From Lujinxingiaceae bacterium (GTDB lineage: Bacteria > Myxococcota_A > Bradymonadia > Bradymonadales > Bradymonadaceae), in assembly GCA_013697635.1 (NCBI GenBank), contig JACCWM010000122.1, positions 1-64,000 on the forward strand: a stretch of DNA of 64,000 nucleotides. Reading direction: 5' to 3'. The notes beneath the pieces were generated by a model that saw only the letters and a list, made by a program, of their open reading frames with translations, searched no databases and had not been told where the DNA came from. This document shows positions 1-64,000 of the stretch, piece after piece (position 1 is the stretch's first letter; each line of letters opens with the position of its first letter). Position numbers and translations under genes: made by a program.

Positions 1-53
1 ACGTCGACGTCGACGTCGACGTCGACATCGACGTCGGCGTCGACATCGGCGCC
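1..53. repeat. Hexanucleotide GACGTC microsatellite
   Basis: ACGTCG/GACGTC hexamers are repeated with few interruptions from the window edge to about position 53. The repeat is in frame in the minus-strand partial gene and encodes Asp-Val. A unit of six keeps any length change in frame, so copy-number slippage would alter the acidic stretch without breaking the gene. True length is unknown because the repeat reaches the edge. Confidence 0.75.
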
Positions 54-131
54 ATTGAGACCGGAGAACACCGAGAGGATGACGAAGACGCCCCCGACGA
101 TCAGTGAAAAGATGTAGGCACCAAGAAGCAT
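1..131 (-). CDS. Membrane protein N-terminus with Asp-Val repeats (partial)
   Basis: Partial gene running off the left edge. The frame starts at an ATG ending at 131 with an AAGG-type ribosome site about 10 bases upstream. It encodes one hydrophobic segment (MLLGAYIFSLIVGGVFVILS), a short SGLNG linker, then a run of alternating Asp and Val (DVDADVDVDV) that continues out of the window. The run is encoded by a GACGTC hexanucleotide repeat. A short membrane start followed by an acidic DV stretch resembles NfeD/OB-fold (YqiJ-like) membrane proteins, but the diagnostic C-terminal domain lies outside the window, so the family is a guess. Confidence 0.6.
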   Translation of the reverse strand, partial: MLLGAYIFSLIVGGVFVILSVFSGLNGADVDADVDVDVDVDVD

Positions 132-271
132 GTTGTGCTGACCTTACGCCTTATCGGTTGGTTGGAAAATCCTCTGGCCGAGGAGCAGAGCGTGCATACC
201 ATCGCGTGTCTATGACCCTCAGCCCTTCGTCCTTCATTTACCCACCTTGATACTTTGTAGGTGCAAAACAA

Positions 272-661
272 TCAAGGAGATCCGCTCGACGTGGCCAACA
301 GCTGCTCGACGTCGTCAACCATCTGGAAATACTCTTCATCGCTAAACTGTAGAGACTGGCGAAGACGCCCTAGTAACGCCATCTCCTTGAGCGCCATCGT
401 GCGATCGCTGGCAGCGAGCACGAGCAACTGGCGCATCAGGCGCTCGCGATAGGCGAAGTCGCCCGTGAGCGCATCCCAGTCCGGCTCATCGGGCGCCTGG
501 TCGAACCACACCGCGATGACACGAGCCTCGTCTTCGCTCAGTTCGGTGGCGGCCAGCAGACGCTCCAAGAAGACGCGCTCCGTCGTCTGAAACTCGCCGT
601 CGCTCCAGGCCATTGCAAAGAGAAACTGAAAATAACGCCGCTTGCTGTGCGAACCAATCAT
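272..661 (-). CDS. TerB-like helical protein
   Basis: A 129-residue soluble, mostly helical protein. It opens with FLFAMAWSDGEFQTTERVFL and later has a second acidic helical unit with ALKEMALLGRL. This two-unit layout, with an A-x-D-G-x-x-x-x-E signature, is typical of the TerB/DUF533 tellurite-resistance-like superfamily, whose conserved acidic residues may bind metal. The start at 661 has an AAAGGAAA ribosome site. It stands alone and shows no ter gene neighbours, so a tellurite role should not be inferred. Function is unknown beyond family membership. Confidence 0.65.
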   Translation of the reverse strand: MIGSHSKRRYFQFLFAMAWSDGEFQTTERVFLERLLAATELSEDEARVIAVWFDQAPDEPDWDALTGDFAYRERLMRQLLVLAASDRTMALKEMALLGRLRQSLQFSDEEYFQMVDDVEQLLATSSGSP

Positions 662-809
662 GCTGATTTCCTTTGGAGCTGGGCCGATATCGCTGAAAAT
701 AAATCCTTTCTATTAACTCATCGTATTACTATCATGTAAAGAGGTTGGTGGCGTCTGCCCTTTTAATAACCGACAAGGTTGTGTTAGGCTGCCCGCGTCC
801 TTACCTGGG

Positions 810-1145
810 ATGACCGCATTGAGCATGACAATGATGAAGTATCTTCACTACAGTGGGTTGCGCTACATGGTCACCGTCATGGCTTTTGCCATGGCCCTGA
901 TTCTGACGCCACGAGCGCTTGTTGATGGGGGCCGAAGCGCCGCCACCAGCGAGGTCCCGGTGCGCGTGCTCGAGCAGCCCGACCAATGCCTGTGGTGCAA
1001 GCCTCCTCAAAACGTGCAACCGCTCAATTGCCAGGACACTGACGAAGAGCCCCGTCTGTGGCTCAACCCCGATCACGTCCTGCCCGAAGAAATGCCCTCT
1101 CCTTGCCTGAAAGAAGACGAATTGACGACGAGCCCCAGCGCCTGA
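810..1145 (+). CDS. Small secreted protein of unknown function
   Basis: 111 residues from the first ATG. In-frame ATGs at 825, 831 and 834 are equally possible starts. Near the N-terminus is a hydrophobic stretch (MVTVMAFAMALILTP) suggesting a signal peptide or anchor. After it comes a polar tail with a CLWC pair and two further cysteines. No family was recognised. An antisense frame of similar length exists at 801..1154. The plus frame is preferred because it has a signal-like N-terminus, but the gene is not certain. Confidence 0.45.
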   Translation: MTALSMTMMKYLHYSGLRYMVTVMAFAMALILTPRALVDGGRSAATSEVPVRVLEQPDQCLWCKPPQNVQPLNCQDTDEEPRLWLNPDHVLPEEMPSPCLKEDELTTSPSA

Positions 1146-1206
1146 CGCTGGCACTCTTGATACCCTCCAAAGTTCAACGCATCACCCCCTAAAATTTGTA
1201 GCTGTA

Positions 1207-1223
1207 GTGCTCAGCGTGAGCAC
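1207..1223. promoter_or_regulatory. Perfect 7-bp palindrome upstream of RNase J
   Basis: GTGCTCA-gcg-TGAGCAC lies 66 bases upstream of the RNase J start. It could be an operator or a small 5'-leader hairpin. There is no U-tract, so it is not an intrinsic terminator. RNase genes are often controlled through their own leaders in other bacteria, but nothing here proves that. Confidence 0.35.
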
Positions 1224-1288
1224 ACGGCGGTCGGCCTTGCCAAAAAACAGGGGCGGCTCATTCAACTGCTTTTAAATAAAAGACTGAC

Positions 1289-3001
1289 ATGTCTAAGTCC
1301 AAGAACAAGAACAAGCACGTGGCCCGCACCAGCGACGGCCGTCCCGAAGAAGACTACGTTCGATTCATCCCGCTGGGCGGCCTCGACGAGGTCGGCATGA
1401 ACTGCTCGCTCATCGAGTGCAACGGCGCGATGCTGCTCGTCGATTGCGGGATCACCTTTCCCGAGACCGACAGCTTTGGTATCGACATCATCCTGCCCGA
1501 CTGGGCCTATGTGCTCGACAACCTCGACCGCCTCGACGGCATCCTGATCACCCACGGCCACGAGGATCACATCGGCGCGCTGCCCTTCTTCCTTCGCGAA
1601 GTCGACGTGCCCGTCTACGCCGGGCGCCTCGCGCTGGGCATGCTGCGCAAGAAGCTACAATCGACCGAACTCGAAGGCGAGGTCGAGCTTTACCCCGTCG
1701 AGGCCGGCGACAGGCTCGAGATCGGGCCCTTTGTCGTCGAGTTCGTCCACGTCAACCACTCGATCCCCGACGCAATGGCGATCGCGCTGGAGACGCCGCT
1801 TGGCCGCGTGCTCTTTACCGGCGACTGGCGCATCGATCAGACGCCACTCTACGAGGCGCCCACCGATCTGCTGCGCCTGGCCGAGTTTGGCCGCGAGGGC
1901 CTGCTGGCGATCTTTGCCGACAGCACCAACGCCCACACCCCCGGCTTCACCACCAGCGAGCGCGCCGTCAAGCGCGGCCTCTCCGAGCTCTTCGAGAGCG
2001 TGCCGGGGCGCATCATCATCGCCCAGTTCTCCAGCAACCTGCACCGCATGTCCGGCGTCATCGACCTGGCCAGCCGCTACGGGCGAAAGGTCGCGCTCAG
2101 CGGCCACAGCATGGTCAAGAACTTCGGCATCGCCCGCGAGCTGGGTCTGGTGACCCTGCCCGACGACAAGGTGCTGATCAACATGCAAAACGTGCGTGAT
2201 TATCCCGACGACGAGATCGTGATCATCACCACCGGCAGCCAGGCCGAGCCGCGCTCGGCCTTGACGCGCATGGCCTACGGCGACCACAACGACGTCAAGA
2301 TCGGCCCCACCGACACGATCGTCTTGAGCGCGCGCCAGATCCCGGGCAACGAGTACTACATCAACTTCATGCTCAACAATCTGGCCAAGCGCGGCGCCAA
2401 GATCATCACCGCCAACGACGGCGAGATCCACGGCTCCGGCCACGCCCAGCAAGACGAGCTCAAGCTGATGCTCACCCTGACGCGCCCGACCTACCTGGTG
2501 CCCGTGCACGGCGAGTACCGCATGCGAAAGCGACACGCCGAGCTCGGCGTCGAGGTGGGCGTGCCCCACACGCGCCTGATCGAGAACGGCGACATCCTCG
2601 AGATTACCGCCTCCGGCGCCCAGGTCATCGGCCACGTGCACAGCGGACGCCTGCTCGTCGACGGCAAGAATGTCGGTGATCCCGACGACTTCCAGCTTCG
2701 CGACCGGCGCATGCTCGCCACGGCCGGCATCCTGGTCGCCGTGGCCGTAATCGACCGCGACACAGGCGAGATGAGCGCCCCGCCCGACCTGCTTCAGCGC
2801 GGCGTCGTCGGCCCTAACGAGAGCGAAGAGATGCTCAACGAAGCGGCCAAGGCCGCCTGGGACGCCGTCAAGGGCCTTCCGGCCGATGCTCGACGCGACG
2901 TCAGCGAGGTCAGCGAAGCCATTCGCGCCACCATCCGGCGCTACTTTCGCCGCCACATGGACCGCAAGCCCATGGTCATTCCCATCGTCCACGAGCTCTA
3001 A
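1289..3001 (+). CDS. rnj: Ribonuclease J
   Basis: 570 residues, the usual size of RNase J, a metallo-beta-lactamase/beta-CASP enzyme with endo- and 5'-3' exoribonuclease activity in mRNA decay and RNA maturation. The zinc motif HGHEDHIG is at residues 89-96, followed by FTGDWRIDQ, an ADSTNA block and the late metal/catalytic block VPVHGEYRM, all typical of RNase J. The start at 1289 opens a Lys-rich N-terminus. It is the first gene of a co-directional block, and trkH begins 23 bases after its stop. The palindrome at 1207..1223 lies in its leader. Organisms with RNase J may lack RNase E, which this window cannot show. Confidence 0.95.
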   Translation: MSKSKNKNKHVARTSDGRPEEDYVRFIPLGGLDEVGMNCSLIECNGAMLLVDCGITFPETDSFGIDIILPDWAYVLDNLDRLDGILITHGHEDHIGALPFFLREVDVPVYAGRLALGMLRKKLQSTELEGEVELYPVEAGDRLEIGPFVVEFVHVNHSIPDAMAIALETPLGRVLFTGDWRIDQTPLYEAPTDLLRLAEFGREGLLAIFADSTNAHTPGFTTSERAVKRGLSELFESVPGRIIIAQFSSNLHRMSGVIDLASRYGRKVALSGHSMVKNFGIARELGLVTLPDDKVLINMQNVRDYPDDEIVIITTGSQAEPRSALTRMAYGDHNDVKIGPTDTIVLSARQIPGNEYYINFMLNNLAKRGAKIITANDGEIHGSGHAQQDELKLMLTLTRPTYLVPVHGEYRMRKRHAELGVEVGVPHTRLIENGDILEITASGAQVIGHVHSGRLLVDGKNVGDPDDFQLRDRRMLATAGILVAVAVIDRDTGEMSAPPDLLQRGVVGPNESEEMLNEAAKAAWDAVKGLPADARRDVSEVSEAIRATIRRYFRRHMDRKPMVIPIVHEL

Positions 3002-3024
3002 GAGACAAAGCTCGAGGACTTGCC

Positions 3025-5037
3025 GTGAGCCGTCCATCTTTCCAACAGGGCTTCTTCGCCGCCACAGCACCGGCCATCGCGCTGGTGCTCTCCTGGTTGC
3101 ACGGCGAAGGCGTCTGGACATCCATTGAGCCCCTGCTGGCACCGATTGCTGTTGCCCTGACGACCTTGCAAATGGTCGGCGCAGCACTGATGGGCAGGCT
3201 TCGCCGCACCGGGCGCGCCACCATCACCACGGCGCTGATCGGCTTTGGAATCATGGCCTCACCGGCGATGGCATCGCCGACGCTTGCGCTCGTCTTCTTG
3301 TTGACCTGCGGCAGCCTGCTCGTCTGGCTTTGGACCACCTCCAAGAGCGCTGCCGAGGCGCTCGACGCGGCGAACCTTAGCGCCAACTGGTTGCAAGGCG
3401 CCGGCCTGGGCCTGTTCGCCATGTGGTTTCTGGCCATCCCGGTCAATCTGGCTCACGAGCAACTCGGCTGGCTCGCTCTGTTGGCCTCGAGCGCAGTGGC
3501 CTCCGCGTTTGGAGGTCTCTGGGCATTTCGAAGCCGCGAGGGCCATCCGGTTCGCGCCGCTGCCCTGGTCCTGGGGTTGGCCATCGCCATGACCGCCGCC
3601 GTCTTCGCCGGCCCCTGGCTGATCCTCGCGATGACCGCCGTTGCGCTCTTGCCGATCGCCATGGCGATCGGCGCCTGGATGGCCCAGCGAAAGGCCCAGC
3701 GCCTCGAAGAGATGTGGTGGGAGCCCATCTTCGACGACCCGGCACGCTTGCTCGTCGTCACCTTTATGGGCACCGCAACGCTTGGCGGCTTTATTTTGGC
3801 CCTGCCGGCCTTCTCCACCCAACCCGGTGGACTGGCGCTGATCGATGCCTTCTTTACGGCCTTTAGCGCCACCTGCGTCACCGGCCTGATCGTGCTCGAT
3901 ACGCCCACGGCGTTTACCCCAGCCGGCCAGTTCGTCATCTTGTTGCTCATCCAGATCGGTGGCCTGGGCATCATGACCTTCTCGACGGCGGCTTTGGCCC
4001 TGTTCGGCCGGCGCATGAGCCTGCGCCACGAGTCGACGATCGCCCAGCTGATGAGCGACCAAGATCGCGGCGAGATCCACCGCGCCCTTCGCCACATTCT
4101 GGCCGTGACCATCATCACCGAGGGGCTCGCTGCCAGCGCGCTCACACTGCTCTTTTTCGCCCAGGGCGACTCGATCGGCGAGGCGTTGTGGCGCGGCGTT
4201 TTCACCGCGATCTCGGCCTTTTGCAATGCCGGCTTTGCCCTGCAATCCGACAGCCTGATCGGCTATCAGACCAACACGGGCGTGCTCCACGTGATCGCTC
4301 TGGTGATCATCATCGGCGGCTTGAGCCCGGCCGTCGTCGCCTCGATTCCGATGTTCGTCAATCGGCGTCGCGTCGGCCTGCAGGCCGCGATCGTGCTGAT
4401 CGCGAGCGCCACGCTGCTGGTCTTGCCCGCCATCTACATCACCCTGATCGAGTGGTCCAACACCCTTGGCGGCATGGGGATCATCGATCGGCTGAGCAAC
4501 GGCTGGTTTCAGTCGGTGACCCTGCGAACGGCCGGCTTTAATTCGGTCGACATCGCCCAGGTGCGCCCGGCCACCCTGGTGGTCATGATGATCTTGATGT
4601 TCATCGGCGGCAGCCCCGGCTCTACCGCAGGCGGCATCAAGACAACGACCATCGCGCTCTTGTTTCTCGTCGTCGTCGCCGCCCTGCGCGGTCGCGAGCA
4701 GGTCAGCGCGCTGGGCTACCACATTCCCATGCGCTCGATCTTCAAGGCGGCCGCCGTGGCCACCATGGCCATGGCCTCGGTGCTCGTGGTGATCATCGCC
4801 CTTTTGATGACCCAGCGCATGAGCTTCGATCTGGCCGTCTTCGAGGCGATCTCGGCGATCGCCACGGTGGGCTTGTCGATCGGCGGCACCGAAGTTCTCG
4901 ACAACGTCGGCAAAACCATCATTATCATCGGCATGTTCGCCGGGCGCGTCGGTCCCCTGACGCTCTTCTTGCTGCTGGCAACGCAAAAGACCCACACCGA
5001 TTGGCAGCGCCCCGAACAGCGCGTCAACGTGGGATAA
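3025..5037 (+). CDS. trkH: TrkH/KtrB family potassium uptake channel subunit
   Basis: Inner-membrane K+ translocating subunit. The four pore-loop filter glycines of the superfamily are visible in SATCVTGL, SAFCNAGFA, RTAGFNSVD and IATVGLSIG, and the third-repeat gate region has GGSPGSTAGGIKTTT. At 670 residues it exceeds a typical TrkH (about 480). The extra length is an N-terminal block of roughly 200 residues with several hydrophobic helices before the first pore repeat. The start is GTG at 3025, with a GAGG ribosome site about 8 bases upstream. trkA follows after 15 bases, giving a complete channel plus regulatory-ring unit. Confidence 0.93.
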   Translation: MSRPSFQQGFFAATAPAIALVLSWLHGEGVWTSIEPLLAPIAVALTTLQMVGAALMGRLRRTGRATITTALIGFGIMASPAMASPTLALVFLLTCGSLLVWLWTTSKSAAEALDAANLSANWLQGAGLGLFAMWFLAIPVNLAHEQLGWLALLASSAVASAFGGLWAFRSREGHPVRAAALVLGLAIAMTAAVFAGPWLILAMTAVALLPIAMAIGAWMAQRKAQRLEEMWWEPIFDDPARLLVVTFMGTATLGGFILALPAFSTQPGGLALIDAFFTAFSATCVTGLIVLDTPTAFTPAGQFVILLLIQIGGLGIMTFSTAALALFGRRMSLRHESTIAQLMSDQDRGEIHRALRHILAVTIITEGLAASALTLLFFAQGDSIGEALWRGVFTAISAFCNAGFALQSDSLIGYQTNTGVLHVIALVIIIGGLSPAVVASIPMFVNRRRVGLQAAIVLIASATLLVLPAIYITLIEWSNTLGGMGIIDRLSNGWFQSVTLRTAGFNSVDIAQVRPATLVVMMILMFIGGSPGSTAGGIKTTTIALLFLVVVAALRGREQVSALGYHIPMRSIFKAAAVATMAMASVLVVIIALLMTQRMSFDLAVFEAISAIATVGLSIGGTEVLDNVGKTIIIIGMFAGRVGPLTLFLLLATQKTHTDWQRPEQRVNVG

Positions 5038-5052
5038 CAAAGGAGTAGCGCT

Positions 5053-5718
5053 TTGCGAACTCAAGCAATGGTCATCGGTTTGGGCCAGTTTGGTATGGCC
5101 CTGGCCAAGTCTCTGGCCCAGCGCGGCGTCGACGTGCTCGCCGTTGACTCCAAGCCCGAGCTCGTCAATCTGGCGAGCCACTTCGCTTCCGAGGCGGCCT
5201 GCTTCAACGCGATGGACGAGGAAGCCCTGGGACGCGCCGTGCCCAATCGGCGCGATCTCTGCGTCTGCGCCATCGGAGACGAGTCGCGCGAGGGGGCGAT
5301 CGTGGTCACCGCCCTGCTTCGCAAGATGGGCGCGCCGCGCATCGTGGCCCGAGCCACCGACGATCTGCTCGAGCGCATCTTGCAGCTCGTCGGCGCCCAC
5401 GAGGTCTTCAACCCCGAGCGCGCCTTTGGAGAGCGTCTGGCCACCCGGCTCTTGTACCAGGGCATCATCGAGGAGATCCCTTTGGGCGACGATCTGGTGA
5501 TCACCGAGCTTGCCCCCCCGCCGGCGATGCTCGGGCGCAACTTGATCGAGCTCAAGCTGCCCCACAAGTACGGGATCACCGTCGTGGCGATTCGCCGCGT
5601 CGTCGAAGACCATGGCACCGTCATCCAGCCCGACCCGCACGCGCCCTTGCAGTCCGACGACATTCTCGTCGTGGTTGCTCGCCCCGGCGCAACCCAGCGC
5701 CTCACCGAGCGGATGTAG
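5053..5718 (+). CDS. trkA: TrkA/KtrA potassium channel regulatory (RCK) subunit
   Basis: 221 residues, a single RCK_N plus RCK_C unit like KtrA, not the duplicated E. coli TrkA. The nucleotide-binding Rossmann motif VIGLGQFGMALA is at residues 7-18, with the acidic end of strand two in VLAVDSKPEL. The C-terminal half (VITELAPPPAMLGRNLIEL through DDILVVVARPG) is a TrkA-C domain. The start is TTG at 5053, chosen because AAGGAG lies 9 bases upstream. The cytosolic ring is expected to gate the TrkH-type subunit encoded just upstream in response to nucleotides. Confidence 0.93.
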   Translation: MRTQAMVIGLGQFGMALAKSLAQRGVDVLAVDSKPELVNLASHFASEAACFNAMDEEALGRAVPNRRDLCVCAIGDESREGAIVVTALLRKMGAPRIVARATDDLLERILQLVGAHEVFNPERAFGERLATRLLYQGIIEEIPLGDDLVITELAPPPAMLGRNLIELKLPHKYGITVVAIRRVVEDHGTVIQPDPHAPLQSDDILVVVARPGATQRLTERM

Positions 5719-5721
5719 TCG

Positions 5722-6711
5722 ATGCGCATCAAAACCGAAATCCAGGCGGCGATCGGCGCGCTCTTGCTCGTGCAGATCATCACCTCCTTTGGCGCCATCG
5801 CCCTGCTCTCGCGCATGGCGCCGGCGATCGAGGAGATCCTCGAGGAGAACGTCTACTCGATCGATGCTGCAGAGGATATGCTCGTGATCCTGGCCACGGT
5901 CAGGATCCGCGGCCCCTTTGAGCCCGAACACGAAGACTGGAAAGACTTCGAGGCTGCCCTCGAGCGCACGCGCGCCAACGTCACCGAGCCCGCCGAGCCG
6001 CTCGTCATCGAGGTGATCAGCGCCTCCTACCGCCCGGCGCTTGGCGGCGAGAGTGAAGCCCTCTTGACCACCATCGACGCGCTTCGCCAGCTCGCCCATA
6101 TCAACCGCCAGACGATGATTCGCCGCGATGAGCAGGCCAAGGCCCTGGGCATTGCCGGCGCCTGGGCCGCAGTCTTTCTGGGCTTTGGCGGCTTTGCCTT
6201 GAGCGTGGTGATCGTCGTTCGCCTCACGCGCCGCGTCGTCGCGCCCTTTCGCGAGCTGCACGCCACGGTCACCGGCTTTCAGCGCGGCGATCTCTACCGG
6301 CGCAGCCGCACTGGCGCGTTTCCCCTCGAGTTCGAGGAGGTCGCCCGCGTGCTCAACACCTTGCTCGACGAATACCAGGTGCGCCGATCACAGGGCGGCG
6401 GCCCGACCATCCAGGGCCTCGATCGCAGCGCGCTCTTGCACATGATCGACCGTGCCCCCACTCCTACGCTAGTCTACGACTGCGCCGGCAAGCTCATCGC
6501 CTCCAACCGCGCCGCGCTCGATCTCGACGCGACCCCCCAGGACGTCTACCTGAGCCAGGCCGCCGAGCTTGTCGCCTCTGGCGCGCCCACCCCCACGCCG
6601 GGTTTCCGCTTCCACGCGCTGGCCGATGAGGGCTGGCTGTGCGAGATCGATCTTGAGGCCCTCGACGGCAAGGCCGCCAAAGCCGGCACACCCGAACCCG
6701 AGGTTGGCTAA
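5722..6711 (+). CDS. Membrane HAMP/PAS sensor-like protein without output domain
   Basis: 329 residues. A first membrane helix spans about residues 9-30, an extracytoplasmic region follows to about 140, and a second helix (AWAAVFLGFGGFALSVVIVV) is followed by a HAMP-type linker (LTRRVVAPFRELHATVTGF). The last third, from about residue 230, reads like a PAS fold (IDRAPTPTLVYDCAGKLIASN). No histidine kinase, GGDEF, EAL or methyl-accepting domain follows. It begins 3 bases after the trkA stop, so co-expression with K+ uptake is likely and a sensory or modulatory role there is an inference. No named family was recognised. Confidence 0.7.
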   Translation: MRIKTEIQAAIGALLLVQIITSFGAIALLSRMAPAIEEILEENVYSIDAAEDMLVILATVRIRGPFEPEHEDWKDFEAALERTRANVTEPAEPLVIEVISASYRPALGGESEALLTTIDALRQLAHINRQTMIRRDEQAKALGIAGAWAAVFLGFGGFALSVVIVVRLTRRVVAPFRELHATVTGFQRGDLYRRSRTGAFPLEFEEVARVLNTLLDEYQVRRSQGGGPTIQGLDRSALLHMIDRAPTPTLVYDCAGKLIASNRAALDLDATPQDVYLSQAAELVASGAPTPTPGFRFHALADEGWLCEIDLEALDGKAAKAGTPEPEVG

Positions 6712-6809
6712 CAGGCAAGCAGGCACGCGCTTCGGCCAGCCTTGCTTTCTGCGCCTCCAGGTGTACCCTGCTCGCCGGTTATCGACCTTGACCCAAAGGC
6801 AGGTGAGAG

Positions 6810-7922
6810 ATGATTGCAGTGGTGTTGGCAGGTGGATCGGGAACGCGTTTTTGGCCGCTGAGCCGGGCCGCGCGCCCCAAACAGCTCATTCGCCTCTACG
6901 GCGAGGCCACCTTGATCGCCCAGACCGTGCAGCGCTTGGCCGGTGTGACGCGCGCCGAGCGCGTCCTGGTCGTCTGCGGCGAGCCCCTGCTCGCGGAGAC
7001 GCGCGAGGCGCTGCCGGCGCTTGGCGAGGCCAACTTCATCGCCGAGCCCTTCGCGCGCAACACGGCGCCGGCCATCGGCCTGGCCGCCGTGTACGCGCTC
7101 GCGGCCTTTGGCGACGAGGTCATGGGCATCTTTCCCTCCGATCACTATATCGAAGAGCTTCAGGCCTTTGACGCCTGTTTGATCGCCGCAAGCGCCGAGG
7201 CCGAGCGCGGCGCGATCGTCACCATGGGCATTACGCCCACCGCGCCTGAGACCGGCTACGGCTACATCGCCTACGACGCCGAGGCCGCGCTGGGCGCAGG
7301 GCTGGGCGCAGGGCTGGGCGCAGGGCTGGGCGCAGGCGACCACCCCGCCTTTCCCGTGCAGGCCTTCGTCGAAAAGCCCGACCGCGAGCACGCCCAGGCC
7401 TATCTCGACGCCGGCAACTACGTGTGGAACTCCGGGATGTTCGTCTTCAAGCCCTCGGTTCTGCTCGATGAGATGGCCCGCCAGCGCCCCGCGATGCACG
7501 AGGCGATGATGGCGATCGCCCAAGCGATTGGCACGCCCGACGAGCAACGTGTGGTCCGCGAGCGCTTTGAGAGCGTCGAGCGGGTCTCGATCGACTACGC
7601 GATCATGGAGGGTGCCCGGCAGGTGGTCGTGATTCCGGCGGCCTTTCGCTGGTCCGATGTCGGCCACTGGGCGGCCATTGGCGACGTCACCGGCACCGAT
7701 GCGAACAACAACGTCGTCGAGGCCGACGCCGCGCTCTTCGAGGTCACCAACTCCGTGATCTACAGCGAAGGCAGCAAACGAGTGATCGCCGTGGCCGGCG
7801 TCGACAACCTCGTGATCGTCGACACGCCCGACGCGCTCTTGATCATCGCCAAGGATCGCGCCCAGGATGTGCGCGCGCTCGTTGATTTGCTCAAAGCCCA
7901 GGGCCGAGACGACGTCTTGTAG
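6810..7922 (+). CDS. manC: Mannose-1-phosphate guanylyltransferase
   Basis: Makes GDP-mannose from mannose-1-phosphate and GTP, feeding polysaccharide and LPS synthesis. The pyrophosphorylase signature GGSGTRFWPLSRAARPKQ is at residues 8-25. FPSDHYI, ETGYGYI, FVEKPD and FRWSDVGHW are the other family landmarks. At 370 residues it is the short, single-function form without a C-terminal phosphomannose isomerase domain. The start is supported by AGGTGAGAG directly upstream. A 12-base repeat at 7290..7336 inserts a Gly-Ala-Gly-Leu array between the ETGYGYI block and FVEKPD. The CDF gene follows after 14 bases. Confidence 0.93.
   Translation: MIAVVLAGGSGTRFWPLSRAARPKQLIRLYGEATLIAQTVQRLAGVTRAERVLVVCGEPLLAETREALPALGEANFIAEPFARNTAPAIGLAAVYALAAFGDEVMGIFPSDHYIEELQAFDACLIAASAEAERGAIVTMGITPTAPETGYGYIAYDAEAALGAGLGAGLGAGLGAGDHPAFPVQAFVEKPDREHAQAYLDAGNYVWNSGMFVFKPSVLLDEMARQRPAMHEAMMAIAQAIGTPDEQRVVRERFESVERVSIDYAIMEGARQVVVIPAAFRWSDVGHWAAIGDVTGTDANNNVVEADAALFEVTNSVIYSEGSKRVIAVAGVDNLVIVDTPDALLIIAKDRAQDVRALVDLLKAQGRDDVL
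7290..7336 (+). repeat. 12-bp tandem repeat inside manC
   Basis: The unit CTGGGCGCAGGG occurs three times exactly, plus a fourth copy lacking its last base. In frame it encodes GAGLGAGLGAGLGAG in a loop between conserved blocks of the guanylyltransferase. Because the unit is a multiple of three, copy-number changes lengthen or shorten the loop in frame. Confidence 0.9.
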
Positions 7923-7936
7923 AGAGCGCGCCCGAC

Positions 7937-8860
7937 GTGAACGATTCGATCACAGCCAACCCCCAGCACTCCAATCACGTCGCCGTTCGCCGCGTGCTCT
8001 GGTTGACGCTCGCCTTGAACATCATGGTGGCCGTGATCAAGCTGGCTTACGGCTACCACGCCAACATCGTCAGCCTGCAAGCCGACGGCTTTCACACGAT
8101 CTTTGACGCGCTTTCCAACGTGATCGGCCTGGTCGCCCTGAGCATCGCGATGCATCCCCCCGATCGCGAACACCCCTACGGCCACCAAAAGCTCGAGGTC
8201 GCCGCGAGCCTGGCCATTGGCATGATGATCGTGCTGGGCTTCATCGAGGTCGGCCGCGGCATCTGGCACGCCGCAGCCGGCGGCACCGTGCCCACGATCA
8301 ACCCGGCCTCCTACGGCGTGGTGATCTTCACGATCTGCGTGAGCCTGACCGTCAGCTGGTACGAGCGCCGCGCCGGCAAGCGCTACAACTCCATGATCTT
8401 GACCACCGACGCCGCCCACACCTTCACCGACGCTTTGGCCGGCGTCGCCGTCTTGGCCGGCATGTATCTAGTCCACATCGGCTTTCCCGTCGGCGACATC
8501 CTGGCGGCGTTGGCCGTGATGATCTTCATCGGCGCCACGGCCTTTCGCGTGCTGCGCGAGGGCCTGGGCGTGATCGTCGACGCCTCCCTGCTCGACGCCG
8601 AGGCCGTGCGCAACGTCGTCGAGGCCCTGCCCCAGGTGCGCTCCTGCCATTACGTACGAAGCCGCGGCATGCCCGGCCACGTCCACCTCGATTTGCACAT
8701 CACCCTCGACCCCCAGATGCGCCTGGCCGAAGCCGGCGAGCTCCTCCTGCTCGTCAAAAGCCGCCTCCACGAGCGCTTCCCCGAGCTGCTCGACATCCTG
8801 GTCCAAATCGAGCCCCACTACCCCGTCCACTACGAAGACGTCCCCGAAGCCCTGCTCTGA
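7937..8860 (+). CDS. Cation diffusion facilitator (Zn/Fe/Cd efflux)
   Basis: 307-residue inner-membrane divalent metal/proton antiporter. It has about six membrane helices and then a cytosolic C-terminal domain (VEALPQVRSCHYVRSRGMPGHVHLDLHI in outline). The two transport-site motifs are HTIFD in helix 2 and HTFTD in helix 5. HxxxD at both positions resembles zinc-type members more than the Asp-rich FieF/YiiP site. The start is GTG at 7937, 14 bases after manC, with GAGAG upstream. A 6-bp hairpin without a U-tract follows the stop (8862..8879). The exact metal is not decided by sequence alone. Confidence 0.9.
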   Translation: MNDSITANPQHSNHVAVRRVLWLTLALNIMVAVIKLAYGYHANIVSLQADGFHTIFDALSNVIGLVALSIAMHPPDREHPYGHQKLEVAASLAIGMMIVLGFIEVGRGIWHAAAGGTVPTINPASYGVVIFTICVSLTVSWYERRAGKRYNSMILTTDAAHTFTDALAGVAVLAGMYLVHIGFPVGDILAALAVMIFIGATAFRVLREGLGVIVDASLLDAEAVRNVVEALPQVRSCHYVRSRGMPGHVHLDLHITLDPQMRLAEAGELLLLVKSRLHERFPELLDILVQIEPHYPVHYEDVPEALL

Positions 8861-9035
8861 GCCTCGCCCAGATGCGAGGACCGAAAAAAAAAGCGCTTGC
8901 CTGCGTCCGATGCACCCATTAATCTTCTCCATCAAGGTACAATAACTCGGAGGGCCCGGGCAGTTGGAGGCATCTCTGGTCAACGCAAGTTGCGTGCGCC
9001 TATACGCGTGCGTGGCACTTGAAAAGGAGCCTGTC

Positions 9036-9833
9036 ATGACCAGTATTTCAAAGACGACCGTCGATCGCGAGCGCATCACCAAAAACGTCGTGGATGCCGT
9101 CGAGCACCACCTGATACCGATGGCCGATGAGGTGGTCGGTACAATCTGCCCGCAAAAGCCCGCCCAGGACGTGAGCGTGGCCGAGTTCCTCTCGTCCATT
9201 GGCTTTACGATCACCCGCAAAATGGCTGCCGCGCGCCAGGCCGACATGGAGCACGCCCTCGATGAGCACGAAACCAACGAGGCCCGCGCCCTTCGTGACG
9301 AGGCCTTTGGCACCAAGACCGAGCGCATGCGCGCTTACCGAAGGGGCCTGCAAGCCTCCTATGGAGACGCGTTGCTCACGACCTATGGCATGGGTGAGCC
9401 CGTGCCCAATGTCCCCCACCGTCTGGTGCCCTACGCCGACAATGTCGCCATGCGCATGGAAAAACGCCCCCTGGTCGAGGCTCCTCGCCCGGGCATGCCC
9501 GTGTTTGACATCGAGTCGATCGCCGTCGACATCCGCACCATGTCCAAAGCGCTCGATGTCGCCCTGGCCGCCGTGGGCCGTGAGACGCGCGAGGATCAGC
9601 TCGCCCGCGCCAAACGCGACAAAGCGCGCGAAGACTCCTGGCGCACCTACCAGGCCCTGACCACCTGCGTCGAGGGACTCTTTCGCCTGATCAGCCGCGA
9701 CGACCTGGCCGAGCGCGTGCGCCTGACCAATCGTCGCCGCGCCGGTCTGCCCGAGCCAAGCGACCTGGAATTCGGCGAAAACGACACCACCACCCCGGCC
9801 AACCCTGCCCTGCCCGCCCTCGAAGACGCCTAA
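9036..9833 (+). CDS. Hypothetical cytosolic protein
   Basis: 265 residues, no signal peptide and no recognised domain. The start at 9036 is chosen because AAGGAG lies 6 bases upstream; an in-frame ATG at 8964 would add 24 unlikely residues. The protein is mostly helical and charged, with a middle segment rich in Glu, Arg and Ala (residues about 70-105) and an acidic, Pro-rich C-terminal tail. It is flanked by non-coding DNA on both sides and a GC-rich hairpin follows the stop, so it is probably monocistronic. Confidence 0.7.
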   Translation: MTSISKTTVDRERITKNVVDAVEHHLIPMADEVVGTICPQKPAQDVSVAEFLSSIGFTITRKMAAARQADMEHALDEHETNEARALRDEAFGTKTERMRAYRRGLQASYGDALLTTYGMGEPVPNVPHRLVPYADNVAMRMEKRPLVEAPRPGMPVFDIESIAVDIRTMSKALDVALAAVGRETREDQLARAKRDKAREDSWRTYQALTTCVEGLFRLISRDDLAERVRLTNRRRAGLPEPSDLEFGENDTTTPANPALPALEDA

Positions 9834-9840
9834 CAATCGG

Positions 9841-9874
9841 GGGCGCGCGTCCAATTCCCTGCGCACGCGCGCCC
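9841..9874 (+). terminator. GC-rich hairpin after hypothetical gene
   Basis: A perfect 10-bp stem (GGGCGCGCGT with ACGCGCGCCC) around a 14-base loop, 8 bases after the stop at 9833. No run of T follows, so it may only stabilise the 3' end or act as a weak terminator. Confidence 0.45.
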
Positions 9875-10325
9875 GCCCGAACCCATCCTCTCAAATCCAG
9901 CCCGCGACCGAGCAATTCGGACCAGGAGCGCCGAAATCTTCGTCGCAAGCGAGCGATTCGGGTCTAAACATCTGCAATCTGGCTCCAGCCACCACCCGCC
10001 GACCCAAGCACCCTCCCAACCCAGATCGGGAGCACGCTTGGATCACGAGCACGCTCCCAAGCGCGGTTTAAGCCATCCTTGACACGCCAGCTTGCGCCCC
10101 GACCTGGATCTCTAGCGTGTTTCACTCGCCAGCGAGCAGCAAGCCGTGGTTCCAGAGCTGTTTCAGTGGGGGGAGCAGCCAGGCGAAGATTTTGCGTGCC
10201 CTTGGCACGCTCCAGCGTCCAAGGCGAACGTTTTGCACCGCCTTGGAAACCAAGGGCCTCTTATTTCCATAATTCACACCAACAAGCCAGCGTCGCCACG
10301 TCGTCTGGCCAGAGAGTGACCGGAC
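9875..10325. other. 450-bp non-coding stretch with several small hairpins
   Basis: No convincing gene on either strand: the one longer plus-strand frame is Arg/Ser-rich without a ribosome site. Several small inverted repeats are visible, including GTGCC-ctt-GGCAC near 10197 and CCTTGG-aaa-CCAAGG at 10241..10255. A structured RNA is possible, but none was recognised. Confidence 0.4.
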
Positions 10326-11150
10326 CTAGCGGGCAATGGCGGCGATACGCTGACTCAGCTTGTTCAAGTACGCATTGAGTGTCAGGCCGTGAGCATGGGC
10401 CATGAGTTCGAGAGTCTCGGACCTTGGCTGCGCCCCCTGCTCGATGCGACGCACCTGCCGGGCCGACACGCCCTCAATCTCGCTTTGACTTAGGCCAAGT
10501 TCGCCGCGCAACCACTTGATCGCCTGCCCCAATAGTTCGTCGTGTTTTAGCCGTTCAGCCTTGAATTTCGTCTGCAGCTGAGGATCGAGCGCCACGCGCA
10601 GTGACTCTAGATCGAGATGAACATCGAGGCTGGGCCAATGGATATGCGAACCATCCCTGGCAACCTCGAACGCCACGAGATCCTCGTGTGCCGCGGCTTT
10701 CAACGCCTTCAAGCTACGAACGTCGACCTCCAACGTGTCGAGCGAAGCGCTCCTCACAAAGAGCAACGTGCCCTGGATGGTCGCATCGGCTATCAGTTCG
10801 CCCTGTGCGCCGATGCGCCAGGCATTCAGTACGCGCTCAAAGACCTGCATATCATCATGTACGAACGTGTTTCGAAGCATTCGCAGGTTTGCCCGGTCCA
10901 GCATGATCGTAATCCACCCGAGATCACGATCCTGCTCGACGAGCAGGCCAAGCAAGTGTTTTGCGCCGTTCGCTGCCGTAATCACGTCCGCGATCTGGGG
11001 TAGAGCGAGCGATTTGCACAGGACAAAGAGCTTCTTGGTCGTTTTGGCCTCTTCCACACTCAAATGGTCGATGACCCGCATCCCCGAATCTTTGAAGCGC
11101 TTCTGGTTTTCTCGATCCGTCAGAAGGCTGATACCCGTCGTCGTTGCCAT
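10326..11150 (-). CDS. DUF2442-like protein with C-terminal XRE-type helix-turn-helix
   Basis: 274 residues. The middle block (LKALKAAAHEDLVAFEVARD then HIHWPSLDVHLDLESLRVAL) matches the shape of DUF2442: a short beta unit ending in I-H-W-P followed by a D-L-x-x-L helix. The C-terminus is a helix-turn-helix (LGLSQSEIEGVSARQVRRIEQG) of the XRE class. The first half is helical and unrecognised. The start at 11150 has AAGAGG 6 bases upstream and lies 9 bases after the end of the broken DUF4160 gene, so the two form one unit. DUF4160-DUF2442 neighbours are common and toxin-antitoxin-like, with the HTH protein the likely antitoxin and repressor. Confidence 0.7.
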   Translation of the reverse strand: MATTTGISLLTDRENQKRFKDSGMRVIDHLSVEEAKTTKKLFVLCKSLALPQIADVITAANGAKHLLGLLVEQDRDLGWITIMLDRANLRMLRNTFVHDDMQVFERVLNAWRIGAQGELIADATIQGTLLFVRSASLDTLEVDVRSLKALKAAAHEDLVAFEVARDGSHIHWPSLDVHLDLESLRVALDPQLQTKFKAERLKHDELLGQAIKWLRGELGLSQSEIEGVSARQVRRIEQGAQPRSETLELMAHAHGLTLNAYLNKLSQRIAAIAR

Positions 11151-11159
11151 GGACGCCTC

Positions 11160-11432
11160 TTAAAAGTCGACCTTTTCTTCCCATTCCTTGAGCAGACCGT
11201 CTCTACAAACCAAGACTCTCTCAAGGATCAGATCGCGAATTTTGGCAGCAGGACCTCGAAATGCACGGGGCCACTTTACGTCATAGTGTAGCTCGTCTTC
11301 GGTCGACGTGAGGAACTAGACCCGGATCTCCCATTCGCCTGGCTTTCGGACGTGAAAATGTGGGGGTGGATGGTCGGACGAATAAAAGAGCAACTCCAAA
11401 CCGGGAATCGCAAATGAATCTACCTTGCCCAT
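11160..11432 (-). pseudogene. DUF4160 gene interrupted by an in-frame amber codon
   Basis: Too short for a standard gene call, but read codon by codon it is one continuous frame of 90 codons broken only by TAG at codon 39 (11316..11318). Before the stop it reads GLELLFYSSDHPPPHFHVRK, the DUF4160 hallmark with its P-P-P-H-F-H block. After the stop the same frame continues with KWPRAFRGPAAKIRDLILER and LLKEWEEKVDF to a TAA. The start has GAGGAG five bases upstream. DUF4160 proteins usually pair with DUF2442, which follows here. It is either a recent nonsense mutation or a readthrough gene. Confidence 0.8.
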
Positions 11433-11541
11433 TCACTCCTCACCGAAGTCCAATGATAAACGCTTGGGGGACATTATTCAATCCCCCGCGAATTCAAAAT
11501 GTCCGAACGCGGCAGCTCGACTGATCGATCCAAGGTTTGAT

Positions 11542-13527
11542 CTACGCGAAAAACGCCTTGTGCCCGTCGAAGCGCACGACCTTTTTGCCCTTGAGCTGCT
11601 TTCGCACCACGTCGATGGGCTCGCTCAAGTTGACGCCCTTTTCGGGTTTCTCGAGGGCGTTGGAGACCGAACGAAGGCCAGGGCGCGTGGCGCTGGGGAT
11701 GCGAAAGTCGAGCTTGTCGTCGTCGAGCAGCTCGCGCAGGAGCTCGATGCGTTGCTCGTCGGGCCAGCCCGTGGGGCTCTCGATGCGCAGATTCTTGCTG
11801 TCGATCCAGACCGACTCCTCGTCCTCGGAGAGCACGGCCAGGCCCAGGGGGATGAACAGGTTGCGCAGCACGTCGTAGACCCAGCTCTGGAACTGCTCAC
11901 CATGGTAGGCGTCGGTAAAGAAGCTCGCGCGCTGCAGGGGCAGGTAGAAGGAGAAGTGGGGGTGCTCAAGCAGGTGGATCAGCTGGGAGAACATCGCCAT
12001 GCAGGCCGTGAGTTGGAACATCTCGGTGAGCGCGCCGATCGTGTACCAGCGCTCGGCCTCGATCATCGAGAGCAAGTCGAGCCAGATGAGCTTGATGCTC
12101 CAGACAAAGCCGTTGGTCAGGCCCATCTCCATGAGCAGCATCTCGTCGACGCCGTCCTCGATGTTGCGCAGGCAACCCGCGCCGGTGGTGTTGCTGGGAA
12201 CGCCCTCGTAGTGCATCCACAGCGGGACGAACTCCTCGCGCTCGATGAGCAGGGCCAAGACGCGCTCGCGCCAGCTGTCGTCGAGGCCAATGGCCACGCC
12301 CAAGTGCTCGTCGGCCTTGCTCGCGGCAAAGCCCGTGCACCACTCCATGAGCGCCTGGCGGATGAAGGCTGCGCGGTTCATGTCGAGCAGCGTGCGGTGC
12401 TCGACGCCGGGCAGCAGGTTTTGGTGCGGATCGTCGTCGAGCACGCGCATCTCGAGGCCGATGCTGAGCACGGGCTCCCAGTAGGCGGCAGCGCGATCGC
12501 TGATCGCTTCAAAATGAGCGAGCATCGCAGCCGAGGGCTCGTCCTCGTCGAGGGCGAGCTTTTGGTGCTCGGCCTCGACGATCACAAGCTTGAGCGCGGC
12601 CTGCAAATCTTCGGGCTCGACGGCGACGACCTTTCGCATGGCCTGATCGCTGAGCGCATAGAAGGTGTTCGCCGTCCACTCGAGCAGCCAGCCCCGGCCA
12701 AGCCTCCAAAGGCCCGTCCAAAGCTCCTCGGGCACGGCGACCATCGGATAGGGAGAATCCTCGTCCTCGACGCGGTAGAGGATGCCGATCTCGACGAGCG
12801 TCTCGGCGATGTGGCGCTCTTCGTCGCGCTCGTGCGAGCGCATCAAGGGCACGACCTTTCGTTCCTCGCCGATGTTCGTATCGAGATCGTAGCCGAAGAT
12901 CTCCTGCCAGTAGCAGATGCCGCCGAGCTCGAGCACCATCATGGCCGCCGCGATCCACTCCGGATCGGGCAGCCGGTTCATCAAAGCGTCGACCGTCTCG
13001 GGCAGGGCAAAATGCTCGGAGAGTGCCATGACCACGTCGAGCTTGGAGCCCGAGGTGCTCACATCGTTGGCGCGGGCGAGCTCGAGCAGCTCCGCGTGAG
13101 ACTTTCGCCCGAGCAAAATCGGCAGGCTGGGGCGAACACCGCGCAGCTTGGGCGCGAGCAAGGCCGCGATTACGGCCGGCACGTAGCCCTCGAGCACCTT
13201 GTTGTCGGCGCGCTGGGCGTTGAGCAGGCCCAGATCGGCCAGACGCGTGCGAAAGCGCTTGGCGATCCAGTCGACCTCGACGGGCAGATCGTGCTCAAAG
13301 GCCATCTCCTCGAGCAGGCGCCAGGCCTGGGTGCTGCCGATCTTCTTGTCCACGACGGCCAAAAAAGCCTCCGGATCGGCAAACCAGGTCTGGGCGATAT
13401 CGACGGCAAACGCGCTCGGCGCCCCGTAGGCCGTGGCCATGAGTTGTCGCTGGCGTTCACTGAACTCGTCCAGATATTCTACAAGGGCCGAGAAGTGGCG
13501 ACGGTGATTGAGGGGATCTTGGGTCAT
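11542..13527 (-). CDS. Large hypothetical protein with SAP-like motif
   Basis: 661 residues, soluble, acidic, no signal peptide. About residues 140-175 (SHAELLELARANDVSTSGSK) resembles a SAP helix-extension-helix motif, which in other proteins binds DNA. The rest is helical, Trp- and Glu-rich and not recognised. The opposite strand carries a 729-residue open frame, but that frame has the Gly/His/Leu/Asp-rich composition of an antisense shadow and no ribosome site. The DUF4160/DUF2442 pair lies downstream on the same strand. Its function is unknown. Confidence 0.75.
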   Translation of the reverse strand: MTQDPLNHRRHFSALVEYLDEFSERQRQLMATAYGAPSAFAVDIAQTWFADPEAFLAVVDKKIGSTQAWRLLEEMAFEHDLPVEVDWIAKRFRTRLADLGLLNAQRADNKVLEGYVPAVIAALLAPKLRGVRPSLPILLGRKSHAELLELARANDVSTSGSKLDVVMALSEHFALPETVDALMNRLPDPEWIAAAMMVLELGGICYWQEIFGYDLDTNIGEERKVVPLMRSHERDEERHIAETLVEIGILYRVEDEDSPYPMVAVPEELWTGLWRLGRGWLLEWTANTFYALSDQAMRKVVAVEPEDLQAALKLVIVEAEHQKLALDEDEPSAAMLAHFEAISDRAAAYWEPVLSIGLEMRVLDDDPHQNLLPGVEHRTLLDMNRAAFIRQALMEWCTGFAASKADEHLGVAIGLDDSWRERVLALLIEREEFVPLWMHYEGVPSNTTGAGCLRNIEDGVDEMLLMEMGLTNGFVWSIKLIWLDLLSMIEAERWYTIGALTEMFQLTACMAMFSQLIHLLEHPHFSFYLPLQRASFFTDAYHGEQFQSWVYDVLRNLFIPLGLAVLSEDEESVWIDSKNLRIESPTGWPDEQRIELLRELLDDDKLDFRIPSATRPGLRSVSNALEKPEKGVNLSEPIDVVRKQLKGKKVVRFDGHKAFFA

Positions 13528-13756
13528 TCTCTAACCTGCAGGGAAGTCATCGCCTTGCACATGCGAAATAAATGGTATGATCGGCGACGACTTCGCGAGG
13601 GCACGCTCCATTGAGGAGCTTTAGGGGACGCGGGCGCATCCTACAACCGCATTGGCCCGCAGGATATTTGACAATATTGAAGAAATTTCCGCCACCGTCG
13701 TCATATTATACAGCTTACGCTGCGGTAGGCGTTTCCCTACTCGAACGGACTGGTTC

Positions 13757-14773
13757 ATGAATCTATACGCTCGCACGTGCCACGCACTCGTTGGCCGCAG
13801 CCTGGTGTGTCTGCTCGGCCTGCTGGTTGCCCCGCTCTTGGCCAGCGCAGAGTCCAAAACGTCCGAATCCTCCTCGTCCAAGCCCACGCCTGCCGGCGCG
13901 GAAGTTAACCACGATCAAGACACCTACGACGAAGACATCGACCCCGAAGAGGCCAACGCCGCACTAGCCAGCGAAGCGCCGAGCAGTCCAGATACCACGG
14001 CTGCGCGCCAACCGGTGAGCTTTCGCTGGCCCGGCGAAGAATTTTACTACTCCGTGCGCATCAACGGCGCCGAGGCCATGCGCGCCGGAATCCGCGTCGG
14101 ACAGGTTCGCTACCACAATGAACGCCCGTATGTTCCCATCTCTGGAACCGCCCAGTCGACGGGATTCTTTCACTCCATATATCCCCTGGACGACCGCGCA
14201 AACACTTTTTTCGATCCGTCGACCTATCGGCCCTGGCGTTCGGAGAAATTCTTCGACGAAAAGGGCCAACAGCGCACCTATAACGTCGATTATCTGCACG
14301 ACAAATTCGTGGCACGCATCGAGCGCATCCGTGATGACGGCTCGATGCGCTTCAGCGCGCCGATTCCCGACACCACGCACGACATGCTGACCTGGATGTA
14401 CGAGATGCGCGATCACGAAAAGCTCGAGATCGGCCAAAAGCTCAGCGTCTATCTCTACGATGGCTGGTTGCTCAGCCGCCTGGACTTGATCGTCGTGGCC
14501 CGCGAGGACGTCTATACGCCCATGGGCTGGTTCAAGGCCTGGAAGATCGACTTCTCCCGCGAGGTATTGCGCTCGCGCGCCGGTCAAAGAAAGCGCGGCG
14601 ACAAGGCCCCGGTCGAGCCGATCCTCGAGCTGCGCCAGGCGGCCAAACACACCGGCAGCCTCTGGCTCAGCCGCGACGAGAATCACCTGCCGATCAAGGT
14701 CAGCATCAACACGCTGCTGGGCATCGGCGAGGCCGTCTTGATCAAGTACAAACCGGCGAACAGCAAGCCATGA
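13757..14773 (+). CDS. Secreted DUF3108 protein
   Basis: 338 residues from ATG 13757, chosen because it places a signal peptide (LVGRSLVCLLGLLVAPLLAS) at the N-terminus; the longer frame back to 13652 adds unlikely residues. An acidic low-complexity linker follows to about residue 90. The C-terminal 240 residues, beginning near FRWPGEEFYYSVRINGAEA, are a DUF3108 domain with its F-x-P-G-E-x-L-x-Y-type opening and repeated beta strands. DUF3108 proteins are periplasmic or outer-membrane linked and of unknown function. The stop overlaps the next start by ATGA, indicating translational coupling to the LD-carboxypeptidase gene. Confidence 0.85.
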   Translation: MNLYARTCHALVGRSLVCLLGLLVAPLLASAESKTSESSSSKPTPAGAEVNHDQDTYDEDIDPEEANAALASEAPSSPDTTAARQPVSFRWPGEEFYYSVRINGAEAMRAGIRVGQVRYHNERPYVPISGTAQSTGFFHSIYPLDDRANTFFDPSTYRPWRSEKFFDEKGQQRTYNVDYLHDKFVARIERIRDDGSMRFSAPIPDTTHDMLTWMYEMRDHEKLEIGQKLSVYLYDGWLLSRLDLIVVAREDVYTPMGWFKAWKIDFSREVLRSRAGQRKRGDKAPVEPILELRQAAKHTGSLWLSRDENHLPIKVSINTLLGIGEAVLIKYKPANSKP

Positions 14774-15705
14774 ATCACCCGCGCGCGCTCAAACGCGGTG
14801 ATCGCGTCGCCATTGTCAGCCCGTCCGGCCCGATCACGCCCGCTTTGCTCGAGCAAGGCCTCTTCAGGCTGCGCTCCTGGGGCCTCAAGCCTGTGGTCGC
14901 CGACGCCGTCTACGCGCGCCGCCCGCGCGCCGATTACCTGGCCGGCGACGACGCCTCGCGCGTCGAGGCTTTGCACGAGGCCTTTTTGGACCCGACGGTG
15001 GCCGCGATCATTTGCAGCCGCGGCGGCTACGGCGCCATGCGCATCCTGCCCTACATCAACCCCGAGATAGTCGTCTCCAACCCCAAGCTGGTGGTCGGCT
15101 TTAGCGACATCACCGCGCTGCACACCTATTTTGCCGGCCTGCTCGACCTGGTCACGCTGCACGGCCCGGTCGTCAAGAGCCTGGCGCTCCATGAACAAGA
15201 CGGCCACGCCAGCCTCGAGCACCTCGAGCGCGCGCTCTTTGGCCAACGCGCCTGCCCGCTCGAGATCGATGGCCTTCGAAGCGTCAAGCCAGGCCGGGGG
15301 CGCGGGCGCCTGCTCGGCGGCAACCTGAGCGTCTTGACCAGCATGCTGGCCACCGACTATTGCCCGGATCTAAAGGGCGCCGTCTTGTTGCTCGAGGAGA
15401 TCTGCGAGGTGGACTACCGGCTTGACCGCCTGTTCACCACGCTTCGCCTGGCCACAAAAGCCCATGGGCTGGCCGCGCTGATCCTGGGCGACTTCACCGA
15501 ATGCAGCGGCACCTATGTCAACGACGCCGATCTCGAGGCCTTTGTCGACGCTCTGGGCGCCGAGTTCGACTGCCCCGTGGTGGCGAACTTTCCAAGCGGC
15601 CACGGCCCACGAAACCTGGCCGTGCCCATGGGCGTCGAGGTCGAGGTCGATGCCGACCGCGGCCGCGTCAGCTTTGCGCGTGACGCCACACACGCGCCCG
15701 TGTAG
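14770..15705 (+). CDS. ldcA: LD-carboxypeptidase (peptidase family S66)
   Basis: 311 residues. It cleaves the L,D bond that releases terminal D-Ala from murein tetrapeptides, in peptidoglycan recycling. S66 landmarks: SPSGPITPALLEQG near the N-terminus, SRGGYGAMRILPYI, the nucleophile serine in VVGFSDITALH, the glutamate in LLEEICEVDYRLDR and the histidine in GHGPRNLAVPMG. No signal peptide, consistent with a cytosolic recycling enzyme. It overlaps DUF3108 by four bases, and a serine hydrolase gene follows after 11 bases, giving a cell-wall-themed operon. Confidence 0.92.
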   Translation: MNHPRALKRGDRVAIVSPSGPITPALLEQGLFRLRSWGLKPVVADAVYARRPRADYLAGDDASRVEALHEAFLDPTVAAIICSRGGYGAMRILPYINPEIVVSNPKLVVGFSDITALHTYFAGLLDLVTLHGPVVKSLALHEQDGHASLEHLERALFGQRACPLEIDGLRSVKPGRGRGRLLGGNLSVLTSMLATDYCPDLKGAVLLLEEICEVDYRLDRLFTTLRLATKAHGLAALILGDFTECSGTYVNDADLEAFVDALGAEFDCPVVANFPSGHGPRNLAVPMGVEVEVDADRGRVSFARDATHAPV

Positions 15706-15716
15706 AAGCGCTCTCT

Positions 15717-16868
15717 ATGGACAAAACGACATTGCACGACATCCTGGCCGCCGAGATCGCCTCCGAGCTTGATCAGATCGGCGCCCGCGCGTGCTGCTCG
15801 GCTGCGCAGGCCATCGTCTGGCAGCGCGGCACGCTCGTCTTTGACGAGGCGCTGGGCCACATCGATTTGAGCAGCCCGAGCGCCGCGCTGATCACGGCCA
15901 GCACACCGATGGACATCGCCAGCGTCACCAAGGCGCTGGTCACCGCAACGCTCGCGATGCAGGCCGTCGACGAGGGCCTGGTGGACTGGGATACGCCGCT
16001 CTCGCGCCTCGTGGAGCGCTGGCAGCCGGGCGATGCTCGCGCCGCCAGCGCAACGCTCTTGCACCTGCTCAATCACAGCTCGGGGCTACCGGCTTGGGTG
16101 AAGTTCTACGAGCGCTTCCCACTCGACCCCGACGCCGAAGGGGCGCGGGCCACGCACGCTGCGGTGATCGCCGAGATCGCGGCCACGCCGCTTGTGGCCG
16201 CCCCCGGCCAGCACTATGCCTACTCCGATCTGGGCTATATTCTGCTTGGCCACATCCTCGAGCAGGTCTTCTCAGCCCCGCTCGACCGGCTCGCCCGCGC
16301 GCGCATCTTCTCACCGCTGGGCATGGCTCAAAGCGGCTTTGTCTCGACGCTGGCCGGCGACCGAGCGCTGCTCGGGGCTGCTGCAACCGAGCGCTGTGCC
16401 CTGCGTGGCCGGCTGATCGTTGGCACCGTGCACGACGAGAACACCAACATCCAGGGTGGAGTCGCAGGCCACGCCGGGGTCTTCAGCACGGCACAGGACC
16501 TGCTGCGCTTTGCCACCCATCTGCTCGCCATCGACCATGGCGAGCGGCCCGAGCGTGCGCTGGTCAGCGCCGAGACGCTGGCCTTTTGCTGGTCCGAGGC
16601 TGCGCGCGGCGCCGATGGCAGCCACCTGGGCGGCTGGGATACACCGAGCGGCGCTTCGAGCAGCGCCGGGCGCGGCTTTAGCGCCGGGCGAAGCGTCGGC
16701 CACCTGGGCTTTACCGGCAGCTCCTTGTGGATCGAGCGCGACAGCGCCACGATCGCCGTCTTGCTGACCAACCGCGTCTATCCCACCCGCCAAAACGAGC
16801 GGATCAAGGCTTTGCGCATCGCCTTTCATGAGGCCATCCTGGCTCCGGCTCCGTCGTTTTGCATTTGA
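15717..16868 (+). CDS. Serine beta-lactamase/esterase family hydrolase
   Basis: 383 residues, class C beta-lactamase-like fold (family S12). The catalytic SxxK is SVTK in MDIASVTKALVTATL, and the second motif is YAYSDLGYILLGHIL. A C-terminal HLGFTGSSLWI block provides the third (H-x-G) motif. No clear signal peptide, so it is probably cytosolic. Members include DD-peptidases, esterases and beta-lactamases, and the sequence does not settle the substrate. Its position behind an LD-carboxypeptidase suggests murein-fragment processing; that is an inference. Confidence 0.87.
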   Translation: MDKTTLHDILAAEIASELDQIGARACCSAAQAIVWQRGTLVFDEALGHIDLSSPSAALITASTPMDIASVTKALVTATLAMQAVDEGLVDWDTPLSRLVERWQPGDARAASATLLHLLNHSSGLPAWVKFYERFPLDPDAEGARATHAAVIAEIAATPLVAAPGQHYAYSDLGYILLGHILEQVFSAPLDRLARARIFSPLGMAQSGFVSTLAGDRALLGAAATERCALRGRLIVGTVHDENTNIQGGVAGHAGVFSTAQDLLRFATHLLAIDHGERPERALVSAETLAFCWSEAARGADGSHLGGWDTPSGASSSAGRGFSAGRSVGHLGFTGSSLWIERDSATIAVLLTNRVYPTRQNERIKALRIAFHEAILAPAPSFCI

Positions 16869-16943
16869 CGCTTTGGCCGCCCCGAGACTATCAATTGAGC
16901 GCGCCTGAACCGCTGAGGCGCCGACCCTGTTCGGAAGGCATTC

Positions 16944-17738
16944 ATGTCGCAATATCTAACGGAACTACGCTGCACCGAGTCGATCGCCCGCGAGGCTGGA
17001 AAACGCATTGAGAGCGAGCGACGTGCTGGCTTCTCAATCTCGCTCAAGGGCAAAAACGATCTGGTCACCAACGTCGACCGCAGCATCGAGACCTTTATCC
17101 GCGCTCAGCTCCACGCCCTCTTTCCCGGCGACTACGTCGTTGGCGAGGAGCATGGTGAGGATGGGCCGTCCGAGGCCAAGACGACGCGCACCTGGTTTGT
17201 CGATCCGATCGACGGCACGCTCAACTTTGCCACCGGCGTGCCGCTCTACTGCGTCTCGATCGCGCTGCAGATCGATGGTCAGACCTGTGTGGGCGTGATC
17301 TACGAGCCCTCGCGCGACGAGCTTTTCAGCGCGCGCCTGGGACACGGCGCCTGGCTCAACGGCCAGCCCATCGAGGTCAGCGAGCAGCCCGCGCTGTGTG
17401 ACGCGGTATTGGTCACCGGTTTTCCGGCCCAGCGCACCGAGGAGTTCGATCGCACCCTCGAGCAGTTTGCAACCCTGACACGCGAGAGCCGCGGCGTGCG
17501 CCGACTGGGATCGGCCGCGATCGATTTGGCCTACGTCGCCAGCGGGCGCCTCGACGGCTTCTGGGAGTACGGCCTCAACGCCTGGGACACCGCCGCGGGT
17601 TATCTGATGGTCAACGAGGCCGGCGGCCTCGTCACCGACTTGAGCGGATCGCCCTACACCGCCCACGAGCCCAGCATGCTCGCCACGAACACGAAGATTC
17701 ACGAAGCGATGCTTCGAATCCTCACCCCCTCAGCTTGA
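16944..17738 (+). CDS. suhB: Inositol monophosphatase family protein
   Basis: 264 residues, the standard size. Metal-site motifs are GEEHGEDG, DPIDGTLNFATG and NAWDTAAGYLMV, the three signatures of lithium-sensitive inositol monophosphatases. The enzyme dephosphorylates inositol-1-phosphate and related sugar phosphates. The symbol reflects the SuhB-like class; an RNA polymerase-associated role as in E. coli cannot be shown here. Its stop overlaps the region of the next gene's upstream TTG, and the lipoprotein start lies 11 bases further on. Confidence 0.92.
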   Translation: MSQYLTELRCTESIAREAGKRIESERRAGFSISLKGKNDLVTNVDRSIETFIRAQLHALFPGDYVVGEEHGEDGPSEAKTTRTWFVDPIDGTLNFATGVPLYCVSIALQIDGQTCVGVIYEPSRDELFSARLGHGAWLNGQPIEVSEQPALCDAVLVTGFPAQRTEEFDRTLEQFATLTRESRGVRRLGSAAIDLAYVASGRLDGFWEYGLNAWDTAAGYLMVNEAGGLVTDLSGSPYTAHEPSMLATNTKIHEAMLRILTPSA

Positions 17739-17749
17739 GAGATGGCTCG

Positions 17750-18241
17750 ATGAAGTGCACACCGCAAATGGGCGCGAGCCTACTGATTCTGGCGCTGGTC
17801 TTGACCCCGGGCTGCGCCGACAGGGTCGAAGTCGGCAACTTGACGGCCGAGATCACCGCGATCGGCCCCATCGCGATCGATGACGACGGCCGCCTGGCCA
17901 TCGCCTACGCGCTTCGCGACGACGAGGGAGACGATCAGGACGTGATCATCGAGATCTGCGAGGCGCCCGGAGAGCGCTGCGGCGAGCCCGATCCGCGCGG
18001 AAATCACGGCGGCCACACCACGACCAACCTTCCCACGCGGCCGGCACGCACCGATGTCGGACACGTCTTTCGCTGGGACCTGGGATGTGGCAGAGTGATC
18101 GACAATTCGACGGTTGCTTTCGAACTTGGAAGGCCCTATCGGGTTCGCATCACCATTATTGACGGCGGCAACGAGCGCAGCTCGACGAACTTCACCCTGG
18201 GTGAGGAGCTCGGCCTGACCACATTGCCCGATTGCCCTTGA
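17750..18241 (+). CDS. Lipoprotein of unknown function
   Basis: 163 residues from ATG 17750, chosen over an upstream TTG because it starts a lipoprotein signal: LLILALVLTPGCAD has a lipobox ending in Cys. The mature part is acidic and beta-rich, with two closely spaced cysteines (EICEAPGERCGEPD) and one later C-G motif, plausibly disulphide-bonded. No family was recognised. It follows suhB closely and precedes the zinc-ribbon/FHA gene by 35 bases. Confidence 0.75.
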   Translation: MKCTPQMGASLLILALVLTPGCADRVEVGNLTAEITAIGPIAIDDDGRLAIAYALRDDEGDDQDVIIEICEAPGERCGEPDPRGNHGGHTTTNLPTRPARTDVGHVFRWDLGCGRVIDNSTVAFELGRPYRVRITIIDGGNERSSTNFTLGEELGLTTLPDCP

Positions 18242-18276
18242 TTATCCGCCTGTACGTTTTTGGGTGAAACGCGACC

Positions 18277-18879
18277 ATGAGTTGTCCCAGTTGCCAGTCC
18301 AAGCTGCCCGAGGATGCGCGCTTTTGCGCCTATTGCGGGATCACGCTGCGCTCGTGTCCGCAGTGCGCGCGGCTCTTTGGCGATGACGACGCCTGCTTTT
18401 GTGGCACCTGCGGAACGCCGCTCGAGAGCGCGACGGTGCGAGGCCCGGCCAATGGACGCGTGGTCGCAGCGCCCTCTTTGAGCTCGATGCCGACGCTGAC
18501 CAACGGTCTCTCCGAGCCCAAGATCATCGTCGACATCGATCAGATCCTCAACGCGGACGACAACGAGGCGATCTTCGGCTACCTCTACGAGCTCAAGTCC
18601 GATCCCAACCAACACCGACTGCTCTTTGGCGATACCAAGCTCGGTGCCGGCAACAACAACGACATCATCATCGATCGCTCGGCCGTCTCGTGGAATCACG
18701 CGCTGTTCATCTGCCGCAACGAGCGCATCTTGCTCCAGGACTCAGCGAGCACCAACGGCACCTTTGTCAACGGCAAGCGCATCCGCAGCCCGCGCCAGCT
18801 TCGCCACGGCGACTCCGTGCGCTTTGGCGACGCGGAGTTCAAGGTCTGGCTCAAGTCCGCCTACCGCGAACTGGACTAA
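18277..18879 (+). CDS. Double zinc-ribbon and FHA domain protein
   Basis: 200 residues. The first 55 contain two C-x2-C zinc-ribbon knuckle sets (CPSCQSKLPEDARFCAYCG, then CPQCARLF with CGTCG). After a short linker, residues about 115-195 are an FHA domain: GAGNNNDIIIDRSAVSWNHA, then LQDSASTNGTFVNGKR, the phosphothreonine-binding core with its S-x-x-H and T-N-G-T motifs. Such proteins bind phosphothreonine peptides and often accompany Ser/Thr kinase signalling in myxobacteria-like organisms. No kinase gene lies in this window. It is convergent with the next gene, with ten bases between them. Confidence 0.9.
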   Translation: MSCPSCQSKLPEDARFCAYCGITLRSCPQCARLFGDDDACFCGTCGTPLESATVRGPANGRVVAAPSLSSMPTLTNGLSEPKIIVDIDQILNADDNEAIFGYLYELKSDPNQHRLLFGDTKLGAGNNNDIIIDRSAVSWNHALFICRNERILLQDSASTNGTFVNGKRIRSPRQLRHGDSVRFGDAEFKVWLKSAYRELD

Positions 18880-18889
18880 AAGCCGACGC

Positions 18890-19894
18890 TCAGGCCTGCG
18901 GCGTGCTCTCAGGCAGCGCCGGCAGACCACCGATGGCCTCGATGCGCGCCTTGATTTCCTCATAGCCCTCGTCGACCTCTTCACGCGGCAGATTGCCGGC
19001 CTCGAGTCGCACGTCGGCCTGCTTGCGGCATGCCTCGTAGAAGGCCAGGCCGCGGCGCATGATCTGGGCGTCGTTGCCCGCAACCTCGAGCGCCTTCCAG
19101 AGGCCGTCCTCGGCCTCGGCGAACTGACCGAGGCGTTCATGATAGGAGATCAGGTTGATCTGGCTGACGATGTAGACGCCCAGCACGGGCTGTCCGTGGG
19201 CCTCATAGGCCTTCTCGGAGAGTTCGGCGGCCACACGGCCCCAGCTCAGCGCGCGATCGAACTTTTGCGCCTCGAACATGGCGACGCTGAGCTGCTGGCA
19301 GCCCTGGGCGGCCTGCACGCTGATATTGGGCGCGCCCTGCTCACCAAGCTTCTTGGCGAGCTCGATCGCGTTGGTCATCTCGGCGTCGGCGCTGTCGAGC
19401 TCTCCTTTTCGCGCGAGGATCAACGCCATGTTCTGGTGCGCGCCCAGGGCCAGGCCTTCGGCGCCCTGCTGGCCGTCGGCGCGTAGCGCCTCGATCAAGA
19501 CGATCGCCTTTTTGCCGGCCTCGAGCGCCTCGTCGAGCTCGCCGCTGGCGACCAGGATGCTCGACAAGTTAAGGTGGGTTGCCGCCCCGTTACCCCGAAA
19601 GTCGATGCCGCGCGCGTTGAGTTCGTCGCACATCTTGGAGGCCTCGCGGTGGTAATCGCGCGCCTGATCGAGCTGGTTCTTTCGCTGGCTGACCACACCG
19701 AGCTCGTTAAGCACGCGGGCGCGCAGCTTGAGCACCTCTTCGGTGCTCTCTTCGGCCATGTCGAGGATCGCGCTGGCCTCCTCCATGGCATCGCTTGCGG
19801 CCAGGACATTGGCCTGGCGCAAATTCTGGCTGCCGGCGTCGATGAGCAGGCGGGCGGCTTCGAGCTGGAGATCGAGATTCTTGGACGTCTGCAT
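18890..19894 (-). CDS. Tetratricopeptide-repeat protein
   Basis: 334 residues, no signal peptide. About six helical-pair repeats of 34-42 residues are visible, for example the units containing NELGVVSQRKNQLDQARDYH, ASGELDEALEAGKKAIVLIE and NMALILARKGELDSADAEM. These are TPR-like scaffolds for protein binding. The final 40 residues are acidic. It is the last gene of the minus-strand block that starts with pal, 44 bases after the metallophosphatase-like gene. Partner and function are unknown. Confidence 0.82.
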   Translation of the reverse strand: MQTSKNLDLQLEAARLLIDAGSQNLRQANVLAASDAMEEASAILDMAEESTEEVLKLRARVLNELGVVSQRKNQLDQARDYHREASKMCDELNARGIDFRGNGAATHLNLSSILVASGELDEALEAGKKAIVLIEALRADGQQGAEGLALGAHQNMALILARKGELDSADAEMTNAIELAKKLGEQGAPNISVQAAQGCQQLSVAMFEAQKFDRALSWGRVAAELSEKAYEAHGQPVLGVYIVSQINLISYHERLGQFAEAEDGLWKALEVAGNDAQIMRRGLAFYEACRKQADVRLEAGNLPREEVDEGYEEIKARIEAIGGLPALPESTPQA

Positions 19895-19938
19895 GAGTGG
19901 CTATTCCATGTGTTTGTGAGGTTTAGGGCACCATCTTG

Positions 19939-21441
19939 TTATCGCTTTGCGGCCCACTGGTCCAGCACTTTGCGCACACCGGTGTCCTCATCGATGCCGC
20001 GCTTGACCTGAATCACGCGCAGCTCAGCCCAATCCGCGCCCTCGCCAAACTCGATCATCGACTCGAGCGTGCCGACCTGCATCGCAGCCTCACCGACCAC
20101 GCCCGAGGTCACGTCCAGCGCCTGCTGTGTGATCGCCACCTGCGCCTCGAGCGCCTCCATGCGCGCGCCCTTCTCACTGGTGCCGCCAGGCGTCATACGA
20201 AGCGTCTCGAGCTCGCGCAGCAGCGCGTCGTGGCCTTCACGCGCCTTGAAATAGCCCGACCAGGCGCGCCGGTAGGCCCGCACGCGCTCGGTAGGGTCTT
20301 TGAAGGCGTTGGCGTAGGCTATCGAGCGCGGTCCCTCCTTTGTGCCCGTCAGGTACAGGTCGAGCTTTCCAAGGTACTTTCCCCGGCTCAAGGGCTCGAC
20401 GATCGGCACCGAACCCACCCAGCTTGGCGAGGTGGTCAGTCGGTTGGAGTTGGAGACGACCACGGCGTTGACGGCCAAGGACTGGGCATTGAGCTGCTCG
20501 ACGAGCTCGCGCGTTGGGCTCATCCCCAGATTGCTCAAGAGCACGACCACACTGACGTCGGCGGGCAACTTCAAGAGCTCCTCTTGATAGGACTCGAGCG
20601 CGGGCAGCACCTTGAGGCTGCGATTGGCGTAGTACTCGCTTTGGCGCGGCTTATCCTTGGTCAGACCGATGAAAGCCACCTTGTGCTTGCCGCGCTTGAC
20701 GACAACGTGGCCTGCAAAGGGTTGGCTGCCGTCGACGTGGCGAAGGTTGGCCGAGATGAAGGGAAACTTCGCCGTCTTTCGCAGCGCCTGCACACGCTCC
20801 AGGCCGAGCACCAGATCGAGCTCGCCCACGTTGAATGCGTCGAGCGGTTGGCGGTTCAAGGCCGCGATCACGGCCTGAGCGCCAATTTCGCCGGCTTTTT
20901 GCTCCTCGGCGGCCTGCCTGTCCAACGTCGAGCTGCCAAAGAGCAGATCACCGGCGTCGACAACAAAGCTCGTCGTCGTCGTGGGCATGCCACGACCCCA
21001 CCATTTCTGGGCCTCGTCGGTCGAGGGCTTGGCATGAAGTCCAATCAGCGTGTGACGGCGGCTGAAACCACCCATCGGATTGGCCGATGAACCGCTCTCC
21101 TCGAGCTCGCCTTGCACGTTGGCGCTGAAGACCAGGCTCAGGATCTGGGAGTCTTCGGGGGCCGGGCGAGTGGCGTGGCGTCCCTGACGCGCGTGATGAA
21201 GTTGGGCCTCGATGCGTCGAAACGCTGTATCAAAGCCGCGCTTGTGCGCGCCCAACATGGCGCTTCGCGCCTCGAGCGTGGCAAGCGCCATGCCCGCTGG
21301 CGGTGCGCTCTCGCTGATCGCGGGCTCGAGCTTGGTTTCGCTCTTGGTCTTCGAGTCACAGCCCGCCGCGCAAACGAGCGCCAACGCACCAAAAAACAAA
21401 AATGCGCGCTCCAGCCCTGGGAGTACTCTCATCTTGCTCAT
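19939..21441 (-). CDS. 5'-nucleotidase/UshA-like lipoprotein, degenerate metal site
   Basis: 500 residues. The signal LFFGALALVCAAGCDS ends in a lipobox. The phosphoesterase-like domain begins at LVFSANVQGELEESG, where active 5'-nucleotidases have a T-N-D-x-H-G-x-L-E motif. Here the Asp and His are replaced by Ala and Gln. GGFSRRHTLI and VVDAGDLLFG match the next blocks, and a late coiled-coil-like region (REGHDALLRELETLR) follows. The fold call is good, but catalytic activity is doubtful. It sits 29 bases after the CpoB-like gene. Confidence 0.75.
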   Translation of the reverse strand: MSKMRVLPGLERAFLFFGALALVCAAGCDSKTKSETKLEPAISESAPPAGMALATLEARSAMLGAHKRGFDTAFRRIEAQLHHARQGRHATRPAPEDSQILSLVFSANVQGELEESGSSANPMGGFSRRHTLIGLHAKPSTDEAQKWWGRGMPTTTTSFVVDAGDLLFGSSTLDRQAAEEQKAGEIGAQAVIAALNRQPLDAFNVGELDLVLGLERVQALRKTAKFPFISANLRHVDGSQPFAGHVVVKRGKHKVAFIGLTKDKPRQSEYYANRSLKVLPALESYQEELLKLPADVSVVVLLSNLGMSPTRELVEQLNAQSLAVNAVVVSNSNRLTTSPSWVGSVPIVEPLSRGKYLGKLDLYLTGTKEGPRSIAYANAFKDPTERVRAYRRAWSGYFKAREGHDALLRELETLRMTPGGTSEKGARMEALEAQVAITQQALDVTSGVVGEAAMQVGTLESMIEFGEGADWAELRVIQVKRGIDEDTGVRKVLDQWAAKR

Positions 21442-21470
21442 CGCTACAACCGTGTTGGTAGGTGGGATAC

Positions 21471-22283
21471 TTAGCTGCAGCTTCCAGACTTGATCTTTTG
21501 CAAGTAATCGCGTGCGTCACGCACCTGGCGCGAGCCGGGATGCTCGTTGACCACGGTCTCGAAAAAGATGCCGGCTTCCTGGCATTTGCCCATCTTGGCG
21601 AAGGCCTCACCGATGCGATAGGTCGCCCCCGCCCGGCGCGTGGAACGGCTGTGATTTTGCAAGACCTTTTGATACTCGAAGATGGCGCTGACCCACTGAC
21701 CTTCGAGAAAATAGGTCTCCCCGAGCAAGTAGGTGGCCTCGTCGGCCTTGGCATGGCGCGCGTGTTTGCTCAAGAAGGCATCGAACGCCTGGCGAGCGAC
21801 GCGAAAGTCTTTGATCTCGAGGCGGTTGGAGGCGAACTCGAAGAGCGCATCGGGGTCTTGGGGCATGGCCGTCTGAGCGGCGCCGCTGAAGCGAAGATCG
21901 ACATCCTCTCGAAACAGCTTGAGCCCCTGGTCGAGGCGCAAGAAGCGAAACTCCAGCTCCTCGGACTTGCCACGAAGCCGCTCGACCTCCTCGCGTGTCT
22001 GTTGGATCTCGACGCCAAGATTGGCGTTGTTTCGCTGCAAGAGATCGCGCGCTTCTTGCAAAACGCTTTGCAACTCGGCGACGTCCGCACGCCCGTTGGC
22101 GATCATCTGGGTCAGCTCGACCTTCTCAGCCTGGTAGCTCTCCATCATGGCATTTTGCTGGGCCTTGACGGTCTCCAGGTCGTCTTGCATCCGATTTCCG
22201 GTCCACATCGGTGTGCAGCCAGAGCCAACGAGCGCTGCCAGCAAGCATAAGACGATGAATTTCTCGGTGGTTTGCAAAGGCAT
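21471..22283 (-). CDS. cpoB: CpoB/YbgF-like lipoprotein (coiled coil plus TPR)
   Basis: 270 residues. A lipobox is present (VLCLLAALVGSGCTP), unlike E. coli CpoB, which is a soluble periplasmic protein. Residues about 35-115 form a long coiled coil (VELTQMIANGRADVAELQSV and following), as in YbgF trimerisation regions. Residues about 145-265 hold three TPR units beginning DALFEFASNRLEIKDFRVAR, including DEATYLLGETYF. CpoB couples outer-membrane constriction (Tol-Pal) with PBP1B. The immediate upstream neighbour is pal, supporting this call. A terminator-like hairpin separates the two genes. Confidence 0.85.
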   Translation of the reverse strand: MPLQTTEKFIVLCLLAALVGSGCTPMWTGNRMQDDLETVKAQQNAMMESYQAEKVELTQMIANGRADVAELQSVLQEARDLLQRNNANLGVEIQQTREEVERLRGKSEELEFRFLRLDQGLKLFREDVDLRFSGAAQTAMPQDPDALFEFASNRLEIKDFRVARQAFDAFLSKHARHAKADEATYLLGETYFLEGQWVSAIFEYQKVLQNHSRSTRRAGATYRIGEAFAKMGKCQEAGIFFETVVNEHPGSRQVRDARDYLQKIKSGSCS

Positions 22284-22382
22284 GATCTGAATTTGGGGGG
22301 GTGGGAAAAGTCATTCGAGCGCGCACAGTCCAGCCGATGCAACCGCGCGCGCTCGTCGATCTATTTCGTATGATCGGGATCC

Positions 22383-22423
22383 AAAAACTCCAAAGGCCCG
22401 CTGCCATAGAGCACCGGGCCTTT
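22383..22423 (-). terminator. Terminator-like hairpin downstream of pal
   Basis: A nine-base stem, AAAGGCCCG with CGGGCCTTT, around a 14-base loop, followed on the minus strand by GGAGTTTTTGG. It lies between pal and the CpoB-like gene, so cpoB would need readthrough or its own promoter. Confidence 0.6.
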
Positions 22424-22444
22424 GAAAACTCACCAATCAATCAC

Positions 22445-23236
22445 TTACTTTGAGATGAACTCGGCGCGACGGTTGCCGCGGTGGCAGCTATCGGGGCCGT
22501 CCTCGCCACACTGGCGAACCAATTGCTCCTCACCGTAGGAGAGCGTGGAGATGCGCTTGCCGGAGATACCCAGCGAGGTCATGAAGTTGCGCACGGCGCG
22601 GGCACGACGCTCACCAAGAGCGAGGTTGTACTCGCCGGTGCCGCGCTCGTCGCAGTGACCGACGATCTGCGCGCTAAGCTCACGCTCCTTCATGCACTTG
22701 GCGTTGGCCTGCAGGGTGCGGCGTGCCTCGTCGTCGATGTTGGCGCTGTCGTAGGCGAAGAACACCTTCTCAAGCTGACAGCCCTGCGGCTCCGGCGGCG
22801 GAACGCATCGGCCACTGCGGCAGATGTTGCCGTCGCTGCAATCGCCGTCGCCACTGCACTCGGGCTTTTGAACGCAGCTTCCACCCTGGCAGGTGAATCC
22901 GTCCTGGCAATCGTTCTCGCTCAGGCACTCGGGGCCGCAGCGGTTGTCACGGCACTGCTGGTTGCCCGGGCAATCGTTGCTGCCAACGCAGTAGCCAGGA
23001 ATGCGCTCGCAAACACCGGCGCTGCACTCAAGCGAGGGATCACCGCAGTCGGCGTCGGCACGGCACTGCTGGCAAAGGCCATTAACACAGTACAGACGAC
23101 CCTCAGCCTTGCCCTTGTCGCTCTTCTGGCAATGGTCGTCCTTGTCGCATTTGGGATAGTCAGGACCACAAGCAGTGAGTCCCATAACGGTGATCAAAAG
23201 CAGGCACAGTGCCCAGTAGGTTTGACGCAGAAACAT
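22445..23236 (-). CDS. pal: Pal-type OmpA lipoprotein with Cys-rich insert
   Basis: 263 residues. The N-terminus is a lipoprotein signal (LLLITVMGLTACGP). Residues about 30-150 contain roughly 20 cysteines in repeated units such as CRADADCGDP, CVGSNDCPGNQQC and CSGDGDCSDGNIC, resembling disulphide-rich EGF/Dickkopf-like repeats. The C-terminal 110 residues are an OmpA-like peptidoglycan-binding domain (VFFAYDSANIDDEARRTL, then GHCDERGTGEYNLALGERRA), clearly the Pal type. A canonical Pal has only a short linker in place of the Cys-rich block. A promoter lies at 23322..23350. Confidence 0.88.
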   Translation of the reverse strand: MFLRQTYWALCLLLITVMGLTACGPDYPKCDKDDHCQKSDKGKAEGRLYCVNGLCQQCRADADCGDPSLECSAGVCERIPGYCVGSNDCPGNQQCRDNRCGPECLSENDCQDGFTCQGGSCVQKPECSGDGDCSDGNICRSGRCVPPPEPQGCQLEKVFFAYDSANIDDEARRTLQANAKCMKERELSAQIVGHCDERGTGEYNLALGERRARAVRNFMTSLGISGKRISTLSYGEEQLVRQCGEDGPDSCHRGNRRAEFISK

Positions 23237-23577
23237 GGATTTATACTCCTCAGCAACGACTCGTTGTTTTATTGCCCCGTGTTAGTCGGGAAGCGCGCGG
23301 GTTCCGCTCGATTCGATTCGGAAATTACTGGCACACCTACATTCTGTCAAGCAATACCGAACGTTTGTGCAACGACAATGCCAACGCATACTTTGGTACG
23401 CACTAAAAGCAAGTCAGTACTTGACCGCTGACCCGCATAAATGTTCGAGTTCGTTTGTTCTTGGGCCCAACCTACTCCCGAGTGGTCGCCCCATGCTCCA
23501 AGAATCGAGGCTTACACATGCGCCGTGGTTCACCAAGACACTCCACGTTAATTTGTTTTCTTTTCAGGTAGTTAGCC
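23237..23577. other. Intergenic region between divergent pal and MATE genes
   Basis: 341 bases with no credible gene. It holds the pal promoter at its left part. The right part is relatively AT-rich and must contain the promoter of the MATE gene, but no good -35/-10 pair was found on the plus strand. Confidence 0.5.
23322..23350 (-). promoter_or_regulatory. Sigma-70-like promoter for pal
   Basis: TTGACA, a 17-base spacer and TAATTT on the minus strand, giving a transcript start near 23315 and a leader of about 80 bases before pal. The -35 box is consensus and the spacing is ideal. Confidence 0.6.
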
Positions 23578-25092
23578 ATGGCTCTTGGCATTGACGCAGC
23601 GCGGGGCAAGACGATCGTATTTTTGGCCGGGCCGATCATGATCGCCATGCTCACCCAGACCTTCATCAACGTCGTCGACACCATCTTCATCGGCAAGCTC
23701 GATGCGAGCTTTAGCATCCCCGGCCAGGCGGCGCTGGGCTTGAGTTTGCCGATGCTGTGGATCATCGGCGGTTCGCTCTCCGCGGTGGGTGTGGGCACCC
23801 AGGCCATGACCGCGCGCCGCTACGGTGGCGGTCGCCCCTTCGATGCCGGCACGGTGCTGTTCAACAGCCTGGTGATCGCCGTGGTCAGCTCGATCATCTT
23901 CACCTACCTCGGCTGGCACCTGATCCCCGTCTTCTTTCACTACCTGACGTCCAATGAGGCCGTGGCCGCGCTGGGCACGCCCTACGCCCAGATCCGCGTG
24001 CTGGGCGTGCTCTCGATGGTCGCCTCGACCAGCTACAAGGGATTTTTTGACGGCGTCGGGGCAACGCGCGTGCACATGTACGCCTGTTTGATCATGAACG
24101 CGGTCAACATCCCGCTCAATTACGTCTTCATCTTTGGCTTTGGCTCGATCCCGGCCTACTTTGTGACGGGCGCGGCGATCTCGAGTCTGATCTCGACCTA
24201 TGTCGGCCTGGCGATCATGATCCTGTGGAGCGTGCGCGGCAAGTACGCCAAGCCCTTTGGCTACTACCGGCTGCGAAACCTCAAGCCGCGCGTGATGTGG
24301 GAGATCTCCAAGCTGAGCCTTCCCAGCATGGCCACCCAGATCTTTGTGATGAGCGGCGTGCTGCTGTTCATGAAGATCATCGACATGATCGACGATCAAG
24401 TCGTGCTCGAGGCCATGGCCCAGACCAACTATTACGGCACCTCCTTTGCCGAGAAGGCCAGCGCCCTGCATGCCGCCTTGATGGTGCGCGCCGACCTGCC
24501 CGGGCGCGTCTTTGCCGACGACTGGGCTCACACCGTGCTGTGGAGCAGGCCGCCGATATTCATGACGGCCGCCAAGCTGATCATTGATCTGCTCAGCATC
24601 GGATTCGTCACCTGCATCGCCTTTGGCCAGGCCACCGCCACGCTCGTCTCTCAGGCCATGGGCAAGAATGACTTCAAGCTCGCCGAGAACTACGGCTGGG
24701 AGTCGGTCAAGTTGGGCATGTACTTCTTCGGTGCGCTGGGCGTGGTCGTGATTGTCTTTCCCGAGTACTTTCTCGATATCTTGAGCGACGACGTGATGGT
24801 GATCGAGGCCGCCATCCCGGGCCTTCGTCTGATGGCCTCGACCTTGATGTTCATCGCCATGAGCCTGATCCTGATTCAGGCGCTCTTTGGCGCCGGCGAC
24901 ACTAAGTTCGTGATGTGGGTCGAGCTGATTTTGCACGGCGTCTGCCTTGCGCCGCTGGCCTTCATCCTGGCCGTCGTGCTTAACTGGGGCTACATGGGCG
25001 TGTGGATCTCGGCGATGGTCTACATCACGGCGCTGGCGATGATCATGGCCTGGAAGTTTTGGAGTGGCGGCTGGAAGTCCATCGAGGTCTGA
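23578..25092 (+). CDS. MATE family multidrug/Na+ efflux transporter
   Basis: 504 residues with about twelve membrane helices. The N-terminal half opens with IVFLAGPIMIAMLTQTFINVVDTIFIGKL, and helix-2/3 residues PMLWIIGGSLSAVGVGTQAM fit the family. The second half restarts near FVTCIAFGQATATLVSQAMG. Typical MATE proteins have 440-480 residues. The excess is a hydrophilic insertion of about 50 residues between the two halves (roughly residues 270-320, rich in Ala, Asp and Tyr). MATE proteins export cationic compounds using Na+ or H+. The ribosome site is weak (AGG). The lipoprotein gene at 25125 follows after 32 bases. Confidence 0.88.
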   Translation: MALGIDAARGKTIVFLAGPIMIAMLTQTFINVVDTIFIGKLDASFSIPGQAALGLSLPMLWIIGGSLSAVGVGTQAMTARRYGGGRPFDAGTVLFNSLVIAVVSSIIFTYLGWHLIPVFFHYLTSNEAVAALGTPYAQIRVLGVLSMVASTSYKGFFDGVGATRVHMYACLIMNAVNIPLNYVFIFGFGSIPAYFVTGAAISSLISTYVGLAIMILWSVRGKYAKPFGYYRLRNLKPRVMWEISKLSLPSMATQIFVMSGVLLFMKIIDMIDDQVVLEAMAQTNYYGTSFAEKASALHAALMVRADLPGRVFADDWAHTVLWSRPPIFMTAAKLIIDLLSIGFVTCIAFGQATATLVSQAMGKNDFKLAENYGWESVKLGMYFFGALGVVVIVFPEYFLDILSDDVMVIEAAIPGLRLMASTLMFIAMSLILIQALFGAGDTKFVMWVELILHGVCLAPLAFILAVVLNWGYMGVWISAMVYITALAMIMAWKFWSGGWKSIEV

Positions 25093-25124
25093 GCGCCTCT
25101 AGCGCCGCGGCATACGGGATTTGG

Positions 25125-25907
25125 ATGCGATTGATCACAGCGGCAGTTGCGATGTTTTTTGCCTTGGGCTGCGGCGGCTCGATCGAACCCGAAGGCCCGG
25201 TCGACGCCGACGGCGAGCCCATCGCGCTGCCCGGCGCTTACGAGACCTGGCTTCAGATACGGCGTATGACGCCTGGGGCAGGCGCGATCAGCGCCCAGCC
25301 GATGCTCGAGCTCGAATTCACCGACTACCTCAACCCCGACACCTATTTGAGCTTCAATCTGGTTGCCCTGCAATCGGGAGGAATCGTCGCGCGCGGCGAC
25401 GCTGAATACATCATGTCGACCAAGACCGTGCGCTGGACACCCCGGCGCGCCCTCGAGCCGGGCTTTCATTACACCGTGCTGCTCGCCGCCGAAGACGTGC
25501 GCAGCGTCACCGCCTCACCGCTGCTCTTGAGCCCCGATTCGCCGCGCTATGTCGTCGACGAGACGCTGAACCCAACGCCACACCCGACGCGCCCTGAAGG
25601 CCGCTGGGCCCAGGTCGAGGCGATCTTCGAGGCGCGCTGCGCATCGTGTCATCGCGACCCGCAGTGGCAGCTCAATCCGCTCACCTTCGAGAGCCTCGTT
25701 GGCAAGCGCTCGGCACAGAGCGAGCACCTCGTGGTGCGCCCCTATGATGCCCCCGCCTCTTATTTGATGCACAAAATTTTGCCCGACTATCCGCTTCGCC
25801 GCTTCACCGTGCAGCCGCCGCCCTGGGCGCCGGACAATGACCCGCTCTCGCGCGAGGAGCTGCAGCTCGTGGAGAGCTGGATTCGCTTCGGCGCGAGATC
25901 CGACTAG
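25125..25907 (+). CDS. Lipoprotein with c-type haem motif
   Basis: 260 residues from ATG 25125, chosen because it gives a lipoprotein signal (AAVAMFFALGCGGS); the longer frame back to 25002 lies inside the MATE gene. Residues about 40-145 look like an Ig-like beta domain of the bacterial SbsA type (PMLELEFTDYLNPDTYLSF, then RWTPRRALEPGFHYTVLL). A haem-attachment motif CASCH is then found in FEARCASCHRDPQ, followed by a planctomycete-type cytochrome layout (YLMHKILPDYPLRRF). A role in electron transfer at the outer membrane is plausible; partners are unknown. Confidence 0.75.
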   Translation: MRLITAAVAMFFALGCGGSIEPEGPVDADGEPIALPGAYETWLQIRRMTPGAGAISAQPMLELEFTDYLNPDTYLSFNLVALQSGGIVARGDAEYIMSTKTVRWTPRRALEPGFHYTVLLAAEDVRSVTASPLLLSPDSPRYVVDETLNPTPHPTRPEGRWAQVEAIFEARCASCHRDPQWQLNPLTFESLVGKRSAQSEHLVVRPYDAPASYLMHKILPDYPLRRFTVQPPPWAPDNDPLSREELQLVESWIRFGARSD

Positions 25908-25933
25908 GCCAAGGCGCCGGGGCCATGGGGCGG

Positions 25934-26944
25934 TTATTCCTGCGCCGCTTTCTCTTGCTGAGCCGCAGCCGCAAGCTCAGCGTCGATCGCATCGATCAGG
26001 CGACTGGTGGTCTTATCGTCGAGGTAGCTGCGCCCGTTGATGAAGATCGCCGGCGTGCCGCTGAGGTTTGCAGCCTCGCCCTCTTTGCGTTCACGGGTGA
26101 CCTGGGCGACGATCTCCGGGCTGTTCATATCCTTCTTGAAGCGCTCGAAGTTGAGGCCGAGCTGCTGGGCGAAGCGCTCGATGCGCTCGCGGCTGAGCAC
26201 GTGCTGGTTTTGAAAGAGGATGTCGTGCATCGGCCAGAACTTGCCCTGCTTGTGGGCAGCGAGCGAGGCCTGGGCGGCGAGCTGGCCCTCGGCGCGCCCA
26301 AGCGGGAACTGCTTGAAGTAGATCGCGACCTGATCGCCGTATTTCTTGTTGATCTCGTCGAGCATCTTGCCGGCGTCGCGGCAATGCGGGCACTGAAAGT
26401 CAGCGAACTCGACGATCACGACCTTGGCATTCTTGCCGCCCTTGACGGGCACGCCCTCGAGGCCAAAGACGTAGCTGCGCTTGGAAGCCTCGACAAAGCG
26501 TGCCACACGGTCGAGCGTGTCCGTCTGGCCCAGGCCCTCTTTGATCGACATACCGACCACGCCGGCGATCTGAGTGGACAAGCCGCAGCGATCTGGTTTT
26601 TGCAGGCACTCGTGCAAGCTGTTGGTCGCCCCGGGGCAGGGGCACAGCTCGGCTTCGGCAATCTTGACGAAGTTCGTGCGCTCGCTCGCCGACAGCAGGC
26701 CGAAGTTGAAATCCGGGTAGATGTCGACCGACGGTGCATTCGCGTCGCCCTTATCGGTGTCAGCCGCGCCTGCGGCCGCGCCCTTTTTGTCCGCAACCGG
26801 ATCGGTCTTGGCCTCCACGGCCTTGGCCACCTCCCCTGCACCGGGCTTGCCGCGCTCGGCCGCCTCGCTCGAGGCGTCCTTGCAAGCCAGCGCGGCAAAG
26901 GAAATGCAAAGCGCCAACATCGCGAAAAACAACCTGGACTTCAT
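25934..26944 (-). CDS. DsbA-family thioredoxin lipoprotein with Cys-rich N-domain
   Basis: 336 residues from ATG 26944, which places a lipoprotein signal (FAMLALCISFAALACKD) at the start; the longer frame back to 27022 is rejected. After a charged linker, residues about 95-145 form a small domain with CPCPG, HECL and DRCG cysteines. The C-terminal 200 residues are a thioredoxin-like DsbA/Thioredoxin_4 domain with active site CPHC in FADFQCPHCRDAGKM and a cis-Pro loop SGTPAIFINGR. It probably oxidises or isomerises disulphides in the periplasm, and the many Cys-rich secreted proteins here would be substrates (inference). Confidence 0.88.
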   Translation of the reverse strand: MKSRLFFAMLALCISFAALACKDASSEAAERGKPGAGEVAKAVEAKTDPVADKKGAAAGAADTDKGDANAPSVDIYPDFNFGLLSASERTNFVKIAEAELCPCPGATNSLHECLQKPDRCGLSTQIAGVVGMSIKEGLGQTDTLDRVARFVEASKRSYVFGLEGVPVKGGKNAKVVIVEFADFQCPHCRDAGKMLDEINKKYGDQVAIYFKQFPLGRAEGQLAAQASLAAHKQGKFWPMHDILFQNQHVLSRERIERFAQQLGLNFERFKKDMNSPEIVAQVTRERKEGEAANLSGTPAIFINGRSYLDDKTTSRLIDAIDAELAAAAQQEKAAQE

Positions 26945-27304
26945 ACGGTTCTGATACATTCGACACTCTGATGAGGAATTGCACAAAAGGGATAAACACC
27001 CCGACCGGTGGCTTTTTGCCAAACAACGGCCAGGGCGCGGCTATTCAATGCCATCACACAAAGCACGTCAAGTCACATCAGGACTCACCTGGTTGAGCCA
27101 CAGCCCCGAGAACCTTGAGAATTGGCGTTTGTCGAAGCGATCGTCTAGGATGCGCCGTTAATCCATACAAAGGATTAAAGGCGGCTTGCGTGCGATCGTG
27201 GCCGGAAAGAACCGGGCGTTCTTAGGCCGGCACGAAACCGCGCACACCCAGCACCACCGAACACCTTGTTTTTCTACGCTACATCATCAGCAAAGAGGTA
27301 AACC
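26945..27304. other. Divergent intergenic region with structured leader
   Basis: 360 bases without a gene. Plus strand: a possible promoter at 27122..27151, then an imperfect hairpin at about 27195..27231 (GTGGCCGG and CCGGCAC arms with an inner AGAAC-cgggc-GTTCT stem) in the leader of the small lipoprotein gene. No ligand-binding RNA class was recognised. Confidence 0.4.
27122..27151 (+). promoter_or_regulatory. Possible promoter for small lipoprotein gene
   Basis: TTGGCG, an 18-base spacer and TAGGAT. Both boxes are four-of-six matches. It would give a leader of about 145 bases including the hairpin near 27195..27231. Confidence 0.35.
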
Positions 27305-27613
27305 ATGAACACCAAACTCAATAAATTCCCCCTGATCGCTGGCGTCATTTTGTGTGCAGGCCTGTTCTTTGCCGCAGGATGTGAAAAACCGGCAGCGCCC
27401 GCAGCACCGGCAGCACCGGCAGCACCGGCACCAGCACCAGCCGCAGCAGCAGCACCCACGGTTGTGGTTGTGGAGGTGCCGGCCAAGGAGGCGCCGCCTA
27501 AGCCTGTGGAACAGCCGGCAAAGGTTGAGTCAGGAGCCACAATCAATATCAATAAAGACGGCGCCGGAATCGAGCTCAATAATGTCGAAATCAAGCTCGA
27601 CACCAAGAAATAA
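27305..27613 (+). CDS. Small lipoprotein with Ala-Pro linker
   Basis: 102 residues. The signal ends in a lipobox (CAGLFFAAGCEK). The next 30 residues are an almost pure Pro-Ala repeat (PAAPAAPAAPAPAPAAAAA), then a VVVVEVPAKEAPPKP stretch and a short polar C-terminus with TININKDGAGIELNNVEIKL, which looks like a small beta unit. Pro-Ala linkers typically span the periplasmic or peptidoglycan layer. No family recognised. It appears monocistronic, with a long leader. Confidence 0.75.
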   Translation: MNTKLNKFPLIAGVILCAGLFFAAGCEKPAAPAAPAAPAAPAPAPAAAAAPTVVVVEVPAKEAPPKPVEQPAKVESGATININKDGAGIELNNVEIKLDTKK

Positions 27614-27954
27614 TCCTGTCGCTTGGGCGACCTCCCCTCCCCCACCTTCAACGATCCGCTGATCGCGCAAGTTGCGAAACCACTTGCGGTCGGCCCGGAT
27701 CACGTGCCAACACGCAGGCAGCATCGCGCTTCGTGATCCGGGCCTCCTCGAAGGCCTCCCGATACTGATTCTAATGCTTGCGGTCCCCGAGATCGCCGCG
27801 GAATAGCCGGTCGGCGAGGATCCTTCTTGCTGAGTTGTGCGCTGATCGATCCCCCGATTGAATCCATCTTTACGCCGGGCGGCGTTTCGTTTTATGACTG
27901 AGCGCCTGGTCGTCACCCGATTTTCGAAGCACCACAATGCAAGGAGTAACACCC
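27614..27954 (+). other. Leader region of thrS with 13-bp inverted repeat
   Basis: 341 bases without a complete gene. Its main feature is a perfect inverted repeat, GGCCCGGATCACG at 27692..27704 and CGTGATCCGGGCC at 27732..27744, around a 27-base spacer. On the minus strand about 40 codons (YREAFEEARITKRDAACVL and following) form a gene-like but startless fragment, so this may be the relic of a lost gene. No T-box features were seen. Confidence 0.45.
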
Positions 27955-29793
27955 ATGGCTGATCAAGCCGCTCAAGAACCGGAGAACGTCGCCCCCAACC
28001 GTGCGGACGTTTTGTATCGCCTGCGCCACTCGACCTCGCATCTGATGGCCGCCGCGCTGCTCGAGATCTTTGCCGACGCGAAGCTCGCCATCGGGCCGCC
28101 GATCAAGGACGGCTTTTACTACGACTTCGAGGTGCCGCGGCCGCTGACGCCGGACGACTTCGAGGCGATCGAGGCGAACATGCGCGCGCTGGTCAAGCAG
28201 AACGTGCAGTTCATCCAGGAGGAGTGGCCCAAGGACAAGGCGCGCGAGTTCTTCAAGGATCAGCCCTACAAGCTCGAGCTCATCGATCGCGTCGACGGCG
28301 AGACGGTGTCGACCTACAAGAGCGGGCCGCTGATCGATCTTTGCGCCGGGCCGCACGTTCGCTACTCCAAGCAGTGCAAGAACTTCAAATTGATGAAGGT
28401 CGCCGGCGCCTATTGGAAAGGCGACGAGAACCAGCCCATGCTCCAGCGCATCTATGGCACCGCTTTTCCCACCAAAGAAGAGCTGGAGAACCACCTGCAC
28501 ATGCTCGAGGAGGCCAAGCGGCGCGACCATCGCAAGCTCGGCCGCGAGCTTGAGCTCTTCGACTTCAACAGGCTCTCGCCGGGTTGCGTCTTCTGGCGAC
28601 CCAAGGGCTGGACCTCATACCGCGAGCTGCAGGCTTATTTTCGTGAGATCGAGGCCGCCCAGGGCTATGAGGAGATCAGCAACCCGCTGATCTACAACAA
28701 GGAGCTCTTCGAGCAGAGCGGCCACTGGGATCACTACAAAGAGCACATGTTCCAGCTCGAGTCCCACGGCCAGGTTTTCTGTCTCAAGCCGATGAATTGC
28801 CCCGACACCATGCTCTACTTTAAGAGCAAGAAGCGCTCTTATCGCGAGCTGCCACTTCGCGTGGCCGAGTTCGGCGTGCTCCACCGAAACGAGCTGCCCG
28901 GCGCGCTCGCTGGCGCCACCCGCGTGCGCCAGATGATGCAAGACGACGCCCACATCTTTGCCACCGAGGAGACTCTGGGCGGCGAGATTGCCAGCCTGCT
29001 GCAGATGGTCGACTCGACCTATGGCATGTTCGACATGGAGTACGACATCGAGCTCTCCACTCGCCCCGACGACTTCATGGGTGAGCGTGCGCTCTGGGAC
29101 GAGGCCGAGATCGCGCTCAAGAAGGCGCTCGAGGACAGCGGCAAGACCTACAAGATCAACGAGGGCGACGGCGCTTTTTACGGCCCCAAGATCGACTTTC
29201 AGGTGCGCGATTGCCTGGGCCGCTCCTGGCAATGCGCCACCATCCAACTCGACTTCCAGCTTCCGCGCCGCTTTGAGCTCACCTACACCGCCAGCGACAA
29301 CTCCGAGAAGACCCCGATCGTCATTCACCGCGCGATCGCCGGCAGCCTGGAGCGCTTCTTTGCCATCCTCGTCGAGCATCTGGCCGGCGTCTTCCCCACC
29401 TGGCTCAGCCCTGTGCAGGCCGTCGTCGTCACGATCACCGACGAACAAAACGACTACGCCTGGCAGGTCGGCGACGCCCTCAAAAAGGCTGGCATCCGCG
29501 TCGAGGTCGACGATCGCAGCGAAAAGATGGGCTTCAAGACCCGCGACGCGATCACCCGCAAGATCCCCTACATCCTTGTCGTCGGCGCCCGCGAGGCCGA
29601 AGAAAGCACGGTGGCCCTTCGCACCTACGCCGACGGCCAGCGTGGCACGCACGCCCTCGAGGTGATCAAGGACGAGATCCTCGACAAGATTCGAAACCGC
29701 ACTCTCGACGTCAAGATCGAGGTCACCAAGCTCGCTGCCGCCACGTCCGACGATGACGAGATCGGCGACGACATGGTCGAGCGCGGCTACTAA
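27955..29793 (+). CDS. thrS: Threonyl-tRNA synthetase lacking the TGS domain
   Basis: 612 residues. It charges tRNA-Thr and edits Ser-tRNA-Thr. The start is ATG 27955, with AAGGAG 8 bases upstream; the ATG at 27937 overlaps that site. The protein begins almost directly with the editing domain (RHSTSHLMAAALLEIF with its HxxxH, then LCAGPH), so the usual 60-residue N-terminal TGS domain is absent. The class II core follows: KPMNCPDTM with the zinc Cys, DDAHIFATEE and IVIHRAIAGS with the two zinc His, then the anticodon-binding domain. PDT replaces the common PGH after NC. The last codon overlaps the convergent gene by four bases. Confidence 0.96.
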   Translation: MADQAAQEPENVAPNRADVLYRLRHSTSHLMAAALLEIFADAKLAIGPPIKDGFYYDFEVPRPLTPDDFEAIEANMRALVKQNVQFIQEEWPKDKAREFFKDQPYKLELIDRVDGETVSTYKSGPLIDLCAGPHVRYSKQCKNFKLMKVAGAYWKGDENQPMLQRIYGTAFPTKEELENHLHMLEEAKRRDHRKLGRELELFDFNRLSPGCVFWRPKGWTSYRELQAYFREIEAAQGYEEISNPLIYNKELFEQSGHWDHYKEHMFQLESHGQVFCLKPMNCPDTMLYFKSKKRSYRELPLRVAEFGVLHRNELPGALAGATRVRQMMQDDAHIFATEETLGGEIASLLQMVDSTYGMFDMEYDIELSTRPDDFMGERALWDEAEIALKKALEDSGKTYKINEGDGAFYGPKIDFQVRDCLGRSWQCATIQLDFQLPRRFELTYTASDNSEKTPIVIHRAIAGSLERFFAILVEHLAGVFPTWLSPVQAVVVTITDEQNDYAWQVGDALKKAGIRVEVDDRSEKMGFKTRDAITRKIPYILVVGAREAEESTVALRTYADGQRGTHALEVIKDEILDKIRNRTLDVKIEVTKLAAATSDDDEIGDDMVERGY

Positions 29794-30494
29794 AAGACCA
29801 CCCCACCGGCGCTTCGCACCACCTCCCCACGCGTGGGGAGGTGCCAGTTAATCAGGCCCACAGCGTCGAGATCGAAGCCGGCGCTGGGGGCGCTGCCGTT
29901 AAACGAGAGGTCGCGGATGCGCACGAAGCGGGCGCGCTCGAGGCCAACGTCGGACAGGTCGAAGACGTCGCCGCCGGTCAGGGCGGTGTCTAGCACCAAC
30001 AACACGTAAGGCTCGTAGACAAGCGTGGGCGACCAGCCGGCACAGCCGGGCCAGCGGCCGGGTTGGGCGGCGTCGGTCTCGCAGGCAAACACGGTCCATG
30101 CCACGCCGTCCTCGCTTACCGACACCTCGCCAAGCTCGGCAAAGACGTCTTGAGGCTCGCCGCGCGGCCAAAAAGCGTTCTCGAAGACGATGAAGTCGGG
30201 CCCGGGGCCGTCGACGATGCTGCGCTCACCAAAGCCCAGGATGATCTCGCCGCCTTTTCCAAGGCTCAAGACATCAAGTGAGGCCGCCCGTACGCCCTTC
30301 CCGCTCGGGGGACCAAGCACGACGTCAGGCAGGCGGTCCTGCCCATAGCCTGCGCCCTCGCCAGGCGAAAAAGAGACAACCTCGCTCGCGTAAGGAAGCG
30401 GCGGCGCCGCCGCGGGGCCCTCGTCGACGACTTCGTCAACGCAGGCTGGCGTGGCGAGGCCCACAACGATGACCATGAGGCCAAGGGCGCGCAT
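29790..30494 (-). CDS. Secreted lipoprotein, second gene of cobalamin-riboswitch operon
   Basis: About 234 residues from ATG 30494 (a GTG three bases earlier is possible). The signal has a lipobox (VVGLATPACVDE). The mature part is beta-rich: VSFSPGEGAGYGQDRLPDVV, GGEIILGFG, then DGPGPDFIVFENAF, a block seen in cell-surface lipoproteins of unknown function. Its start codon shares a base with the previous stop (TGATG), so it is translationally coupled to the 30494..30940 gene and comes under the same cobalamin riboswitch. A role in corrinoid capture or uptake is an inference from regulation only. The 3' end overlaps thrS by four bases. Confidence 0.78.
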   Translation of the reverse strand: MRALGLMVIVVGLATPACVDEVVDEGPAAAPPLPYASEVVSFSPGEGAGYGQDRLPDVVLGPPSGKGVRAASLDVLSLGKGGEIILGFGERSIVDGPGPDFIVFENAFWPRGEPQDVFAELGEVSVSEDGVAWTVFACETDAAQPGRWPGCAGWSPTLVYEPYVLLVLDTALTGGDVFDLSDVGLERARFVRIRDLSFNGSAPSAGFDLDAVGLINWHLPTRGEVVRSAGGVVF

Positions 30495-30940
30495 CACTGG
30501 CGCGTCATCTTGGTCCAGGAGAAGCCGCCGCAGCCGTCTTCGTCGGGGTTGGTCGCGTCGACCTCAGCGTCGCTGCTTTCGGCCAGCTCGGCGCTGTCGA
30601 GCGCAAAGTCGGCCCAGCAATAATAGAAGCTGTCGTTGACCAGTGGAGTCCAGACAAAACGGTTGAACTTGCCCGGGGAGAACTCGGCGTCAGCGTCGTT
30701 TTGGGTCACGGCCCAGCGGGCGGTGTTGTCGAAGGTGACGATGTCGGTCAAGTCCCAGCGCTCGGCGGTGATGATCTCCGTGCCACCAAAGCTCGTCGTC
30801 CAGGTGCCGCTCACCTCGATCATCTCTTTGGCAATATCGTGCGTGCCGTCCTCGCCACAGGCATAACTCATCGCCATCAGGGCGATCAGCAAGCAAAGAA
30901 CGATTGGATTGGGGCGAGTGGGGGATTTTTGCAGACGCAT
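30494..30940 (-). CDS. Small lipoprotein directly behind cobalamin riboswitch
   Basis: 148 residues. ATG 30940 has GAGGAG eight bases upstream; the longer frame back to 31180 is riboswitch leader. A lipobox ends the signal (LLIALMAMSYACGED). The mature domain has GTWTTSFGGTEIITAERWDL, DIVTFDNTARW and a SFYYCW motif with a late D-G-C-G. It is paralogous to the product of 31284..31796, sharing GTW-x-T, ITA-x-RW-x-L-x-DIV-x-F and F-x-YCW. Function is unknown. Regulation by a cobalamin riboswitch makes a B12-related surface role the leading hypothesis. Confidence 0.82.
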   Translation of the reverse strand: MRLQKSPTRPNPIVLCLLIALMAMSYACGEDGTHDIAKEMIEVSGTWTTSFGGTEIITAERWDLTDIVTFDNTARWAVTQNDADAEFSPGKFNRFVWTPLVNDSFYYCWADFALDSAELAESSDAEVDATNPDEDGCGGFSWTKMTRQ

Positions 30941-31021
30941 GTGTCGATCTCCTCTGGTTACGACTCTTGGACCAGGCAGGAGATTTATGGCAGGGAGGGA
31001 GTGGGCAACTCTCGCGAAACG

Positions 31022-31057
31022 AAAAGAGTGGAAAATCGCCAACCGACAACCCCACTC
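31022..31057 (-). terminator. Possible riboswitch expression-platform terminator
   Basis: On the minus strand, GAGTGG (31057..31052) can pair with CCACTC (31031..31026), which is followed by TTTTCG. A competing pairing, AATCGC with GCGATT inside the same leader, could act as an alternative stem. The position between aptamer and start codon suits transcriptional control, but the terminator stem is short with a 20-base loop. Confidence 0.4.
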
Positions 31058-31096
31058 ACCTCCGACCCGAAGCGATTGGTGTTCCATCCGTGACGA

Positions 31097-31253
31097 GGCA
31101 ATATCCTGGCTCTCGGGTCTTCTTTGCCTGATCCCTTCCCGGTGAATGCAATGCTCACCAGTGGTCTCGATCAGGCTCATCGCCGATTACAGTTGCGGGG
31201 GCAGCGTCGGTGTCTCACCGAACTTCCTGCTTCGTCACGCGGTTGGGATTACC
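31097..31253 (-). ncRNA. Cobalamin riboswitch aptamer
   Basis: Minus-strand RNA of about 157 bases with the conserved landmarks of the cobalamin (B12-box) aptamer in order: CGGTGAGACACCG, GCTGCCCCCGCAACTGTAA, GACCACTGG, CACCGGGAAGG and GAAGACCCGAGAGCCAGGAT. The closing stem is GGTAAT (5') with ATTGCC (3'). It lies 30 bases after the upstream paralogue and 157 bases before the lipoprotein start at 30940. B12 binding normally represses downstream genes. A weak promoter (TTGGAA-16-TAAAAC, 31281..31308) could start the leader. Confidence 0.93.
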
Positions 31254-31283
31254 ACTGTGGGGCGCACGCGTCAAACGCGCGTT

Positions 31284-31796
31284 TTACAGGGCTTCCAACT
31301 TCTTCCAATTTTCGCCAAGGCAGCCGGTCGCCAGGTTGGACTCATCGACCTCTTTATTGCCGGCCTTGACCTGATCGAGGGTGAGGCGGCCAATCTCAGT
31401 CCAGCAGTAGTGGAAACTGCCGTGGCGCGGCTGCGTCCAGACGATCTTGTTGTAGCGGCCCTCGGTGCCCTGATTCGCGCTCTCGGTCGCCGCGGTGTTC
31501 ACCGTGATCACCCAACGCTCGGCATTCTTGAACTCGACGATATCCTCGAGGCCCCAACGCGAAGCCGTGATTGTCTCGGTCGAGTTGTAGTTGGTCTTCC
31601 ACGTCCCAACGATCGCGATGGTGCGCTCGTCGTCCTCGTCCTCGACATCCTCGGTTGTTTTGCCGACATCGTCGCCGCCGGCATTGTTGGAGCGTTTGGG
31701 CTCCTCGTCACCGCAGGCGCCGCTCAGCGCGACGAACGTAACCAGCAAGCAAGCACACAACAAACGAAGGATCATCGGGGAATTTGAAAGCTGCAT
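31284..31796 (-). CDS. Lipoprotein paralogue of the riboswitch-controlled gene
   Basis: 170 residues from ATG 31796, supported by TTGAGGAG upstream. A lipobox ends the signal (LVTFVALSGACGDE). After an acidic linker (GGDDVGKTTEDVEDEDDE) comes the domain shared with the 30494..30940 product: GTWKTNYNSTETITASRWGL, DIVEFKNAERW, then a SFHYCW motif and a final Cys. No riboswitch was seen in its own upstream region. Divergence at many positions suggests an old duplication. Function unknown. Confidence 0.8.
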   Translation of the reverse strand: MQLSNSPMILRLLCACLLVTFVALSGACGDEEPKRSNNAGGDDVGKTTEDVEDEDDERTIAIVGTWKTNYNSTETITASRWGLEDIVEFKNAERWVITVNTAATESANQGTEGRYNKIVWTQPRHGSFHYCWTEIGRLTLDQVKAGNKEVDESNLATGCLGENWKKLEAL

Positions 31797-31817
31797 GTGA
31801 AGTCTCCTCAAGTATCG

Positions 31818-31913
31818 ACCGGTCTGGCCCATAGCTGGAGCTACCATTAAGTGCGGAAATGGTCAAATGCTGCCTCCCTTGGAACTCCCTGCCCGAGACG
31901 TTGTCAGACCGGT
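31818..31913. promoter_or_regulatory. Spaced 9-bp inverted repeat between divergent genes
   Basis: ACCGGTCTG at 31818..31826 and CAGACCGGT at 31905..31913 face each other across the divergent promoter region of the lipoprotein paralogue and the AgmX-type gene. They could be paired operator half-sites, but no regulator is known and chance is possible. Confidence 0.25.
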
Positions 31914-31958
31914 ACGTGCAAATGCAAAACGACGTCAAACAGCCGCGAGGAGGCGACC

Positions 31959-33401
31959 ATGAGCCAGAACTACGAAGACCTGGAGTGCATTGAGCTTGTC
32001 GAGACTTATGAGTCTGATGAGCCCTACGTCGACGATTTTTTGGCCGAGGGCGGCGGCGACACCCTGGAGGTCGCCTTCTTGTGGGCCGGCCACGTGCTCA
32101 AGGTCAACAGCTACGCTCGCCCTCGCACGCTGACCGTGGGCGCAGGCGCGGGCAATGATTTTGTGTGCGAGCACGAAGACCTGCTCCATCCGAGTTTCCC
32201 GCTGCTCACGTATCAAGACGGCGGCTATCAGCTCGTGGTCGTTCCGAAGATGAGCGGCCTGGTTTACATCGACGACGCCGGCTACCATCTCGACGAGCTC
32301 ATTGCGGCCAGCAGCGAGCAGCACCCCGAGATCGCCGGTGCGCGCATGGTGGCGCTCGGGCGCACGACGCGCGCGCGCATCGAGCTTGGCCCGATCAGTG
32401 TGCTGATACGCTTCATCGATCAACCTGCGGTGGTTGCCGCCGGCATGCAGTTCGATCGCACGTCGGTGCCCTACCTGTCAGCGAGCGCGATTGGGCACGT
32501 CTTGTTCGTGTTGCTCGCCATGACGATGCCCGCTGGCGCCAGCTCGTTGAGCCTCGACGGTTTTGAGTCCAACGATCGCTTCGTGCAGCTTTTGGTCGCC
32601 CCGCTGCAAGAGGACCAGCCTGTGGCCGCCGATTGGCTCGAGTCCAACGACGAAAAACACAGCGCCGGACACAAGGGCGACGAGGGTGCAGCCGGCGAGC
32701 GGGACAAAGAGATCACGGACAAGTCACTGGCCATTGAGGGCCCGGCCGACAACGAGCGCATCGAGCTTCGCAAGGACTACGACCGGGCGATCGTCGAGAG
32801 CAGCGGCGCCGTGGCGATCTTCAGAGATAACCAGATGAGCAGCCTCTTTGGCACGAGCGAGAGTTCGGTGGGCAGCGACGCCTTGCACGCGCTGGGCATC
32901 ATGGGCCCCGGCGAGCCGGGCGCCTCCGGCGGCGCCGATGGCCTGGGTATTCGCGGCACCGGGCGCGGCGGCCCGGGCGACTCGGACGTGAGCATCGGCA
33001 TCGCCGACGTTCGCCCCACCGGCAGCGGCCGGCGACCCGGCGGCCCAAAGGCCAATCTTGAGCGCCAAACCCGTGAGCCGACCTTCGTGCCCGGGCCGCC
33101 AGTCTTCGAAGGCTCGCTCGATCGCGAGATCATCCAACGCGTCGTGCGCCAGCATCGCCGCGAGATCACCTACTGCTACGAGAGCGAGCTGCAAAAGGAT
33201 CGCACACTGGCCGGGCGCATCACGGTGAGCTTCGTGGTTTCGCCAAACGGCTCGGTGGTCTCGGCGATGATCGACGACTCCTCGCTCAAATCACCGGCCG
33301 TCGAGCGCTGCCTGACCGAGCGCATTCGCCGCTGGGTGTTCCCCGAGCCCAAGGGCGGCGGCATCGTCAAGGTGCGCTATCCGTTCAATTTCTCGAGCTG
33401 A
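31959..33401 (+). CDS. AgmX/PglI C-terminal domain protein with FHA-like N-terminus
   Basis: 480 residues from ATG 31959 (GAGGAGG upstream). Residues about 60-165 resemble a degenerate FHA fold (LTVGAGAGNDFVCEHEDLL). A hydrophobic helix (SAIGHVLFVLLAMTMPAG) anchors the protein. A long Gly/Asp-rich, probably periplasmic, linker follows. The last 95 residues are an AgmX/PglI-type (TonB C-terminal-like) domain: QRVVRQHRREITYCYESEL, then VSFVVSPNGSVVSAMI and RRWVFPEP. Myxobacterial relatives act in gliding motility or as TonB-like energisers. No exbB/exbD genes are in this window. Confidence 0.85.
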   Translation: MSQNYEDLECIELVETYESDEPYVDDFLAEGGGDTLEVAFLWAGHVLKVNSYARPRTLTVGAGAGNDFVCEHEDLLHPSFPLLTYQDGGYQLVVVPKMSGLVYIDDAGYHLDELIAASSEQHPEIAGARMVALGRTTRARIELGPISVLIRFIDQPAVVAAGMQFDRTSVPYLSASAIGHVLFVLLAMTMPAGASSLSLDGFESNDRFVQLLVAPLQEDQPVAADWLESNDEKHSAGHKGDEGAAGERDKEITDKSLAIEGPADNERIELRKDYDRAIVESSGAVAIFRDNQMSSLFGTSESSVGSDALHALGIMGPGEPGASGGADGLGIRGTGRGGPGDSDVSIGIADVRPTGSGRRPGGPKANLERQTREPTFVPGPPVFEGSLDREIIQRVVRQHRREITYCYESELQKDRTLAGRITVSFVVSPNGSVVSAMIDDSSLKSPAVERCLTERIRRWVFPEPKGGGIVKVRYPFNFSS

Positions 33402-33408
33402 GGCTCGC

Positions 33409-34713
33409 TCAAAACACCTGAAGCTCGTGGGCAACCACGTCTTCGGCCTGCACACACACATCGAGCGGCGAAGCCTCACTTTGGGCTGCTTCGCTGAGGG
33501 CCTTACGAAAGCAACGCCGGCCCTCGATGTTCTCCGTGGGCACTCCCAGATGGGCGTCGATCGCAGCCTGGCCGAGCAGCTCGCCGCCGGGCGCGTAGAG
33601 ATCGGCGCCGGCACGCGCAAAAGGCTTCTTTGCCTCAGCATCGCGCCCTCGCAGATCGAAGCGCATCGAATTGGGCGGCGCGCCGGTCATATCGTCGTCG
33701 CGAACGCCCACGACATACTGGGCGCAAGGCGTCTGGGTCGTGGCAAAGGTGGTCCTGCCCACCTTGCGCGTCTCGGTGACATACAAGAGATAGTAGGGAT
33801 TGAACGCCAGCGCGGTCCTGCGGTCGAGGCGCAGATTGCCCTGTGCCTGGGCGCGATCGGAGAAGACCGTGTCGGTGGTGATCATTTCGAAGTGGTCGCC
33901 GGGCTGATAGCTTCGGGCAACCTGACGATCCTCGAGGCCGACCTCGATCTCGAAGCCGTCGACGATCGCCTGATAGCGGCCCTTGGCGGCTGCGGGGCGA
34001 AGGGCCACGCCCGCAGACAGCGTGACGCCCGCCTCGCGATCGAAGCCAACGCGCACCCGCTCGTTGGTCACGGCCATCAAATCGCTGCTTCGCACGAAGA
34101 ATTGCATTCGAAAGGCGGCAAGCTCCCCGTAGCCGGCCCAATAGCAGTGGCCGCCGCGATCATCTGGCGAGATCGTCTCGACACGTGCCCACTGCCCCTG
34201 CTGCTCGACGAGCACGAAGACAAACGCCCTCTTCGATGGTTGCTCCCAAAGATAGCGTCGCGCATCGGCTCGCGCCGACTGGAGAATGCGCGTTGCATTG
34301 TGATCGCGACGGCTCTGCAAACGGCTCTGGCGGGCTTCTCGCGCCGCGCTGCGCTGCTTGGCGGTGCGTGCGCGCTTGAGATCGCGATCGAAGCGCTTTT
34401 GCTCGCGCTCTCGCCAGGCTTTTTCGTCGCGCTCGGTGAGGTTTTTGCGCTCGGCCTGGGTGGCCTGGCGCTGGGCCACGTCGGCCTCGAGCTCCTCGAC
34501 GCTTCGAAGCTGCAAGAATGCCGCCCCCTCATCGGCGCGCATGTAGAGCCGGGTTGTGGGATCGACGATCACAAAGCGCGTCGGCACAACCGGGGCCTGC
34601 TCGCCAATCGGCTCACCAGGGCCCTCGTCGAGCAAGACCGACGGTTGGGAACTCGCGCAGGCGGCCAAGGCCAGCCAAAGCCCCAATCCCAAGTTGCGCC
34701 AACTGCGCGTCAT
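33409..34713 (-). CDS. Lipoprotein with basic/acidic coiled coil
   Basis: 434 residues from ATG 34713, chosen because the lipobox LGLWLALAACAS then lies at the N-terminus; the long open frame upstream runs through the SRP RNA and is not coding. Residues about 60-145 are highly charged (QRQATQAERKNLTERDEKAW and following), a likely coiled coil. The C-terminal 280 residues are beta-rich and unrecognised, with scattered cysteines and an SH3-like start (RAFVFVLVEQQGQWARVETI). It lies 86 bases downstream of the SRP RNA terminator. Convergent with the AgmX-type gene. Function unknown. Confidence 0.72.
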   Translation of the reverse strand: MTRSWRNLGLGLWLALAACASSQPSVLLDEGPGEPIGEQAPVVPTRFVIVDPTTRLYMRADEGAAFLQLRSVEELEADVAQRQATQAERKNLTERDEKAWREREQKRFDRDLKRARTAKQRSAAREARQSRLQSRRDHNATRILQSARADARRYLWEQPSKRAFVFVLVEQQGQWARVETISPDDRGGHCYWAGYGELAAFRMQFFVRSSDLMAVTNERVRVGFDREAGVTLSAGVALRPAAAKGRYQAIVDGFEIEVGLEDRQVARSYQPGDHFEMITTDTVFSDRAQAQGNLRLDRRTALAFNPYYLLYVTETRKVGRTTFATTQTPCAQYVVGVRDDDMTGAPPNSMRFDLRGRDAEAKKPFARAGADLYAPGGELLGQAAIDAHLGVPTENIEGRRCFRKALSEAAQSEASPLDVCVQAEDVVAHELQVF

Positions 34714-34798
34714 GCCTTGCCTCGCTCCAGGGTCCAAACCTGTTGGTGCCCAAGCTAACCACTTTTGCCTGCAAGGGCGCAAGCCGCAGCGCAAACGC

Positions 34799-34834
34799 AA
34801 AAAAGCCCGCGACGATTGTCGCGGGCTTTTTTTT
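34799..34834 (-). terminator. Bidirectional intrinsic terminator of the SRP RNA gene
   Basis: GCCCGCGAC-aatc-GTCGCGGGC followed by TTTTTT on the minus strand, directly after the SRP RNA 3' end. T-runs on both sides allow termination in both directions. Confidence 0.9.
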
Positions 34835-34945
34835 GGGCTCGACCTCTCAGCGGTCGACGCACACCCTGTATCTGGTCCGCTGCTCCCTCCCGGGTCTGAC
34901 GGGGTGCCAGGCCAGTAGTCGCGCCGACCGCTCAGGTGTCGAGCC
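34835..34945 (-). ncRNA. ffs: Signal recognition particle RNA, small bacterial (4.5S) type
   Basis: About 111 bases. The Ffh-binding apical domain is recognisable as CAGACCCGGGAGGGAGCAG, matching the conserved CAG-rich asymmetric loop and GNRA-like cap region of 4.5S RNA. The ends pair (GGCTCGAC with GTCGAGCC, and GCGGTCGGC with GTCGACCGC), giving one long hairpin without an Alu domain. A strong terminator follows immediately. It lies 39 bases downstream of tRNA-Ser(GGA) on the same strand. Confidence 0.9.
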
Positions 34946-34984
34946 TTAAGCTTGTTCATAGCAGCTAAAGCTGCCAATTTCTAG

Positions 34985-35071
34985 CGGAGAGAGAGGGATT
35001 CGAACCCTCGATACGAATTAACGTATACACGCTTTCCAAGCGTGCGCCTTCAACCACTCGGCCACCTCTCC
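34985..35071 (-). tRNA. tRNA-Ser (anticodon GGA)
   Basis: 87 bases with a class II long variable arm (TATACG...CGTAT). D-arm GGCCGAGTGGTTGAAGGC, anticodon loop TTGGAAA on a CACGC/GCGTG stem, T-arm GAGGG-TTCGAAT-CCCTC, discriminator G. It reads UCC and UCU. CCA is not encoded. The SRP RNA follows on the same strand. Confidence 0.96.
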
Positions 35072-35108
35072 TAACGCTCGATGACTTGGGACTCTCGTAA
35101 GGATTGAG

Positions 35109-35196
35109 CAGAGGGGGTGGGATTCGAACCCACGTTACCCAGTTAGAGTAAACTTGATTTCGAATCAAGCGCCTTCAACCACTCGGCCACCCCTCC
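35109..35196 (-). tRNA. tRNA-Ser (anticodon CGA)
   Basis: 88 bases, class II. Anticodon loop TTCGAAA on a CTTGA/TCAAG stem, T-arm GTGGG-TTCGAAT-CCCAC, discriminator G. It reads UCG. The acceptor GGAGGGG pairs with CCCCTCT, leaving a G1-U72 wobble at the very end, which is unusual. It starts 20 bases after the tadA stop. Confidence 0.95.
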
Positions 35197-35216
35197 CCAA
35201 AAACGAGAGCCCCATG

Positions 35217-35732
35217 TCAAAGAACGTCATCCTTCGAACACGTCGAAGGATCCTCTTCGCCGCTTCGTTGGGCCTTTTGGGCCTGACGAATCGAGCGAAA
35301 GAAGTCAGTCAAAATCTCACCGCACGCTGTGCCAAGGCATCCTTCGACGACCTCGATGCGGTGATTGAGTCGGGGGTCCTCGCCGATGGCGTACAAGGAG
35401 CGTATCGCGCCGGCCTTGGGGTCGCGTGCACCGTAAACAACTCGGGGAACGCGCGCATTGACCAGCATACCCGCACACATCGGACAGGGTTCCAGCGTGA
35501 CGAAGACGGTACAATCGTCCAACCGCCAGCTACCCAGAACTTCGGCCGCCCGTTTGACGGCGATCAGCTCGGCGTGCGCTGTAGGGTCTTGCCAACTCTC
35601 ACGGCGATTGAAGCCGCTTGCGATGACTTGACCCCGGTGTACGACCACGGCACCTACGGGGACCTCACCCAACGCCTGGGCGTTGCGTGCTTCCTCGAGG
35701 GCCAATGCCATGAAGGCTTTGTCACCTTTCAC
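35217..35732 (-). CDS. tadA: tRNA-specific adenosine deaminase
   Basis: 171 residues from GTG 35732, chosen because AGAGG lies 8 bases upstream; the longer frame starts inside the T-run of the terminator. TadA deaminates A34 of tRNA-Arg(ACG) to inosine so that it reads CGU, CGC and CGA. The zinc/catalytic motifs are HAE in PTAHAELIAVKRA and PCPMC in TLEPCPMCAGM. The substrate tRNA-Arg(ACG) is encoded directly upstream on the same strand, with only a terminator between. Serine tRNAs flank both. Confidence 0.95.
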   Translation of the reverse strand: MKGDKAFMALALEEARNAQALGEVPVGAVVVHRGQVIASGFNRRESWQDPTAHAELIAVKRAAEVLGSWRLDDCTVFVTLEPCPMCAGMLVNARVPRVVYGARDPKAGAIRSLYAIGEDPRLNHRIEVVEGCLGTACGEILTDFFRSIRQAQKAQRSGEEDPSTCSKDDVL

Positions 35733-35760
35733 GGTTACTGCCTCTGCTACGACGTCCAAC

Positions 35761-35789
35761 AAAAAAGAAACGCTCTTTCGAGCGTTTCT
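35761..35789 (-). terminator. Intrinsic terminator between tRNA-Arg(ACG) and tadA
   Basis: On the minus strand AGAAACGCTC-gaaa-GAGCGTTTCT followed by TTTTT: a perfect ten-base stem with a GAAA loop, starting 3 bases after the tRNA. tadA begins about 30 bases further on, so tadA is read either by readthrough or from an unseen promoter. Confidence 0.92.
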
Positions 35790-35791
35790 AG

Positions 35792-35865
35792 TGCACCTGG
35801 AAGGGTTCGAACCTCCAACCTATGGTTCCGTAGACCATTGCTCTATCCAATTGAGCTACAGGTGC
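35792..35865 (-). tRNA. tRNA-Arg (anticodon ACG)
   Basis: 74 bases. Acceptor GCACCTG/CAGGTGC, D-arm TAGCTCAATTGGATAGAGC, anticodon loop CTACGGA on ATGGT/ACCAT, T-arm TGGAGG-TTCGAAC-CCTTCC, discriminator A. A34 is the TadA substrate. CCA is not encoded. A promoter and terminator flank it. Confidence 0.97.
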
Positions 35866-35908
35866 AGCTACCGGCCTCAAAATTCTTGACCGGCAAACTT
35901 CGTGGCGG

Positions 35909-35937
35909 TTAGTACCACCAGATTTTGGGCCTTGCAA
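35909..35937 (-). promoter_or_regulatory. Promoter for tRNA-Arg(ACG)
   Basis: TTGCAA, a 17-base spacer and TACTAA on the minus strand, placing a start near 35902, about 37 bases before the mature tRNA 5' end. Confidence 0.5.
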
Positions 35938-35950
35938 GCCCAAACTTCAG

Positions 35951-36038
35951 CGGAGAGGGAGGGATTCGAACCCTCGATACGCTTTTGACGTATACTCCCT
36001 TAGCAGGGGAGCGCCTTCAGCCTCTCGGCCACCTCTCC
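35951..36038 (-). tRNA. tRNA-Ser (anticodon GCT)
   Basis: 88 bases, class II. Anticodon loop CTGCTAA on a CTCCC/GGGAG stem, long variable arm ATACG-tcaaaag-CGTAT, acceptor GGAGAGG/CCTCTCC, discriminator G. It reads AGC and AGU. It lies between tRNA-Ser(TGA) and tRNA-Arg(ACG). Confidence 0.96.
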
Positions 36039-36099
36039 ATCAACGCTTGACGCGTCGTCCAACAGCCGGCAAGCACTGCCTCCCGCCGCTGTTTCTCAG

Positions 36100-36182
36100 C
36101 GGAGGAGGTGGGATTCGAACCCACGAAGCTTTCGCTTGCCGGTTTTCAAGACCGGTGCCTTCAACCGCTCGGCCACTCCTCC
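36100..36182 (-). tRNA. tRNA-Ser (anticodon TGA)
   Basis: 83 bases, class II. Anticodon loop CTTGAAA on a CCGGT/ACCGG stem, variable arm AAGC-gaaa-GCTT, T-arm GTGGG-TTCGAAT-CCCAC, discriminator G. It reads UCA and, by wobble, UCG. First RNA of the minus-strand cluster, with a promoter at 36229..36256. Confidence 0.96.
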
Positions 36183-36228
36183 AATCGCGGGTAGGTCGTC
36201 TCGAAAGACTCCCGTGTTGGGGGAGTGG

Positions 36229-36256
36229 AGAATACCTATCCAAAACGCATCGTCAA
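36229..36256 (-). promoter_or_regulatory. Promoter for the tRNA-Ser cluster
   Basis: TTGACG, a 16-base spacer and TATTCT on the minus strand, giving a start near 36222, about 40 bases before tRNA-Ser(TGA). Confidence 0.6.
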
Positions 36257-36430
36257 GTAGAAAACGCCGTCGGTCACGCTCATGGTACAAACCAACTCAC
36301 TTCCTTGGCCTAGACGCCCACCGCGCGCATGGTGTAAAGGGAAGTTGTGGCGTTTCGCACCCTGTGAAACGGTGCGCTGGACTTGGATATTTCGATTCTT
36401 ATTAGATATTTGCAGACCGCTGAGGGAAGT

Positions 36431-37771
36431 ATGTTTTTGCGCTGTCGCCCCTGGCACTTGACGATTGCTCTCTCGTTGTTGCTCAGCTCTGTGGCCGTTG
36501 CCCAGGAGATCGACGAGGACGAGCCCGTTACGCCGCCCACTCTCGAACAACCCGCCGATGAGCCGCCCGAGCCCAAGCCCGTGCAAGTCGCGCCCAAGCA
36601 CGAGGATACGGGCGAAGACGATCGACCGATCGGTGTCTTTGCGGTGGCGCCAGCGCTTGCCGCTCAGACGCCTGGCCTGACCGTTCGCGGCAATCAGGGC
36701 GCGAGCGTGGGCCGCTGGCAGCTCACCCTGGGTGGCTATCTGCGCACCGCCTACAGCTGGATTCAAGACGACCCGGCGCTCGAGCTTATCGGCAGAAACG
36801 ACGGCTTCGTCATGCTCGATGCACGTCTCTCGCTCGAGGGACGCATGGACAACGGGCTGGGCTTTGTCTTTGAGCTCGACGGAGCCGCGCCGCTTGGCCA
36901 AGCCAGCGCCGACTCGCCGGCGCGCCCGCTCGCAGTGCGGATCACCGATGCCTTCACGATCTATCGGCCGTATCGCTTCTTGGAGTTCAATCTGGGCCAG
37001 TTCAAGGCCCCCTTCGATCTCGAAGAGCTGCTCCCCAACTCCGATCTGCTCTTTGTGCATCGTTCGGTGGGAAACCGCGGCGTGCTTCCTGTTGAAGGGC
37101 GCGCCATCGATGGGATCAGCGTCAGCCGCGAGCTCGGATTGCAGCTTCGCGGCAACTACTTTCTCTTTGCCGAGGGCGACGATCTGGAAGGCCCCGGCCT
37201 CAGCTACGCGCTCGCGCTCACCAATGGACAGGACGCCAACCGATCGATCAACCAGAACGATCGCCTGGCCTACTACGCGCGCGCCGGCCTGCATTGGGGC
37301 ACCAACGTCAGCCTGGGCGCGGCCTACTTTCACAACGACGACACCTTTGGCGAGGCGCCCAACCGCATCGATCGCTCGTTGCGCGGCTGGTCGGCCGACG
37401 TGCTCGTCAGCGCCTTTGGCGCTTCGCTCTTGGCCAATGTGATCCAGCGCACCGAGTCGACCCCTGATCTGCCCCAGGAGGCCGACATCACGTCGATGGC
37501 CTACCAGGTGCAGATCGCCTATGAGGAGCCCTTCTTCGGGTTTCAGCCCGCCTACCGCCTGGCTTACCTCGATCCGACCTCAAACTACACCGCGCCCGAT
37601 CAGCTCGACCTGTTCGAGAGCGATGCGCTCACCTATCATACGCTTGGTTTGAACTATAATGCGCCGAACTATCCGGTGCGTTTGATGGCCAACTACACGT
37701 TTACGATGGAGCAAGATCAGCGTCAGCTCGACAACGATCGCTTCGATATCCTGTTGCAGCTCGTCTGGTAA
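36431..37771 (+). CDS. Outer-membrane porin, phosphate-selective (OprO/P) type
   Basis: 446 residues from ATG 36431; the longer frame is rejected because the signal peptide LTIALSLLLSSVAVAQ then starts properly. A Pro/Glu-rich linker to about residue 65 precedes a beta-barrel: repeated amphipathic strands (LTLGGYLRTAYSWIQ, SLEGRMDNGLGFVFELDGAA, NLGQFKAPFDLEELL). GQFKAPF-x-LE with a following PNSDLLF is characteristic of the OprO/OprP family. The last strand ends in FDILLQLVW, with a terminal aromatic as outer-membrane proteins require. The giant PHP lipoprotein gene starts 26 bases later. Confidence 0.85.
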   Translation: MFLRCRPWHLTIALSLLLSSVAVAQEIDEDEPVTPPTLEQPADEPPEPKPVQVAPKHEDTGEDDRPIGVFAVAPALAAQTPGLTVRGNQGASVGRWQLTLGGYLRTAYSWIQDDPALELIGRNDGFVMLDARLSLEGRMDNGLGFVFELDGAAPLGQASADSPARPLAVRITDAFTIYRPYRFLEFNLGQFKAPFDLEELLPNSDLLFVHRSVGNRGVLPVEGRAIDGISVSRELGLQLRGNYFLFAEGDDLEGPGLSYALALTNGQDANRSINQNDRLAYYARAGLHWGTNVSLGAAYFHNDDTFGEAPNRIDRSLRGWSADVLVSAFGASLLANVIQRTESTPDLPQEADITSMAYQVQIAYEEPFFGFQPAYRLAYLDPTSNYTAPDQLDLFESDALTYHTLGLNYNAPNYPVRLMANYTFTMEQDQRQLDNDRFDILLQLVW

Positions 37772-37797
37772 CACCGCGCAAGTTCAAGAGGTAGCCC

Positions 37798-40700
37798 GTG
37801 TTTGAATCGCCCCGTTCAATCTCGCCACATGTCTTTGCTCGCGAGCGACGCCGCTTTGGCATGGCCGCCCTCGTCGCGCTGGCCATCTTGCTCGGCATGA
37901 TCTTCTTTGCCGCGTGCGGCACCGAGGAGCGCGAAGCGCGCGCCACGGCCCAACGTGTCACCAGCCGCAGCCAGCTCATCGGCGGCCCCACAGCCCTCGG
38001 CGAGGTCGGCGACTTTTTGCTTGAAAACGACCAGATCCGCCTGGTGATCCAAGATCGCAGCTTCAACCGCGGCGCCGGGCTCTTTGGCGGCTCGCTGATC
38101 GATGCCGATCTGGTGCGCGCCGACGGCAAGGGCAATGCCATGGGCGGCAACGGCCGCGACTCCTTCGGCGAGCTCTTCCCGGCGTTTTTCCTGGAAATGA
38201 TCGACCCGGAGGCGATCGTGATCGTCAATGACGGCTCCGATGGCAAGGCCGCGATCATCGAGGTCCAGGGCCGCGGCGGCGAGTTTATTACGATGCTGCG
38301 CTTCTTCAACCAGGCGATGGTCAACAGCTACGAGGCCAACCTCAGCGACGCCGTTCGTGGCAAGCCTGCGACGAGCGACACCAAGCCGCTTGTGACCTTC
38401 AGCACGCGCTACATCCTCGAGCCGGGCGCGCGCCACGTGCGCATCGAGAGCAGCCTGACCAACAACACCTACGGCGCGCTGGACTTTCCCAACGCCCAGA
38501 TCGGCACGGCGCTTCGCCTGGCGACGGGCATCGACTTCTCGCAATTTCGGGTGCCCACCGGCCATGTGATTGGCTTTGGCGCGTTGAACAAGCTGTTTGC
38601 GACCGACATCGGCTTCGATCTGCGCTTCGGGCTCGACGCGGCCTATGAGAAGGGCATCGAGCTGCCGGCCATGCCCGGCCACGTCACCAACCTGCTCGCC
38701 ACCACGGGCTCGCACGGCTTGAGCTACGGCTTTGCCACCGCCCCCGATCCGGAGTCGAACTTCGTCTTCAACAAAAAGGAGCACTACGGCGAGCACGTGC
38801 GCCCCGACGACATGCTGCTGCTCTTTTATGCGAGCGGCTTTGGCGCCGTCTACACCTCGCACACGCCCAAGCGTCTGGCGCCGGCCTTTTGTCAGGCCGA
38901 TAAGAGCGCCGAGGTGCGCTGTGAGGAGATCGAGGCGCAGTGCTCCGCTGCGGCCGAGTGCGTGGAGTCCGACGACCCGTCACAGCCGCGCTGCTCGGTG
39001 CCGCTCGACTGCACGGCCGAGCGCACGCGCTGCACGGCCGGCTACCCGGCCTGTCTGGTCGCCCTCGAGGCCGGCCTGCCCTCGAGCTACACCTTCACCA
39101 ACTACTTCATCCTGGGTAACGGCGACGTCGCCAGCATCCGCGACGAGCACTACCGCATCCAAGAAAAGCCCGCCGAGAAGCAGCTTGCCTACAGCGTTCA
39201 CGGGCGCGTCTACGACGAGTTCAGCGGCTCGCCGGTTACCGAGCCGATCAACGTCTTGATCTACAAAGCCGGGGCCAACGGGGCTTGTGACACGGCCACC
39301 GACGCCGCGCCGCTCGGCGTGTTCAGCCAAAGCTTGACCAGCGCGACGGGCCACTTTGAGTTTCGCATCGAGCCGGGCAAGTACTGCCACCGTGTGCGCG
39401 GCAGCGGTCGCCCCCTGGGCGATCTGGTGGCCATGACCGTCGAAGCCAAGGCTCTGAGCATTCGCCCGATCGCGCGCTCCGGCGGGCGAATCGAGGCTAC
39501 CATCGTTGACGTCAGCGGCCGGCCCCTGCCCGCGAAGATGACCATCGTTGGCACCTACACCCCCAAGGCCGGCGTGGCGCCTCGCAAGTACCTCTTCGAT
39601 CTGGGCGCCGGCGAGACCTGGCGTACCAGCGAGCAGGCAAGCTATACGGACACCGATGTGGCCGTGCGCCCCTTCATCGAGACGGTCGCCTTTGCCGGCG
39701 CCGACGGTCGCGTCCACGCCAACGTGCCGCCGGGCAAGTACACCGCCTACTTCAGCCGTGGCACCGAGTACGAGCTGGAGAAAAGTGAGATCGAGGTCGT
39801 CGCCGGTGGCGTGGCCCGTGCCAGCGCGCGTCTTCGCCGCGTGATCGTTCCCGAAGGCTACATGAGCGGCGACTTCCACATGCACGCGATGGGCTCGATC
39901 GACTCGGGCCTCGACTACAACGAGCGCGTGATCAGCATCGCCGCCGAGGGCGTCGATCTGGTGGTCTCCTCGGACCACAACTACATCTCGGACTATGCGC
40001 CCTACATCGTGAGAAACGACCTCAGCCCCTGGCTCAAGTCGGTGATCGGCCTGGAGTTGACCACCTTTGAGGGCGGCCACTTCAACGCCTTCCCGCTGAA
40101 GCGAGAGATCGACCAGATGAACCGCGGCTCGATGGGCTGGCAGGACAAGACGCCCGAGCACATCTTCAACGCGCTGCGAAGCGCCGGCAGCCTGGGTGCG
40201 GACAAGACGATTATCCAGGTCAACCATCCGCGCGACTCGATTCTGGGCTATTTCTCCCAACACAACATGGATGCTTTCACGACCAAGGTCGATCTGAAGT
40301 TCAACAACGTCCCGGGCAACGAGGTGCTCACCGCTACGCTCTCGACGCCCAGCGGTCCGGCCTTCATCAAGGCCTGCGAGGACAACCCGGCCAAGTTCTG
40401 CAGCACCTTTAGCTGGGATTTCGACGCGATCGAGGTGTTCAACGGCAAGCGCATGGAGCTCTTGCGCCACTACCGCATGCCCTATGAGCCAGACGCGCTG
40501 CCCGAGCACATCCGCGAGCAGCTCAGCGACGAAGAGATCGCCGCGCTGCCCCCCAAGGGCACGATCCTGTGCGACAAGAACAAGGTGGCCTATCCGGGCG
40601 GCCTCGACGACTGGTACAATCTGCTCAACTATCCGCGCCCCGACGGCAGCTACCGGATGTACTCGGCCACCGGAAACTCGGACAGCCACCACGCCGGCTC

Positions 40701-41487
40701 GCCGGGCGACTCCGAGCCGGGCTACCCCCGAAACTACTTTTTTGTCGGCCACAACGACGTCGAGCGCCTCACCGACGCCACTTTCACCGAGGCCGTCTTG
40801 GCGCGCCACATGATCGTGACCAACGGCCCCTTCATCAACATGACGGTCAACAACAACCCGGTGGGTTCGGTGAACACGACCAAGGAGTCGACCGTTGCGG
40901 TCACGCTCAGCGTGCAAGCCGCCGACTGGGTCGGCGCCGAGCGCTACCGCCTGATCGCCAATGGTGAGCTCGTGCGTGAGGGCGCGGTGAGCTTGAAGGA
41001 CGGGCGCTGGGAAGACACGCTGGCGATCACGATCACGGGCGACACCTGGTTTGTCCTCGAGGTCGAGGGCGACAACAACCTCTTTCCGATCATCATGCCC
41101 GACGACCAGGGCCGCGCCAGCATTGATGCCGCTGTCGGCTCGCTGGCCGATTCCTTTGGCCTGGGCGGCGGCATCGCCGGGCTCGAGCCCGACGACACCT
41201 TCCACGTCACACCTTTCGCGTTCACCAACCCGATCTGGGTGATCCGCGACTCGGCCGGCACGCGCAAGCAGTTCGAGCCCGCCCAGCCACCGGCCGCACG
41301 CTGTCGAAACGGCACCTATCAGCCCGGCGCCCTGGTCGACCCCCAAGTCTTTGAGCATCTCGGCCAGCGCCTCGACGCGGTCAACATACCCGTGCACACC
41401 CACAAGGACTCGATCATCGACCGCACCAAGGGCGAGACGCGCGATCTGCGCCTGCTCTTCGAGGTGTGGGGAGGCCACGGCCATTGA
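37798..41487 (+). CDS. Giant CehA/PHP-domain lipoprotein
   Basis: 1229 residues. The signal ends in a lipobox (LLGMIFFAACGTEE). The N-terminal 350 residues are beta-rich and unrecognised. About residues 365-420 contain a cluster of ten cysteines (FCQADKSAEVRCEEIEAQC and on). Carboxypeptidase-regulatory-like beta units follow (HGRVYDEFSGSPVTEPINV). About residues 680-1010 form a CehA/McbA-like PHP phosphoesterase domain: DFHMHAMGSIDSGLDYNERV, VVSSDHNYISD, QVNHPRDS, then GNSDSHH. This suggests extracellular phosphoester hydrolysis, with the upstream porin importing the product (inference). Its stop overlaps the next start. Confidence 0.85.
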   Translation: MFESPRSISPHVFARERRRFGMAALVALAILLGMIFFAACGTEEREARATAQRVTSRSQLIGGPTALGEVGDFLLENDQIRLVIQDRSFNRGAGLFGGSLIDADLVRADGKGNAMGGNGRDSFGELFPAFFLEMIDPEAIVIVNDGSDGKAAIIEVQGRGGEFITMLRFFNQAMVNSYEANLSDAVRGKPATSDTKPLVTFSTRYILEPGARHVRIESSLTNNTYGALDFPNAQIGTALRLATGIDFSQFRVPTGHVIGFGALNKLFATDIGFDLRFGLDAAYEKGIELPAMPGHVTNLLATTGSHGLSYGFATAPDPESNFVFNKKEHYGEHVRPDDMLLLFYASGFGAVYTSHTPKRLAPAFCQADKSAEVRCEEIEAQCSAAAECVESDDPSQPRCSVPLDCTAERTRCTAGYPACLVALEAGLPSSYTFTNYFILGNGDVASIRDEHYRIQEKPAEKQLAYSVHGRVYDEFSGSPVTEPINVLIYKAGANGACDTATDAAPLGVFSQSLTSATGHFEFRIEPGKYCHRVRGSGRPLGDLVAMTVEAKALSIRPIARSGGRIEATIVDVSGRPLPAKMTIVGTYTPKAGVAPRKYLFDLGAGETWRTSEQASYTDTDVAVRPFIETVAFAGADGRVHANVPPGKYTAYFSRGTEYELEKSEIEVVAGGVARASARLRRVIVPEGYMSGDFHMHAMGSIDSGLDYNERVISIAAEGVDLVVSSDHNYISDYAPYIVRNDLSPWLKSVIGLELTTFEGGHFNAFPLKREIDQMNRGSMGWQDKTPEHIFNALRSAGSLGADKTIIQVNHPRDSILGYFSQHNMDAFTTKVDLKFNNVPGNEVLTATLSTPSGPAFIKACEDNPAKFCSTFSWDFDAIEVFNGKRMELLRHYRMPYEPDALPEHIREQLSDEEIAALPPKGTILCDKNKVAYPGGLDDWYNLLNYPRPDGSYRMYSATGNSDSHHAGSPGDSEPGYPRNYFFVGHNDVERLTDATFTEAVLARHMIVTNGPFINMTVNNNPVGSVNTTKESTVAVTLSVQAADWVGAERYRLIANGELVREGAVSLKDGRWEDTLAITITGDTWFVLEVEGDNNLFPIIMPDDQGRASIDAAVGSLADSFGLGGGIAGLEPDDTFHVTPFAFTNPIWVIRDSAGTRKQFEPAQPPAARCRNGTYQPGALVDPQVFEHLGQRLDAVNIPVHTHKDSIIDRTKGETRDLRLLFEVWGGHGH

Positions 41488-42086
41488 ACACGAAGCGCAG
41501 CGCCCTACCCTGCCCCATCCGGCTCGCCGCCGTCGCGCTCGTCTTGCTGCTTGGCATCGCCACCCAGGCCAGCGCCCATGATGCCGCCGCCCAGCGCAGC
41601 GTCGTCTTGCAGGTCAGCGAGGACGCAGTCTCGATCATGTTGGTGTACGTCGAGGCCCCCGGGCCGCGCTCGACCTTGCTGCGCGCGCGCTACGATCTCA
41701 ACGGCGACGGACGCATCGAGGGCGAGGAGGCCGAGCTCGCCAGTCGCGAGATGGGCGCTCGCATGCTGGCTGGACTGCAGTTTGAAGTCGCCAATGAGAG
41801 ACCGGGCGCGCAGCCACCCGAGCTGCGCTTTCAGGTCGGCCCCAAGGGTGAGGTCTCGGCCGCCGCGTTCATTCGCTACACGCTTGCCCAAATGGAGCCC
41901 GGCAGCACGCGCACCGTGCACGTGCGGCTCTTGGCTGGCCCCGACAACGTGGCCACCGAGGTCGCCTCGATGGGCAGCGAAGACGTCAAATTGCATCGCT
42001 CCGAGCCCGCCAGAAAGCGCGGGCCTTCGGGCACAGGGATCATCTTGCAGCCTGGTGAGCATTGGACGGTGGTCTTCGAGCGCTGA
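41484..42086 (+). CDS. Secreted EF-hand-like protein
   Basis: 200 residues from TTG 41484, preferred because GGGAGG lies 9 bases upstream and the start overlaps the previous stop (TTGA); GTG 41466 is an alternative. Signal peptide RLAAVALVLLLGIATQASAH. A single EF-hand-like loop, DLNGDGRIEGEE, follows near residue 65 and suggests calcium binding. The remainder is beta-rich and unrecognised. It is translationally coupled to the PHP lipoprotein gene, so it may assist or bind that enzyme. Confidence 0.75.
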   Translation: MNTKRSALPCPIRLAAVALVLLLGIATQASAHDAAAQRSVVLQVSEDAVSIMLVYVEAPGPRSTLLRARYDLNGDGRIEGEEAELASREMGARMLAGLQFEVANERPGAQPPELRFQVGPKGEVSAAAFIRYTLAQMEPGSTRTVHVRLLAGPDNVATEVASMGSEDVKLHRSEPARKRGPSGTGIILQPGEHWTVVFER

Positions 42087-42182
42087 GCCCGACACCTTCA
42101 ACTTTCTTAGGTCCAAAGGCGCAACGCTACGTTCAAAGGTGAAGAATATTCACTGACGAACTCTCAAACGCCCTGGTCAACG

Positions 42183-43490
42183 ATGCGAAGAACACGCGCT
42201 CTGCTTCGAGTCAGCAAGGGAATCTACGACATCCTGGCGACATATCTGCTGGGTTGGATCTTGTTGTTTGCGAGCATCGCCGCAGCCTTTGCCCTGATCG
42301 GCAAGCTTGGCGCCGATCTGGCTTTCGTGGTCTGGCTGGCAAGCCTGCTCCCTCGTATTTCTTACTGGTTTTCGATCGACGTGCTCTGGTTGCGCGTGGT
42401 CGTCTTCGGCCTGCTGCATGTGGCGATCATCTGGGCGCTTCGCGCTCAAATTGGCGTCCTGCAGCGCCTGCTCGAGGCGTGCTTCGACAAAATCAACTGG
42501 GCCATCGATCGCACGATCGGGCGCTGGGCCTGGCCAAAGTTTGCGCTGGGTGTGCTCTTTACGCTGGTCGTCACGGTGATGCTCGTGCCCTTTGTGGTCC
42601 AGCCCACCCTGGTGGCGGGCTTTGGCAAGCAGAGCTTTCTCGAGCGCAGCGCGAACTTGCTCGACGGCACGGCCAGCCTGGCGCTGTGCGATTCGGTCGT
42701 GGGTTTTTACCGACGCCTCGTCGCCGAGCCCGTGATCGAGGATTCGCTGAGTCCCGACGAAGCCAATGACATCCAGACCTGGCTCGAAGACCCCGACGCG
42801 GTCGACGGCCCGCTCGTGCCGTTCGTCCCCCCGATCACCACCGGCCGCCAGCCGATGATGGACCGCTGGGATCCGCACATCTGGGCTGAAACCGGCGACG
42901 ATCCGCGCAAGTTTGCGATGGTCAAAGCCTTCATGTGGGTGGAATCGGGCGGCCAGCAGTTTGCCGTAAGCACCACGGGCTGCTCCGGTCTGATGCAATT
43001 TTGCGCCGGCACGGCGCGGGGCAATCCCTACCGAAACGTCTTTGGGACTGGCCAGATCTACGTCTGCAAATGCGAGGGCCAATGCCGCATTGGCGCCGAG
43101 ACGCGGCGAAGCCTCGAGAGCGGCCGCCTCGAGCAGATCAGCTCGCGCAGCGCGGCCTTTCCCTGCGAGCTCACCGACGCCCGCTTCAACGCCATCAAGA
43201 GTATCCGCGCCGGCAAGCTCTACGTCGACCGACTCGATGAGGCCTACGGCGGCAACCTCTTCTTGATGTACATCGGCTACAACTCCGGGCCGGCCGTGGC
43301 CAACGCCGTCTACAACAAGCTCGGGCGCAACGCCGCGGCCACGCTCGACGAGATCAACACTCACCTGGCCGACGCCATGCGCCCGCACTACGGCGCCGGC
43401 TCCCAGGCGCGCGCCAACTCCCTGGTGCGCACCCACCTGCCTAAAATCGAAAAAGCCTACCTTGGCTACGCACAGCCACTCAATATCTGA
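42183..43490 (+). CDS. Membrane-anchored lytic transglycosylase (SLT domain)
   Basis: 435 residues. The first 150 hold about four membrane helices (ILATYLLGWILLFASIAAAF and later ones). The periplasmic C-terminal half contains an SLT/lysozyme-like domain: catalytic Glu in MVKAFMWVESGGQQFAVS, then GCSGLMQFCAGTAR and YIGYNSGPAVANAVYN. Extra cysteines (YVCKCEGQC) sit between these blocks. It cleaves murein glycan strands. Several membrane helices before an SLT domain is an uncommon layout. Its 3' end overlaps the convergent PHP gene by 11 bases. Confidence 0.85.
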   Translation: MRRTRALLRVSKGIYDILATYLLGWILLFASIAAAFALIGKLGADLAFVVWLASLLPRISYWFSIDVLWLRVVVFGLLHVAIIWALRAQIGVLQRLLEACFDKINWAIDRTIGRWAWPKFALGVLFTLVVTVMLVPFVVQPTLVAGFGKQSFLERSANLLDGTASLALCDSVVGFYRRLVAEPVIEDSLSPDEANDIQTWLEDPDAVDGPLVPFVPPITTGRQPMMDRWDPHIWAETGDDPRKFAMVKAFMWVESGGQQFAVSTTGCSGLMQFCAGTARGNPYRNVFGTGQIYVCKCEGQCRIGAETRRSLESGRLEQISSRSAAFPCELTDARFNAIKSIRAGKLYVDRLDEAYGGNLFLMYIGYNSGPAVANAVYNKLGRNAAATLDEINTHLADAMRPHYGAGSQARANSLVRTHLPKIEKAYLGYAQPLNI

Positions 43491-44334
43491 GCGCCGCCAA
43501 AAAGGCCTCTTGCCATGCGACGGGGAAGTTGACGCGCCCGCAGATGCCGGGTAGCTCCTCGAGCGGGGCCTCGGTGCCGTGAAAATCGCTGCTCGCGGTC
43601 TTGAGCAGGCCGAAGCGGTCGCAGCGCGCGATCAGACGCGCCTCGTCGAGCAGCTCGTGGGCGGGGTGGCGCACCTCGAGGCCCTCCAAGCCGCGCTCGA
43701 CCCAGCCAGCGAGCTGGCCGCCGATGTCGTAGCGCGCCGGGTGGGCCAAGATGACGATGCCGCCGGCATCGTGGAGCAGATCGATGGCGTCGTCGACGCC
43801 AATCCAGTCCATGCCGACGTAAGCCGGGCGGCCGTCGGCCAGGTAGAGATCGAAGGCCTGTTGAACGCTGTCCACATAGCCGCGCGCGTGCATGGCGCGC
43901 GCGATGTGGGGCCGGCCCAGATTGCCGCGCTCCGAAAAGGAGGTAACCTCCTCGGGGTGGATCTCAAAGCCCAGCTCGCAGATGCGACGGCGCATGGCTT
44001 CCATGCGATCGGCGCGAGCGGCGTTCATATGCTCGCTGTAGGCGATCATGGCACGGTGGTTGGGGTCAAATCCGTAGCCCAGCACGTGAATCGATTGGCC
44101 GCGCGACTTCGCGCTGATTTCGATCCCGCTGATAAAGCGAATGCCGCGCTCTTTTGCAGCCGCGGCGGCCTCTATGCACCCCTCGCTGGTGTCGTGATCG
44201 GTGAGCGCCCATAGGCCCACCCCGCAGCGTTGCATGAGTTCGGCCAGGCGTTGGGGGGACAGAGCGCCGTCGCTGACGGTGGAGTGAGTGTGGATCTCAG
44301 CGATGAGATTGGGCGTCTGAGTGTTCTTCGACAT
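43480..44334 (-). CDS. PHP-domain phosphoesterase (RNase AM/YciV-like)
   Basis: 284 residues, cytosolic. PHP metal motifs: EIHTHSTVSDG, LTDHDTSEG, GIEIS, LAHPARYD and SSDFHG. The family includes E. coli RNase AM (YciV), which removes 3'-phosphate or trims 5' ends of RNA, and related nucleotide phosphatases. The start at 44334 has AAGGAG 7 bases upstream. It overlaps the 3' end of the upstream membrane-protein gene by 38 bases, so the pair is translationally linked. Confidence 0.88.
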   Translation of the reverse strand: MSKNTQTPNLIAEIHTHSTVSDGALSPQRLAELMQRCGVGLWALTDHDTSEGCIEAAAAAKERGIRFISGIEISAKSRGQSIHVLGYGFDPNHRAMIAYSEHMNAARADRMEAMRRRICELGFEIHPEEVTSFSERGNLGRPHIARAMHARGYVDSVQQAFDLYLADGRPAYVGMDWIGVDDAIDLLHDAGGIVILAHPARYDIGGQLAGWVERGLEGLEVRHPAHELLDEARLIARCDRFGLLKTASSDFHGTEAPLEELPGICGRVNFPVAWQEAFLAALRY

Positions 44335-45553
44335 GCAAGGGCTCCTTGAGAGAGACGTCTTCCACCGGGTCGCGCAAACTGGCGTCGACAGGATCTATGA
44401 GGTGAGTGGTCTCAACAAGGTGATCATCATCGGCTACTTCGTCAAGGGCGCGCTCAGATTCGAGCTCGATGCCCAGCGACTCCGCCGAGAGGTCCTTCCA
44501 GCGAATATCGTCGCTGAGCATTTGCAGACTCTCCAGCGCGTCCTGTAGGCCGACATGGTCGGGCCCAATCGAGCTGTTCTGGATCAGCACCACGTGCAGG
44601 CGCTCGAGCGCGGTCATGCAGCGTTGCTGGCGTGCCTCGAGGCGCGCGCAGGCCACGTCGATGCGCTTTCTGGCGCTGAGTTGGTCAGCGAGCTCTTCTC
44701 GCGCGGCGCGAAGCTCACGCTTGACGGTGGCATCTTCGGCGTCGGCGATGCGTTTGTCGAGCTGTTCGATGCGCTTGTCCAGCGCAACGCGCGCGGTGTG
44801 CGCCATGGCCCGGCGAAGCTCGTCGGTGCGCCTTGCCAGCGCCACGAGGCTGCGCGAGGTCTCCGTGGCGATGTTGCGCGCGTGCTCTGCGACATCGCGC
44901 TGATCGGCGCGCTCGAGCTCACGCAGAATGTGGCCGTAGACCAGCGAGGCCGATTCGAGCAGCGGGCGCTCGAGCGCGCCGACGTCGCGAATCGCGTCCT
45001 GAAACTCCTCGTCGACCAGGTCGCGCTCAAAGCGCATGTGCTTGAGGCCGGTGGCCACGCACAAAAACAAACCCCACAGCCCGCCGGTGATCGCGTCACC
45101 GATCACCGGACCATTGAAGGCGCCCAAAAATCCGACGTTGAACAAGGTCTCGCTGGTGAAGACGGCCGCGCCCATGGCCAGCCCATAAAATCCCCAGAGC
45201 ATGGCGCGCTCGACCAGATTGGCCCCGTAGCCAAGGCTCATCGCCATGCCGATCAACAGGCCGCCGGCAGCGGCTGCGCCCAGCAGCGAGAAGGGCACGA
45301 GCAGCGCCCAGGTGATGCCGCCGAGCAGCGCGAGCACCAGGCGCAACGTCGAGGTCTCGCTCTTGGAGTCGCTCAGATTGGCAAAAAGGCCGATGATTGC
45401 GCCAAAGGCCAGCACCATCAACTGAGGGATCGCCTGGCCGGCGATGATATTGAGGCCGCTGGTGACGATGCCGGCCGTGACTCCGCCGGCGATGAGCACA
45501 AACAGTTCTCGTGAGAGGGCACGTTCGTCTGCGATGCTTGCGTTCAAACTCAT
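44297..45553 (-). CDS. Membrane protein with cytosolic coiled coil
   Basis: 418 residues. The first 170 contain about five hydrophobic segments (LFVLIAGGVTAGIVTSGLNI, LMVLAFGAIIGLFANL, LLGAAAAGGLLIGMAMSLG and others). Residues about 195-330 are a charged coiled coil (RELERADQRDVAEHARNIAT, then RVALDKRIEQLDKRIADAED). The C-terminus is acidic. No family recognised. It lies between a VWA protein gene and the PHP gene, all on the minus strand, so one operon is likely. Confidence 0.78.
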   Translation of the reverse strand: MSLNASIADERALSRELFVLIAGGVTAGIVTSGLNIIAGQAIPQLMVLAFGAIIGLFANLSDSKSETSTLRLVLALLGGITWALLVPFSLLGAAAAGGLLIGMAMSLGYGANLVERAMLWGFYGLAMGAAVFTSETLFNVGFLGAFNGPVIGDAITGGLWGLFLCVATGLKHMRFERDLVDEEFQDAIRDVGALERPLLESASLVYGHILRELERADQRDVAEHARNIATETSRSLVALARRTDELRRAMAHTARVALDKRIEQLDKRIADAEDATVKRELRAAREELADQLSARKRIDVACARLEARQQRCMTALERLHVVLIQNSSIGPDHVGLQDALESLQMLSDDIRWKDLSAESLGIELESERALDEVADDDHLVETTHLIDPVDASLRDPVEDVSLKEPLHVEEHSDAQSHR

Positions 45554-45640
45554 GGCGCGTCTTCCAGGGAAAAGGGGCCTCCTCAGTCGGGTTTGTACGG
45601 CTGAGGAGGCGATGGGACTCGTTGGCGAGTGAGCGGCTGC

Positions 45641-47098
45641 TTAAAACGATTCCAGGGAGTCGAGCTGGATGTTGCGGCTCTTCTCTTTGCTCTCCATGAC
45701 GGCCTTTCGCCCGGCCGGCGCCGAGGCCGGTGCTTGCTCAATCACCTGCGAGTTGGCATTCATGAACTTTTCGGCCTTTTCGAAGCGCGCTTCGGGCAGC
45801 GCGAAGCGCTTTTGAGCGCCGCGGGTGGACTCGACCTGCTTGGAGATCACCTCCTGGGCGCGCGCAGCGTTGCCCATCTGGTAGTAATCCATGGCCTCGT
45901 TCATGCTCGAGGCGATCTCGACGTCTTGGACGCGGGCGATCACGTCGGTGTTGACCATCGTCTCGGCCTTGCGTGCATCGGAGGTGACCACGGCGCTCAC
46001 GGCGGTGCGCTGAGTGACGGCGCGGTCCGCGAGCAAATCGTCGTAGCTCAGTTGCACGTCGAGCACGGGCTGGCTTCCGGTTTGTGCGGCCTGGGTGCGA
46101 AGCTTCATCAGGATATTCTTGTTCTGGCCGGCGGCGAACTCGGCCAGGCTGATGTGCAGGCGGCTGCCGTTTTGTTGAAAGGGAAAGCCGTAGACCTTCT
46201 CGACTTCGACACCAGGTGCTACGTCGATGCTCACCGTCGCGCCGCGCGCCACGGTGCGGTCGAGGCCTTGAAACTCGCGCTCGAAGATGCCGGCGATCAC
46301 GTAGTGGTTGGCGATGAAATAGTAGTTGCCCGCGCCGGCATCGGCCATGGCAGCCATCAAGTCTTCATTGTAGTCGAGCCCGAAACCCATTGTGGTCAGC
46401 GAGATACCCTGAGCCTGGTAGCTGCTCGCCAGGCCGACGAGATCACGGGTGTCGGTCATGCCAACGTTGGGAATGCCGTCGGTGAGCAGGATGACACGAT
46501 CGATGGTCTGGGCGGTCTTCCAGCGGCGCACCTCGGCAAAGCCCGCGATGTAGCCGTCGCTGATATTGGTCGCGCCGCCGTCTTGGATGCGCGCGATGGC
46601 GTTCTTCATCTCCTGGCGACGGGCCAGGGTGATCGGGCTGGAGGGAAAATCGACGCTGACGTCACGGCTGAAACTGACAATGGCCAATCGGTCACCGTCG
46701 CGAAGCTGATCGACGAACTGCATGGCCGCCTGGCGCGCATACTCCATGGGCGCACCGTGCATCGAGCCGGAGCGGTCGATCACCAGGGCCACGTTGAGCG
46801 GTAGACGCTTGCCACCGTGTGTGTCCACCGCCGTAATATCGATCGCGGCAAAGGACTCACTGCGCGCGCCCTGGGCCATGTATCCGTGGGAGAGCGAGCT
46901 CTTGAGGGTGAGCGTGCCCGCCGAGAGCGCTTCGGGCTGAGGGGTGGCATCGTGAGTAAAGATCGGCGGCGTGCTGACCGCGCCGGTATCGCTCGGCGGC
47001 GTCTGCTCGGGGCCGTGGGTTGCTTGCTGGTGGCTGTAGTAAAAGGCTGCACACAACAGAAGAACAACGACGACGATGATTGGACCGAGATGTTTCAT
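45641..47098 (-). CDS. VWA-domain protein
   Basis: 485 residues. The N-terminal helix IIVVVVLLLCAAFYYSH is a signal anchor. After a short linker, residues about 100-265 form a von Willebrand factor A domain with the metal-site motif DRSGSMHGAPM, then DGGATNISDGYIAG and LLTDGIPNVGMTD. The rest is a beta domain plus a helical C-terminus (MNEAMDYYQMGNAARAQEVI). VWA domains bind protein ligands through a metal ion. Located at the head of a minus-strand operon. Confidence 0.88.
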   Translation of the reverse strand: MKHLGPIIVVVVLLLCAAFYYSHQQATHGPEQTPPSDTGAVSTPPIFTHDATPQPEALSAGTLTLKSSLSHGYMAQGARSESFAAIDITAVDTHGGKRLPLNVALVIDRSGSMHGAPMEYARQAAMQFVDQLRDGDRLAIVSFSRDVSVDFPSSPITLARRQEMKNAIARIQDGGATNISDGYIAGFAEVRRWKTAQTIDRVILLTDGIPNVGMTDTRDLVGLASSYQAQGISLTTMGFGLDYNEDLMAAMADAGAGNYYFIANHYVIAGIFEREFQGLDRTVARGATVSIDVAPGVEVEKVYGFPFQQNGSRLHISLAEFAAGQNKNILMKLRTQAAQTGSQPVLDVQLSYDDLLADRAVTQRTAVSAVVTSDARKAETMVNTDVIARVQDVEIASSMNEAMDYYQMGNAARAQEVISKQVESTRGAQKRFALPEARFEKAEKFMNANSQVIEQAPASAPAGRKAVMESKEKSRNIQLDSLESF

Positions 47099-47405
47099 GG
47101 CTCAAGCTCCTGATTGCATGCAGACAAGCTGTGGTGGTTTGCGAGGACGAACTCTCCAACTGATCACTACCAACGAGGCCGAGTCCGCATGGATCTAAAA
47201 AAACAGGAAACGTTTTTCGTCGTCGTCGCGCACAGCCCAAACGCCGGGCGCGACGCAGATACCCAGGGAAAGGTGTGACGCTCGTCTGGCACTGGTGTAT
47301 ACTTGGCGCGGCAAGCCACCCTGGGAATGGATTATCGTTCAAAGGTGCTTCTTGTGGATGTCGATGAGAGCGCAACTCGTGCCCTCACATTTGTTGAATT
47401 GAGTC
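47099..47405. other. Divergent intergenic region
   Basis: 307 bases between the VWA gene (minus) and the PpiC-type gene (plus). No gene seen. A plausible plus-strand promoter lies at 47275..47303. The minus-strand promoter was not identified. Confidence 0.5.
47275..47303 (+). promoter_or_regulatory. Possible promoter for the PpiC-type gene
   Basis: GTGACG, a 17-base spacer and TATACT. The -10 box is a five-of-six match and the -35 a four-of-six match. Transcript start would be near 47310. Confidence 0.45.
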
Positions 47406-47414
47406 TTGCCATTA

Positions 47415-48479
47415 ATGGTCAATCCTAGCCCACAAACCCTGCTCCATGCACTCGGTATCTTTGCCAGCCTCTTCGCCGCCCTTTTGGGCTGTCAGCAGCG
47501 CGGCGAGGAGAGCGTAGAGCCGGCCAAAGCCGTCGAGGCACGCGAAGCCGTCACCTCGGCGGCCGTGCAAGCGCCGCGCGGCGTGGCCGTCTGGGTCAAC
47601 GATGCGCCCATCCACGAGGCCGACATCGATCGGCGCCTCGATCATCTGCAGCGCCTCTACCGCCACACCAAGCGGCCCTTTGACGTCTCCGTGCGCGAGA
47701 AAAAGCGCGCGCACGTCATCGATGGCCTGATCGACAAAGAGCTGCTTCGCCAGCATGTGCAAAAACACGAGGTTACGATCCCCGATGAGGACGTCGACGC
47801 GGAGTTTCGCCGCCGCGTCGATACGGTCTTTGGCAACCTCGACGCGCTCAACCGCTATCTGGCCGACCAGGACACGAGCATCCAGGAGTTTCGCTCGCGC
47901 CTTCGCCACGAGCTCGCCGTCAACATCATCTTGGAGGCCGAAGCCGCCGGCCAGGCCACGACCGAGGCCGAGATCCGCGAGCTCTACGAGCGCATCGCCA
48001 ATCGCCGGCCGGCGCGCGAGCGCGTCGAGGCCTCGGTGATCCTTGTGCGCGTGCCGCCGGGCAGCAGCGAGGTGATTCGAAAGCGCATCATGCAAGCCAC
48101 CGAGAAGGCCGTGGCCACGGCCAAAGATCGCGAGCAGTTCGCCGCGCTCGCTGGCAAGATGAGCCAGGGCCCAACCGCTCGCGAGGGTGGCTACGTGGGT
48201 TGGATCGAGCGCAACACCTTGAGTCCTGCCGCTGATCTGGTCATCTTTGGCACCACGGCCGGCAAGCCCAGCGCACCCGTGGCCACGGCGGTGGGCTTCG
48301 AGGTGTTCTGGGTCCACCAGAAGCGCGCCGCCGGCATGCGCCACTTCGACGAGGTCGAGCATGTGCTGCGCGAGCGCGCCGCCCAGGGACGCGTCGACGA
48401 GAATCGCCGCCGCCTGGTCGGCGAGCTGCGCGAGCAGGCCTCGATTCGCTACGCCTCGATCGTCTCCGAGAAGAGATAG
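47415..48479 (+). CDS. SurA/PpiC-type peptidyl-prolyl isomerase lipoprotein
   Basis: 354 residues from ATG 47415 (a TTG at 47406 is possible). Lipobox in LFAALLGCQQ. A SurA-N-like helical chaperone region follows: VNDAPIHEADIDRRLDHL, then EKKRAHVIDGLIDKELLRQH. Residues about 215-310 are a parvulin rotamase domain (EASVILVRVPPGSSEV and EGGYVGWIERNTL). Such proteins help outer-membrane or secreted proteins fold. The matrixin-like protease gene starts 4 bases after its stop, so the isomerase may assist that protease. Confidence 0.88.
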   Translation: MVNPSPQTLLHALGIFASLFAALLGCQQRGEESVEPAKAVEAREAVTSAAVQAPRGVAVWVNDAPIHEADIDRRLDHLQRLYRHTKRPFDVSVREKKRAHVIDGLIDKELLRQHVQKHEVTIPDEDVDAEFRRRVDTVFGNLDALNRYLADQDTSIQEFRSRLRHELAVNIILEAEAAGQATTEAEIRELYERIANRRPARERVEASVILVRVPPGSSEVIRKRIMQATEKAVATAKDREQFAALAGKMSQGPTAREGGYVGWIERNTLSPAADLVIFGTTAGKPSAPVATAVGFEVFWVHQKRAAGMRHFDEVEHVLRERAAQGRVDENRRRLVGELREQASIRYASIVSEKR

Positions 48480-48483
48480 CGCC

Positions 48484-49596
48484 ATGCAAAGAGCGGGCAG
48501 CATCGTGGGTTCCAGGCTCGCCGTCTCCCTGTTCGCATCCGGCCTGTTTTTGGCCGGCCTGCTCGCGAGTAGGCCGGCGGCAAGCGAGCTGCACGACGGG
48601 CCCGGCCCTGCGCCCTCCTCTTACACGCACCTGGCCTGGGAGCACTGGGATCCGCACGGCCTCGACGCCGCGCGCTTTCCGCTTCAGGTGGTCTTCGTCG
48701 GCGCACCGCCCGATAGCCTGAGCGAGGCCGAGGTTGTCGCAGCCTTGAGCGCATCGATCGAGGCGTGGAACGATGTCGCATGCTCCTATGCGGCGCTCCA
48801 TTATGCCGGCCGACGCGAGCGTCTCGATACGATCGGCGAGGGCGAGATCTCGGTGTTTTTTGCCGACGCGTCGCTGTGGTCGTCGTGGCCCAAGCCGCCG
48901 ATCGCCTCGGCCCACCTGGGCACCCACATCGCGCTCAACGGCGAAACCTTTGACTGGCAATCCTCGCCGCAGCCCTACTACAAGTTTCACGAACGCGATG
49001 CCGGCCTGAAGTCGCGCATCGACCTACAAAGCGCGCTCACCCATGAGCTCGGCCACGTCTTGGGCCTGGAGCACACCCTCGACGACAACACGGCGACCAT
49101 GGTCGCATCGTATCTGCGAGACGGCGGCCAGTCGCGCCTTGCGGCCGACGACAAGTTCGGGCTTTGCCATCTGTATCCAAGCACTCCCTCGATCGACGAG
49201 TGCCAGCGCGACGCCCAGTGTGGCGACGGTGGGCGCTGCGTGAGCGACGAGACCTTTCGCGTTTGCCAGAAGCCCCAGGGACGCGTTGGCGATCACTGCG
49301 CGCTCGATCTGCTGCACTGCCCTGGCACCTGCCTGATGAGCTCGTCGGCCACCGGCACCGGCTACTGCACGACCCCGTGCAGCGAGCAGTCCCAGTGCCC
49401 GAGTTACTTCGGCTGCGAGGTGGCCGGCGAAAAGAGTTTGTGCAAGCTGACGGGTGTGGGTTTTGAGCAGCCTTCGCGCGGTTGTGCGGTGGCCGTGGCG
49501 CGCCCTGCTAGCCTGAGCCTGGGCGGCGGCGTGCTCGCTTTGGGGCTCGCGGCGGCCTTGCTCGTTGTCCGACGCCGGCGCCGGCTCAATTGGTAA
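48484..49596 (+). CDS. Matrixin-like metalloprotease with MYXO-CTERM-like tail
   Basis: 370 residues from ATG 48484. Signal peptide AVSLFASGLFLAGLLASRPAAS. The zinc-protease motif HELGHVLGLEH (H-E-x-x-H-x-x-G-x-x-H) lies in the middle with HLYP after it, as in matrixin/M10-type enzymes. A Cys-rich region follows (CQRDAQCGDGGRC, CPGTCLMSS, CEVAGEKSLC). The C-terminus has a Cys, a hydrophobic helix (LGGGVLALGLAAALLVV) and RRRRRLNW, the layout of MYXO-CTERM sorting signals. It overlaps the convergent gene by 11 bases. Confidence 0.88.
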   Translation: MQRAGSIVGSRLAVSLFASGLFLAGLLASRPAASELHDGPGPAPSSYTHLAWEHWDPHGLDAARFPLQVVFVGAPPDSLSEAEVVAALSASIEAWNDVACSYAALHYAGRRERLDTIGEGEISVFFADASLWSSWPKPPIASAHLGTHIALNGETFDWQSSPQPYYKFHERDAGLKSRIDLQSALTHELGHVLGLEHTLDDNTATMVASYLRDGGQSRLAADDKFGLCHLYPSTPSIDECQRDAQCGDGGRCVSDETFRVCQKPQGRVGDHCALDLLHCPGTCLMSSSATGTGYCTTPCSEQSQCPSYFGCEVAGEKSLCKLTGVGFEQPSRGCAVAVARPASLSLGGGVLALGLAAALLVVRRRRRLNW

Positions 49597-50191
49597 ATTG
49601 CACGCCGCTCAACATCCGCTCAAAGCTTCGATAGTAGGCATCGCGCCGGCGCGTGGGAAAAAAGCCCGTGAAGATCCAGGCCTCGCCATTGCGATAGTGT
49701 TGCCAGACGACCAGATGGTATTCGCGCCCGCTCGAGATCACCTGGTACTCGATCTCGTCGCCGCTGAGCTCGCCGTAGACCGTCGCTGGCCGGCGCGCGA
49801 TCTGGGTAAAACCTGTGCGCCTCAGATTGTTGTGAAAGGCCGAGTAGAAGTGCTCGACTTGTTTGGGGCCCAGCTTGCGGCTGACGCGCACCTCGATCTG
49901 GGCCTGACCGTCACCGGCTGCCCGAAAGAGCGCGATCGCCCCTTGCGGCGCCTGCCCGAGCAGCCAGCCGCCCGGCCTGGGTATGCGAACGCCGTATTGC
50001 TCGTTGACGACCACCTGGTTGTCCGCGGTTTGAGTCGCCTGTGTGCCTGTCGGCGTGCCCGACCACGTACCCGGCTGCTCGGCCTCCTCGATAGGCTCAA
50101 AGACGATCGGGGCTTGCGCCGCGGCCGGAGGTGCAACCAGCACCAGAGCCAGCAGCGTGCTGGCTAGCAGTATTGTGGAGTTCAAGCGCAT
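49586..50191 (-). CDS. Secreted protein, paralogue of the next gene
   Basis: 201 residues from ATG 50191, giving the signal peptide TILLASTLLALVLVAPPAAA; the longer frame is rejected. The mature domain begins NEQYGVRIPRPGGWLLGQ and continues with IEVRVSRKLGPKQVEHFYSA and AWIFTGFFP. This matches the PsbP/DUF1795-like layout of secreted 150-residue domains. The same domain is found in the product of 50363..50863. Function unknown. Confidence 0.75.
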   Translation of the reverse strand: MRLNSTILLASTLLALVLVAPPAAAQAPIVFEPIEEAEQPGTWSGTPTGTQATQTADNQVVVNEQYGVRIPRPGGWLLGQAPQGAIALFRAAGDGQAQIEVRVSRKLGPKQVEHFYSAFHNNLRRTGFTQIARRPATVYGELSGDEIEYQVISSGREYHLVVWQHYRNGEAWIFTGFFPTRRRDAYYRSFERMLSGVQFTN

Positions 50192-50362
50192 GGCGCAATC
50201 CGCGGGTGGCAGCACTTGTAGGCAAGCGCCAGGTGCAATCTTTGACACGCTGCTCGGGCGGTCCAACGCCAAAAACGACTCGGCCCACAAGCCTGAGGGG
50301 TTCAGGGTGCGGGCCGGGGATGCAACCAAGCAGCGTTTAAGAGCGCGAAGCCCACAAGGGCT

Positions 50363-50863
50363 TTAGCCCTTGAACTTCATGTTCTTGACCACCGACTTGA
50401 AGTCTTCGACGTACTTCTCTTTTTCGACGTCTTGCATGTAGCCGACGACGAGCCACGCGGTGCTCTCACGCAAAAACTGGAAGATCACCACTTCGAGGGT
50501 GACACCGGAATGCGTGAACTTGTAGGTCGTCTCCGTGCCCTTTTGCGAGCCGATCGTGGCCTCTTCCTGCTTGACCTGCTCGAAGTTCGACTCGGTCAAG
50601 GTCTTGTGGAAGGTGCTGAAGAAGACGTCCGAGACGTCCTGGGCCATGAGCTTGGTGCCGACGACCTCGATCTGGCTCTGCGAGCCGCGATGCTTGAAGT
50701 TGGCGACGGCCTTCTCGTTACCCTGGGTAACTTCCCACTTCGCCGGGGGCGTAATCGTGACACCGAATTCTTCGTTGTCGATCGGCTTGGCATCCTGGGC
50801 GACGGCGACCGACGACATCGCAAGCGTAAGCAGTAAAGCAAATACGAAGCGAGCGATTCTCAT
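50363..50863 (-). CDS. Secreted PsbP/DUF1795-like protein
   Basis: 166 residues. Signal peptide MRIARFVFALLLTLAMSSVA. Mature domain: NEEFGVTITPPAKWEVTQGN, then SQSQIEVVGTKLMAQDVSDV, VFFSTFHKTLTESNFEQV and STAWLVVGYMQD. It aligns along its whole length with the neighbouring 49586..50191 product (N-E-x-[FY]-G-V-x-I-x-x-P-x-x-W, IEV, AW). The ribosome site TTAGGAG is strong. Possibly periplasmic; function unknown. Confidence 0.8.
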   Translation of the reverse strand: MRIARFVFALLLTLAMSSVAVAQDAKPIDNEEFGVTITPPAKWEVTQGNEKAVANFKHRGSQSQIEVVGTKLMAQDVSDVFFSTFHKTLTESNFEQVKQEEATIGSQKGTETTYKFTHSGVTLEVVIFQFLRESTAWLVVGYMQDVEKEKYVEDFKSVVKNMKFKG

Positions 50864-51083
50864 GCTGTATCTCCTAAAATTTGACGCTGACAGACGTTTC
50901 TGTGCAAATCTCCACCATCAAGCCATGGTTTTATAACAGCCTCGGATCAGAATGGCAACTTAGACGTCTTGATGTGGACCTAAAGGTGTGTTTGGAGGTG
51001 GCGAGGCTGGTGGGAATGGGGGTGGAGGGGGTGTTTTGAGGAGGGCGGCGCCTTGAAAGGCCGCCTGCCTTGAGGCCAGTGCT

Positions 51084-51112
51084 TTGCAACAAAGCGCCGA
51101 GAGTGCTAAACA
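51084..51112 (+). promoter_or_regulatory. Promoter candidate for the MscS gene
   Basis: TTGCAA, a 17-base spacer and TAAACA. The transcript would start near 51119, after the longer open frame's ATG at 51084, which supports the ATG at 51162 as the true start. Confidence 0.5.
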
Positions 51113-51161
51113 AGCAAGCCTGCGCCAGCTTCGCCTGGCCCCCGTTTTTGCCAAGGTTTGC

Positions 51162-53492
51162 ATGAGTCGTCTTGTCGTAGTGGTCTGGTTGGCCGGGTGC
51201 CTTCTGTCCTGCCTTTTTCTGGCGTCGTGCTTGCCGTCGCCGAGCAGTTTGTTGCCCGGTATTGTCGGGCCTGCCGAAGAAGCGCCCGCAGAAGAAGCGC
51301 CCGCAGAGGCGTCGGCGGAGTCTGGTGCCGAGGCTCCCGCTGCAGAGGCGAGCGAAGGGCCACTCACGTTGCATAACACCATCGAGCCGGGGATCGAGCA
51401 GGCCGCCTTAATTCTCGAGACCCACTTCGACGCCTTTTTGCAGCGCGAGCCGCTGGGTTTTGATTGGTTTCTCTTCGAACACGTGGCAATTGACACGCTC
51501 GCTCTTGTCCATCGCCTCGACGACATGCGCCGCGAGGTCGACAGCGTGGCGCCGCTGAAGGTTGTGCAGTGGATTTTGCCACTGTTTTTGCTAGCCCTGT
51601 TGTTCGGCCTGTTCCTGGTGCTCGATCGACAGTTCGGCCGGCTCAGCCAGCGCTGGCAATCGCGCATTCACTTCGATCTCTCGCGCGTGCTGACGCGGCT
51701 GGCACGGGCCTTGGTCCTGGTGGCTGGCCGCTGCCTGCCGGCGGCCTTGCTGATCTTTCCGAGCTACTTTCCTATCCAGGCGCTCTTTGATCGCGCGCCG
51801 TGGTCGGTGCTGTTCACCGAGATGCTGTGGCTGCTGCTGGCCTATCGCGCATGCCATGGACTGATCTTGGTGGCGTTTAGCGGGCAGCTCTTGAGCATCC
51901 CCGAGGTGCACGCGCAGCGCCTGGAGCGTTTTGGGGTCTGGTTTGCGCGGGCGACGTTTGGCTTCTGGCTGGCGCTGTCGACGATCGAGGCATTTGGCTA
52001 TCGCGGCGACGTGCTGGCCGTCGTCTTGTTCGGCTTCAAGCTGGTGATGGCGACCGCGCCGGTCTATTTGTTCGTGATGCGTCGCTCGGTGCTCGCGCTG
52101 CTGCCGGCCGAGGACGGATCGCCGCTGTATCTGGCCTTTCGCCAGACGATTGAGCGCCATTACAATTGGTTTTTGGGCATCACGATCGCCCTGCTCTTTT
52201 TGAACGCCGCCGGCTTCACCCATGCCGCGAGCTTCATCTTGGTGCGCGGCTACACGATCCTCGTGCTGGTGACCGTCTCCTTTGCGATCGCGCAGCGCTT
52301 TCGTCGCTACTTGCACGAGCGCGCCGAAGACGACGACGCCGCCCTGCTCCTGGAGAGCCTCGAGCAGCTTTTGCTGCTCGCTGGTGCTGCAATCCTGGGC
52401 GTGGTCGTCTTGCGCTTGTTGGCCATTTATGACGCGCTGATCGCGATGCTCAAGATCCCCTTTCTGAGCGTCGGTAGCGTCGCGATCTCGCTGTTTCATC
52501 TGCTCAACGTGGTCGTGATTGTCACTGCGGCGGTGATCGCGACCAAGGTCTTGAAGGCCATACTCAACACCAAGATATTCCCGGCGTTCAACGTCGACAT
52601 TGGCGTTGCCTACGCCTTCAACACCCTGATCAACTACGCGCTGGTGGTGATCGCCTTCTTCATGTCGCTCTTTGCGCTGGGCGTGCACCTCTCGGCGGTG
52701 GTCGTCGTTCTGGCCAGTTTGGGCGTGGGCATCGGTTTTGGTCTGCAGACGCTGACCGAGAACCTGATCTCGGGCTTCATCATCTTGTTTGGCCGCTCGG
52801 TCAAAAAGGGCGACTTCATCACGGTCAACAGCGTCTACGGACAGGTCGAGGCCGTCGGCGCGCGCAGCGTGGTGGTTCGCACCCCGGACAACTACGACAT
52901 GCTCATCCCGAGCAAGGAGATCGTCAGCGGCCAGATCATCAACTGGACCTACCGTGACAGCGTCGTGCGCGTGCAGGTTCCCGTGGGCGTCAGCTACAAG
53001 AGCAATCCGCGCGAGGTCGAGAAGGTGTTGCTCGCGACGGCCAAGCTGCACCCCAAGATCTTGGAAGAGCCTGCCTGTGAGGTCTGGTTGACGAGCTTTG
53101 GCGACAGCGCGATCAACTTCTCGCTGCTGATCCATTTCGATTGTCGCCACATCAGCGAGCGACGGCTGCGCGGCCAGCTCAACTTTCTGATCTGGGATGC
53201 GCTCGCGGCCGCTGGCATCGAGATCCCCTTCTCTCAGCACGATCTGCACCTCAAATCAAGCGAGCTTGGGCCCGAGGGCTTGATGGCAATGAGTAAGCCC
53301 CAGGACAAGCCCGAGAAAAAGCCCGAAGACAAGCCCGAAGACAAGCCCGCAGACAAGCACGAGGAAAAGATCGAGGAAAGCCTCGACGCAGGTCTTTTAG
53401 GGCCGCAGGTGCCGGCGCAGGTCGTCGACGAAGCGGCGGATGCGCTCGGAGAGGTCGGCCCCGCGGCCCTCGATCAGCCAGACCAGCGCTGA
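51162..53492 (+). CDS. MscS-family mechanosensitive channel, long form
   Basis: 776 residues from ATG 51162. The N-terminus has a signal or lipoprotein-like start (LAGCLLSCLFLASCLPSP), then an acidic AEEAPAEEAPAE repeat and a periplasmic helical region. About eight to ten membrane helices follow. The MscS core is clear: pore helix AVVVVLASLGVGIGFGLQTL, then FGRSVKKGDFITVNSVYGQV and TPDNYDMLIPSKEIVSGQII. The C-terminal tail has a KPEDKPEDKPADK repeat. The last 32 codons overlap the convergent TrpA-like gene by 96 bases. It releases solutes on hypo-osmotic shock. Confidence 0.9.
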   Translation: MSRLVVVVWLAGCLLSCLFLASCLPSPSSLLPGIVGPAEEAPAEEAPAEASAESGAEAPAAEASEGPLTLHNTIEPGIEQAALILETHFDAFLQREPLGFDWFLFEHVAIDTLALVHRLDDMRREVDSVAPLKVVQWILPLFLLALLFGLFLVLDRQFGRLSQRWQSRIHFDLSRVLTRLARALVLVAGRCLPAALLIFPSYFPIQALFDRAPWSVLFTEMLWLLLAYRACHGLILVAFSGQLLSIPEVHAQRLERFGVWFARATFGFWLALSTIEAFGYRGDVLAVVLFGFKLVMATAPVYLFVMRRSVLALLPAEDGSPLYLAFRQTIERHYNWFLGITIALLFLNAAGFTHAASFILVRGYTILVLVTVSFAIAQRFRRYLHERAEDDDAALLLESLEQLLLLAGAAILGVVVLRLLAIYDALIAMLKIPFLSVGSVAISLFHLLNVVVIVTAAVIATKVLKAILNTKIFPAFNVDIGVAYAFNTLINYALVVIAFFMSLFALGVHLSAVVVVLASLGVGIGFGLQTLTENLISGFIILFGRSVKKGDFITVNSVYGQVEAVGARSVVVRTPDNYDMLIPSKEIVSGQIINWTYRDSVVRVQVPVGVSYKSNPREVEKVLLATAKLHPKILEEPACEVWLTSFGDSAINFSLLIHFDCRHISERRLRGQLNFLIWDALAAAGIEIPFSQHDLHLKSSELGPEGLMAMSKPQDKPEKKPEDKPEDKPADKHEEKIEESLDAGLLGPQVPAQVVDEAADALGEVGPAALDQPDQR

Positions 53493-54185
53493 GCCGACGA
53501 GCACGCCATCGGCGAACTCGCCGACCTCGGCGGCCTCCTCGCCGGTTGAGACCTTCATCGAGGCGATGATCGGCAGCTGCGTGTGCTGGTGAAAGCCGGC
53601 CATGGCGGCCTTGAAGCTCTCGGTTGAGATGGTCACCTCACCGCCGGAGTGGCCCGTCCAGACGATGAAGCCGCGCGCGCCCTCGGCCATGCTCTGAAAG
53701 CGCTCGGTGGACGTGGTGGGCGCCACGCTGCGAATGATGGCGATGCCGTGAGCGGCAAAGCTCTGCTCGACGCCCTGGGATTCGTCCCAGGGCAGGTCGG
53801 CGATCATGACGGCGTCGACACCGGCCGCGGACATCTGGCGCGCGCAGTTTTCCAGGCCCATGGCCAAGAATCGGTTGAAGTAGCTCGAAGCGACGATCGG
53901 CGTCTCGAAGCGCTCGCGAAAACGCGCGGCCAGCTCGCAGATGTCTGACCAGCCGACGTCCTCGTGGATGGCGCGCGCGCAGGCGCGCTGAATCACCGGG
54001 CCGTGGTAGGTCGGATCGGAGAAAGGCACGATGAGCTCGATGATGTCGACGCCCTGCTCGGCCAGAATGCTCATGTACTTCAAGGTCGCTTCGACGTGGG
54101 GATCGCCCGCAACCAGGGCGCCCATGAGCAGGGGCCGGCCGTCTGCGGCGAAGTCCGACTCGAGTTTTTCCAGCCGCTGGCTCAT
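53397..54185 (-). CDS. TrpA-like protein lacking catalytic residues
   Basis: 262 residues, the normal length for tryptophan synthase alpha. Homology is clear (MGALVAGDP, VPFSDPTYHGPVIQ, AGVDAVMIADLPWDES, VAPTTSTERF, LVGSALVWLIE). Glu50 matches catalytic Glu49. The catalytic Asp60 position is His61 (DPLADGP becomes DPTYHGP). In loop 6 the conserved R179, T183 and G184 positions hold His, Glu and Val (WTGHSGGEV). The phosphate-loop GFG is replaced by MKV/KVS. The normal alpha reaction is therefore unlikely. The start overlaps the TrpB-like stop by ATGA. No other trp genes are nearby. Confidence 0.85.
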   Translation of the reverse strand: MSQRLEKLESDFAADGRPLLMGALVAGDPHVEATLKYMSILAEQGVDIIELIVPFSDPTYHGPVIQRACARAIHEDVGWSDICELAARFRERFETPIVASSYFNRFLAMGLENCARQMSAAGVDAVMIADLPWDESQGVEQSFAAHGIAIIRSVAPTTSTERFQSMAEGARGFIVWTGHSGGEVTISTESFKAAMAGFHQHTQLPIIASMKVSTGEEAAEVGEFADGVLVGSALVWLIEGRGADLSERIRRFVDDLRRHLRP

Positions 54186-55381
54186 GGTGTCTGCCGGCTG
54201 TGGGCGAATTGGTCGAGGCGCTCGAGATCGCGCAGTCCGCTGCCGGTGATGCCCACGACGACGTGCTGTTCGCTGCCCAGGGTCGCCGCGATCTTGATCG
54301 CGTAGGAGAGGGCGTGGCCGGACTCCAGGCAGACGAGAAGACCCTCGGTGCGGGCCAGGGTGCGCACGGCCAGGCAGGCATCGTCGTCGCTCACGGCGAC
54401 ATAGTGCACGCGACCCTCGGCAGCCCAGCGCGCATGCTGGGGGCCGACGTTGGGCACGCACAGGCCGCCGGCTATCGAGTGTGGAACGAGCACCTGTCCG
54501 TTGTCGTCTTGGAGCAGATAGGAGTGGGTGCCCATAAAGACGCCGGGGCTTCCGACGACGAGGCTTGCCGAGGTGCGCGCGCCGTGGCCGTCGCCACCGC
54601 CTTGCACGCCCACCAATTGGATGTCGGTGTGCTTGGCGAACTCGGAGAAGAGGCCGACACCAAAAGCACCGCTGCCGATCGGGGCGATGATGTATTCCGG
54701 GTCACAGCCGCGGCGCTTGAGCTGCACGCGGGTCTCGGCGCCGATGACGCCCAGCGCGTAGGCCAAGATGCGCGGGAAGGGATCGGGCATGGCAAGCGAG
54801 CTGGCGCAGTAGTGGGCCTGGTTGGAGTGGGTGGCCCAAAAGCGCAGCGCCTCGGAGCAGGCGCGCTTTCGCCCGCGCGTGCCGGTGTCGACGGTCTCGA
54901 TGACCACACCGAGCTCGAGCATGCGCTGGACGTTGAGTGTCTCGTTTTCGAGGTCTTCGCGGCCCATGAAGATGCGCGCCTCGAGCCCCATGGCTGCTGC
55001 GATCGAGCCCAGCGCCACGCCAAAATCCCCGGTGCCCGTCTCGCCGATCACCGAGCGGCGTCCAAGGCGGCGCGCGAGCAAGACCTGCAAGACGGCCGTG
55101 TTGATGCTAAAGGAGCCGCCCTGGCAGAGGTCTTCACGCTTGACCCAGATCTGGGCACCGCCGACGCGCTCGGAGAGCGCGCCCAGGTGGCTGACGGGCG
55201 TGGGCCGGCCGATGCGATGATCGAGCCAGCGCTCCATGGTAGTGACGAACTTGGGGTCATCGACGGCCTCGTCGAAGGCATCGGCGATCTCCTGGAGCGG
55301 CGTCCAGAGGGACTCGGCGACGTAGCGCCCGCCAAAGCGTCCGAATCGGCCCGGCAAAAGCCGCTCGTTTGTGGTCGACAT
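54182..55381 (-). CDS. TrpB-like protein lacking the PLP-binding lysine
   Basis: 399 residues, TrpB length. Family blocks: FGRFGGRYVAESLWTPLQEI, GRPTPVSHL, WVKREDLCQGG, ETGTGDFGVALGS, SVGPQHA-like NVGPQHARW and LESGHALSYAIK. The PLP motif GGAHKTN reads GGSFSIN, so His86-Lys87 are Phe91-Ser92; Lys87 normally forms the Schiff base. The phosphate loop GGGSN is GSGAF (236-240), Gln114-His115 are Asp-Phe, and Ser377 is Thr. The Glu109 equivalent (Glu114) is kept. PLP chemistry is very unlikely. The start shares a base with the SRPBCC stop (TGATG). Confidence 0.88.
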   Translation of the reverse strand: MSTTNERLLPGRFGRFGGRYVAESLWTPLQEIADAFDEAVDDPKFVTTMERWLDHRIGRPTPVSHLGALSERVGGAQIWVKREDLCQGGSFSINTAVLQVLLARRLGRRSVIGETGTGDFGVALGSIAAAMGLEARIFMGREDLENETLNVQRMLELGVVIETVDTGTRGRKRACSEALRFWATHSNQAHYCASSLAMPDPFPRILAYALGVIGAETRVQLKRRGCDPEYIIAPIGSGAFGVGLFSEFAKHTDIQLVGVQGGGDGHGARTSASLVVGSPGVFMGTHSYLLQDDNGQVLVPHSIAGGLCVPNVGPQHARWAAEGRVHYVAVSDDDACLAVRTLARTEGLLVCLESGHALSYAIKIAATLGSEQHVVVGITGSGLRDLERLDQFAHSRQTP

Positions 55382-55857
55382 CAGCGCGAGGCACCGGCGT
55401 GGGCTTTCTCGAGGTGGCTCTTGACCAGCTCGAGATAGCCGCCAACGCCCTTGCGAATCTCGCGCGCGACGATGCCGTTGAACACCTTGGCGGCAAGCTT
55501 TGGGATGGGAAGGTCGGTGGCGATCGTCTCCTCGTAGTCGACCTCGGTCTTTTGGCCGAGCTTGCGACAGCGCACGGTGCCCTTGGAGCGCATGTTGCCC
55601 TCACCGACGGTATTCCAGACCACGCGATCGTCGCCTTCGCGCTCGTAGCGCACGCTGTAGGTGCCCTGGAACTTGACGCCCTTCTCGTTTTTCTCGCGCA
55701 GCACCCACTTCCACAGGCCAGGCTCGATCTCCTCGGCGCGCTCGAGCTGGGTAAAACACACCTGCAGCTTTTTAGGATCACCAAAGAAGTCAACGACCTG
55801 CTCGAGCGGGGCGTTGATCACCAGTGACTGTTTTTCGGTACCCTCGATCCAGGCCAT
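55381..55857 (-). CDS. SRPBCC (START/Bet v1-like) ligand-binding protein
   Basis: 158 residues from ATG 55857; the longer frame would overlap mepA. The protein reads as a helix-grip SRPBCC domain: SLVINAPLEQVVDFFGDPKK, then a beta sheet (GTYSVRYEREGDDRVVWNTV, TVRCRKLGQKTEVDYEETIA) and a long C-terminal helix (IRKGVGGYLELVKSHLEKAH). Such domains bind lipids, polyketides or other hydrophobic ligands. Its stop codon overlaps the TrpB-like start, so the three genes are translationally coupled. The ligand is unknown. Confidence 0.82.
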   Translation of the reverse strand: MAWIEGTEKQSLVINAPLEQVVDFFGDPKKLQVCFTQLERAEEIEPGLWKWVLREKNEKGVKFQGTYSVRYEREGDDRVVWNTVGEGNMRSKGTVRCRKLGQKTEVDYEETIATDLPIPKLAAKVFNGIVAREIRKGVGGYLELVKSHLEKAHAGASR

Positions 55858-55894
55858 GCTTGGGGGTGCTCCGGTGAGACGATAATCGTTGGGA

Positions 55895-56935
55895 TTATCG
55901 GCAGTTGCTGTCTTCAGGCCCACAGCGAAAGCGGATATGGGCATGGTTGAGATGCCCACGTGCGTGGCGGATGAGGCCGTTGCTGGCGTTTTGGCCGTGG
56001 GGGTACTGGATCAACGGCTCGAGCTCCTCGGCGCTGTAGCCGATCGAGAGGCCGTACTCGTGGAGCACCTTTTGCAAACGGTAGTCGATGAAGACGTACT
56101 CCACCTCGCTGGTGTCGATCAAGATCTTGAGCAAATGCCAATTCTTGACCGCGTCGAAGGTCTCTGGCGTCATGTTTCGAAAGTCGGGCAACTCGATGTT
56201 GCCGCGGTGATAGAAGGCCAGATCGACGTCGCGCCCGGATTGATGGCTCTTGTGGGGGCGCATGCGACCGCCGTTTTGCTGGCTCAAGCTGCCCACGACC
56301 ATGTCCGGTGCGTCAGGCCAGCGCGCCTTGATGTCGGCGCCGGCACCCTCGAGCAGGTTGATCGTGCGCTTGGTGCCAAAGGCGCGCGCCTGGTTGCGAA
56401 CACGCAGCCCCGGGCTGTCCTGCAGGGCGACGCCATTGTAGAGGCGGCCGCCGTTGGCCGCGCCCCACGAGGTGCTCCTGCCGTCGGTGGTGGTCACGTT
56501 GGGAACTTGCAGGCGCACTTGCTGGCCAATCTGTAAGCGTCGCGGGTTGACCCGGCGGTTCCACTGCTGAATCTGCTGCACGCTGACGCGGTGGCGTTTG
56601 GCGATCGCCTCGAAGGTGTCACCGGCGCGCACGGTGTGCACCACGGCCATGGTCTTGCTCACCGGCGCGGGGGGCTTGATCACCTCGGCCGAGCGAACGA
56701 TCAGCGTTGTGTCCGCTACGATCGCGATCGAATCGAGCTTGTTCCAGCCCAAGAGGTCGTTGATGCCTACTTTGAAGCGCAAGGCTATGGCCCCCAGAGT
56801 GTCCTCCGGGCTGACCGTGTAATACAAAAGATCGTCTTGGGGTTTGTTCTCGCTGCTGGCCGGCGTGCTCACCACCATTCCAGCCAACATCAAACTTGCA
56901 GCCATCATCAGTTTCGATCGTTGCCATTTTGCCAC
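55895..56935 (-). CDS. mepA: MepA-type murein endopeptidase with two LysM domains
   Basis: 346 residues from GTG 56935, chosen because GGAGG lies 5 bases upstream and a signal peptide follows (LMMAASLMLAGMVVSTPASS). Two LysM domains bind peptidoglycan: YTVSPEDTLGAIALRFKVGI and HTVRAGDTFEAIAKRHRVSV. The C-terminal 190 residues are a penicillin-insensitive (family M74) endopeptidase, with the zinc motifs HKSHQSGRDVDLAFY and RGHLNHAHIRFRCG. It cleaves D-Ala-mDAP cross-links. E. coli MepA has no LysM domains, so this is a longer form. SRPBCC follows after 37 bases. Confidence 0.9.
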   Translation of the reverse strand: MAKWQRSKLMMAASLMLAGMVVSTPASSENKPQDDLLYYTVSPEDTLGAIALRFKVGINDLLGWNKLDSIAIVADTTLIVRSAEVIKPPAPVSKTMAVVHTVRAGDTFEAIAKRHRVSVQQIQQWNRRVNPRRLQIGQQVRLQVPNVTTTDGRSTSWGAANGGRLYNGVALQDSPGLRVRNQARAFGTKRTINLLEGAGADIKARWPDAPDMVVGSLSQQNGGRMRPHKSHQSGRDVDLAFYHRGNIELPDFRNMTPETFDAVKNWHLLKILIDTSEVEYVFIDYRLQKVLHEYGLSIGYSAEELEPLIQYPHGQNASNGLIRHARGHLNHAHIRFRCGPEDSNCR

Positions 56936-57137
56936 GCATACCTCCACTTCACCCATTGGCTTTGACGCCCTCACTTTCAACGCGTCAATTGATGGGTACG
57001 GTCTGTTAATGCCACGTCCAAAGGCCGAACTGGTCGTATTGTGGTTAACCAAGGCCCGGACGAAAGTCAAGCAGCGACCCTGCCACACAAACCTACACGA
57101 CGGCGCTGGTGCGCCTGTGTCGTGTGCACCTGAAGGG

Positions 57138-58247
57138 TCAACTCGAGGCATCGGCAGGCTCCTGGTCACCTTGGCCATCTGGCTCCATTGCTCGCTCACC
57201 AAGCACGTCTTCGATGTAGACGTGCTTGATCACGACCACGATCACCACCAGCAAGGGCGTGGCCAGGATCAGTCCGATGAAGCCCAAGACCACGGCCATG
57301 ACGAGCTCCGCAATGATCACCAGCGCAGGGGGTAGATGCACGATTCGGTGCTGCAGGATTGGGGTGAGCAGGTAGCTTTCGACGCTTTGAACCAGCCAGT
57401 AGAACAGCGCCGTATAGATCGCCAGGCGCGGCGAGATCAGCACGGCCAGCAAAATCGCCGGGATGCTCGCCAGCACGGGGCCGACCACGGGCACAAATTC
57501 GAGAAAGGTGATCAGCAGCGCCAGAGTGAGCACCATCGGCACACCGAGCAGCCACAGGCCGATGCCCGTCATGATGCCGACGAGGATCATCGTCACAAAG
57601 CGGGCCACGAGCCACCACTGCAGCTGCTTGCCCACGGCGTGAATCACCTCCTCGGCGCGCGCGCGCTTGTCGAGCGGCATCAGGCGCACCGCGCCCCCGA
57701 TGTAGAGGCCCGGGTTGATCGCCAGGTAGATGCCCACAAAGACCACAAAGAGCACGTCGACTAGCCCGCCCACCGTCGTCGAGATGATGCCGCCCACACG
57801 CCCGAGCAGCTCGAGCTCGTCGGTCCGCGCGTCGCCCGGGGTATCGGGTAGCTGTGCCAGCAAGAACTCACCCCAGGCATACGAGGCGATCGACTCACGA
57901 AGCCGCTCGATCGCCACCGGGATGTCCGCCGAGAGCTCGCCCACCTGTGCGCTGACCTGGGGCGCGAGCAGCCAGATCATGGCGGTGAAGGCGGCCAACA
58001 GGACAAGCGTCACGAGCAGCAGCGACCAACCCGGCTTGAGCTTGCTGCGATCGCTGAGCTGGTTGGCAAGCCCACGCAAAAAAACGGCGATCAACACCGA
58101 GGCAAAGGTCAGCATCAAGATGTGGAAGATGCGCCAGGTAAAGAGCAGCAGCCCGACGATCACCACGGTCGTAAAGACCACGACCAGCACGCGCCAGACA
58201 AAAGTGCCCCGCGACGCGTCCATGCCGCCGTGCTTGATCGCCGGCAT
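57138..58247 (-). CDS. AI-2E family (PerM/YdiK-like) permease
   Basis: 369 residues from ATG 58247 (AGAGG upstream); an ATG at 58292 is a longer alternative. About eight membrane helices, with a large soluble loop near residues 95-145. Family signatures: GWSLLLVTLVLLAAFTAMIW, IYLAINPGLYI, then LEFVPVVGPVLASIPAI and LTPILQHRIVHLPPALVII. The AI-2E family covers PerM-type permeases and some Na+(Li+)/H+ antiporters. Autoinducer export is established for few members, so the substrate is open. Confidence 0.87.
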   Translation of the reverse strand: MPAIKHGGMDASRGTFVWRVLVVVFTTVVIVGLLLFTWRIFHILMLTFASVLIAVFLRGLANQLSDRSKLKPGWSLLLVTLVLLAAFTAMIWLLAPQVSAQVGELSADIPVAIERLRESIASYAWGEFLLAQLPDTPGDARTDELELLGRVGGIISTTVGGLVDVLFVVFVGIYLAINPGLYIGGAVRLMPLDKRARAEEVIHAVGKQLQWWLVARFVTMILVGIMTGIGLWLLGVPMVLTLALLITFLEFVPVVGPVLASIPAILLAVLISPRLAIYTALFYWLVQSVESYLLTPILQHRIVHLPPALVIIAELVMAVVLGFIGLILATPLLVVIVVVIKHVYIEDVLGERAMEPDGQGDQEPADASS

Positions 58248-58447
58248 CGTAATCTGCCTCTCGTCGCTCTGGTCGGCCACGCTCAAACCCAAGGCTGTGC
58301 TTTCGCACGTTTGCGTATCGTAAGTGCTGATGGTGTGTGTGTGTCCCCGAAGTTAGCATCGAGCCGGGAGATTTCAACGCCTGGGGGGTCAATTGCTTCG
58401 CTTGACTGGCGCGAGCGCGGGGGCAAGTTCGTGGGACAGCAGGCAAC

Positions 58448-59785
58448 TTGACCCAGGCTCAGGCAACCATGAAGAGATACCTGCAGGGTAGTCTATGGCT
58501 GGGCATGTATGTGCTCGTCTCGCTCTCACCGCTGTTGCTGGCGATGGTGGGCCCCCATCCGCCCAGGCGTGACTTTCTCACCGAGTTCTCGGTAGCACTG
58601 GGATTTGTGGGCCTGGCCATGATCGGCTTGCAGTTCGTGATCACGGCGCGCTTTCGCCGCGTCGCGGCGCCCTATGGGCTCGACATCATCTTGCGCTTTC
58701 ACCGCGAGATCTCGATCGCCGCCTTTGGCATCGTGCTCGCCCACCCGCTGTTGATCCTCTGGCGCGACCAATCCCTGCACATTCTCAATCTGCCCGCCCA
58801 GCCGCCCAGGGTGTGGTTTGGCGTCTTCTCGCTGCTCGCGCTGATCGCGGTGATCGTGACCTCGATCTGGCGCGTGCGCCTGCGCATCCCCTACGAGACC
58901 TGGCGCATCGCCCATGGCAGCCTGGCGATCGCCGCGCTCGCCATGGCCCTGGGCCATGTCATCGGCGTGGGACACTACATCGCGATGCCCTGGAAGCAGG
59001 CACTGTGGATCGCCATGGCCGCGATGAGCGTGATCCTCTTGCTCCACGTTCGCGTCTTCAAGCCCTGGCGCATGCTACACGCCCCCTGGCGCGTCGAGCG
59101 CGTGAAGGCCGAGCGGGGCAACTCCTGGACGATCACCTTTCGCCCGATCGATCACGCAGGCTTTCGCTTCGAGCCCGGCCAGTTTGGCTGGATCACCTTG
59201 TTCACCTCGCCATTTGCCATCGAGGAGCACCCCTTCTCGTTTTCTTCGAGTGCCCTGCAGACCGACACGGTCGAGGTGACGATCAAGGCGCTGGGCGATT
59301 TCACCGGCAAGATCGGCGCGCTCAAAGAGGGCGACATCGCCTACATCGATGGGCCCTTCGGCGCGTTCACCAACGAGCGCTACGAAGCGCCCGGCTTTGT
59401 CTTCATTGCCGGGGGCGTAGGCATCACCCCGATCATGAGCATGCTCAGGACGCTGGTCGACTACCAAGACACGCGGCCCCTACTGCTGATCTATGCGAAC
59501 AAGTGCTTTGAGGACGTCACCTTTCGCGAAGAGCTCGAGGAACTCGAGCAAAAGTGGCCCAACCTCGCGATCGTGCACGTGCTCGAGGAGACGCCCGAGG
59601 ACTGGAGCGGCGAGCAGGGCTTTGTCGACGCCGAGGTGCTCGAGCGACACTTGCCCGAGCATCGCAACCGCCGTCAATACTTTCTTTGCGGGCCGCTGCC
59701 GATGCTGGTCAACGTCGAGTTGGCGCTTCGCACGGTGCACGTGCCCCAGACACACATTCACGCCGAGCTCTTCAACCTGGTCTGA
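58448..59785 (+). CDS. Ferric-reductase-like flavohaem oxidoreductase
   Basis: 445 residues (TTG 58448, or ATG 58469). About six membrane helices with haem-binding His pairs typical of the NOX/ferric-reductase family: RFHREISIAAFGIVLAH and WRIAHGSLAIAALAMALGH. The cytosolic half has an FAD-binding block (HPFSFSSSAL), FGAFTNERYE, and NAD(P)-binding GGVGITPIMSMLRTL and CGPLPML. It moves electrons from NAD(P)H across the membrane, for example to Fe(III) or a periplasmic acceptor. A 31-residue membrane protein gene follows after 13 bases. Confidence 0.88.
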   Translation: MTQAQATMKRYLQGSLWLGMYVLVSLSPLLLAMVGPHPPRRDFLTEFSVALGFVGLAMIGLQFVITARFRRVAAPYGLDIILRFHREISIAAFGIVLAHPLLILWRDQSLHILNLPAQPPRVWFGVFSLLALIAVIVTSIWRVRLRIPYETWRIAHGSLAIAALAMALGHVIGVGHYIAMPWKQALWIAMAAMSVILLLHVRVFKPWRMLHAPWRVERVKAERGNSWTITFRPIDHAGFRFEPGQFGWITLFTSPFAIEEHPFSFSSSALQTDTVEVTIKALGDFTGKIGALKEGDIAYIDGPFGAFTNERYEAPGFVFIAGGVGITPIMSMLRTLVDYQDTRPLLLIYANKCFEDVTFREELEELEQKWPNLAIVHVLEETPEDWSGEQGFVDAEVLERHLPEHRNRRQYFLCGPLPMLVNVELALRTVHVPQTHIHAELFNLV

Positions 59786-59798
59786 CCGAGCCCCATCT

Positions 59799-59894
59799 AT
59801 GGAACGTTATCGCCAACTGACTCTTGCGGTCGTGCTGATTGGCATCATCCTCGTGATTGCTGCGTTGACCTTTGCGGCGCTGCGATCACTGTGA
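59799..59894 (+). CDS. 31-residue single-helix membrane microprotein
   Basis: ATG 59799 to TGA 59894, 13 bases after the oxidoreductase stop. The product is MERYRQLTLAVVLIGIILVI then AALTFAALRSL: a short charged start, one hydrophobic helix and a short basic end. Layout and position resemble small accessory subunits of membrane oxidoreductases. Too small for most gene finders, and the ribosome site is weak, so it needs evidence of translation. Its 3' end overlaps the convergent gene by 9 bases. Confidence 0.5.
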   Translation: MERYRQLTLAVVLIGIILVIAALTFAALRSL

Positions 59895-60974
59895 ACGATC
59901 GTCTTGCCAGCTCAGGGGTGCGTCGCCCCGGTGCCGCTTGCCACCGTTTTTGTCGAGGACCGACTCGAAGACGATGCGAAAGCCACGCTCAATCTGGTCT
60001 CGAATGAGTCGATCATGGGCCTGCTCCGCTTCGGATTCGCTTGCGAAACAAATTTCCTCGCGCACGACTGGCGAGCTGTCGACAAAGCGGTTCGCGCGCT
60101 TTCGCGTCATGATCGGGCGCTCGCGCGAGAGCAAGACGATGCGATGCTCGCTGCGCTCGAGCTGCGCGCGCCAGGTGCGCCCGGTGGGCTCGACCAAGTC
60201 ACGCTGCTCGAGCACGCCATGCATCCGGCTCGCAAGGTAGTGATTGAAGTTTGCCTGCCCATCGAGCTCGACAAAGGCCTCGAGCTGGCGCTCGATCTCA
60301 CGCTCGGATTCAAAGCCCAACGCCCGAGCGTCGATTAGCCAGGCATCAAGCCTGCCCGTGCTCGGCTCATAGACCACGCGCTGCTCACCCTTGGTCGAGA
60401 GCGCGAAGCGCACGGCCACGCCCTCACAACCCAGCTCTTTGAGCGCACTTGCGATAACATACTGGGCCAGCGTTGCGCCGATGGCGGCCAGCACGGCGCG
60501 CCGATTTCGCTCGGCGTCGTGGCTGAAAATTATCGGATAGGCGCTCGATGAGCTCGACCGGGCCGTGCACAAGGCATCGAAGAGCGCATCAAAGCCCAGC
60601 ACGGCATTTTGCCGCTTGAACTGGCGCGCGCGCGCGATTGGCCCGCGCGCGCAGACCTCGGCGAGCTCACCATTCCAGTAAAATGCCAGCGTATTGGCGT
60701 CGTCGACCGCAGGCGCCTGGGCCGCAAAGGCGCCGGTGAGCTCGACTCTCAAACCTGCCGCATAGCCTTGCCAGTCATGGTCGCGCACGCGTTGTGCAAA
60801 CGCTCGGTTCTCGCTCTCGAGCATGCTGAGCTCGCCTGCGAGCCGGTCGCCGCCGCCGAAGCTCTCGCGCAGCGCCTCGAGGCGGCGCAAGAAAGCCTCG
60901 TCCTTGGCTTTGAGCAGCTCGAGCTGGTGGTCGATGTGTTCGAAAAAATCTTGCGAGAGGATCGGAGCACTCAC
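59886..60974 (-). CDS. Hypothetical protein
   Basis: 362 residues, soluble, no signal peptide. The N-terminus is a probable coiled coil (FEHIDHQLELLKAKDEAFLR and on). The middle contains YWNGELAEVCARGPIARARQ and AVLAAIGATLAQYVIASALK, then a beta-rich segment and a charged C-terminus. No family was recognised. The M32 carboxypeptidase gene lies 12 bases upstream on the same strand, so the two are probably co-transcribed. Confidence 0.72.
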   Translation of the reverse strand: MSAPILSQDFFEHIDHQLELLKAKDEAFLRRLEALRESFGGGDRLAGELSMLESENRAFAQRVRDHDWQGYAAGLRVELTGAFAAQAPAVDDANTLAFYWNGELAEVCARGPIARARQFKRQNAVLGFDALFDALCTARSSSSSAYPIIFSHDAERNRRAVLAAIGATLAQYVIASALKELGCEGVAVRFALSTKGEQRVVYEPSTGRLDAWLIDARALGFESEREIERQLEAFVELDGQANFNHYLASRMHGVLEQRDLVEPTGRTWRAQLERSEHRIVLLSRERPIMTRKRANRFVDSSPVVREEICFASESEAEQAHDRLIRDQIERGFRIVFESVLDKNGGKRHRGDAPLSWQDDRSQ

Positions 60975-60986
60975 TGCGACGCTCGC

Positions 60987-62474
60987 TCAGGGAAGGTAAC
61001 GATTCTTGAGGTGCGCCTTGAAAAACGAGGCGTCGAGCGGCTGGCCGGTGGCCTCGGTCAACAACTCGTCGGTTGAGAGCAATGAGCCCTTGGCATGCAC
61101 ATGCTCGCCCATCCAACTCATCAAGGGCGAAAAATCGCCGCGCCCGAGGCCATCGAGCACGTCGGGATCGCTTGCTTGCGCGCTTTGAAAGAGCTGGGCT
61201 GCGGTCATCGCGCCCAGCGTGTAGGTGGGAAAGTAGCCAAAGGCGCCGTCCATCCAGTGGATGTCCTGCATGCAGCCGTCGCGATCGTCGGGCGGTGTGG
61301 CCCCGAGCAGCGCCGCCATGCCCTCGGCCCAGGCACCAGGCAGCTCGGCGATTTGCAGATCGCCTGCGACCATGGCCTTCTCCAGGCGGTAGCGCAAGAT
61401 TACGTGGGCCGGATAGGTGACCTCGTCGGCGTGCACACGAATCAGCCCGCGTGAGACGCGGGTGACGTGGCGGTAGAGGTTGTCGGCCTGCCAGGGCGCA
61501 CCGCTCTTGCCAAAGGCCTCGCCAGCGAGCGGTGCGACGTACGAGACGAACTGCTCGCTGCGGCATGCTTGCATCTCGACGAGCAAGGACTGGCTCTCGT
61601 GCAGGCTCATGCCGCGGGCACGACCCACCGGTTGGTAGCGCCACTTTGCGGGTAGACCACGCTCGTAGAGCGCATGGCCGGTCTCGTGCAAAACGCCCAT
61701 CATGCCGCGAAGAAAGTCCGAGGTGTTGTAGGCGGTGGTGATGCGCACGTCATCGGGCACGCCGCCGCAAAATGGATGAACGCTTACGTCGAGGCGTCCA
61801 TAATTGAAGTCGAAGCCCAGCTTGGTCATCAACCGAATGGCCAGCGAGCGCTGCGCCTCGATCGCGAACGGGCCATCGAGCGCCAAAGCCGGTGGACGCG
61901 CCGCCTGGCGCTCGAGCACGGCCTCGAGAAAGCCCGGCAGAAACTCGGCCAGGTCGTCGAAGATCGCATCGATGCGCACAGAGGCACCGCCGGGCTCGTA
62001 CTGATCGAGCAGCGCGTCGTAGGGCGAGCATTTGAACGCCTCACCCTTGATCACGGCGACCTCGCGCGTCAGTTCGAGCACCGCTTTGAGATAGGGTTGA
62101 AGCCGCTTGAAGTCGTTGTCGGGGCGCGCCGCACGCCAGACCATCTCACAGGCCGAGCCCTTGCGACTGAGCTTGTCGACCAGTTCAGCCGGCACCGTGG
62201 TCGAATGCAGCCACAACCGGCCCATCTCTTTGAGGTTGGCCACCTGCCAGGCATCGAGCTCGCTGTTTTCATGGGAGGCGGCGATGAGCTCGGCGAGCTT
62301 GGGATCGGTGAGCATCTCGTGGGCGATCACGCGCAGCGTCGCGAGCTGCTCGGAGCGGGCCTCGGCGCCGCCGGCGGGCATCATCGTGGCCGCATCCCAG
62401 TGCAACATGCCGATGGCCTCTTCAATGCGTGTCAGCCGACCAAAATGGCTCTCGAGCTCTTCGTAGGCACCCAT
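60987..62474 (-). CDS. Thermostable-type metallocarboxypeptidase (M32, Taq)
   Basis: 495 residues from ATG 62474, with GAGGAAAA upstream. Removes C-terminal residues from peptides. The zinc motif HETGH lies in GVLHETGHALYERGLP, followed by LHESQSLLVEMQACRS, the family's second block. The N-terminal LHWDAATMMPAGGAEARSEQ and DVRITTAYN are also diagnostic. No signal peptide, as expected for a cytosolic enzyme. Confidence 0.93.
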   Translation of the reverse strand: MGAYEELESHFGRLTRIEEAIGMLHWDAATMMPAGGAEARSEQLATLRVIAHEMLTDPKLAELIAASHENSELDAWQVANLKEMGRLWLHSTTVPAELVDKLSRKGSACEMVWRAARPDNDFKRLQPYLKAVLELTREVAVIKGEAFKCSPYDALLDQYEPGGASVRIDAIFDDLAEFLPGFLEAVLERQAARPPALALDGPFAIEAQRSLAIRLMTKLGFDFNYGRLDVSVHPFCGGVPDDVRITTAYNTSDFLRGMMGVLHETGHALYERGLPAKWRYQPVGRARGMSLHESQSLLVEMQACRSEQFVSYVAPLAGEAFGKSGAPWQADNLYRHVTRVSRGLIRVHADEVTYPAHVILRYRLEKAMVAGDLQIAELPGAWAEGMAALLGATPPDDRDGCMQDIHWMDGAFGYFPTYTLGAMTAAQLFQSAQASDPDVLDGLGRGDFSPLMSWMGEHVHAKGSLLSTDELLTEATGQPLDASFFKAHLKNRYLP

Positions 62475-62583
62475 GTTCTTTTCCTCATCTTCTCTTGTCT
62501 TCGTCGTCTTCGGCCTCACTTGCGCCACAGACTCTCCCCGAAGCCCGGTCCGGTGGCAAGGATTAATGTGTCAAGAATCGTGC

Positions 62584-63561
62584 TTAACGAGGCGCGACAT
62601 CGGGCTCACGGTAGAGATTGCCCACGAGCTTCTCGATGCGATTGGCGGGGGCAGGCGTGGCCAAGAGCGCGCGCCGCACGGCCTCGTCGAACGCGATCAG
62701 ATCCGGGTGGTCGATCAGCGTCCAGAAGCTGTGATCGCGCGCGAGCAGGTCGGCGCGCATGCCCTCGACGAGCTCGCGGGCCAGGTTATAGTCGACGCTT
62801 GTGACAAGGCGCAGCCACTGGCTGGAGAGCCTGGGGGTGAGCAGCGGCACGCGAAAGATCTTGGGATCGCTGCCGACCTGGCGAGCGACGCGGCGGATGC
62901 ACTCCTCAAAGCTCAAGATCTCGGGGCCGGGGATGTCGTAGCAGACGCTGGTGGTGATCGGCAGCTCGAGCGCGCTCAACAAGGCGACGGTGACGTCGTC
63001 GATGCCCACAGGCTCGGTGCGATTTCGCAGCCACGAGGGGCTGAGCATCACGGGCAGTCGCACGGCGATGTCGCGCAAGATCTGCCAGCTCGCGCTGCCC
63101 TGGCCCAAGATCATCGACGCGCGAAGCTCCACGGCAGCCACCTCGCCGCCGCGCAGCAGCGCGCCCGTGACCAGCCGGCTTCTCAGATGGCGCGAGGCTT
63201 CCGTGCGCGGCTTGACGCCGCCCAGATAGACGATGCGCTCAAGGCCTGCCCGGGCTGCGGCGTCAGCGAAGTTGAGCGCGGCGCGCGCCTCGCGCTCTTC
63301 GTAATCGGCGCCGGTTCCCACGCTGTGCACCAGGTAGAAGGCGGCGCTACAGCCGCTCAAGGCACCCTCGAGGGTTTCTCTGTCGTTGATGTCCAGGTGG
63401 GCCCACTGGCGCTCGGGTGCGCGCGCCCTGGCTCGCTCCACCGAGCGCGTTGCACAGCGCACGTCGTAGCCGGCACGGCGCAGCACGGGATAGAGGTTCG
63501 AGCCGACAAAGCCTGTGGCTCCGGTTAAGAGCACGGGATCGCGGTTGGTTTTCAAGGCCAT
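62584..63561 (-). CDS. NAD(P)-binding (extended SDR/NmrA-like) protein
   Basis: 325 residues from ATG 63561. AAGGAG sits only one base before that ATG, so TTG 63555 (two codons later, spacing 7) may be the real start. Rossmann motif LLTGATGFVGSNLYP (GxxGxxG), then AAFYLVHSVGTGADYEEREA and RIVYLGGVKP. It belongs to the atypical SDR group near NDUFA9/NmrA-like proteins, some of which are redox sensors rather than enzymes. The rest is helical. Substrate unknown. Confidence 0.85.
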   Translation of the reverse strand: MALKTNRDPVLLTGATGFVGSNLYPVLRRAGYDVRCATRSVERARARAPERQWAHLDINDRETLEGALSGCSAAFYLVHSVGTGADYEEREARAALNFADAAARAGLERIVYLGGVKPRTEASRHLRSRLVTGALLRGGEVAAVELRASMILGQGSASWQILRDIAVRLPVMLSPSWLRNRTEPVGIDDVTVALLSALELPITTSVCYDIPGPEILSFEECIRRVARQVGSDPKIFRVPLLTPRLSSQWLRLVTSVDYNLARELVEGMRADLLARDHSFWTLIDHPDLIAFDEAVRRALLATPAPANRIEKLVGNLYREPDVAPR

Positions 63562-63662
63562 TCTCCTTGCACGCGGGTGCGCCGGCCATGGCAAGCGCGG
63601 CGCAAGTTGACTGTGCAAGTGTGGGCACCGAATGCAAAATCGCAATCCGGGCGCCGGGCGCA

Positions 63663-64000
63663 CTAGCGCGCCAATTCCAGATTCTGGATCGACGATTGGC
63701 GCACGCGTGTCTTTGGAGCGCGCTTGCGCGGCGTATTGGACTGGGTGGCATCGCGCGTCTTCCAATCCTGGTACTGCGCTGCCGGCTCGGGGCCAGCAAA
63801 TACCTGAATGGCGACGAGCGGCTCGCTGCCGTTGATGAAGCTGACCTCGCCATCGGCCGGGATGTAGACCGCCATGTTCGGGCCGACGATGTAGCTCTGG
63901 CCGTTGATCGTGATCACGCTGCTGCCCTCGATCACGTAGATGTATTCTTCGGTCGTGTTACGCCGCGGCGCGATCTGGGCGTTGGGCTGCAAGATGAATT
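63663..64000 (-). CDS. Cupin-domain protein (partial)
   Basis: Partial: the 5' end runs off the right edge. The visible frame starts FILQPNAQIAPRRNTTEEYI and continues YVIEGSSVITINGQSYIVGP, a cupin with the E-E-x-x-Y-V-I-x-G strand pattern and the P-x-D-G-E-x-x-F-x-N second motif (IPADGEVSFINGSEPLVAIQ). The usual first-motif His positions are changed, so metal binding is uncertain. A basic C-terminal tail (TPRKRAPKTRVRQSS) follows. Confidence 0.75.
   Translation of the reverse strand, partial: FILQPNAQIAPRRNTTEEYIYVIEGSSVITINGQSYIVGPNMAVYIPADGEVSFINGSEPLVAIQVFAGPEPAAQYQDWKTRDATQSNTPRKRAPKTRVRQSSIQNLELAR

Follow-up and report, generated by a model that had tools for sequence, protein, structure and literature searches.

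The accessory lipoproteins BtuG, BtuH, BtuJ and BtuK, which capture vitamin B12, have been characterised in Bacteroides of the gut. The systems closest to the locus described here are BtuH2 (BT_1956, PDB 7BIZ) and the H-domain of BtuG1 (BtuGH BT_1490, PDB 8BLW), both from Bacteroides thetaiotaomicron. Residues 315–592 of BtuH2 form the part that holds B12 in the crystal, and the ligand is contacted by Gln333, Asn399, His476, Tyr510, Trp511 and Trp577 (PMC8941943). Proteins of the BtuJ/DUF4465 family (IPR027828) have also been reported from Myxococcota and Spirochaetota (PMC13398666).

The window that we analysed, a 64-kb stretch of DNA from a member of the Lujinxingiaceae, contains a cobalamin riboswitch in front of two lipoprotein genes, which we call A and B. 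The original prediction offered them as either a new surface component of corrinoid capture or a B12-independent substitute function. Judging from fold, fusion, synteny and regulation, we put the probability at roughly 0.8 that these genes form a corrinoid-repressed outer-membrane operon for the capture of vitamin B12.

The riboswitch and the genes around it

A cmscan search of the whole window returned a single cobalamin riboswitch, a minus-strand match to RF00174 at 31079–31286 that scores 79.9 bits (E 4.6e-18) against a gathering score of 31.5 bits and spans the complete model (positions 1–189). This is the strong minus-strand Infernal match that the original prediction had anticipated, and all four of the aptamer landmarks that it named are present. 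The extent it gave, 31097–31253, fell about 50 nt short of the true span.

Gene A starts 139 nt after the riboswitch. Folding of the intervening leader predicts a hairpin at 30947–30984 (minus strand) in which the Shine-Dalgarno sequence of gene A, AGGAGAU, pairs with an upstream AUCUCC, making it a candidate expression platform for switching translation off. Because this hairpin (minimum free energy −13.5 kcal/mol) is only modestly unusual when compared with shuffled sequences (z = −1.96), it is weak on its own; reading of the leaders of several relatives shows that there, too, the Shine-Dalgarno sequence can pair with an upstream complement, the sequence itself differing. B12-driven OFF-switching of translation is the likeliest mode of control. 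A scan for sigma-70 promoters found none.

Both downstream genes lie on the minus strand. Gene A (30494–30940) encodes a lipoprotein of 148 aa, predicted to form a small lipocalin-like beta barrel, and gene B (29790–30494) a lipoprotein of about 234 aa with a predicted BtuH-like fold; lipoboxes can be read in each (SYAC and TPAC, respectively). Gene B begins either at the ATG at 30494 or at an in-frame GTG at 30497, and since that ATG overlaps the stop codon of A (CAG TGATG), the two genes are translationally coupled, as had been proposed. The proposed inventory was right about A and B but overlooked a third gene: A2, a paralogue of A (39% identity over 109 residues), runs on the minus strand from 31284 to about 31793, its start codon being uncertain. 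Its stop codon (31284–31286) coincides with the 5' end of the aptamer, and because A2 ends there, it lies outside the cis control of the riboswitch, barring read-through effects.

On its other side, the end of gene B abuts a convergent thrS-like gene. Neither the 64-kb window nor the 35 kb of contig beyond its right edge yielded a gene for BtuB, a propeller protein or PduO; the original prediction, too, had listed no btu gene downstream. The divergent neighbour at 31941–33401 (plus strand) encodes a GltG-like/AgmX-PglI C-terminal protein with a TonB_C match; that a TonB-like energy-transducing domain adjoins B12-capture genes may be coincidence. Further along, at 34844–36182 (minus strand), the SRP RNA gene and five tRNA genes are clustered around a tadA-like gene, and in several of the nearer relatives both tadA and thrS remain close to A and B.

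Elsewhere, the host genome (6.2 Mb, 99.5% complete) has one more cobalamin riboswitch, its second, on contig C138. It stands upstream of a btuB-propeller-PduO run: the first gene encodes a TonB-dependent receptor, with BtuB among its best specific models although below cut-off, the next a propeller-like lipoprotein, and the last a cobalamin adenosyltransferase of the PduO type. The A-B pair is not beside btuB in this genome. The cobalamin-dependent MetH is present in the host, and the corrin-ring enzyme CbiC was not found there by a search that did match in controls. Together, these gene contents fit an organism that uses corrinoids and does not build them, one absent family being no proof of auxotrophy.

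Conservation of the pair and its links to BtuB

Within the host family, 15 genomes have the A-B pair. In 14 of them a cobalamin riboswitch immediately precedes it, and in the single exception A begins at a contig end. Flanking genes are common only to the closer relatives, and A and B remain together. Across a sample of 141 genomes of the phylum, B was detected in 92 and a cobalamin riboswitch in at least 131. A same-strand riboswitch was located within 3 kb upstream of B in at least 42 of the 92 B-bearing genomes (42 B genes; the count combines the listed riboswitch sites with four sites known from the host-family survey), when about 0.03 would be expected by chance. Beyond the host class there are 72 B loci, and at least 27 of them show the association. 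For roughly half of the phylum's B genes, the sites listed include no riboswitch within 3 kb, some being hidden by contig ends.

The original prediction suggested looking in relatives for the same genes beside BtuB-like receptors, and both such linkage and fusions of B to propellers were found (L042, L054, L063, L067, L070, L075 and L076). One relative carries a riboswitch-A-B-propeller operon together with BtuB and PduO in one 16-kb stretch (L054), and in another A, B and the propeller gene make up one operon (L053). In a different family of the class (L076), a riboswitch, A, B and a propeller gene converge on BtuB, and in candidate division CSSED10-310, which is another phylum, a riboswitch, BtuB, a propeller protein and B follow one another in a single run (L042). 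A third family includes several genomes in which B is built into the propeller protein as its C-terminal domain, and four of these fusions (L063, L067, L070, L075) lie beside BtuB. The flanks fetched for the propeller-B fusions of one family (L063, L067–L070, L074, L075) contained no cobalamin riboswitch above cut-off.

Several further riboswitches were encountered during this survey. At L064 and L065, one is directly upstream of genes for proteins of 695–757 aa with a C-terminal B domain; the N-terminal part, which has no Pfam family match, is possibly another type of propeller. Back-to-back divergent pairs of cobalamin riboswitches, with one member before a B gene, occur at G126:C60:2732-3157 and G160:C18:7410-7870. 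At L096 (5141-7528, G018:C96), a very strong riboswitch (113.7 bits) precedes a ribonucleotide reductase alpha gene whose product clears the class I NrdE/NrdA model but not the one for NrdJ.

Family A has associations of its own. It adjoins BtuF- and BtuC-like genes at two loci (L087 and L090), is near BtuB at another (L091), and occurs as tandem proteins of two and three domains (L039, L052, L068, L074, L075), one A-A protein being encoded behind its own weak riboswitch (L085). Alignment of the family shows an invariant Cys pair and conserved Trp/aromatic residues. The host encodes a third A domain (G000:C36:25620-25937; L094 5563-7950, plus strand), which ends a lipoprotein of 795 aa; the 15 kb examined at this locus contained no cobalamin riboswitch. 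The A-B genes of L039, from an uncultured proteobacterium, recur in a contig assigned to a Bifidobacterium breve MAG (L040), which looks like binning contamination.

Predicted folds and distant relatives

Pfam returned no family for A, B or A2. In particular, DUF4465 was matched neither by these three proteins at E values up to 1 nor by 33 relatives of B at 0.1. Sequence searches of the PDB with profiles A3, A4 and A5 and with single proteins detected no homologue of A or B, nor did a search of plasmid records. The AlphaFold2 model of B, which was built from 9 sequences and is of fair quality (pLDDT 78, pTM 0.81), has as its best PDB match in Foldseek the BtuG1 of the B. thetaiotaomicron BtuB1G1 complex (E 1.5e-4). 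When the model was ranked by VIA among 988 chains, the top two were BtuH2 (7biz; Z 13.9, rmsd 3.2, 151 residues, 23% identity) and the H-domain of BtuG1 (8blw; Z 12.5, 24% identity), against a Z of 10.8 and 15% identity for the best unrelated fold and identities of 8–16% for nearly all other rows. The match covers residues 315–592 of BtuH2, and the part of BtuG1 that is matched is its H-domain (PMC10404256), so that the propeller-B fusions of the relatives resemble the G-H architecture of BtuG1.

A near-invariant motif of B, E88-N89-x-F91 in mature numbering, has the same spacing as Asn399-x-Phe401 of BtuH2, a likeness that is no more than suggestive. HMMER profiles A3 and A5 run against PDB sequences left B unmatched to any BtuH, BtuG or BtuJ structure at E values up to 10, and because a sequence-profile match is absent, the case for homology between B and BtuH depends on the fold and the genomic context. 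From its model, B looks like a distant BtuH-type domain. We rejected membership of the DUF4465/BtuJ family, there being no Pfam match for A, B, A2 or the 33 B relatives; that BtuJ/DUF4465 is not among the fold matches listed for B carries no weight either way.

The model of A is good (pLDDT 87, pTM 0.78) but yields only grey-zone VIA matches to lipocalin-like barrels, the best being Tp0751 with a Z of 8.8, and nothing below E 0.69 in Foldseek.

Both proteins do have remote homologues in Leptospira, encoded under adjacent locus tags. A matches the NCBIfam LIC13354 family exoprotein model (NF047669) with 30.9 bits (E 2.9e-7), under its curated cut-off of 130 bits, and B matches the LIC_13355 family lipoprotein model (NF033170) with 43.8 bits (E 1.7e-11), under a cut-off of 120 bits; both matches are weak yet significant. 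Fifteen of 24 A relatives match NF047669 below E 0.01. Because the B domains of two relatives, L070 (C-terminal domain) and L077, score 124.8 and 121.6 bits and so pass the LIC_13355 cut-off of 120, the Leptospira family and the B family constitute one superfamily; a B-like domain that passes this cut-off is also fused to a propeller beside BtuB.

Host adaptation of L. interrogans raises LIC_13355 and LIC13354 alike, by a factor of about 3.7 (PMC3953431). This species has a third cobalamin riboswitch, rh4854 (RF00174), between LIMLP_17135 and LIMLP_17140, and LIMLP_16720 corresponds to LIC13269 (PMC7567364); interpolating at five LIMLP numbers per gene, rh4854 would fall near LIC13352–13354, at or beside LIC13354–13355. 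A literature search gave no direct correspondence between LIC13354/LIC13355 and the rh4854 site. If the placement is exact, regulation in Leptospira agrees with a role in B12 capture.

Probable corrinoid capture and its alternatives

A and B very probably belong to a B12-scavenging system. Three lines of evidence support well the proposal that they serve corrinoid capture at the cell surface: the predicted fold of B, the BtuB/BtuG-like linkage and fusions in relatives, and the phylum-wide association with riboswitches. When corrinoid is scarce, the aptamer would be unliganded and the ribosome site of gene A open, such that A and, via the TGATG overlap, B would be made and anchored in the outer membrane. 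Through its predicted BtuH-like domain, B would bind cobamides and deliver them to the products of the other riboswitch-controlled locus, the BtuG-like propeller and BtuB. Import would then proceed by way of TonB and an ABC importer, and PduO would adenosylate the cobamides to make them usable. With ample adenosylcobalamin, the aptamer would bind its ligand and hairpin 30947–30984 would shut the ribosome site.

The role of A is the least certain step of this scheme. A is most likely a second accessory lipoprotein that binds corrinoids or hands them over; there is, nevertheless, a substantial chance that B alone captures corrinoids and that A acts as its structural partner, or as a factor in assembly or in vesicles. 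The analogy is with BtuL of B. thetaiotaomicron, a riboswitch-regulated lipoprotein that stimulates the release of vesicles without binding cobalamin (PMC12751083), and it suits the want of any fold match for A above the grey zone. Weighing against a non-binding A are its tandem domains, its conserved Cys pair and aromatic residues, and the riboswitch of its own in L085; repetition of the domain, in particular, would suit a ligand-binding module.

Two other explanations would detach both proteins from capture. It is improbable that A and B do something else at the cell surface, for example adhere or bind carbohydrates through an F5/8 type C-like fold, and are regulated by B12 as part of a B12-linked switch of lifestyle. 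The fold class of B does include CBM32 and discoidin domains (Z 8–9), and reported ligands of the Leptospira relative LIC_13355 are laminin, plasminogen and endothelial cells, but the protein assayed had been refolded from an insoluble form (PMC11891782), the two best fold matches of B are B12-binding proteins at 23–24% identity against 8–16% for nearly all others, and several lineages, including another phylum, have B in fusions with propellers beside BtuB and in btuB operons. Less probable still is that A and B constitute a B12-independent substitute or bypass made when B12 is lacking, as is metE. The riboswitch would impose the same OFF-with-B12 regulation on such genes, yet the proteins are small surface lipoproteins without any enzyme family, B has a BtuH-like fold, and the constant neighbours are genes for B12 transport and not for B12-dependent enzymes. 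This half of the original prediction thus finds no support, and we reject it on fold and context.

These results place a BtuH-like protein, along with a partner family absent from Pfam, in about two thirds of the sampled genomes of a phylum other than that of Bacteroides, where ties to cobalamin riboswitches, BtuB and BtuG-like propellers recur. Two orphan families, catalogued so far only as unknown Leptospira lipoproteins, gain a directly testable function. Leptospires need vitamin B12. LIC_13355 is treated as a plasminogen- and laminin-binding adhesin, in an account that does not mention a link to B12 (PMC11891782); the present evidence suggests that LIC_13355 may primarily capture the vitamin. 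More tentatively, A and B could represent a second, non-Bacteroidota lineage of surface B12 scavenging, common to Myxococcota-like bacteria, Leptospira and at least one candidate phylum, in which B would be a minimal BtuH-type binder, A a hitherto unrecognised lipocalin-like module for binding corrinoids, often in tandem, and LIC_13355 and LIC13354 a riboswitch-controlled B12-capture pair.

Measured against known systems, the aptamer itself is ordinary, being complete and possessing every canonical element of RF00174; what is unusual is only the genes that it regulates. The riboswitch-regulated surface lipoproteins of the BtuJ/DUF4465 family bind B12 with a jelly-roll fold; A and B are likewise riboswitch-regulated lipoproteins, with no Pfam match to DUF4465. 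The word 'new' in the original prediction needs qualifying: because B looks like a distant BtuH-type domain, its class of function is already known from Bacteroides. Family A is the part of the system without a known counterpart. The predicted fold of B is the same as that of BtuH2 and the BtuG1 H-domain across the whole B12-binding domain, and BtuH and B are alike in being lipoproteins, in their control by a cobalamin riboswitch, in the neighbourhood of BtuB and, in some relatives, in fusion to a propeller. The characteristic setting of BtuH, a lipoprotein gene with btuB/btuG under a cobalamin riboswitch, is seen here through the riboswitch of the window and the linkage in relatives, the btuB of the host being at another locus. 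B differs in that it stands alone, has about 190 residues and no PKD domains where BtuH has about 270, and is partnered by family A in Myxococcota-like genomes, whereas BtuH belongs to the Bacteroidota.

Follow-up and report, generated by a model that had tools for sequence, protein, structure and literature searches.

An operon in the window (the whole 64,000-nt stretch of DNA analysed) encodes homologues of both tryptophan synthase subunits, here named TrpB* and TrpA*, together with an SRPBCC protein. Judging from its sequence, TrpB*A* is a former tryptophan synthase that was kept after tryptophan auxotrophy arose, and it has apparently taken on another function as a PLP-less complex of the pseudoenzyme type. 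The features concerned are:

55895..57202, minus strand: operon gene 1, LysM + Peptidase_M74 protein (MepA-type murein endopeptidase; Pfam PF01476, PF03411), start codon uncertain
55381..55857, minus strand: operon gene 2, SRPBCC (START/Bet v 1-like) protein, 158 aa
54182..55381, minus strand: TrpB*, tryptophan synthase beta homologue without the PLP lysine, 399 aa
55106..55108, minus strand: TrpB* codon 92 (AGC, Ser), position of the PLP Schiff-base lysine by alignment to E. coli TrpB
53397..54185, minus strand: TrpA*, remodelled tryptophan synthase alpha homologue, 262 aa
54003..54005, minus strand: TrpA* codon 61 (CAC, His), position of the catalytic Asp60
51084..53492, plus strand: MscS-type mechanosensitive channel (Pfam PF00924), convergent, flanking the operon

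Operon organization

The preliminary description had read this locus as a three-gene operon coupled by stop/start overlaps. The overlaps are present as described: one base is common to the SRPBCC stop and the TrpB* start (TGATG) and four bases to the TrpB* stop and the TrpA* start (ATGA), and both junctions recur across the family. TrpB* and TrpA* overlap by 1–8 nt in all 15 family loci with both genes, and SRPBCC overlaps TrpB* in 10 of 13; in the remaining three, where the start codon was chosen by script, the genes lie 25, 71 and 87 nt apart. The trio stands, but the gene total does not: a LysM/M74 endopeptidase gene, ending 37 nt before SRPBCC in the window, precedes SRPBCC in 12/12 loci with enough sequence (gaps of 15–85 nt) and forms a fourth member. 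The MscS-type gene overlaps TrpA* by 96 bp at its 3' end and has a homologue downstream of the operon in 13 loci; it is probably a neighbour and not part of the operon. A promoter scan found none, and terminator matches were uninformative.

Loss of the pathway and origin of TrpB*A*

A genome-wide profile search of the window genome, which covered TrpC, TrpD, TrpF and canonical TrpB, returned none of the four over the cut-off. For trpC, trpD and trpF this extends to the genome the earlier remark that other trp genes were missing nearby, and agrees with its view that the genes do not serve amino-acid synthesis. TrpC exceeded the cut-off in one of the 21 family genomes, and tryptophan auxotrophy is reported for the predatory group in PMC7460792. 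No open-licence paper linking Bradymonadales with tryptophan synthase was found. One family member (G010) carries a canonical trp operon in addition to TrpB*A*, which indicates that tryptophan synthesis and the function of TrpB*A* are separate.

A genome of the sister family (G021) shows the order trpD(part)-trpC-trpF-SRPBCC-trpB-trpA, and its TrpB and TrpA have normal catalytic residues. In the TrpB tree, the TrpB* sequences form a 15-row clade (support 100/100) with which the G021 TrpB groups (95/89); the sister relation to G021 was not recovered in the TrpA tree. Since the nearest branch to TrpB* is a normal TrpB and the same SRPBCC gene stands in a normal trp operon, TrpB*A* descends from tryptophan synthase. 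By the same arrangement, the SRPBCC gene was in the operon before the inactive scaffold of the preliminary description arose.

Remodelling of the TrpB* active site

The window TrpB* scored 369.6 bits against TIGR00263, under the cut-off of 392.45, and thus falls outside the TrpB profile. Its substitutions (E. coli numbering) are K87>S, H86>F, N236>F, H115>F, Q114>D and D305>C, and the PLP Schiff-base Lys87 corresponds to Ser92. The lysine-less TrpB noted earlier proved to be a property of the family: position 87 is S, T, C or A in 15/15 TrpB*, and K in E. coli and in 36/36 canonical sequences, a count over those canonical TrpB that were aligned. H86 is replaced by F or Y, N236 by F or Y and H115 by F in all 15, with two PLP-anchoring positions aromatic throughout; D305 is C, S, R, M, A or V in 14/14, and Glu109 is retained in 13/15. 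An 82-aa TrpB* fragment (locus L061 of G006) was omitted from the TrpB residue counts and the tree. A substitute lysine was sought in TrpB* and none was found, the sole lysine common to all TrpB* being K76, which is in all canonical rows too. Having lost this lysine and two of the contacts that anchor PLP, TrpB* would be expected neither to bind the cofactor nor to catalyse beta-replacement.

The subunit interface was assessed at the Salmonella enzyme positions beta R175 and G292 and alpha P57, N104 and P132. They are retained in 14/15 and 15/15 TrpB* and in 14/15, 15/15 and 15/15 TrpA*, respectively. Beta K167, the partner of alpha D56, is K or R in 10/15 TrpB* and S in five.

Remodelling of the TrpA* active site

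TrpA* passed the TIGR00262 profile with 165 bits, and its AlphaFold model (pLDDT 89.6) matched TrpA 5k9x with a TM score of 0.91. The catalytic pair Glu49 and Asp60 is incomplete: E49 is kept in 15/15 TrpA*, and D60 is replaced by H in 15/15, the position being D or E in 22/22 canonical TrpA sequences. The indole pocket is replaced (F22>A/G, L100>S/T/A and Y175>V/I/L in 15/15, F212>M in 14/15), and Glu49, Tyr102, Asp130 (query numbering) and Ser235 are retained. Of the 262 TrpA* positions, 55 make up the catalytic face, and they include 16 of the 32 invariant residues (Fisher p = 9e-5); such clustering could also arise in the evolution of any other barrel enzyme. Gains invariant among TrpA* on this face are His61, Trp176, His179 and Ser209.

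In contrast to the inactive scaffold proposed in the preliminary description, TrpA*, with Glu49 kept and new invariant residues on its catalytic face, is probably not simply inactive. TrpA* is probably the working site of a putative TrpB*A* complex.

Distribution and selection

TrpA* was found in 16 of the 21 family genomes and TrpB* likewise in 16, one of them with only the 82-aa fragment at a contig end. TrpB* lies at contig ends in G002, G006, G011 and G020, so that the whole trio is not visible there in one piece, and locus L063 has no TrpA match within it. In the 377-genome phylum sample, the 15 longer TrpB* copies scored 446–676 bits; none beyond the family reached this range, the next best being a canonical TrpB at 421. 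A single scan of genome contigs gave 11 loci and did not return the family itself: four (L003–L006) encode lysine-bearing TrpB from other groups, and seven are short partial matches.

The trio is under purifying selection and is not decaying. Every copy not cut by a contig end has open frames, and Nei-Gojobori pairwise omega is 0.03–0.18 for TrpB*, 0.09–0.30 for TrpA* and 0.06–0.32 for SRPBCC; among the three closest relatives, constraint within the trio is tightest on TrpB* (0.034–0.045). The new residues are fixed in genomes of 9 genera, whose TrpB* share 49–62% identity with the window copy. Conservation of the trio in relatives and freedom from gene decay, on which the preliminary description had staked its reading, are thus both seen. 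Its reading is supported as regards conservation and a role outside tryptophan synthesis; a binding, sensing or carrier function stays a proposal.

The SRPBCC protein

SRPBCC matched PF10604 with 29.2 bits against a Pfam cut-off of 27.4, and no NCBIfam family. Its AlphaFold model (pLDDT 91.7) has the helix-grip fold and long C-terminal helix of the superfamily, and the top Foldseek match was 3p9v (Maqu_3174; TM 0.86). The gene lies directly before TrpB* in 13 of the 16 TrpB*-bearing family genomes, with one true absence. Across the 21 family genomes, SRPBCC and TrpA* were both present in 14, SRPBCC only in four, TrpA* only (no SRPBCC match) in two and neither in one. These counts give no association and are uninformative, so the evidence for the SRPBCC link is adjacency.

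SRPBCC is separable from TrpB*A* and not strictly tied to it: TrpB*A* occurs without SRPBCC in G003, and SRPBCC without TrpB*A* in G004, G005 and G012. In G004, G005 and a class-level relative (G031), a LysM gene stands immediately before SRPBCC with no TrpB*A* after it, and SRPBCC adjoins a degenerate TrpC in four genomes that belong to a different family within the class. No open-licence paper treating both SRPBCC and tryptophan synthase was found.

Proposed function and alternative explanations

The explanation that we prefer, and to which we give an even chance, is that a trp operon ancestral in this order had its SRPBCC gene placed after trpF and before trpB, that the predatory family of the window genome lost tryptophan synthesis and retained SRPBCC-trpB-trpA, and that the TrpB/TrpA pair was then remodelled. 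TrpA* and TrpB* would still assemble in the manner of tryptophan synthase, a new small molecule would be bound or converted at TrpA*, and TrpB* would serve as a structural and allosteric partner without cofactor. The SRPBCC protein from the same message may bind a related apolar ligand and hand it to, or take it from, the complex. More tentatively, Bradymonadia predators may possess in this cofactor-free descendant and its SRPBCC a new small-molecule receptor or a PLP-independent enzyme, and the SRPBCC family may habitually keep retired trp enzymes as partners (TrpB*A* here, a degenerate TrpC* in a different family within the class).

A leftover synthase of an auxotroph, heading to pseudogenes, would agree with the missing pathway and with the four genomes that have SRPBCC without TrpA*. 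Such decay is very improbable, and the intact, purifyingly selected copies in several genera largely refute it: frames are open, omega of TrpB* and TrpA* stays at 0.03–0.30, and the new residues are fixed at the divergence given above. Nor do we expect, except with slight probability, that the dead beta activates alpha to release free indole; the plant TSB-like protein, as described in PMC12727527, offers a precedent, but Asp60 and the indole pocket are gone from TrpA*, 20/21 family genomes have no TrpC over the cut-off to supply indole-glycerol phosphate, and Glu109, lost in TSB-like, is mostly kept.

A purely structural or regulatory role, with the alpha-beta pair as a scaffold or protein-protein regulator without a small-molecule ligand, is unlikely. 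The rebuilt PLP site of TrpB* favours it, as does the tight constraint on TrpB*, which a protein-protein hub could show; against it, conservation in TrpA* gathers on the former active-site face, and Glu49 and Ser235 are kept. The endopeptidase and SRPBCC might instead be the real pair, acting on the cell wall, with TrpB*A* a separate function merely sharing the transcript. The three LysM-SRPBCC genomes without TrpB*A* speak for this rather unlikely arrangement, but translational overlap joins SRPBCC to TrpB* and not the peptidase to SRPBCC, and SRPBCC sits within the G021 trp operon and beside the degenerate TrpC. The family would be a clear instance of a predator putting biosynthetic enzymes to another use once their pathway was gone; a natural lineage in which both subunits keep the fold and, at the positions compared, much of the interface while losing the chemistry residues would reveal the capabilities of a PLP-free scaffold.

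Comparison with known systems

Tryptophan synthase is a textbook channelling enzyme. TrpB*A* resembles it (TrpA/TrpB, PF00290/PF00291, TIGR00262/TIGR00263) in ancestry, B-A order with overlap, fold and most of the interface residues compared, and differs at both active sites: replaced in beta are the PLP lysine, D305 and the residues that anchor PLP, and in alpha D60 and the indole pocket. Unlike in tryptophan synthase operons, the organism has no pathway, and SRPBCC and a murein endopeptidase are in the operon. The SRPBCC protein shares the fold of the SRPBCC/START/Bet v 1-like superfamily (PF10604, CoxG, aromatase-cyclases), from which its joint encoding with trp-derived genes and its lack of an NCBIfam family set it apart. 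No open-licence paper treating the catalytic lysine in a tryptophan synthase pseudoenzyme was found.

The closest known case is plant TSB-like, a TrpB-derived dead beta subunit, altered at E109 and D305, that switches on a working alpha, according to PMC12727527. TrpB* is likewise a TrpB-derived beta predicted to be catalytically dead. TrpB* differs from the plant protein in having no PLP lysine and mostly keeping E109, TrpA* has been rebuilt too, and the window genome has no TrpC for indole-glycerol phosphate. By its residues, TrpB*A* would thus fall outside the plant type (E109 kept in 13/15, D305>E absent with 14/14 other, alpha site rebuilt), and the mechanism would differ.

Conservation of the TrpB*A* operon

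Our analysis gives good support to the conclusion that TrpB*A*, the remodelled homologues of the tryptophan synthase beta and alpha subunits, are a conserved descendant of that enzyme, very probably one without PLP. The three genes occupy the positions assigned to them in the preliminary description, and the TGATG and ATGA junctions that it had reported between them were seen:

55857-55381, minus strand, SRPBCC protein
55381-54182, minus strand, TrpB*
54185-53397, minus strand, TrpA*

TrpA* matched both Trp_syntA and TIGR00262 above cut-off. The TIGR00263 profile spanned TrpB* nearly full length, with a score below the curated cut-off, and TrpB proteins of solved structure aligned with it almost end to end. 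This alignment agreed with the earlier claim of a Lys-less TrpB, since serine replaces the lysine of the GAHK motif in the window's TrpB*. The SRPBCC protein matched PF10604 weakly (29.2 bits against a cut-off of 27.4).

Within the window's own family, TrpA* was carried by 16 of 21 genomes, representing 9 of 13 genera, and TrpB* likewise by 16 genomes, one copy being a fragment at a contig end. A search for the same gene order, proposed in the preliminary description as a check, placed the SRPBCC gene immediately upstream of TrpB* in 13 of the 16 TrpB* genomes. The exceptions were G003, in which the endopeptidase gene described below lies 10 nt upstream of TrpB* and a homologue search for SRPBCC gave no match; G020, in which SRPBCC and TrpB* sit at two contig ends; and G006, in which a contig break falls within TrpB*. 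Decay, the outcome that would have counted against a functional system, was not what we found: pairwise dN/dS (omega, Nei-Gojobori) was far below 1 in 19 of 19 comparisons. We infer that the SRPBCC protein is a partner of TrpB*A* and that the complex between TrpA* and TrpB* has probably been retained. The binding, sensing or carrier system suggested in the preliminary description would depend on a putative ligand.

A fourth gene of the operon and a downstream neighbour were also conserved. An endopeptidase gene, with LysM and M74 domains assigned by Pfam in the window copy (55895-57202, minus strand), lies 15-85 nt upstream of SRPBCC at all 12 loci with enough sequence, and a convergent MscS-type gene is conserved downstream in 13 loci. 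In the window, the 3' ends of this MscS gene and of TrpA* share 96 bp (53397-53492).

Tryptophan pathway

The group to which the window's genome (6,213,341 bases, 99.45% complete) belongs is described as one of predators with many amino-acid auxotrophies, that for tryptophan among them (PMC7460792). A TIGR00263 search of this genome recovered TrpB*, which scored below the cut-off, plus three further weak hits (20-28 bits). The IGPS (TrpC) profile gave one sub-threshold match and none over cut-off, the PRAI (TrpF) profile gave no match, and nothing over cut-off was found for TrpD; the reported lack of trpC, trpD and trpF near the trio thus extends genome-wide at these cut-offs.

Across the family, IGPS exceeded the cut-off in 1 of 21 genomes, G010, where TrpB*A* is accompanied by a canonical trp operon and by another TrpC-TrpF locus (L062, L176). 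A lone canonical TrpB was observed in G007 (L063:9035-10237), a genome without TrpC, where it perhaps serves indole salvage.

Active sites of TrpB* and TrpA*

The beta site was compared with a reference of 36 canonical sequences plus E. coli, in which conservation reaches 95% or more in 109 columns. Of these columns, TrpB* has kept 51, switched 15 to another fixed residue and relaxed 43. Among the switched positions are H86>F, H115>F, Q114>D, G233>S and N236>F, and the position of K87, the PLP lysine, is occupied by S, T, C or A. We take PLP to be held by H86, K87 and residues 232-236, as in the Salmonella structures, so the spot that held the phosphate now has two aromatic side chains. D305 was lost in 14 of 14 TrpB* sequences and its partner R141 in 14 of 15, and E109 was retained in 13 of 15.

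In TrpA*, E49 is invariant, D60 is replaced by His in all 15 sequences, and loop 6 is two residues shorter. The indole-pocket residues F22, L100, Y175 and F212 are substituted. New invariant residues are W176, G178, H179 and S209 (query numbering), and half of the 32 invariant TrpA* residues are located on the catalytic face (p = 9e-5). Structure prediction gave a TrpA barrel at pLDDT 89.6, in which residues 180-184 were poorly resolved. The alpha site may be a working one.

SRPBCC homologues outside the family

In genus g23 of family f4, an SRPBCC homologue lies 3 nt downstream of a degenerate IGPS-like gene in three genomes (G030, G041, G036) and beside such a gene in a fourth (G039).

Loci with an SRPBCC homologue and a degenerate TrpC-like gene (four genomes, one genus)
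L113:7037-8359
L114:3962-5257
L116:179-1501
L115:3223-4527

Alignment showed that both catalytic lysines of IGPS are absent from the degenerate gene, on which selection is purifying (omega 0.075, from a single pair). No TrpB match was found in these four genomes at E 0.001.

In G023 (L108:1452-2640), an SRPBCC homologue follows a lone TrpG-like glutamine amidotransferase gene and precedes a kinase gene; a LysM-like gene diverges at this locus, and the same contig holds a weak second PRAI match. A Ser/Thr kinase gene after SRPBCC, or after SRPBCC-trpB-trpA, was seen in four relatives outside the family (L105, L108, L109, L112).

Origin of TrpB*A*

The TrpB tree gathered all TrpB* sequences in one clade (support 100/100), which the TrpB of G021, a genome of a sister family, joined with support of 95/89; the canonical TrpB of G010 was placed elsewhere, away from TrpB*. 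TrpA* was also monophyletic, with its sister lineage not resolved in the TrpA tree. The gene order in G021 is trpD(part)-trpC-trpF-SRPBCC-trpB-trpA-kinase, the active-site residues there are normal, and its SRPBCC protein shares 45% identity with that of the window. The simplest history is one in which the ancestor would have had an operon like that of G021, inherited vertically, from which the other trp genes would then have been lost and the remaining pair remodelled.

Follow-up and report, generated by a model that had tools for sequence, protein, structure and literature searches.

The trpB and trpA homologues of the window, that is, of the whole 64,000-nucleotide stretch of DNA analysed here, encode two proteins that very probably do not form a tryptophan synthase and that are functional and kept under selection. 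In these relatives of the predatory Bradymonas, the pair probably has a new job. Both subunits of a textbook allosteric complex have lost key catalytic residues and yet remain paired and conserved, which makes the system a test of non-tryptophan roles. The question is directly testable, as an intact operon in the sister-family genome G023 represents the 'before' state and the culturable type strain Bradymonas sediminis FA350 (G002) carries the altered trpB-trpA pair. The two proteins are referred to below as the altered TrpB and the altered TrpA.

Table 1. Positions of the genes and residues discussed; those without a contig label are positions in the window.
Feature	Position	Strand	Description
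LysM + M74 (penicillin-insensitive murein endopeptidase) gene	55895..56956	-	PF01476, PF03411; exported-looking
START/SRPBCC-like gene	55381..55857	-	158 aa; PF10604, Polyketide_cyc2
Altered trpB	54182..55381	-	Full-length TrpB homologue of 399 aa lacking the PLP lysine
Codon AGC (Ser92) of altered trpB	55106..55108	-	PLP lysine position (Lys87 of S. typhimurium TrpB)
Altered trpA	53397..54185	-	Overlaps the altered trpB stop as ATGA; TrpA homologue of 262 aa
E50 of altered TrpA	54036-54038	-	Glu49 equivalent, kept
H61 of altered TrpA	54003-54005	-	Asp60 position, Asp to His
H179 of altered TrpA	53649-53651	-	New invariant His, loop 6
Altered trpC homologues	L149, L150, L151, L152:7508-8497; L154:6633-7469	-	Family f3, G026-G029; similar gene in G030

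The TrpB homologue of the window

In catalytic TrpB, the internal aldimine with PLP is formed by Lys87. The altered TrpB reads QGGSFSI at this lysine. Among PDB sequences it is matched best by 5ey5_B, an ancestral TrpB (LBCA), over residues 11-389 (phmmer, E = 1e-97), and the GAHKIN of 5ey5_B aligns to GSFSIN. The PLP phosphate loop GGGSN is replaced by GSGAF and GQHG by GDFG. An earlier note on this DNA had reported the change of lysine to serine (GGSFSIN), the GSGAF loop and Asp-Phe in place of Gln-His, and the alignment agrees with it on all of them. Its further claim, that Ser377 has become Thr, is right for the window protein (T379) but not typical of the related proteins described below, 10 of whose 14 scorable copies have Ser at this position. 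The Glu109 equivalent, E114 in the window protein, is retained in most copies.

The same note held that the rest of the fold is intact with no frameshift. Indeed, the frame starts with ATG and runs uninterrupted for 399 aa, the GPQHA and LESGHA blocks are kept, and the phmmer match to 5ey5_B together with the top 50 Foldseek matches, which are TrpB, indicates a TrpB fold over the full length. The AlphaFold model of the protein was built from a five-row alignment; its mean pLDDT of 65 is moderate, and it was used for the fold only. The TIGR00263 trpB score is 369.6 bits, under the curated cut-off of 392.45, and on TIGR01415 (TrpB2), where the cut-off is 519 bits, the protein reaches 112. The altered TrpB groups with TrpB1, not with TrpB2.

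Distribution and conserved changes of the altered TrpB

Close homologues of the altered TrpB were found in 15 of the 21 genomes of the Bradymonas sediminis family; a sixteenth (G005) carries the end of one copy at a contig edge. Identity to the window protein is 50-62% among the aligned family homologues. All 16 canonical TrpBs compared have the PLP lysine, and none of the 15 clade copies has it, the position being occupied by Cys (nine copies), Thr (three), Ser (two) or Ala (one). In a tree, the 15 sequences lie on one side of a single branch with a support of 100/100. Outside the family, genomes of the order and class and 379 sampled from the phylum were searched, and no score in the range of the clade was found; the best, 424 bits in G023, compares with 618-684 bits for complete or nearly complete clade members. 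A scan of genome contigs with the window protein alone brought up nothing closer than remote TrpBs and further members of PALP.

Across the clade the phosphate loop reads GSGxF or GSGxY. At sixteen positions all canonical TrpBs share one residue and all clade members a different one, and ten of these lie in the PLP/substrate shell, as delimited by a list of positions based on TrpB structures. The shell is enriched in such fixed switches relative to unchanged positions (p = 1.4e-4), and its enrichment among all changed positions is not significant (p = 0.07). Among the switches are H86F, H115F, N236F, Q114D, A112T and G233S. The PLP-contacting His86, His115 and Asn236 have become Phe in the clade (with one Tyr at two of these positions), and the aromatic replacement of all three suggests a plugged pocket. 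New invariant residues of the old active site are D/E119, F120, S237 and Q260.

Lys167 and Arg141 of the COMM domain are part of the known alpha-beta signalling. Neither position is conserved in the clade, which may mean that allostery of the classical kind has gone. The Asp that precedes GQ varies as well. No new invariant lysine was found among the positions gained in the 15-copy clade alignment. The invariant K81 sits in KRED, which also occurs in canonical TrpB, and the possibility raised in the earlier note that another conserved lysine occupies the PLP site was rejected on these grounds.

The new invariant polar residues D/E119, S237 and Q260 could be read as signs of a new catalytic activity of the altered TrpB, either independent of PLP or with PLP held without the lysine. 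S. typhimurium Lys87Thr still gives external aldimine structures (PMC9512447), so the loss of the lysine alone is not proof of the loss of PLP; we infer the latter also from the lost phosphate loop and neighbouring residues. Such an activity nevertheless seems improbable. The residue replacing the lysine varies between C, T, S and A, which makes the role of a catalytic nucleophile unlikely, and four further residues have been lost, three of them to aromatics: the Asn of the phosphate loop, the His preceding the lysine, and Gln114-His115.

Alteration of the TrpA partner

The earlier note overlooked the alteration of TrpA (D60H) and the conserved operon. The altered TrpA is present beside the altered TrpB in every genome, bar copies cut by contig ends, and scores 165 bits on TIGR00262, above the cut-off of 102.35. 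Glu49 is retained in 16 of 16 copies and the catalytic Asp60 is His in the same number, so that the catalytic pair of TrpA is no longer complete. Loop 6 is shortened and carries a new invariant His, within WTGHxG in all copies but one, which has SGH. In 15 of the 16 copies SM(x) stands in place of the phosphate segment GFG. The invariant set comprises E50, H61, W176 and H179. The activity of TrpA is abolished by D60N, D60A and D60Y and likewise by E49D (PMC12930369). Judging by the residues present, the altered pair is not expected to carry out either of the two half-reactions of tryptophan synthase.

Selection on the pair

The selection argument rests on NG86 estimates over close pairs. Among three genomes of one genus, dN was 0.015-0.028 and dS 0.46-0.66 for the altered TrpB; the corresponding values for the altered TrpA were 0.04-0.06 and about 0.5. 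The dN/dS ratios between close relatives are thus about 0.03-0.04 and 0.08-0.12, and, being low, they indicate that both genes are maintained. None of the 15 altered TrpB frames contains an inner stop. These ratios for TrpB, the open frames and the 15-genome clade substantiate the earlier proposal of a full-length pseudoenzyme kept under selection.

Almost every genome of the family lacks the tryptophan pathway and five are without the pair, as might be expected if the genes were decaying pseudogenes, or erroneous sequences, left after the loss of the pathway. We give this explanation next to no credence, since 15 genomes with open frames share the altered state, dN/dS is far below 1 and new residues have been fixed. 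A sequencing or assembly artefact was ruled out by the occurrence of the lysine-less state in 15 genomes, and decay of the altered TrpB by its dN/dS.

Operon and neighbourhood

The order of genes throughout the family is LysM/M74, START-like (PF10604), altered trpB and altered trpA, with a gene for an MscS channel facing them. The LysM/M74 gene, whose start is uncertain (56956 or 56908), is the conserved first gene of the cluster. The START-like gene adjoins the altered trpB in most family genomes, and in the window its stop overlaps the altered trpB start as TGATG. Variants of this order are G004, where the START gene was not found, G002, where MscS is not beside the pair, and clusters interrupted by contig ends. 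Two related genes without a Pfam match, at 49586-50329 and 50363-50863 of the window (minus strand), are conserved beside MscS in many family genomes. A Pfam domain search of the cluster genes revealed no DNA-binding or signalling domain in the operon. PADLOC gave no match for any gene tested, and an anti-phage defence role was rejected for this reason.

Five of the 21 family genomes lack the pair. In G001, whose genome is one contig, LysM/M74, START and MscS follow one another (L140:5544-8621) with the altered trpB and trpA missing. Its START and MscS genes are a few bases apart, which amounts to a clean loss of the pair. The absence of the pair from these genomes implies that it is dispensable in some species.

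Tryptophan pathway in the family

No trpC, trpF or trpD above the curated cut-offs was found in the window genome, and therefore no substrate is expected. The altered TrpB is its sole TrpB. A second canonical trpAB, sought as the earlier note had proposed, was not found there; the only other match, a weak one of 80 residues on contig C180, was rejected as a real canonical TrpB. IGPS, PRAI and trpD score above cut-off in one of the 21 family genomes (G013) and in none of the other 20, in agreement with the multiple auxotrophies, tryptophan included, that have been reported for the group (PMC7460792).

The complete tryptophan pathway has been reported missing in all studied genomes of the group (PMC7460792); G013 contrasts with this report. 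It alone among the 21 genomes has the canonical trpD, trpC, trpF, trpB and trpA, which form one cluster separate from the altered pair. In addition to this full operon, G013 carries elsewhere a second TrpC-TrpF fusion (L157:6205-7578, minus strand), the TrpC half of which is without the usual catalytic motifs. Bradymonas sediminis FA350 has one standalone canonical TrpB (GAHKIN) without canonical trpA, trpC, trpD or trpF; this enzyme might salvage indole.

A TrpB pseudoenzyme, TSB-like, exists in eudicots (PMC12727527), and the altered TrpB might act exactly as this plant protein does, activating a normal TrpA to release free indole from indole-3-glycerol phosphate. This is very unlikely, as Asp60 is missing in 16 of 16 altered TrpA copies and the window genome has no recognisable IGPS to provide the substrate.

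Possible functions of the pair

The best explanation, which we hold tentatively and put somewhat short of an even chance, is that the altered TrpB, free of PLP, is the partner subunit of a TrpA that has itself been remodelled. A working trpB-trpA pair would have become a complex that is still needed, although not for making tryptophan. Of the PLP-site signature the altered TrpB has lost the lysine and most of the rest, and it has gained new fixed residues there. It would no longer bind PLP, and Phe at the positions of His86, His115 and Asn236 would fill the empty pocket. The protein would then be a structural or allosteric partner of the altered TrpA, as plant TSB-like is for its TrpA, and the TIM barrel of the altered TrpA, with Glu49 and two new histidines, would hold an active or ligand site for another small molecule. 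Counted against the partner role are the new invariant residues of the old TrpB site (D/E119, F120, Q260), since the site of a pure activator is expected to drift; they could mean that a new ligand is bound there. The variable positions of Lys167 and Arg141 and the five family genomes without the pair also count against it.

With both canonical sites broken and new residues fixed in both subunits, the pair could alternatively sense a ligand or serve as a regulatory scaffold without any catalysis. It would bind a small molecule, for example an aromatic or indole compound that prey release, at one or both of the former active sites and act on another protein. The START-like neighbour, which belongs to a ligand-binding fold, and the missing feeding pathway in these organisms are in line with such a function. 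We consider it possible but doubtful, because Glu49 in 16 of 16 copies and the two invariant His of the altered TrpA suggest a site for catalysis or a metal rather than a merely passive pocket, and because the operon is without a DNA-binding or signalling domain.

Origin of the pair

The sister-family genome G023 contains trpC-START-trpB-trpA with intact catalytic residues (L156:6729-10843, minus strand). This points to a working trpC-START-trpB-trpA cluster as the probable ancestor of the altered TrpB and TrpA. In f3, a further family of the class (G026-G029), the START gene comes after a trpC (IGPS) homologue in which catalytic motifs, namely EIKRxSPS and the lysine of KDF, are gone and dN/dS is about 0.03-0.08; in G030 a similar altered trpC-like gene adjoins LysM/M74. 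From its residues, the f3 homologue may be a parallel example of a trp enzyme that was altered and yet retained.

Ancestral tryptophan enzymes may even have been turned repeatedly into non-tryptophan proteins at one LysM/M74-START locus, trpB and trpA becoming a complex in which the TrpA site is rebuilt and the TrpB site plugged, and a trpC homologue beside the START gene being altered in another family of the class, where purifying selection maintains it. We offer this as a speculative proposal, more doubtful than probable.

Comparison with known systems

The earlier note knew of no described family of this kind. This stands for bacteria, in that no description of a lysine-less bacterial TrpB clade was found in the open-licence papers searched, and the open-licence literature likewise yielded nothing on fold-type II PLP pseudoenzymes. 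It does not stand for TrpB as a whole: non-catalytic TrpB paralogues with other substitutions are already known in plants (PMC12727527).

TrpB1 (TIGR00263) shares with the altered TrpB the fold and length, about 40% identity, the KRED, GPQHA and LESGHA blocks and the gene position preceding trpA. The altered TrpB differs from it in being without the PLP lysine, in the replaced phosphate loop and Gln114-His115, and in scoring below the family cut-off. From TrpB2 (TIGR01415), the second prokaryotic type of TrpB, it is separated by a score far under the cut-off.

Plant TSB-like of eudicots is likewise a non-catalytic TrpB paralogue under selection and a proposed partner of TrpA, and this pseudoenzyme activates its TrpA (PMC12727527). 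Its key changes, however, are E190A in the indole site and D386E at the activating Asp, and its partner is a normal, indole-producing TrpA (PMC12727527). The altered TrpB does not show this set of changes, as most copies keep the indole-site Glu and the Asp varies. In the bacterial pair, by contrast, the lysine and phosphate site have been lost, TrpA is altered too and the IGP pathway is missing.

The altered TrpA resembles TrpA (TIGR00262) and the stand-alone BX1-type lyases in passing the TIGR00262 cut-off and in keeping Glu49, and departs from them in Asp60 to His, the shorter loop 6 and SM(x) in place of GFG. A closer likeness in fate is found in Chlamydia trachomatis, whose TrpA no longer acts on indole-3-glycerol phosphate and yet is kept for its partner, being required for tryptophan synthase activity (PMC6302012). 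In Chlamydia trachomatis, however, TrpB is still active, whereas neither the altered TrpB nor the altered TrpA keeps its canonical catalytic set.
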